Positions 1 through 18,419 of a stretch of 18,419 nt of DNA are shown piece after piece (position 1 is the first letter of the stretch; every line of letters begins with the position of its first letter). Origin of the DNA: Clostridia bacterium (lineage in GTDB: Bacteria > Bacillota_A > Clostridia > Christensenellales > Borkfalkiaceae). The position numbers and the translations under genes are program-made. The notes under the pieces are model-generated. The model searched no databases. It was not told the DNA's origin and saw nothing but the letters and a program-made list of their open reading frames with translations. The stretch is from positions 1 to 18,419 of the forward strand of contig JAFTIG010000052.1 in the NCBI GenBank assembly GCA_017457015.1, read 5' to 3'.

Positions 1-51
1 CCAAAAAAGGACAAGGTTGATTTTTTGCAAAACTTAAAAAAGAAAGTTTGA
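1..51 (+). CDS. possible 3' end of an upstream gene (partial)
   Basis: The first frame from base 1 reads PKKDKVDFLQNLKKKV and stops at a TGA (49-51). The lysine-rich, hydrophilic ending resembles a normal protein C-terminus, and the other two forward frames also stop within about 40 bases. Sixteen residues are too few to name a family or to prove coding. No terminator hairpin lies directly behind the stop; the first strong hairpin begins at 179. Confidence 0.25.
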   Translation, partial: PKKDKVDFLQNLKKKV

Positions 52-178
52 AAGGTATATTCTAGCGGTAGTTTTTAATAAAACGTTATCAACAAAGTCG
101 ACGTGCGATAAACGGTTACTTATTAAACGCTCCGCCCCAAAAGTGCAAACGCTTAAACTTTTGGTTAATATATATATT

Positions 179-226
179 CATACTTTCCCCACCCGACCGC
201 GACAGCGGTCGGGTGGGGAAAGTGTG
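179..226. repeat. long perfect hairpin with GACCGC/GCGGTC core
   Basis: Bases 182-200 and 205-223 are perfect reverse complements (19 bp) around a GACA loop, and pairing extends outward to 179/226 with one G-T pair. The inner core CCCGACCGC/GCGGTCGGG recurs in the hairpins at 18253-18291 and 18332-18368, while the outer stems differ. This is the pattern of a REP-like palindromic family. It could also terminate transcription, but no run of T follows the stem on either strand. Confidence 0.75.
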
Positions 227-273
227 GTAAAACACACTCTCGTCACACCTAAAGACGGACGACACCCACCACC

Positions 274-351
274 CGTCATCCTGAGCCTGTCGAAGGATCA
301 TAAAAATAGAGCCGTTTCGACGCGGACTAAAATCCTTGCCTTGGCATGACG
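274..351. repeat. imperfect palindromic interspersed repeat
   Basis: The unit begins CGTCAT (274) and ends ATGACG (351). The left half contains CCTGAGCCTGTCGAAGGATC and the right half, read in reverse complement, contains a diverged AAGGCAAGGAT version, so the unit is a decayed inverted repeat of about 78 bases. The CCTGAGCCTGTCGAAGG sequence is familiar from memory as an intergenic repeat in many bacterial genomes. Open frames across it on both strands read ILSLSKD and LRQAQDD, typical spurious translations of this repeat. Together with the hairpin at 179 it accounts for most of the 340 bases ahead of the first complete gene. Confidence 0.6.
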
Positions 352-389
352 ACACACACGACACACCACACAATTAAAAGGAAAACGTT

Positions 390-2408
390 ATGAGATTTTA
401 CAGTTTGAGATTTAGTCTTCTCCCAACGGTAGACTTTAGAGAGAGAATGGAAAAACTACTTGATTTTTGCGAGCTTGCGCTTATTGACGACGTCATGTTT
501 TTCATTTCTCCTGAAGAAGTCAACGTCGGGCATATTACCATAGAAGAAGCCAAAGGGTACGTTGACGTTATTAGGCGTGCGCGTGACGTTTTGGCGGAAA
601 AGGGCATAAAGATTTCGCTTAATCCTTGGTGCACGATGTCGCACTGGGACGGGGGTAGAAAGTTAAAGGCAGGTCAAAATTTCCGTACTATGGTAGGGCA
701 CGACGGCACGGTTGCCGAACGCGTTGCATGTCCGCTTTGTGAAGAGTGGCGGAACTATTACGTTGATCTTATAAATTTTTACGTTGATAATTTAAGCCCC
801 GAGATCACTTGGTTTGAAGACGATATGCGCTACACTAACCACGATCCCGTATGGCAAGGTTGTTTTTGTAGCGAGCATATGGCGCGCTTTAACGCCGCAC
901 TCGGCACTAATTACGATAGAGAAACGTTCGTTAAAAAAATCTTTACCGACCAAGCGGTTAGAAAGGTGTATTTAGACGTTTTAGGTGATTCAATTAGAGA
1001 AACGCTTGAATACATAACTTCTCGCATAAAAAACAAAAAGGCGTTTGGGCTTATGACCGGGGGGCTTGGTCAGGCGGAAGGTAGAAAGGGCAGAGAGATT
1101 TATAACGCCTTAAAGGGCGGTGACGGTTATGAAAAGCCGTTCAACCGCGTTTGTTTGTACTCTTATCGCCAGTTAGGGTTGCCTGCTTACGCGTGGAAGG
1201 TAAACGAGAGCAGTATTCTTTGCTGTCGCGCTACGGGCAATAAGGCAAACTGCGTATCGGAAATTGAAAGTTTTCCGCACACCCTTTACACAAAGAGCGT
1301 CAACTACACGCGCTATCAACTTTTATCCACTGCGCCTATGGGGCTAAAAGGCGATACGTTTAGTATTTTTGAGTTTAACGGCAACGGTGCGTTTAACTAT
1401 CAAAGAATGGCAAAGATGTTAAGAAACGTCAAGCCCTACTTAAACCGTTTGGTAAAATTGGATTTTCACCCTGACGAGATGAGTGGCGTACACGTTTTAT
1501 ACAGTGAAAATTCGTCGTATAATATAAAGTGTAAGCACGGTAGTTTTGGCGAACTGCACCCGTACGACGGTTGGATTTACGCATACTTGACGCAACTTGG
1601 CGTTTCTTGTCGTTATTCTAACGACGCAGGTGTCGTTGGAAAAATAGTCGCTATGAGCGGTCAAACCGTCAGAAACTACGACCAAAGACAATTAGAGCAT
1701 ATTTTTAAGAACAATTACGTTATACTTACCGGCGACAACGTTGAAGCGCTTTTCGATATGGGATTAAATCACCTTATCGGTGCGGAGAGTTACGAAGTGC
1801 TCAACGAACTTGACGGCAAGCATAGTTATGAAGAGATTAACTCGGACGACGAAATTTTGGGCGTTTGCCACATGCGCGCGACGGCACAGTTTTTCTGCGG
1901 TAGCTTTTACAATATCAAATACTCTGATAAAAACCGCAAAGTGCTATCAAAAATGTGTAATTACGACGAGAGTACGATAGGCGACGCTATAGTGCAAGTG
2001 GGAAACGTGCTTATTTTCCCTTACGCGAATACGAGATCGGATCAACAAGTGCCTATTTCGTTACTGCATCCTATGCGCGAGTACGTTATAAAGCAAGCGT
2101 TGATCTCTAATCCGTACGGAGTGGCAGACTTATATCTTCTTGACGAAGAAAACGTTTGTATGTACGTTTACGATAGAGAAGATAAGACTTATATGGTGGT
2201 TATGAACTTTACCGACGATCTTCAGGATAGATTGCATTTCGACGCGCCGTATATTTTTGATAATATGAAATTCTTTACACCCGATAACGATAACGTTCGT
2301 CAGGCGTCGTTTGAATACGCCAACGGTAGGTATAGGGTAAACAACGTGTTAAAACCGCAAGAGAGTTACGTTTTAATAGGATACAAGAACAAGGAGAAAC
2401 TTAAATGA
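390..2408 (+). CDS. TIM-barrel glycoside-hydrolase-like protein
   Basis: A 672-residue protein with no signal peptide, so probably cytoplasmic. The N-terminal part (about 1-340) looks like a TIM-barrel sugar hydrolase. It carries ITWFEDDMRY at 139-148, an acidic strand end suited to a catalytic carboxylate, followed by a GCFCSEHMARFN stretch (157-168) of the kind seen in uncharacterised clostridial and planctomycete hydrolase-like proteins. The middle (about 370-520) resembles the glutamine-amidotransferase-like trimerisation domain of GH42 beta-galactosidases, and the end (about 590-670) a small beta-sandwich. The A-B-C order is therefore GH42-like, but I cannot assign the family or substrate. 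The start is set by AAAAGGA at 376-382, seven bases before ATG. The last four bases overlap the next gene (ATGA), so the two are probably translationally coupled. No convincing promoter is visible upstream. Confidence 0.7.
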   Translation: MRFYSLRFSLLPTVDFRERMEKLLDFCELALIDDVMFFISPEEVNVGHITIEEAKGYVDVIRRARDVLAEKGIKISLNPWCTMSHWDGGRKLKAGQNFRTMVGHDGTVAERVACPLCEEWRNYYVDLINFYVDNLSPEITWFEDDMRYTNHDPVWQGCFCSEHMARFNAALGTNYDRETFVKKIFTDQAVRKVYLDVLGDSIRETLEYITSRIKNKKAFGLMTGGLGQAEGRKGREIYNALKGGDGYEKPFNRVCLYSYRQLGLPAYAWKVNESSILCCRATGNKANCVSEIESFPHTLYTKSVNYTRYQLLSTAPMGLKGDTFSIFEFNGNGAFNYQRMAKMLRNVKPYLNRLVKLDFHPDEMSGVHVLYSENSSYNIKCKHGSFGELHPYDGWIYAYLTQLGVSCRYSNDAGVVGKIVAMSGQTVRNYDQRQLEHIFKNNYVILTGDNVEALFDMGLNHLIGAESYEVLNELDGKHSYEEINSDDEILGVCHMRATAQFFCGSFYNIKYSDKNRKVLSKMCNYDESTIGDAIVQVGNVLIFPYANTRSDQQVPISLLHPMREYVIKQALISNPYGVADLYLLDEENVCMYVYDREDKTYMVVMNFTDDLQDRLHFDAPYIFDNMKFFTPDNDNVRQASFEYANGRYRVNNVLKPQESYVLIGYKNKEKLK

Positions 2409-3652
2409 AAGACGTGTTAAGAGTGGGCATGGTAGGTTTAGGACAACGCGGTATGGGGCACGGCATTGAAGGGCGCGGGCTAATGGGCAATATTTTAAAT
2501 ATTGACGGCGTGGTTATTACCGCGCTATGCGACAAGTTTAGCGATAGACTTGACATTGCCGAAAAATACGTTATAGAAAACGGCGATCCTGCACCCTTAA
2601 AAACACACGATTTTAACGAACTTTTAGATAGCGGTATAGACGCGGTAATAGTTTCTACCAGTTGGGACATGCACGTCGTAGTTGCGCTTTCCGCAATGGA
2701 AAAGGGCGTAATCGTCGCGATAGAAGTGGGCGGTACGCACAGCATTGACGATTGTTGGAAACTCGTAGATTGCTACGAGCGCACCAAAACCCCCTTTATG
2801 TTTTTAGAAAACTGTTGTTATAACAAAGACGAACTTTTAGCAAACGCGCTGTTAAAGAACGGCGTGCTCGGCAGTCCGTCCTTTTTCCAAGGCTATTATT
2901 GTCACGATTTAAGAGAAGAGATAATAGTCGTTGGCGCGGATAGAAACCATTATAGATTAGCAGAGTATAGAGATCACAACTGTGAAAACTATCCCACGCA
3001 CGAGTTAGGTCCGATTGCAAAAATGCTCTCGATAAATAGGGGCAACAGGTTTACTAAAGTGGTGTCTATGGCGTCAAAGGCGCAGGGGCTTAAAGAATAC
3101 TTAAAGACCAAGCCCGATTACGCAAAAAAACTCGGTGATATAGAGTTTAAGCAGGGCGACGTAGTTACGACTATGATTCAGTGCGAAAACGGCGAAACGG
3201 TATTCTTAAAATTAGATACTACGCTCCCAAGGCTTTACGAACGCGGACTTACGGTGTCGGGCACGAAAGGGTTTTATTGCCAAACCACGCGCGCGGTAAT
3301 ACTCGATAATATCGACCACGAGCATACTTCTTACGCGTCAATGTTTAACAGCCAAGACGAGTATCAAGATTATATGCACCCCGACTGGAAAAACATTACC
3401 AAAGAGCAGATAGAAGCAGGGCACGGCGGTATGGACTATATAATGCTTAAGCACTTTTTTGAAACGTGCAAAAAGGGAGAAGAAATGCCTATAGACGTTT
3501 ACGACGCGTGTTCGTGGATGGTTATAACGGCACTCTCCGAACAGTCAATCGCAGGCGGTAGTATCCCCGTAGAATGTCCCGACTTTACGCGCGGAAAGTA
3601 CAAGACGAGAAAACCCGTCGACGTTTTACCGCTTCCGATAGTTAATAAGTAG
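2405..3652 (+). CDS. Gfo/Idh/MocA family protein, GH109-like
   Basis: A 415-residue NAD(P)-dependent oxidoreductase fold. A Rossmann nucleotide-binding motif GLGQRG sits at 11-16 and IEVGG at 106-110 occupies the place of the usual EKP motif. ENCCY (135-139), HDLR (167-170), NYPTHELGPIAK (195-206) and INRGNRF (210-216) match the pattern of GH109 enzymes, which cleave alpha-N-acetylgalactosamine and related glycosides by an NAD-dependent redox mechanism. The Tyr and His of YPTH (196, 199) correspond to active-site residues in that family. Many GH109-like proteins have other or unknown substrates, so the sugar is not assigned. The start has AAGGAG at 2391-2396, eight bases before the ATG, and overlaps the preceding gene by four bases. 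Together they probably process the same glycan. Confidence 0.82.
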   Translation: MKDVLRVGMVGLGQRGMGHGIEGRGLMGNILNIDGVVITALCDKFSDRLDIAEKYVIENGDPAPLKTHDFNELLDSGIDAVIVSTSWDMHVVVALSAMEKGVIVAIEVGGTHSIDDCWKLVDCYERTKTPFMFLENCCYNKDELLANALLKNGVLGSPSFFQGYYCHDLREEIIVVGADRNHYRLAEYRDHNCENYPTHELGPIAKMLSINRGNRFTKVVSMASKAQGLKEYLKTKPDYAKKLGDIEFKQGDVVTTMIQCENGETVFLKLDTTLPRLYERGLTVSGTKGFYCQTTRAVILDNIDHEHTSYASMFNSQDEYQDYMHPDWKNITKEQIEAGHGGMDYIMLKHFFETCKKGEEMPIDVYDACSWMVITALSEQSIAGGSIPVECPDFTRGKYKTRKPVDVLPLPIVNK

Positions 3653-3680
3653 AATAGGAATTTTTATAAAAGAAAAACAA

Positions 3681-3717
3681 GTAAACACCCCGTAACTTTT
3701 GGTTACGGGGTGTTTAC
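3681..3717. terminator. bidirectional terminator hairpin
   Basis: A 16-bp perfect stem (3681-3696 with 3702-3717) with a TTTTG loop lies between two convergent genes. On the minus strand the stem is followed by TTGTTTTTCTTTT, a good U-tract. On the plus strand the tail is weaker (TACTTTAAT). It probably serves both the 390-3652 operon and the minus-strand gene ending at 3735. Confidence 0.85.
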
Positions 3718-3734
3718 TACTTTAATATATAATA

Positions 3735-4226
3735 TTATTTTTCGATTATAAACTGTTCGTCGTCTTTAAGGTCAACTACTATACAGTCGTTTATATAAGT
3801 ACACTCGGGGAGCACTATCATAGCCGTGAGTGACTTTTCATTTGCAGGGAGCGGTGCTAAATGCCATACGCAAGCGTTCATTTTAATAAGAGTATTTTTC
3901 GGTACTAAAAACGCTTTGGTCTTATCGGTTATAGGCTTGCCTGCGCTCGGCTCTGCAACGTGCAAAATCATATCGTCGTTAAGTGGCATTATAATTTCCG
4001 CGGTGGTGGTGTGGTATTCTATTTGCGTAATTTTCATAACGTCGGGTTTTTTAACCACGATAGGCGAGAAAGCAACTTGTCCGTCGTGATACGCGGTAAG
4101 TCTATCGGGGAAAAAGCAATGCAATTCTCCGCACAATGCGTGTCCCGTGGGGTTTGCCATATCGTAATACGCGCCGTATGGTGCAAACGCTTCTTTAGTA
4201 AGTTTTTCAACTTTTATAGTTTTCAT
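3735..4226 (-). CDS. ureidoglycolate lyase-like cupin protein
   Basis: A 163-residue soluble protein resembling the ureidoglycolate lyase (AllA) family, a cupin fold that splits ureidoglycolate to glyoxylate and urea in allantoin breakdown. The start MKTIKVEKLTKEAFAPYG is typical of the family. The segment FLVPKNTLIKMNACVWHLAPLP (about residues 106-127) matches the family pattern in which a basic/aromatic strand leads into a WH pair. The internal HTTTAEIIMPL stretch fits the cupin core. No other purine-degradation gene is nearby, so the physiological substrate is uncertain and a relative acting on another small acid is possible. The start is supported by AGGAG, six bases before ATG. It lies 152 bases downstream of the dUTPase gene on the same strand. 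No clear promoter with both boxes is seen between them. Confidence 0.7.
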   Translation of the reverse strand: MKTIKVEKLTKEAFAPYGAYYDMANPTGHALCGELHCFFPDRLTAYHDGQVAFSPIVVKKPDVMKITQIEYHTTTAEIIMPLNDDMILHVAEPSAGKPITDKTKAFLVPKNTLIKMNACVWHLAPLPANEKSLTAMIVLPECTYINDCIVVDLKDDEQFIIEK

Positions 4227-4283
4227 AATTTTCTCCTATATATTATATATGTTTATAATAATTTTTTATTTTTAAGAGCTATA

Positions 4284-4389
4284 AATTTGCATCAAACGCC
4301 ACTCAAATTAAGGCGATACAAGTAGAGTTTGAGAGTTCTAGGTTATAAACTAATAGCAACAAAAGCCGTCAACTTGCGTCAAACGTCAC
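4284..4389. repeat. degenerate 19-base direct duplication
   Basis: AATTTGCATCAAACGCCAC (4284-4302) and AACTTGCGTCAAACGTCAC (4371-4389) agree at 16 of 19 positions. The second copy includes the last codons and stop of the dUTPase gene. The intervening sequence shows no other feature. It may be a remnant of a small duplication of the gene's 3' end or may be chance. Confidence 0.35.
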
Positions 4390-4861
4390 GTTTGTTGGTT
4401 GAGCCGAAACCGCCCGTGCGCACTCCGTCGCACTCGTCGTCCACCGTAATGCCGTACTCGACGAAAACGCCTTGCGCGAACGCCACACCCTTATCTACGG
4501 TTAAAGGCTTATCGCCACAGTTAGTGATTTTGATAAAAATATGCCCTTCGTTATCGGCGTTAAAATAATCGCTATCGATAATACCGACGGTGTTATCAAG
4601 GCACAGGCGGTACTTAAAACCAAGACTACTTCTGGGGTATATTTTTAGTACCCAACCGTCGTCGATTCTAACGCGTATACCCGTTGCAATCTTTGCAGTT
4701 TCACCGGGGGAGAGCGTAAAACTTTCGGGCGCAAAAAAATCATAGCCGGCACTGCCTGCCGTCGCGCGTTTGGGGAGAGAAATCTCGTCGTAAACGGTTT
4801 TAGTCCCCACTTTTAAATATTCACTTTCACTTACTTTAAAAAACTGTGCGATTCTTTTCAT
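4379..4861 (-). CDS. dut: dUTP diphosphatase
   Basis: A 160-residue trimeric-type dUTPase, which converts dUTP to dUMP and pyrophosphate, keeping uracil out of DNA and feeding dTMP synthesis. All five signature motifs are present in order: AGSAGYDFFA (35-44), YPRSSLGFK (75-83), DNTVGIIDSDYF (89-100, with the catalytic-type Asp and Tyr), GVAFAQGVF (125-133) and the phosphate-clamping RTGGFGSTN (148-156). The N-terminal extension MKRIAQFFKVSESEY resembles clostridial dUTPases and supports this start. There is no Shine-Dalgarno sequence. Instead a full sigma-A-type promoter ends six bases before the ATG, which predicts a leaderless transcript. The MFS gene stops 22 bases upstream on the same strand, so read-through from that operon would also reach it. 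Confidence 0.93.
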   Translation of the reverse strand: MKRIAQFFKVSESEYLKVGTKTVYDEISLPKRATAGSAGYDFFAPESFTLSPGETAKIATGIRVRIDDGWVLKIYPRSSLGFKYRLCLDNTVGIIDSDYFNADNEGHIFIKITNCGDKPLTVDKGVAFAQGVFVEYGITVDDECDGVRTGGFGSTNKRDV

Positions 4862-4867
4862 AATTAA

Positions 4868-4896
4868 AGTATAACAAAAAATTTATTTTAAATCAA
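4868..4896 (-). promoter_or_regulatory. promoter predicting a leaderless dut mRNA
   Basis: On the minus strand TTGATT (4891-4896) and TATACT (4868-4873) are separated by exactly 17 bases. Only six bases (4862-4867) lie between the -10 box and the ATG at 4861, so the expected transcription start is the A of the start codon. The -35 box lies beyond the stop codon end of the coding region at 4883-4885, inside the last codons of the MFS gene. Confidence 0.65.
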
Positions 4897-6088
4897 GGGG
4901 GTTTAAGGGTTTTCTTTTTTCACGCAAGGTTTTAGTGAGTTTGCTGTAAATTATAGTGCTTACTAGCATAAGCGCGTATAGTCCGATTAGGTAATAGGGA
5001 AAAACGAACGCGCCGACGTGCTGTGCAAGAAGTCCAAAAACGGGTGGCATTAAGAGTATCCCAAGGTTACAGCACGCCATCTGCGTTCCGATAACGGACT
5101 GGGAAATTTCCTTGCCGAAATTTATAGGCGTTAAATGCGTTAAGTTGGGGAAGGTTGGGCCTATCCCAAAGCCTATTAAGAATAGCGATAAACCTTTAGC
5201 CCAAAGCGGAACGGGCAAGGCAATCATAATAATTGCTACCCCCACGATAAAATATCCGCCGTAAACGATTTTTTCGGCGTATACCTTTTTTGCGATAATA
5301 CCCGAAACTAATCGTCCGCTCGTTAAGCCGAGATAGAATAAAGTCAAATATTCTGCCGCCATTGATTCGGATAAACCTTGGCTAGAAACGAGATAAGTGC
5401 AACCCCAAACCCCACAAGTAAATTCTAGCGCCACCGACGAAAAGAACACTATCCACGCCGTGCGTACCGCAGGCATTTTTAGCATTTGCTTTAACGAAAG
5501 GTTTACCGGCGTAAAATTTTCTTCAGGCGGTTCTTTTGCTTTGATTTTGCCCCAGAGTGGTAGGGCGATAAGAGCAATAACGGTTATACCTGCCATTATA
5601 AAAAATACAGTGCGGTAACCTAACCGCCAGTCGTTGTTTAAGTTTAGAGCAAGCGACATAAGGTATGGAGAAGTAGCCACGCCCACACCGTAAAAACAGT
5701 GTAAAAGGCTCATATGCGTGGAACTATAGTGTATAGCGACGTAATTGTTTAGCGCCGCGTCGATAGCGCCTGCACCTGCGCCGAGCGGAAGGGCGAGCGC
5801 AATAAACCACCATAGCGATTGCGAAAAGGAAAAGCCGAGTATACCTAGAGCCGTTACGGCGGTAGATACGGCAGTGACCGCACCCGTACCGAACTTATTT
5901 ATTAAACGCGCGGAAAAAAGACTCGCTAATACCGTGCCCGACGATATCAGTATGGTTAAAAAATTAGCGTAACTGACGGGCAAATTAAGTTCGGGATAGA
6001 TTGCTGGCCAAGCCGAGCCGAGCAAAGAGTCGGGCAGTCCTAAACCGATAAATATAGCGAGTATAATTATAAAAAGTAACGTAACCAT
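4883..6088 (-). CDS. MFS transporter
   Basis: A 401-residue major facilitator superfamily protein with about 12 hydrophobic segments. The first starts at residue 2 and reads into FIGLGLPDSLLGSAWP, a signature of clostridial FucP/sugar-type MFS permeases. A short charged loop SARLINKFGTGA (about 59-70) is in the place of the superfamily's loop 2-3 motif, and GAGAGAIDAALNNYVA (about 103-118) follows in the fourth segment. It would act in the cytoplasmic membrane; the substrate cannot be read, though sugar import or drug export are both known for relatives. The start is supported by AAGGTG, five bases before ATG. The gene begins 8 bases after the stop of the upstream ArsB-like gene, so the two are co-transcribed. 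Confidence 0.85.
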   Translation of the reverse strand: MVTLLFIIILAIFIGLGLPDSLLGSAWPAIYPELNLPVSYANFLTILISSGTVLASLFSARLINKFGTGAVTAVSTAVTALGILGFSFSQSLWWFIALALPLGAGAGAIDAALNNYVAIHYSSTHMSLLHCFYGVGVATSPYLMSLALNLNNDWRLGYRTVFFIMAGITVIALIALPLWGKIKAKEPPEENFTPVNLSLKQMLKMPAVRTAWIVFFSSVALEFTCGVWGCTYLVSSQGLSESMAAEYLTLFYLGLTSGRLVSGIIAKKVYAEKIVYGGYFIVGVAIIMIALPVPLWAKGLSLFLIGFGIGPTFPNLTHLTPINFGKEISQSVIGTQMACCNLGILLMPPVFGLLAQHVGAFVFPYYLIGLYALMLVSTIIYSKLTKTLREKRKPLNPLDLK

Positions 6089-6096
6089 TTTTCACC

Positions 6097-7416
6097 TTAA
6101 AGGACGATAAGTAGTGCCGCCGCCGAAGTAACAAGGGTGGGAATTGCCACCGCTGCTCCGTATAGAACGAATTTGTAAAAGGGCATTTTTACGTCGTACT
6201 TTGCTAAAATTTTATTCCACATAATCCCTGCAAGCGCACCTACGGGGGTGATGAAAGCACCGACGTTAGAGCCGATTATAGAGCCGTAAACGGCAGGGAG
6301 ATTTGCACCTGACGCTATACGCTCAAAGAGCACGCTCATAGGTATGTTGTTTAGTAGGTTTGCAGAGAGTGCGGAAAGGAAGGTAAAACTTATCCCGTCC
6401 GTCTTTGTTCCGCTAGATAGTAGGTTTGTCAGCGCGTCGGTAACCCCGTTTTCTTTTAACGCCAAAACGATTATGAACATTGAGAGAACGAAAGGTATAA
6501 GTTCGTACGGCTCTTTCTTTAACGAGCGCCATACGGGCGTTGCAGAGTGCATTACGATTAAATCGTACGCTAAATCAAAAGCAGTAAGACTCAACGCCAA
6601 AACAAGACATATAAGCCACATTTCCACGGCAATAAGGTCTGCAACCGCTAAAAGTATTATACAAATCAACAAATGAACGATAGCGATAATCATAGGCACT
6701 CGCGATATTTTTACTTTATGCACGGGCGAGCGTTCGAGTTCTTTTTGTAATCTGCCCGATACGGGGAGTAAAAGTTGTTTCCTAAAAAGCAACAATATTA
6801 TACATAACCCCGTTATACCGCCGACTATCGCAGGTAGCCACATTACCGAAAGATACTCGGTAAAGGTTATCCCGAACGAGCCTGCAAGATATACGTTAGT
6901 GGGATTTCCAACAATAAGCATCATACTCCAAGTGTTTGCCGCAACGAATTCCCCGAACAAATATGGTAGCGGAGAGATCTTTGCTTTTTTTGCAAATATG
7001 CATATAGGGGGAGTAAAGGTTAAAATAATAACGTCGTTTGAAGTGAAGATTGTCAGGATGGATACGACTGCGTAAAGTATTAAAAACAGTTTAAGTTGTC
7101 CGCCTTTACTTTTTAAGAAAACGGTGTCTGCTATGTAGTCGAAAAATCCCGCGTCACCAAGGTAAACGGATAAAAGAGTCATTGAAAGGAAGAGTGCAAG
7201 TATTTTTAAGGGGTTTACGGAAGTATTTGCGGTTATTCCGTCGATTGCAGAAGAAAGGTCTATGCAATTTGTTAAAAGCATAGCCACCGCACCGATTAAA
7301 CAAATAATCCAGTAAAGTCCGACTTTAAATTTGCCTATATTGATATAGGGCTTAAATAGTACCGCACCTATCATAGACAGCGCGGTAAGTCCTGCAATGA
7401 TTATCGTCAATATCAT
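6097..7416 (-). CDS. ArsB/NhaD-type (ion transporter superfamily) permease
   Basis: A 439-residue integral membrane protein with 10-12 hydrophobic segments, length typical of ArsB/NhaD/SLC13-type permeases. Two re-entrant-loop-like motifs support this: FTSNDVIILTFTPPI in the first half with VGNPTNVYLAG shortly after, and NLLNNIPMS with GSNVGAFITPVGALAGIMW in the second half. In ArsB proteins the corresponding GSNLGPNLTPIGSLA motif is characteristic. Possible roles are arsenite efflux or anion/sodium-coupled transport. No arsR, arsA or arsC gene is beside it, so arsenite is not established. ATG is preceded by a weak GGA. It is the first gene of the minus-strand operon and has a good promoter about 30 bases upstream. 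Confidence 0.8.
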   Translation of the reverse strand: MILTIIIAGLTALSMIGAVLFKPYINIGKFKVGLYWIICLIGAVAMLLTNCIDLSSAIDGITANTSVNPLKILALFLSMTLLSVYLGDAGFFDYIADTVFLKSKGGQLKLFLILYAVVSILTIFTSNDVIILTFTPPICIFAKKAKISPLPYLFGEFVAANTWSMMLIVGNPTNVYLAGSFGITFTEYLSVMWLPAIVGGITGLCIILLLFRKQLLLPVSGRLQKELERSPVHKVKISRVPMIIAIVHLLICIILLAVADLIAVEMWLICLVLALSLTAFDLAYDLIVMHSATPVWRSLKKEPYELIPFVLSMFIIVLALKENGVTDALTNLLSSGTKTDGISFTFLSALSANLLNNIPMSVLFERIASGANLPAVYGSIIGSNVGAFITPVGALAGIMWNKILAKYDVKMPFYKFVLYGAAVAIPTLVTSAAALLIVL

Positions 7417-7449
7417 AATCTTTTTCCGTTGGTAAATAAACTAAAAGAA

Positions 7450-7478
7450 ATTATATCACGCCTTAAATTTTTTTACAA
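7450..7478 (-). promoter_or_regulatory. sigma-A promoter of the permease operon
   Basis: On the minus strand TTGTAA (7473-7478) and TATAAT (7450-7455) are 17 bases apart, with a TG extended -10 element (TGATATAAT). The predicted start near 7443 leaves a 5' leader of about 26 bases before the ATG at 7416. Confidence 0.75.
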
Positions 7479-7564
7479 CAAAAAGACGGGCGTAAAATAA
7501 AATTACGACGGGTTTATTCCTTTTACATAGTAGAGTATCGCGCGTGATAAAATTAAAAATTCAC

Positions 7565-7596
7565 TTGACAGCAAGGGGGGGGGGTAGTGATATGAT
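7565..7596 (+). promoter_or_regulatory. promoter with a poly-G spacer, possibly phase-variable
   Basis: A consensus -35 box TTGACA (7565-7570) and a -10 box TATGAT with extended TG (7588-7596) are separated by 20 bases that contain ten consecutive G (7575-7584). A spacer of 20 is three longer than optimal. Slippage of the G-run would move it toward 17 and change promoter strength, as known for poly-G/poly-C promoters in Neisseria and Haemophilus. No other G-run of this length is present in the window. Homopolymer length may be affected by assembly error. Confidence 0.55.
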
Positions 7597-7636
7597 AAAT
7601 ATATAACCTTTAAGGGAATAAAAAGGAGAGAAGTGT

Positions 7637-9100
7637 ATGAATTGTATTAAGTGTGGTGCGCCCGTTCCAGACGGCGGAACGTTTTGCACTAAATGCGGAG
7701 CGAGAGCAGACGGTAAAAAGACCTGTATTTCTTGCGGTAACTTAATTGAAGATAGCGCGATTTACTGTACTTATTGCGGTGCAAGGGTGGACGGCAAGAA
7801 AACTTGCAAAAACTGCGGTGAAGTAGTTGACGGCAATTTTTGCACTAAATGCGGTTACGGCGTAAAAGAAAAAACTAGCGCAGTAACGGCAAAGCCAAAT
7901 CAACAAAAAAAACAAAAGGAAAAAGGCAAGGCGTTTGGAATTTACGTTAAAATACAAAAAATATTGTCGCCAAGTTTATATTTAGCGGCAATGCTCGTAT
8001 TGTTCGTGTGTTCGTTTTTTATAGGCATTGAAGTAACCACTACTACGGGCGCAGAAGAAACGTTCGGACCTTTTTACTTTTTTAGCGACGCGTTTATAGA
8101 AGTTGAAAAAACGCTTGCTAATTATAAAAACGATTTGAATTACGATCTTGTAATGAGTTTTGAAAATTTAACTACTATTATATGCTTGGTCGTTATATGC
8201 TTAAATTTCATTGCGCAAACGGTGCTTGCTATCGTCGGCGGTATAAAAGGCGGTAGGGGAATTTATAGAAAAAAGCAAACGGGCGTAAAAAAATACGCGG
8301 TCGGTATGTTTATATCTTATTTAATAACGGTATTAGTTTTACTCGGCGTAAATTACGCTAAAGTTTGCGTCTATACTTCGCGACAAGATATGGACGGAGC
8401 GACCGAACTAACGGACGGCGGTTTGGTAGGGTTAATACTTCCTATCTCTTTAATAGTTTTAGCCTTTATATTAAAGAAAGTTGCCGACGGAAAGAGCGTT
8501 TTATCGGCAAGCAATTTAAAGAAGACGATTACGAGCGTAATAGTTGTTTTGCTTGCAGTAACGGTTGCGGTTTTAGCGGGCAGAGTAGGTTTAAGTGAAA
8601 CTTACGAAGAGTCTTATATGGATGTGACAATAAGTGGCAACGCTACTCAATTTTTGCTATTAATGGCACAAAGCATTCTTGGAATTAAAGGTGCGTCAGT
8701 TTATAACGATGCTATCGTTAAAACGCAAATTAGTTCGTTTGCGCAAATTTGTTCGGTGTTCGTTGCGGTTATAATTGTAGGGCTTGCAATCTACGCGTTA
8801 TTTAGTAAAAAAGATTTTAAGGGTACGCTTATAATTTTATCGTCTATTATGCTTGCGCTTGCTATTTTAGATATTATAATAATGAGTGTGGCTGCAAACG
8901 GATGGATATCCGTATACGATTTACTGATTAAAGAATCGGCGGTAGAAGAATCAATAATTACTACAGGAAACACCAAAAGTATAGGAAGTATCGCCCTATT
9001 GATACTTTCCGCCGTCTTATTTGCAAGCGTAATAGTTTACTCGGCACTGAATAAGAAAAATCAAACTAAAAAAGAAGATTCGGAAGCGGAATTAGAATAA
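7637..9100 (+). CDS. triple zinc-ribbon multi-pass membrane protein
   Basis: A 487-residue protein of unknown function. The first 73 residues hold three tandem zinc ribbons: C3/C6/C17/C20, C30/C33/C44/C47 and C57/C60/C69/C72, separated by DGKKTC linkers that look like internal duplication. A lysine/glutamine-rich linker (about 82-100) follows, then about eight hydrophobic segments spread from residue 110 to 478, with a longer polar region around 135-170. A lysine- and acid-rich tail ends the chain. The ribbons are therefore expected in the cytoplasm with the rest in the membrane. Such zinc-ribbon-plus-membrane proteins are common in Bacillota and mostly uncharacterised. The start is fixed by AAGGAG (7623-7628), eight bases before ATG. 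It is a single-gene unit between the poly-G promoter and a terminator. Confidence 0.85.
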   Translation: MNCIKCGAPVPDGGTFCTKCGARADGKKTCISCGNLIEDSAIYCTYCGARVDGKKTCKNCGEVVDGNFCTKCGYGVKEKTSAVTAKPNQQKKQKEKGKAFGIYVKIQKILSPSLYLAAMLVLFVCSFFIGIEVTTTTGAEETFGPFYFFSDAFIEVEKTLANYKNDLNYDLVMSFENLTTIICLVVICLNFIAQTVLAIVGGIKGGRGIYRKKQTGVKKYAVGMFISYLITVLVLLGVNYAKVCVYTSRQDMDGATELTDGGLVGLILPISLIVLAFILKKVADGKSVLSASNLKKTITSVIVVLLAVTVAVLAGRVGLSETYEESYMDVTISGNATQFLLLMAQSILGIKGASVYNDAIVKTQISSFAQICSVFVAVIIVGLAIYALFSKKDFKGTLIILSSIMLALAILDIIIMSVAANGWISVYDLLIKESAVEESIITTGNTKSIGSIALLILSAVLFASVIVYSALNKKNQTKKEDSEAELE

Positions 9101-9117
9101 TGAACACTAAAAAAAGG

Positions 9118-9149
9118 CGACCGTGCTAAATTTAGCGCGGTCGTTTTAA
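9118..9149. terminator. bidirectional terminator
   Basis: CGACCGTGCT (9118-9127) pairs with AGCGCGGTCG (9134-9143) with one G-T pair, around AAATTT, followed by TTTT. On the opposite strand the stem is followed by CCTTTTTTT. It lies between the convergent zinc-ribbon gene and coaE and can serve both. Confidence 0.85.
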
Positions 9150-9156
9150 TATGGAT

Positions 9157-9744
9157 TCATAAATTTTTTGCAAAGGTCAAAACCTTTTCTTTTAGGGTGG
9201 AAAAGTCCCCGTCGTTATTTATAACGGTATACGGGGTAAGGTCAAAGGCGTCGTAATCGGTCTGTTCGTTCATGCGTGCAATAATCTCTTGCTCGGTAAG
9301 GTTAGAGCGCACCTTAACGCTCTCAATCCTTTGCGCCCTATCGCGCGTTATAACTAAAACCCCGTCAAAATAATCTTGGTATCCACACTCGAAAAGTAGC
9401 GGTACTTCTACGAAGGTGTTTTGATTTGCATTTTCCGTGCGCCTTAAAATTTCTTTAAGCACTAACGGCGTTACGGTATCGGTGAGTTTTTTATGTAGCG
9501 CTTTGTTTGAAAACGCAAGTTCGGCAATGCGTCGTTTATCTATTTTTAGATTGATAAACCCCTTTACGGCGTCGGGGAAAATACTTTTCAAGAGTTTTTT
9601 AACCGAACGTTTTTCATAAAGTTCATGCACTATTTCATCCGACGATAAAACGGGGTAGCCTGCGGTAGAAAGAACGTCTAGCGCAGACGTCTTACCGCTA
9701 CCTATTCCGCCCGTAAGAGCGATAATTTTTGCTTTTTTTGCCAT
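9157..9744 (-). CDS. coaE: dephospho-CoA kinase
   Basis: A 195-residue P-loop kinase that catalyses the last step of coenzyme A synthesis, phosphorylating dephospho-CoA with ATP. The Walker A motif GGIGSGKT is at 12-19, SSDEIVHELY (about 34-43) is the conserved DxxxH region, and VEVPLLFECGY (about 114-124) is a CoaE signature. Length is normal. The start MAKKAKIIAL at 9744 puts the P-loop at its usual distance and begins one base after the polA stop. In-frame upstream ATGs at 9756 and 9786 lie inside polA, and none of the three has a clear ribosome site, so initiation probably depends on ribosomes finishing polA. The order polA-coaE is common in Bacillota. Confidence 0.92.
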   Translation of the reverse strand: MAKKAKIIALTGGIGSGKTSALDVLSTAGYPVLSSDEIVHELYEKRSVKKLLKSIFPDAVKGFINLKIDKRRIAELAFSNKALHKKLTDTVTPLVLKEILRRTENANQNTFVEVPLLFECGYQDYFDGVLVITRDRAQRIESVKVRSNLTEQEIIARMNEQTDYDAFDLTPYTVINNDGDFSTLKEKVLTFAKNL

Positions 9745-9745
9745 A

Positions 9746-12304
9746 TTATTTCGCATCGAACCACGTTTTGCCACTACCCACGTCAACGGTGAGTTTTACG
9801 GCAAGGTTCGCTGCGCCCTCCATCTCTTCAACGAGTATTTTTTCCACGCGCTCTTGTTCGTCAATATATGCGTCTATGATAAGTTCGTCGTGTACTTGAA
9901 GTATGAGTTCTGATTTAAGATTTTCCTTTCTCAAACGGTTTCCAACAGCAATCATTGCTATCTTAATTATATCCGCACTACTGCCTTGCAAGGGCATGTT
10001 CATAGCAACTCTTTCACCAAACTGGCGAAGATTGTAATTGCTCGCGTTAATTTCTCTTATATATCTTTTTCTGCCGAGTAGCGTGACGGCGTAACCGTTT
10101 TCTCTAGCAAAATTGACGTTGCCGTCCATATACGTCTTTACTTCGGGGTATTCTTTAAAATACGCGTCGATAAAGTTGCGCGCCTCGGACGCGGATATTT
10201 TAAGTTGCTTTGCAAGCCCGTATTCGCTCATGCCGTATATTATACCAAAGTTTACTGCCTTTGCACTTGCGCGCATCTGTGACGTGACGTCGTCTAATTT
10301 AACCTTAAACACCTTTGCGGCGGTCGCTCTGTGTACGTCTTTACCGCTTGTAAACGCGTCTATAAGCCCCTTGCACCCCGAAAACGATGCGAGTAGCCTT
10401 AATTCTATTTGTGAATAGTCCGCGCCGACCAAAACTCTATCGTCCGATTTCGGCACGAAAAATTTTCTTATTTCCTTGCCTTCTTCATCGCGTACGGGGA
10501 TGTTTTGTAAGTTGGGCTCTTTGCTAGAAAGCCTGCCCGTCGCAGTAAGCGTTTGGTTAAAGGTGGTGTGTATAAGCCCCGTCTTTTTATCTATGAGCGG
10601 TTTAAAGCCTTCAATATAAGTGGACTGCAATTTTTGCAACTGACGGTATCTTAAAATAAGCGGAACGATAGGGTGTACCGATTCTAACGGCTCTAAAATT
10701 TCCGCAGTAGTAGAATAGCCGTGCTTGGTCTTTTTGCTTTTGCCTATTTTTAATTTTTCAAACAAAAGGTCGCCGAGTTGTTTGGGGGAGTTTACGTTAA
10801 GTGGCTCGCCGTCGGCATACGCTTTAATTTTATTTTCTAGTTCTTTTATGATCCCGTGATACTTTTCGCCTGATAAAGATAACGCGTCGTAATCGACCTT
10901 AAATCCCGATATTTCCATATCGTAGAGAAGATCTGCTAGCGGTAGTTCTACGTTCTTATATAGAGAAACGAGATTCTCTTCATTGAGTTTTTGCATGAGC
11001 GAAAGATAAAGGCTCAAGATAGAAGACGCAGGCGTTTGTTCATTGAGTCCGTACTCGGTCAAAACTTCACTCAAACTCTCGTCGCGTCCGGAAAAATCCG
11101 CAAGGTACTTTACTATCGCTACGTCTTCGCACGGGGCGGTTAAAGCCATGCCTACCGTGTCTTTAAGGTAGTGCTTTAATTCCTTTTTATTAAAGAGAAT
11201 AAGAGTTGTTTTGCCCGTAAATACGGGATTTAACGCGCTTAAAACTTCAGATAGACTAAACCCGTCGTCAAGCAAGGTCTGACGCACTTTTAAAGCGTAT
11301 TCATTTTTGCCGTCGGAAACGTTTACTCTATCGGGTAAAAGGGTAACGCAAAGTTTTTCCGCACCGCCAAAATCGGGAAGATGAGAAAGATCTTCAACGT
11401 TAAAAAGTTCCACGTCCGCTTGCTCGGTAAAAGTTTCGTCCGTTTCTTCTTCTGAAAACCAGTTGCTCTTTTTAGAAAAAGACTTAAACTCTAATTGCAA
11501 AAATCTTTTCTTTACGCGCGCTGGGAAAGGCACGGGGAAGGTCATGTGGTTTAGGTCTGTATCAATATCGCACTCACAGTTGATGGTCGCAAGCGTTTTT
11601 GAAAGAAAACAGAGTTCTTTATCGTTTACGATTTTTTCTTGCAACTTGCCTTTGAGTTCGTCCGTGTGCTCATAAAGCGTTTCAATATCGCCGTATTCTT
11701 GTAAAAGCGATTTAGCCGTCTTTTCGCCTATACCGCGAACGCCGGGGATATTGTCCGAACTGTCGCCCATAAGTGCTTTAAGGTCAATAATTTGTTCGGG
11801 GGAAATTTGTGTTTTCTCCTTAAAGTTTTCAAGTGTATAAATATCAACGTCCGTGATACCGCGCTTGGTAAAATGTACTTCAGTTTCTTGGTCAACTAGT
11901 TGGAAAGAGTCTTTGTCCCCCGTAAAAATATACGTTTTAACCGACGTGGATTTAGCGACCGTGCCGATAAGGTCGTCCGCCTCAAACCCTTCTTTTTCCA
12001 AAGTTTTAATACCCATAAGATTTAATAGTTCTTTAAGTAGCGGAATTTGCGGTCGCAATTCTTCGGGCATAGGTTTTCTCGTGCCCTTGTATTCAGAATA
12101 CATCTTGTGTCTAAAAGTAGGCGCTTTAAGGTCAAACGCAACGGCAACGTAAGTAGGACGCACGTCGTCAAGCATTTTAAAGAACATGTTCATAAACCCG
12201 TATACTGCGTTAGTATAAGAGCCGTCCTTGGTCGTTAAAAGGGGCATTGCGTAAAAGGCGCGATTTATAAGACTGTTTCCGTCAATCAATACTAATTTTT
12301 CCAT
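9746..12304 (-). CDS. polA: DNA polymerase I
   Basis: An 852-residue family A polymerase for gap filling and primer removal. The N-terminal 5'-3' exonuclease domain (about 1-290) shows LVLIDGNSLINRAF, FEADDLIG, FTGDKDSFQLV and the helix-hairpin-helix IPGVRGIGEKTA. The middle (about 300-440) lacks the acidic DxE and DxxxxD signatures of an active 3'-5' exonuclease, so proofreading is probably absent, as in many Gram-positive Pol I enzymes. The polymerase domain contains motif A DYSQIELR (about 624-631), motif B with RASAKAVNFGIIYG (about 660-680) and motif C QVHDEL (803-808). ATG is preceded by AAGGA, seven bases away. It is the first gene of the polA-coaE operon. Confidence 0.97.
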   Translation of the reverse strand: MEKLVLIDGNSLINRAFYAMPLLTTKDGSYTNAVYGFMNMFFKMLDDVRPTYVAVAFDLKAPTFRHKMYSEYKGTRKPMPEELRPQIPLLKELLNLMGIKTLEKEGFEADDLIGTVAKSTSVKTYIFTGDKDSFQLVDQETEVHFTKRGITDVDIYTLENFKEKTQISPEQIIDLKALMGDSSDNIPGVRGIGEKTAKSLLQEYGDIETLYEHTDELKGKLQEKIVNDKELCFLSKTLATINCECDIDTDLNHMTFPVPFPARVKKRFLQLEFKSFSKKSNWFSEEETDETFTEQADVELFNVEDLSHLPDFGGAEKLCVTLLPDRVNVSDGKNEYALKVRQTLLDDGFSLSEVLSALNPVFTGKTTLILFNKKELKHYLKDTVGMALTAPCEDVAIVKYLADFSGRDESLSEVLTEYGLNEQTPASSILSLYLSLMQKLNEENLVSLYKNVELPLADLLYDMEISGFKVDYDALSLSGEKYHGIIKELENKIKAYADGEPLNVNSPKQLGDLLFEKLKIGKSKKTKHGYSTTAEILEPLESVHPIVPLILRYRQLQKLQSTYIEGFKPLIDKKTGLIHTTFNQTLTATGRLSSKEPNLQNIPVRDEEGKEIRKFFVPKSDDRVLVGADYSQIELRLLASFSGCKGLIDAFTSGKDVHRATAAKVFKVKLDDVTSQMRASAKAVNFGIIYGMSEYGLAKQLKISASEARNFIDAYFKEYPEVKTYMDGNVNFARENGYAVTLLGRKRYIREINASNYNLRQFGERVAMNMPLQGSSADIIKIAMIAVGNRLRKENLKSELILQVHDELIIDAYIDEQERVEKILVEEMEGAANLAVKLTVDVGSGKTWFDAK

Positions 12305-12403
12305 AAAAAATCCTTGAATATGCTTGCCATTTATTAAAATTTGTGCTATTATCTTATAGCAAGAGTAAGATAAGTTAAGTTGTTAAATTGATTTTACCGT
12401 TTT

Positions 12404-12432
12404 ATTTTAACAAAAATACTTAAATTTTGCAA
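12404..12432 (-). promoter_or_regulatory. candidate polA promoter
   Basis: On the minus strand TTGCAA (12427-12432) and TAAAAT (12404-12409) are 17 bases apart. This would give a leader of about 90 bases before polA. Both boxes deviate from consensus in one or two bases and the region is AT-rich, so the assignment is tentative. No equally good promoter for the divergent tRNA was found. Confidence 0.4.
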
Positions 12433-12451
12433 CAAATAATAAACACTTTAT

Positions 12452-12538
12452 GCCTCTGTGGTGAAATTGGCAGACGCGCTGGACTCAAAATCCAGTGGTA
12501 GCGATACCGTGCCGGTTCGACTCCGGCCAGAGGCACCA
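12452..12538 (+). tRNA. tRNA-Leu (anticodon CAA)
   Basis: The 7-bp acceptor stem GCCTCTG/CAGAGGC, the anticodon stem CTGGA/TCCAG with loop CTCAAAA (anticodon CAA, reading UUG), and the T-arm GCCGG/CCGGC with TTCGACT loop are all intact. The D-arm has GTGAAATTGGCAGAC. A long variable arm (TGGTAGCGATACCG) marks a class II leucine tRNA. The CCA end is encoded (12536-12538). The open reading frame across it that begins MVKLADALDSK is a well-known spurious translation of tRNA-Leu. Confidence 0.97.
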
Positions 12539-12540
12539 TC

Positions 12541-12579
12541 AAAAAAAGAGAATAGGGTTTATACCTGTTCTCTTTTTTT
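12541..12579 (+). terminator. terminator of tRNA-Leu
   Basis: AAAAAAAGAGAA (12541-12552) pairs with TTCTCTTTTTTT (12568-12579), giving a stem that ends in seven T, with a possible inner AGG/CCT stem in the loop. It begins two bases after the CCA end. Confidence 0.8.
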
Positions 12580-12701
12580 GCACTACTATCATAGCGGAGT
12601 CGAACCTACGGTTCGATTTCCTAGCGGAAGACGGCAACCCTTTTGTCGACTATAAAAGTCGACATTTCCCCTAATAGGTGAATTACCGGCCAGAGGCACC
12701 A
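12580..12701 (+). other. tRNA-derived remnant with duplicated tRNA-Leu 3' end
   Basis: CCGGCCAGAGGCACCA (12686-12701) is a 16-base perfect copy of the tRNA-Leu 3' end (12523-12538). Just before it, GGTGAATT resembles GGTGAAATT of the tRNA D-arm, and GGAGTCGAACC (12596-12606) is the reverse complement of the tRNA's GGTTCGACTCC. Two small hairpins occur, TCGAACC/GGTTCGA (12600-12616) and GTCGAC/GTCGAC (12645-12663). No complete second tRNA can be folded. It may be a decayed tandem tRNA or the scar of an element that used the tRNA 3' end as attachment site. Confidence 0.5.
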
Positions 12702-12738
12702 AAACAAAAAGGACCGCAAGAGCGGTCTTTTTTGTTTT
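12701..12738 (+). terminator. intrinsic terminator after the tRNA remnant
   Basis: AAAACAAAAAGGACCGC (12701-12717) pairs with GCGGTCTTTTTTGTTTT (12722-12738) with one G-T pair and an AAGA loop; the descending arm carries the T-run. It starts exactly at the end of the duplicated tRNA 3' sequence, as the first terminator starts just after the real tRNA. Confidence 0.8.
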
Positions 12739-12770
12739 GGTTGTCAATAACGGAGTAGATAAAAAAGGGA

Positions 12771-12846
12771 TCCCAAAAAGTATCGTAAGAACTTTTTGGG
12801 AAGAGAAAATACTACACCCCAAAAGCGTTTGGCTTTTGGGGTGTAG
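12771..12846 (-). terminator. tandem hairpins, terminator of the lipoprotein gene
   Basis: A 15-bp perfect stem (12812-12826 with 12832-12846, loop GTTTG) lies 30 bases beyond the stop of the minus-strand lipoprotein gene; read on that strand it is followed by TATTTTCTCTT. A second hairpin of 11 bp (12771-12781 with 12791-12801) follows. Together they separate the lipoprotein unit from the tRNA region. Confidence 0.75.
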
Positions 12847-12875
12847 TTTATTTGCCTTTCGTCTTTATAGTTTTA

Positions 12876-13775
12876 TTATTCAACAGGGGTTGTTTCTAAC
12901 GGGGGTAAAGATGCAGTGATATCAGTAAACGCATCGGCGTCTGTAGGTGCACTAACTTGTGTAGTCCCGATATCAGTAAAGGTAATTTCTCCGTTATAAG
13001 TATAGTTGTAAGTTGCGTCGGGAGTAGTCATCTTTACTTTAAAAGATATATCGATATGGTCTAAAGCGCCCGTTTCATCAATTATGAACTTATAGTTGAT
13101 TTTTCTGTATTCTAAAGTTGCGTCCGTAGGAAGATTTTTAGATGCTACTTTTTGTGCAAACGCTTGTGCTTTTGCTCCGTCCATAACTATTTCAAAATAA
13201 ATATCGGTAGCGTCGGGTTTGTTGATATTAAATACTACGTCGTCAAAATCCGATTGAGAAAAATCGTAAACGGGGTTTAAGAGTTCATCCATATCTAATT
13301 CTGCGCGAATTGCAATTTCTTGAAGTGTTGCAGAATATTTTGCTTTAATAGTTTGCGGTGTGATTTCATCACGCATATCAATGTAAGCCACGTTGTTTAC
13401 AAACCACACTTCGTTGGTAATAGTACCCAAAGATTCGCCCATAATCTCACCAGCGTCCACGAATATTTTTTCGTAGAAATTATCGCCTGCCATCTTAAAC
13501 GTATCGTACATTTTAAGATTCATAGTAAGGCTTGCGCCAGAAACGCTTACAGAACAGGGTATATCGTAGTTTACGGTAGAAGTAAAGTTGTTTTCGTAAG
13601 CGTCGATAGTATTCATAATGTCAGAATAAATCTGCGCGGTGGTCTTGTCGTTAAGCGTATCAACTTGATTGTAGTTTGATTCAGGCGGTTTATCTTCAGA
13701 ACAACCGACCAAACAAACTGTAAACAACATAGTAATCGCCAAAACGATTGTTAAAAGTTTGCTAAATTTTTTCAT
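12876..13775 (-). CDS. secreted lipoprotein of unknown function
   Basis: A 299-residue protein with a lipoprotein signal peptide: positive start MKKFSK, hydrophobic stretch about 7-23 and lipobox LVGC with the modified cysteine at 25. The mature part is acidic and threonine-rich with alternating beta-like segments, ending in a proline/threonine-rich tail (PPLETTPVE). It would be anchored on the outer face of the membrane. Overall shape recalls small clostridial lipoproteins of the DUF6612/LolA-like kind, but no specific motif allows a name. The start is fixed by GGAG, nine bases before ATG, and a near-consensus promoter lies upstream. It is a single-gene unit. Confidence 0.85.
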   Translation of the reverse strand: MKKFSKLLTIVLAITMLFTVCLVGCSEDKPPESNYNQVDTLNDKTTAQIYSDIMNTIDAYENNFTSTVNYDIPCSVSVSGASLTMNLKMYDTFKMAGDNFYEKIFVDAGEIMGESLGTITNEVWFVNNVAYIDMRDEITPQTIKAKYSATLQEIAIRAELDMDELLNPVYDFSQSDFDDVVFNINKPDATDIYFEIVMDGAKAQAFAQKVASKNLPTDATLEYRKINYKFIIDETGALDHIDISFKVKMTTPDATYNYTYNGEITFTDIGTTQVSAPTDADAFTDITASLPPLETTPVE

Positions 13776-13821
13776 AACAGTTTTCTCCTTTTCCTTTTAG
13801 GAATAAAATTTTTAGAATTTT

Positions 13822-13850
13822 ATTATACTCTCCATTTTTATAAAAGTCAA
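13822..13850 (-). promoter_or_regulatory. sigma-A promoter of the lipoprotein gene
   Basis: On the minus strand TTGACT (13845-13850) and TATAAT (13822-13827) are 17 bases apart. The leader of about 40 bases contains AAAATT/AATTTT self-complementarity and the AAGGAG site. Confidence 0.85.
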
Positions 13851-13870
13851 TGCGTTTAAGATATCTTTAA

Positions 13871-13906
13871 AAACTCGAATAAAAAACAGCAAAAAATAAA
13901 CCGTCG
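13871..13906 (+). repeat. 36-base direct repeat, left copy
   Basis: Identical over 36 bases to 15362-15397. In the right copy the last bases form the left arm of a terminator, but here the sequence continues TATTTAGTTTGA, so the second arm is missing and this copy cannot terminate. It lies between the lipoprotein promoter and the promoter of the ATPase gene. Confidence 0.9.
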
Positions 13907-13957
13907 TATTTAGTTTGATTTAATCTAAAAAACAACAAAAAGTTTAACCACTTATGC

Positions 13958-13986
13958 TTGACAGGGTGTAAGATTTTTTATATAAT
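13958..13986 (+). promoter_or_regulatory. perfect-consensus sigma-A promoter
   Basis: TTGACA (13958-13963), a 17-base spacer and TATAAT (13981-13986) match the consensus at all twelve positions. The expected start near 13993 gives a leader of about 45 bases to the ATPase gene. Confidence 0.9.
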
Positions 13987-14038
13987 ATTTTAAAGTAAAT
14001 CTAATTTACGACCAACTTTCAAACAAAAGGGGCGACTT

Positions 14039-15331
14039 ATGGGTGTAATTGAGAGAGAAAGATATTTACAAAAGTTAATAGACCGCAAAGAAAACGGCAT
14101 GATAAAAGTAATTACGGGGATTAGAAGATGTGGTAAAAGTTATCTTCTATTCAGTTTATATTACGATTATTTAATTTCTATCGGTGTAAAGAAAGAAAAT
14201 ATTATAACAATAGCTTTGGATGAAGAAGAAAACGATAAATATCGTGAGCCGAAAGAACTTTCCGCTTATATTCGTTCTAAAATCGTGAATAACGACGAGC
14301 AATATTACGTTTTTATAGATGAAGTTCAATACGCTATAAAAAAAGAAGAACTAAAAAGCGACAAGCCATTGCCTTTATACGGCATATTAAACGGTTTACT
14401 CCGTAATAAAAACGTTGACGTTTACGTTACGGGCAGTAACTCAAAACTTTTATCTAAAGACGTTATGACCGAGTTTCGTGGGCGCGGTGATGAGATAAGA
14501 GTTTATCCCCTTACTTTTAAGGAATACTATAACTATTTAGGAGGGGATAAATTAGAGCGTTTTGAAGAATACGCCGAGTATGGTGGTCTTCCGCTTACTT
14601 TATCAAGAAAGACGGCAGAGGATAAGGTAAAATATTTATCAGACCTTTTCAAAGAAGTGTATTTTAAAGATATTAAAGAACGTTATAGTATAGATCTACC
14701 TGAAGTCTTACAACTTTTAACGGACGATTTGTGTTCGTCGATCGGTTCACTTACTAATTCGTCCAAAATAGCAAATGCTTTAAAATCTGCTAGAAACGTT
14801 AAGGTTGACTCTCAAACGATTTCAACCTATTTAGAATATTTAGAAGAATCGTTTTTGTTTAACCAAGCAAAGCGTTACGACGTTAAGGGTAAAAAATATT
14901 TTCTATATCCGTCTAAATATTACTGTGCGGATATGGGGCTACGTAACGCTCGCTTAAATTTTAGACAACAAGAAGAAACTCACGCAATGGAAAACATTAT
15001 TTATAACGAATTGCTTGCTCGCGGTTTTTCGGTGGACGTAGGTGTCGTTGAAATCGTAAGCGTTAGTGAAGATGGAAAACGTCATCAAAAACAATGTGAA
15101 ATTGACTTCGTTATCAATAAAGGAATGAGAAGATATTACATTCAATCGGCATTAGCACTCCCTACAGAAGATAAAGAAAAAACCAAACTTCGTCCTTTCC
15201 TTGAAACTAGGGATTTCTTTAAGAAAATTATCGTAACTAAATCATATATGAAACCTTGGTTTGACGATAACGGAATTTATCACGTAGGCTTATACGATTT
15301 CTTGCTTGACGAAAGTATATTGGAAAGTTAG
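14039..15331 (+). CDS. AAA ATPase with DUF4143 domain
   Basis: A 430-residue cytosolic protein of the AAA_14/DUF4143 family. The Walker A motif GIRRCGKS is at 27-34, Walker B YVFIDEVQ at 90-97, the sensor-like VTGSNSKLLS at 130-139 and the family's FRGRG at 146-150. The C-terminal part contains AMENIIYNELLARGF and CEIDFVI followed by YYIQSAL, which fits the PD-(D/E)xK nuclease-like fold of DUF4143. Proteins of this family are frequent, often laterally moved, and their function is mostly unknown. The start is supported by AAAAGGGG (14025-14032), six bases before ATG. The gene forms its own unit with a perfect promoter and terminator and is bracketed by 36-base direct repeats. Confidence 0.93.
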   Translation: MGVIERERYLQKLIDRKENGMIKVITGIRRCGKSYLLFSLYYDYLISIGVKKENIITIALDEEENDKYREPKELSAYIRSKIVNNDEQYYVFIDEVQYAIKKEELKSDKPLPLYGILNGLLRNKNVDVYVTGSNSKLLSKDVMTEFRGRGDEIRVYPLTFKEYYNYLGGDKLERFEEYAEYGGLPLTLSRKTAEDKVKYLSDLFKEVYFKDIKERYSIDLPEVLQLLTDDLCSSIGSLTNSSKIANALKSARNVKVDSQTISTYLEYLEESFLFNQAKRYDVKGKKYFLYPSKYYCADMGLRNARLNFRQQEETHAMENIIYNELLARGFSVDVGVVEIVSVSEDGKRHQKQCEIDFVINKGMRRYYIQSALALPTEDKEKTKLRPFLETRDFFKKIIVTKSYMKPWFDDNGIYHVGLYDFLLDESILES

Positions 15332-15361
15332 TCGTAATTATCACAAAAAATCTAATAGAAT

Positions 15362-15397
15362 AAACTCGAATAAAAAACAGCAAAAAATAAACCGTCG
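15362..15397 (+). repeat. 36-base direct repeat, right copy
   Basis: Identical to 13871-13906. The last seven bases (ACCGTCG) are the ascending arm of the terminator at 15391-15415. Confidence 0.9.
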
Positions 15398-15415
15398 CAT
15401 TAAGTCGACGGTTTT
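15391..15415. terminator. terminator between the ATPase and XRE genes
   Basis: ACCGTCG (15391-15397) pairs with CGACGGT (15406-15412), loop CATTAAGT, followed by TTTT. On the opposite strand the stem is followed by TTATTTTTTG, so it can also terminate the convergent regulator gene ending at 15453. Confidence 0.7.
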
Positions 15416-15452
15416 AAGCGAAGGAGAAGGATAAAAAGGTCAGTATAAGGTT

Positions 15453-15695
15453 TTAATAATTATCTATATTTTCACTGCTAAAGAGTTCGTCCGAAAAGAA
15501 TTCCTGCATAGATACGCCGAGCCCTTCGCAAATTTTAGAAACGTTAAGTAACCCTATATTTTTGGTGTGTCCGCGAAAAATATTATTTAGAGTAGACGTG
15601 GGTACACCGCTAAGTTCGGAAAGTTTAGAGTATTTATACCCTTTCTCTTTTAAATATTGTTTTGCTCTGATCGTAAATGCCTTGCTTGAAATCAT
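15453..15695 (-). CDS. XRE-family helix-turn-helix regulator
   Basis: An 80-residue protein that is almost entirely a Cro/C1-type DNA-binding domain. The region about 20-62 shows YSKLSELSGVPTSTLNNIFRG, the canonical helix-turn-helix, followed by LLNVSKICEGLGVSMQEFF, the fourth and fifth helices. A short acidic tail ends the protein and there is no effector domain. Such small regulators usually repress their own and a neighbouring promoter. It diverges from the sigma factor gene across 225 bases, and a small palindrome lies in the shared region. The start has AAGGAG eight bases before ATG. Confidence 0.93.
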   Translation of the reverse strand: MISSKAFTIRAKQYLKEKGYKYSKLSELSGVPTSTLNNIFRGHTKNIGLLNVSKICEGLGVSMQEFFSDELFSSENIDNY

Positions 15696-15716
15696 AATGA
15701 ATTCTCCTTATATAAC

Positions 15717-15759
15717 ATTATATATCATAAACGGAAAAAACTCTTCCCATATTCGGGAA
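15717..15759 (-). promoter_or_regulatory. XRE gene -10 box and possible operator
   Basis: On the minus strand a TATAAT box (15717-15722) lies about 15 bases before the ribosome site, without a convincing -35 box. At 15744-15759 TTCCC-ATATTC-GGGAA is a perfect inverted repeat with a 6-base centre, overlapping the expected -35 position. It is a plausible binding site for the regulator itself, by analogy with other XRE autorepressors. Confidence 0.4.
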
Positions 15760-15815
15760 ATTGAAAAAGTTTTGGTAAAAAATGTCAAAAAAATAAAAAC
15801 GCGGTATTTCAGTTA

Positions 15816-15844
15816 TTGTAATGTTGGTGTTTTTATGCTATAAT
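15816..15844 (+). promoter_or_regulatory. sigma-A promoter of the sigma factor gene
   Basis: TTGTAA (15816-15821) and TATAAT (15839-15844) are 17 bases apart, with an extended -10 TG (15836-15837). The leader would be about 70 bases to the ATG at 15921. Confidence 0.75.
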
Positions 15845-15920
15845 TTTATAAATTAAGCAAAAAAAATCCGTAAATTTTTATAATTTATCGCAAAAAACAA
15901 ATTTTAGAGTGTATTTACAA

Positions 15921-16463
15921 ATGGACGAACAGTTGAATCAATTTATCAACAACTGCATATTCAGGATGGTTAACGGCGACGAATACGCCGCTGAGGAGAT
16001 TTATAATGCTCTAAAAGGCAAAATGCTGACTATCGCTTTGCGATATATTAAAGTCGAGCAAGACGCAGAAGAAATTATAAATTGCACGCTATATAAAGTA
16101 ATAAATTCGGCAAAAACTTATCATAACAGTACCAACCCTGTCGCTTGGATTTTGACCATACTAAAAAATACTTGTATCGACTTTTTAAGAGGTCGCAAAC
16201 GCTTTGTCGAAGTATCTTTAAACGACAATAACTTAAAATATCAAACACAATCGTACGAGTATGACGATACCGCCTACTACATAGACTTCTTATTATCTAA
16301 ACTAGAAAGTCCAGAAAGACGATTGATAATCTTAAAATACTTTTTAGACTATACTTTCGACGCACTTTCGGCAAGATTACATTTATCTCGCTCAACTATT
16401 CATTACAGAGAAAAACGCGTGTTGAAAAAACTAAAAAAACTCGCAAAAGAATATCCTCAATAA
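15921..16463 (+). CDS. ECF-like sigma-70 family sigma factor
   Basis: A 180-residue RNA polymerase sigma factor of the extracytoplasmic-function type, with only regions 2 and 4. Region 2 (about 25-95) includes ALRYIKVEQDAEEIINCTLYK and PVAWILTILKNTCIDFLRGRKR, the -10-recognising helices. Region 4 (about 128-172) includes SPERRLIILKYFLDYTFDALSARLHLSRSTIHYREKR in consecutive helices, the -35-binding helix-turn-helix. There is no recognisable anti-sigma gene directly after it. The start could also be the GTG at 15909, which adds four residues; neither has a strong ribosome site, the best being GAGTG nine bases before the ATG. The following gene encodes an exported peptidase and has an ECF-like promoter. 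Confidence 0.88.
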   Translation: MDEQLNQFINNCIFRMVNGDEYAAEEIYNALKGKMLTIALRYIKVEQDAEEIINCTLYKVINSAKTYHNSTNPVAWILTILKNTCIDFLRGRKRFVEVSLNDNNLKYQTQSYEYDDTAYYIDFLLSKLESPERRLIILKYFLDYTFDALSARLHLSRSTIHYREKRVLKKLKKLAKEYPQ

Positions 16464-16488
16464 AATTTAAAACTTTTTTTACAAACTT

Positions 16489-16516
16489 TGAACAAACCCC
16501 GTAGTTTTTTCGTTTT
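16489..16516 (+). promoter_or_regulatory. candidate ECF-type promoter of the peptidase gene
   Basis: TGAACA (16489-16494), with the AAC core typical of ECF -35 elements, and CGTTTT (16511-16516) are 16 bases apart, similar to the TGAAAC-N16-CGT pattern of Bacillus SigW/M/X. No good sigma-A pair exists here: TTGAAC to TATAAG would need a 22-base spacer. The expected start leaves a short leader with a strong GGAGGG site. Confidence 0.45.
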
Positions 16517-16549
16517 ATAAGTAAGAAAAAATTTATGGAGGGTTTCATC

Positions 16550-17413
16550 ATGGAACAACAAAAGAAAAGTTTAACTATTACACTCTGTGTGATTTTAGCG
16601 TCAATTATGCTCGCTTTCACACTAACCCCGTACTTTACGGCAAAACCTGCGTATGCACAGCGCTACTCTGACGATACCTTTAACGGTGGCGGAACTGCTA
16701 CCGTAGCGGACGAGATTATAGAATTTGACTCGTATACAGTTCTTGAAGATTGCCACGTTTCATCTGGAGATATGCCGTCTTACGGCGACTTATCGGAAGA
16801 AAGGGATAACACTTGCTCGCCCGTTGCAGGCGCAAATATTTGCGGTTATTACGATAGATGGAAGACTAATTTGTTGCCCGATTTTACCCCTGGCGCAAAT
16901 ATGGGAACTGGTTATTGTTATTTTAATTTATCGGGGCAAACTCCCGTACAAAACTGCATAGGCACTTTATATAACTATATGGGCACTAACGTCGGCGGTG
17001 ACGGCACTACGCTTACAGGTTTTAAAAACGGCTTATTGAAATACGTTACCGAGCAAGGCTATAGCCTTACCTATCAATCGGTTAGAACGTCAAACACCAC
17101 CGTCAATATGGATACGGTACGCCAAGCCTTTAATAACGATAAAGTAGTTTTGCTCTGTTTTAGCAATTATAATTTGATAAGTGGCTTTGCATTAAATGAC
17201 GATTCTGCTCAAATTTGTTGCAATGCATATTCTGCAGGGCACATGATGGTAACATATAGGTTTAAAACGATAGCATATTATAAAGACGGAGTAAATTTTA
17301 GAACTGATACGTATTTTTATATAGTTAGCGGATACGATACTGAACTTGAAGGGTATACGGTTTTATTTAAAAACAGTACTCTCACTGAAGCGCTAATCGT
17401 ATATATAACTTAG
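16550..17413 (+). CDS. secreted C39-like cysteine peptidase
   Basis: A 287-residue exported protein. The signal peptide has charged MEQQKKS, a hydrophobic core (about 8-30) and a likely cut after AYA at 36. The mature part resembles peptidase C39-like/papain-like proteins: C89 in NTCSPVAGANICGYYDRW (catalytic Cys at the start of a helix), H231 in AGHMMVTYRF and IVSGYD (258-263) in the strand after it. Without a GG-leader substrate or transporter domain it is not a bacteriocin-processing C39 transporter; its target is unknown. ATG at 16550 is chosen because GGAGGG (16537-16542) ends seven bases before it; an in-frame ATG at 16535 lies upstream of that site. It follows the sigma factor gene by 86 bases. 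Confidence 0.8.
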   Translation: MEQQKKSLTITLCVILASIMLAFTLTPYFTAKPAYAQRYSDDTFNGGGTATVADEIIEFDSYTVLEDCHVSSGDMPSYGDLSEERDNTCSPVAGANICGYYDRWKTNLLPDFTPGANMGTGYCYFNLSGQTPVQNCIGTLYNYMGTNVGGDGTTLTGFKNGLLKYVTEQGYSLTYQSVRTSNTTVNMDTVRQAFNNDKVVLLCFSNYNLISGFALNDDSAQICCNAYSAGHMMVTYRFKTIAYYKDGVNFRTDTYFYIVSGYDTELEGYTVLFKNSTLTEALIVYIT

Positions 17414-17421
17414 GAGAATTA

Positions 17422-18101
17422 TTAAAGACGAATAAAGAATTTAACAGACCAAAGATTACGTCGGTGAATTTAAGATAAACGACGAGATAGTCTTATCTGG
17501 TACGCACGCCGAAATAAAAAGGCTTTACGGTAAAAATAAAGAACAAGAGAAAAGAAGGTTTAATTTTAGACTATTATACGCGATAATACCTGCAATCGTT
17601 ATTGTAATTTTTAGCGCGATATTTTTTCCGCTTTACTTTAAGCCAGAAGACGAGATAAGATATAAGGACATAACGGAAACAATTCAGTCTGCGTATACAT
17701 CAATAGAAGATTACAATACGGAAAACGGAACAAATTTTTTATATTTTGATGAAAGCACTGCCGTGGTTAAAGAAACCAAAAAAGCGATATCAAAAGAAGA
17801 TAATACCTTTGCATTTTTAAAACAAACGGTAATATATATTAGTGGTGAAGATGCAGAAAGCATAATATTTTATGCAAGTCCAAAAAACGTTAAATGCGAA
17901 GAATTTAAAGAATTTAATTTAATAACCCAAAAAACAATTTATAAGAATAAAACTTATTATTACACAGAAACGCAAGACTTATATAAATATATAGTAAACG
18001 CAAGGTTTACTTACGGTAACGCTAATTATTATCTAACCATAGAAACGGGTGAAAGCGGAGCACTAACAAAGTATCTTGACTTACTGTTTAAATCTGAATA
18101 G
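17422..18101 (+). pseudogene. frameshifted single-pass membrane protein gene
   Basis: Coding sequence is clear but not continuous. From 17445 to 18101 one frame is open for 218 codons (KINDEIVLSGTHAEIKRLYG early on) yet holds no ATG, and its first usable start is a GTG at 17763 with no ribosome site. Another frame from 17422 reads LKTNKEFNRPKITSV and then stops; joining the two at about 17465 by one inserted base would give a smooth N-terminus. Even then the first codon is TTA rather than ATG, although AGGAG (17412-17416) stands at a suitable distance. The product would have a cytosolic N-terminus of about 45 residues, one membrane segment (LLYAIIPAIVIVIFSAIFF) and an outer domain of about 150 residues. 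It might be an anti-sigma-like or peptidase partner, but no family is recognised. An assembly error could mimic the damage. Confidence 0.65.
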
Positions 18102-18118
18102 AATTTTTTGTCTTTTAC

Positions 18119-18153
18119 CCAAAGCCCCGTGCAATATTTGCACGGGGCTTTGG
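18119..18153. terminator. hairpin after the membrane protein gene, terminator-like
   Basis: A perfect 16-bp GC-rich stem (18119-18134 with 18138-18153) with a TAT loop lies 18 bases after the stop. It has no T-tract on the downstream side (AATATATAAAATT follows), so it may act as a weak terminator or mRNA 3' end stabiliser. Confidence 0.6.
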
Positions 18154-18252
18154 AATATATAAAATTATATAATTTTTGATTAAATAAATTTTATAAATAA
18201 TATTATATTTTGTTTTTCCTAATTTGCAATTATTATTTAATGAAATATATCT

Positions 18253-18291
18253 TTTCTCTGTCCCGACCGCAATGCGGTCGGGACAGAGAAA
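18253..18291. repeat. palindrome with GACCGC/GCGGTC core
   Basis: Bases 18253-18271 and 18273-18291 are perfect reverse complements around a single A. The core CCCGACCGC/GCGGTCGGG is shared with the hairpin at 182-223, while the outer stem TTTCTCTGT is different. No gene is seen in the AT-rich sequence 18154-18419 around it. Confidence 0.75.
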
Positions 18292-18331
18292 CCTTAAATG
18301 AACTAGGCAGTCGTTATATATTATTATTTTA

Positions 18332-18368
18332 CCAAACTAGCCGACTGCATTGCGGTCGGCTAGTTTGG
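18332..18368. repeat. palindrome of the same family
   Basis: Bases 18332-18349 pair with 18351-18368 with one G-T pair; the core is CCGACTGC/GCGGTCGG. It is nested between TAAATGAAC (18295-18303) and GTTCATTTA (18369-18377), which are reverse complements, and GGCAGTCG (18306-18313) also complements its left arm. The 18154-18419 region therefore holds only palindromic sequence. Confidence 0.7.
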
Positions 18369-18419
18369 GTTCATTTATTATTAATTTACAATTATTAATT
18401 AAGTGAATATTGTAATATC

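Follow-up and report, generated by a model that had tools for sequence, protein, structure and literature searches.

A ten-G tract in the promoter spacer of a zinc-ribbon membrane protein gene: a candidate slippage switch within a recurrent clostridial promoter class

In Mycoplasma hyorhinis, poly-A tracts in the promoter spacers of the vlp genes switch a set of surface lipoprotein paralogues. Campylobacter possesses contingency genes with tracts of G8-G11, many per genome and mostly inside reading frames, and promoters of the MerR type provide examples of long spacers. The closest described counterparts of the locus presented here are two promoters with poly-G spacers. The porA promoter is reported to give high, intermediate and low expression with 11, 10 and 9 G, respectively (PMC3639595), and an initial annotation of the present DNA, which had cited Neisseria for slippage-type poly-G promoters, is correct to that extent. 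A second report describes the poly-G spacer of tp0126 as working best at a total of 17 (PMC7864442). The gut examples of phase variation in the available portion of a review are invertase-based, and we found no description of poly-G promoter switching in gut Clostridia in the open-licence literature, as judged from titles and the beginnings of abstracts. Here we describe a promoter with ten G in its spacer, located in a stretch of 18,419 bases (hereafter the window), together with the promoter class to which it belongs.

The promoter, its gene and the neighbourhood

A perfect -35 hexamer, TTGACA, is located at 7565-7570 on the + strand, and an extended -10 box, TGA-TATGAT, follows at 7588-7596 (TATGAT at 7591-7596, one base after a TG). 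The 20-nt spacer at 7571-7590 (+) reads GCAA-G10-TAGTGA and contains exactly ten consecutive G at 7575-7584 (+). The initial annotation had reported these two boxes, 20 bases apart with ten G between them, and the sequence at 7565-7596 bears this out in every detail. The gene at 7637-9100 (+) begins 40 bases beyond TATGAT, and a ribosome-binding site, AAGGAG, can be read at 7623-7628 (+), 8 nt before its ATG. A homopolymer therefore stands between recognisable -35 and -10 boxes of this gene's promoter, as it does in promoters of the porA type.

Both the tract and the box pair are uncommon in their surroundings. The G10 is the sole run of at least eight G on either strand of the window; the longest other run of G or C is 6, and none besides the G10 reaches 7. 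From the window's own G-to-G frequency, 0.0024 runs of G10 would be expected on the + strand, and the tract is longer than base composition explains. TTGACA occurs five times on the two strands together, and a TANNNT follows 13-23 nt on in two cases, at 7565 (spacer 20) and at 13958 (spacer 17, TATAAT). Because our stock promoter scan accepts spacers of 16-18 only, the promoter at 7565 is absent from its output.

The controlled gene encodes a 487-aa membrane protein with three N-terminal zinc ribbons, as judged from Pfam and an AlphaFold model. The ribbons span residues 3-72 (7643-7852, +), match the Pfam DZR and zinc-ribbon families, and contain twelve Cys in three pairs of CxxC, all of which are invariant in an alignment of 11 homologues. 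In the AlphaFold model, which is of moderate confidence (mean pLDDT 74), eight long helices follow the ribbons between residues 98 and 471, and the protein is accordingly a predicted envelope product. Pfam gave no match outside the ribbons, and a PDB fold search gave nothing at E 0.001 or better; the best candidates, AMPA receptor complexes (E 0.02, TM 0.23), were rejected as meaningless. We thus retain the earlier description of a membrane protein with three zinc ribbons and no known role. The product is not a lipoprotein, nor is it an obvious surface antigen.

A protein search returned 13 proteins including the query, of which P0002 is near-identical, two are 81% identical, and the rest are 28-43% identical; the window protein itself is also recorded on a second contig. 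One of the homologues, P0005 (43% overall identity to the window protein), is almost identical to P0003 and P0004 in its zinc-ribbon N terminus and in its final 20 residues and has diverged in the part between; it is either a recombined paralogue or a chimaeric assembly. A near-mode search of the plasmid collection gave no match, and viral contigs gave one, which covers residues 1-23 of the window protein. In a comparison of PolA across a draw of 151 family genomes, those closest to the window were G358, G001, G331 and G002 (69-70% identical). The genes coaE and polA are encoded downstream of the window gene on the other strand, and in G002 a homologue of the window gene adjoins polA as well. 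A tRNA gene is present at 12452-12535 (+).

Upstream and divergent from the window gene is a CitMHS/ArsB-like transporter gene (6097-7416, -; identified by Pfam), for which the promoter scan called TTGTAA-17-TATAAT, with TG before the -10, at 7450-7478 (-). Between the two genes lie inverted, near-identical copies of GCGTGATA(T/A)AATT, at 7449-7461 and 7542-7554, one of which is the transporter's -10; these copies may represent a shared operator or a second promoter.

We compared the window promoter with those of its homologues at 30 loci, taking 160 nt upstream of each gene; in L011, L059, L068 and L076 the script took a start other than that of the matched gene. A perfect TTGACA with a -10 box was present at 17 of the 30 loci, and under a -10 scoring that favours 17 nt the best -10 stood at 17 nt in 14 of them; two others had it at 18 and one at 21. 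Because of these 14 cases we take 17 nt to be the usual spacing for homologues of the window gene, from which the window promoter, 3 nt longer, departs by the length of its G tract. The loss of three G, which had been predicted to yield a 17-nt spacer, would therefore bring this promoter to the spacing that its relatives use, with the same leaning of the score towards 17. Most of the homologues with a perfect TTGACA have promoters that begin 48-84 nt before the ATG (72 nt in the window), and the GTGA that precedes the -10 in the window recurs, as GTGA-TAxxAT or similar, in L010, L016, L067, L069 and L072 among others.

The 21-nt exception, L071 in G370, itself carries a G tract in its spacer (TTGACA-ATGTC-G11-TATGT-TATAAT), and L073 in G418 has a G10 just upstream of its -35. 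No other upstream run of more than six G was found at the 30 loci; in L008 and L009, the nearest homologues, the promoter is a plain one with a 17-nt spacer and no G tract. Since the tract is present in the window, L071 and L073 and absent from the nearest homologues, G tracts at this gene are not conserved and seem to have originated on more than one occasion. In L008 and L009 (from G001 and G002), TTCTAA..TTAGAA palindromes surround the promoters, and a divergent reading frame upstream resembles, by eye, a helix-turn-helix repressor.

A recurrent class of poly-G spacer promoters

To place this promoter in context we used family-level and genus-level groupings around G001 and G358; the family around G001 may be the Borkfalkiaceae. 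The pattern TTGACA-N0-9-G7-N0-9-TANNNT was present in 161 of 398 genomes of this family, with about 586 forward match rows against about 7 for the reversed pattern, where one site may give several rows through multiple choices of -10. G417 alone gave 26 rows. When C was substituted for G, the pattern was found in 3 of 131 family genomes (5 rows), as compared with 42 genomes and 159 rows for poly-G in the same set. Nine of 44 genomes matched in the nearest genus-level group, where the class is thinner than elsewhere in the family. A class-wide draw gave matches in 18 of 291 genomes, including the family members G001, G018 and G068, with 5 rows in the reversed control. Because twelve of the other 15 genomes have a single row, against those 5 control rows, we consider the signal weak outside the family, with the exception of G096, which has six rows with tracts of G11-G14.

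A sample that is independent of the promoter pattern gave a similar picture. The runs of G9 or longer in five whole genomes (71 listed, 68 distinct by their flanks) have a perfect TTGACA at most 20 nt upstream in 22 of 68 cases, as compared with a mean of 0.27 and a maximum of 3 for shuffled flanks, and good matches to both -35 and -10 surround 28 of 68 (shuffled mean 3.3, maximum 10). In G001, which is among the nearest relatives, the genome's single run of this kind lies in a promoter spacer, with a lipoprotein gene downstream. Of the 36 runs examined in G565 (38 listed), most lie outside promoters and all are exactly nine G; these are possible contingency genes of the Campylobacter kind. 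A viral collection contained seven stretches with the promoter pattern, G8 or longer and TATAAT, which entered our first comparison of identical spacer cores and were left out of the 199-string, 118-string, 14-group and downstream-gene counts reported below.

The genes behind these promoters are often lipoprotein genes. The first 134 sites that we examined were mostly the first matches listed, and 127 of them had a gene; later sites were chosen for repeated or one-G-different strings and so are not a random sample, and they are included in the lipobox and 118-string counts. A strict lipobox rule was satisfied by 55 of the 127 genes, as compared with 0 of 42 in a control set taken from the fetched stretches of relatives, in which TTGACA..TATAAT promoters are G-free. 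The strict rule missed at least one lipoprotein in a wider control, and we loosened it for both sets before a final count, in which one gene was taken per distinct N terminus and rules of our own making were applied rather than a trained predictor. The looser rule gave a lipobox in 95 of 177 genes, as compared with 8 of 68 in the G-free control (p = 5.5e-10), and a lipobox or a hydrophobic N terminus was present in 131 of 177 against 19 of 68 (p = 7e-11). The same arrangement of -35, tract and -10 is thus a recurrent class in the nearest family, often situated before lipoprotein or envelope genes, and the poly-G spacer architecture in the window is no coincidence.

Pfam searches of 17 representative products identified BspA-type leucine-rich repeats, bacterial Ig-like and InlB-type domains, collagen repeats, a subtilase and a camelysin-like protein, as well as ABC transporters with or without FtsX, an AraC regulator, DUF975, a zinc-ribbon protein (L339) and the G370 homologue of the window protein (L239); for L288, L182, L231 and L346 a match was absent or, below the cut-off, senseless. 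The lipoprotein family of G417 includes, among the sites examined, 10 distinct genes, each with its own G8 promoter and without differences in tract length. A set of lipoprotein genes in this genome (L312 and L317-L332) lies behind near-identical G8 promoters with 15-nt spacers, and one of the set encodes BspA-type repeats. In G642, the genes at L344-L347 lie behind spacers with G10-G17; three have like N termini, and one of these three matched camelysin. Within the G-free control set, L254 and L280 of G565 have C9 in the spacer and lipobox genes downstream, and poly-C switches may therefore also exist, rarely.

Tract length, spacing and competing explanations

We examined tract lengths in 199 distinct strings with TATAAT among the matches listed, each typed once; two entries were excluded, one a G631 site that contains two G runs and the other the longer of the alternatives at a G615 site. 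Among these listed matches G8 occurs in 39 strings, G9 in 107, G10 in 40 and longer tracts in 13, the longest being the G17 of G642. The spacers of the same 199 strings range from 13 to 24 nt and cluster at 15-16 and at 18-19, leaving a trough at 17, whereas G-free promoters have a sharp peak at 17 (41 of 59). The flanks on either side of the tract compensate for each other in length (r -0.83 for the 199 strings among the matches listed, and -0.81 when 118 strings were counted again without preference for any spacer length), from which we conclude that the spacing of the boxes is under selection. The G count is uncorrelated with flank length (r 0.00 and -0.01), and this apparent independence is as expected if tract length drifts by slippage. 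The 17-nt spacing was observed in 9 of 118 strings against 18.8 expected, and 42 of 20,000 permutations of the G counts gave a value as low. The tract lies 0-9 nt from either box, which are the limits of the pattern, and has no fixed place; we considered the G run as a protein-binding site and regard this as unlikely for that reason.

Direct comparison of lengths gave a mixed result. Spacer cores that are identical at different loci form 14 groups, five of which differ in length, each by one G, while nine are of the same length. Three of the five (L305/L338, L341 and L342/L343) had been fetched because their printed strings differed, and the uniform groups, which include eight G417 and four G106 paralogous promoters, contain G417 and G106 groups fetched because they repeat; among the groups met before any such choice, two of seven differ in G count. 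The closest differing pair, L088 (G10) and L129 (G9), comes from two genomes with flanks 97.7% identical, and in each of the other four the sites that differ are paralogues from a single genome and do not represent strains. All 18 G417 sites among the matches listed have G8. Seven of 103 poly-G sites fall within 100 nt of a contig end, where 0.9 would be expected, indicating that assemblies break at these sites; the excess may reflect mixed tract lengths or poor sequencing through poly-G. Taken together, slippage in this class of spacers is likely on the sequence evidence. The phase-variable switch that the initial annotation had suggested is partly supported. Its promoter type turns up repeatedly across the nearest family, with G in the tract far more often than C and often before lipoprotein genes; with respect to change in length across the class, the five groups that differ have to be set against the nine that do not.

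Several features could instead point to a fixed, regulated promoter class, in which the G run would be a stable structural part (a stiff, over-long or over-short spacer), its length under selection, and transcription would need an activator or a particular supercoiling state. The predominance of G9, by far the commonest length among the matches listed, could mean a preferred fixed length and is a point against a slippage switch; in addition, the G417 paralogues (among the matches listed) and those of G106 keep one length, the avoidance of 17 nt implies that the assembled state is mostly non-optimal, as in activator-dependent promoters, and long-spacer promoters of the MerR type are known to exist. 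A slippage switch also gains no explanation from loss of mismatch repair, which we examined and rejected as a driver: MutS_I was found in 72 of 80 genomes, and those that lack it include poly-G-rich (G467, G615) as well as poly-G-free ones. Since most genomes of either kind have the protein, nothing points to a mutator state. Other points against a switch are the lack of conservation of the tract at this gene, the thinness of the class in the nearest genus-level group, the many G565 runs outside promoters and a product that is no obvious surface antigen. Nevertheless, a single regulator would hardly accommodate a tract that lies anywhere between the boxes and spacers that are commonly either long (18-20) or short (15-16). 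The independence of the G count from the rest of the spacer, the single-G differences between identical cores and the occurrence of tracts of G14-G17 likewise speak against a fixed class, which we consider unlikely.

Two further explanations concern the window itself. Transcription could start from a possible extended -10 further upstream, TGATAAAAT, at 7545-7553 (+), which is preceded by TTTACA at 7522-7527, forms part of inverted repeat I1 and is almost identical to the -10 of the divergent gene; the G run would then lie in the 5' leader, where it might act on RNA or translation or have no role. The spacer of this alternative is also 20 nt, and its -35 is one base off, whereas TTGACA and TATGAT form the better pair, lie at a distance from the ATG within the range of the homologues and fit the family-wide class. 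We regard the upstream start as very improbable. Less credible still is an assembly or sequencing artefact, or a chance run. Homopolymers are error-prone, and a metagenome assembly may misstate their length by one base or more, but a strand- and position-specific signal in 161 of 398 genomes would not be expected from error, nor a G10 in the window from chance, given the expectation of 0.0024.

Proposed switch and comparison with known systems

We propose, as the probable reading, that the G10 is the variable-length spacer of a sigma-70 type promoter, and that slippage moves the -35 and -10 boxes relative to each other and thereby switches the gene, as one of many. During replication, polymerase would slip on the G run and add or drop single Gs, so that the distance between the boxes shifts around the 17 bp used by the gene's relatives. 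At 20 bp (G10), by analogy with the characterised promoters, RNA polymerase would bind poorly and the gene would be low or off; expression would rise on the loss of two or three G, and at about 17-18 bp (G7-G8) the gene would be on. As one of a set of promoters that switch independently, it would contribute to variation in envelope proteins among the cells of a population. In mechanism it would match Neisseria porA and Treponema tp0126.

More broadly, we lean towards the view that this family of uncultured gut Clostridia uses slippage promoters with poly-G genome-wide, about ten to twenty in the richest genomes, to switch independently surface lipoproteins (BspA-type leucine-rich repeat, Ig-like and InlB-type), secreted proteases, ABC exporters, AraC regulators and zinc-ribbon membrane proteins, and that with most tracts off the 17-bp optimum, most cells are off and few are on. 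If this is true, these commensals possess a multi-locus phase-variable repertoire that arises from spacer length rather than from inversion. Because the promoter signature is simple and can be counted in any metagenome, the question is directly testable with existing reads.

Comparison with known systems separates the window promoter from the MerR type. Such promoters have a spacer of 19-20 nt that holds the inverted repeat of the regulator; the window spacer, also 20 nt, contains no inverted repeat with both arms inside it. The tracts of Campylobacter are mostly in reading frames, whereas those described here occupy promoter spacers, although many of the G9 runs in G565 lie outside them. The vlp genes of M. 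hyorhinis resemble the G417 family in that surface lipoprotein paralogues each have their own homopolymer promoter; the vlp tracts are poly-A and their variation has been demonstrated, while those of the Clostridia are poly-G and putatively variable. Treponema pallidum tp0126 shares with the window a poly-G tract between -35 and -10, and differs in belonging to a spirochaete and to an OmpW-like gene. In N. meningitidis porA, a tract of 9-11 G likewise stands between -35 and -10 of an envelope protein gene. The porA promoter is a single locus in a Gram-negative pathogen, whereas in these uncultured gut Clostridia such promoters occur at many loci per genome, often at lipoprotein genes. Spacer slippage is an already known mechanism, and what appears to be new is its proposed use at many lipoprotein loci of gut Clostridia and at a zinc-ribbon gene.
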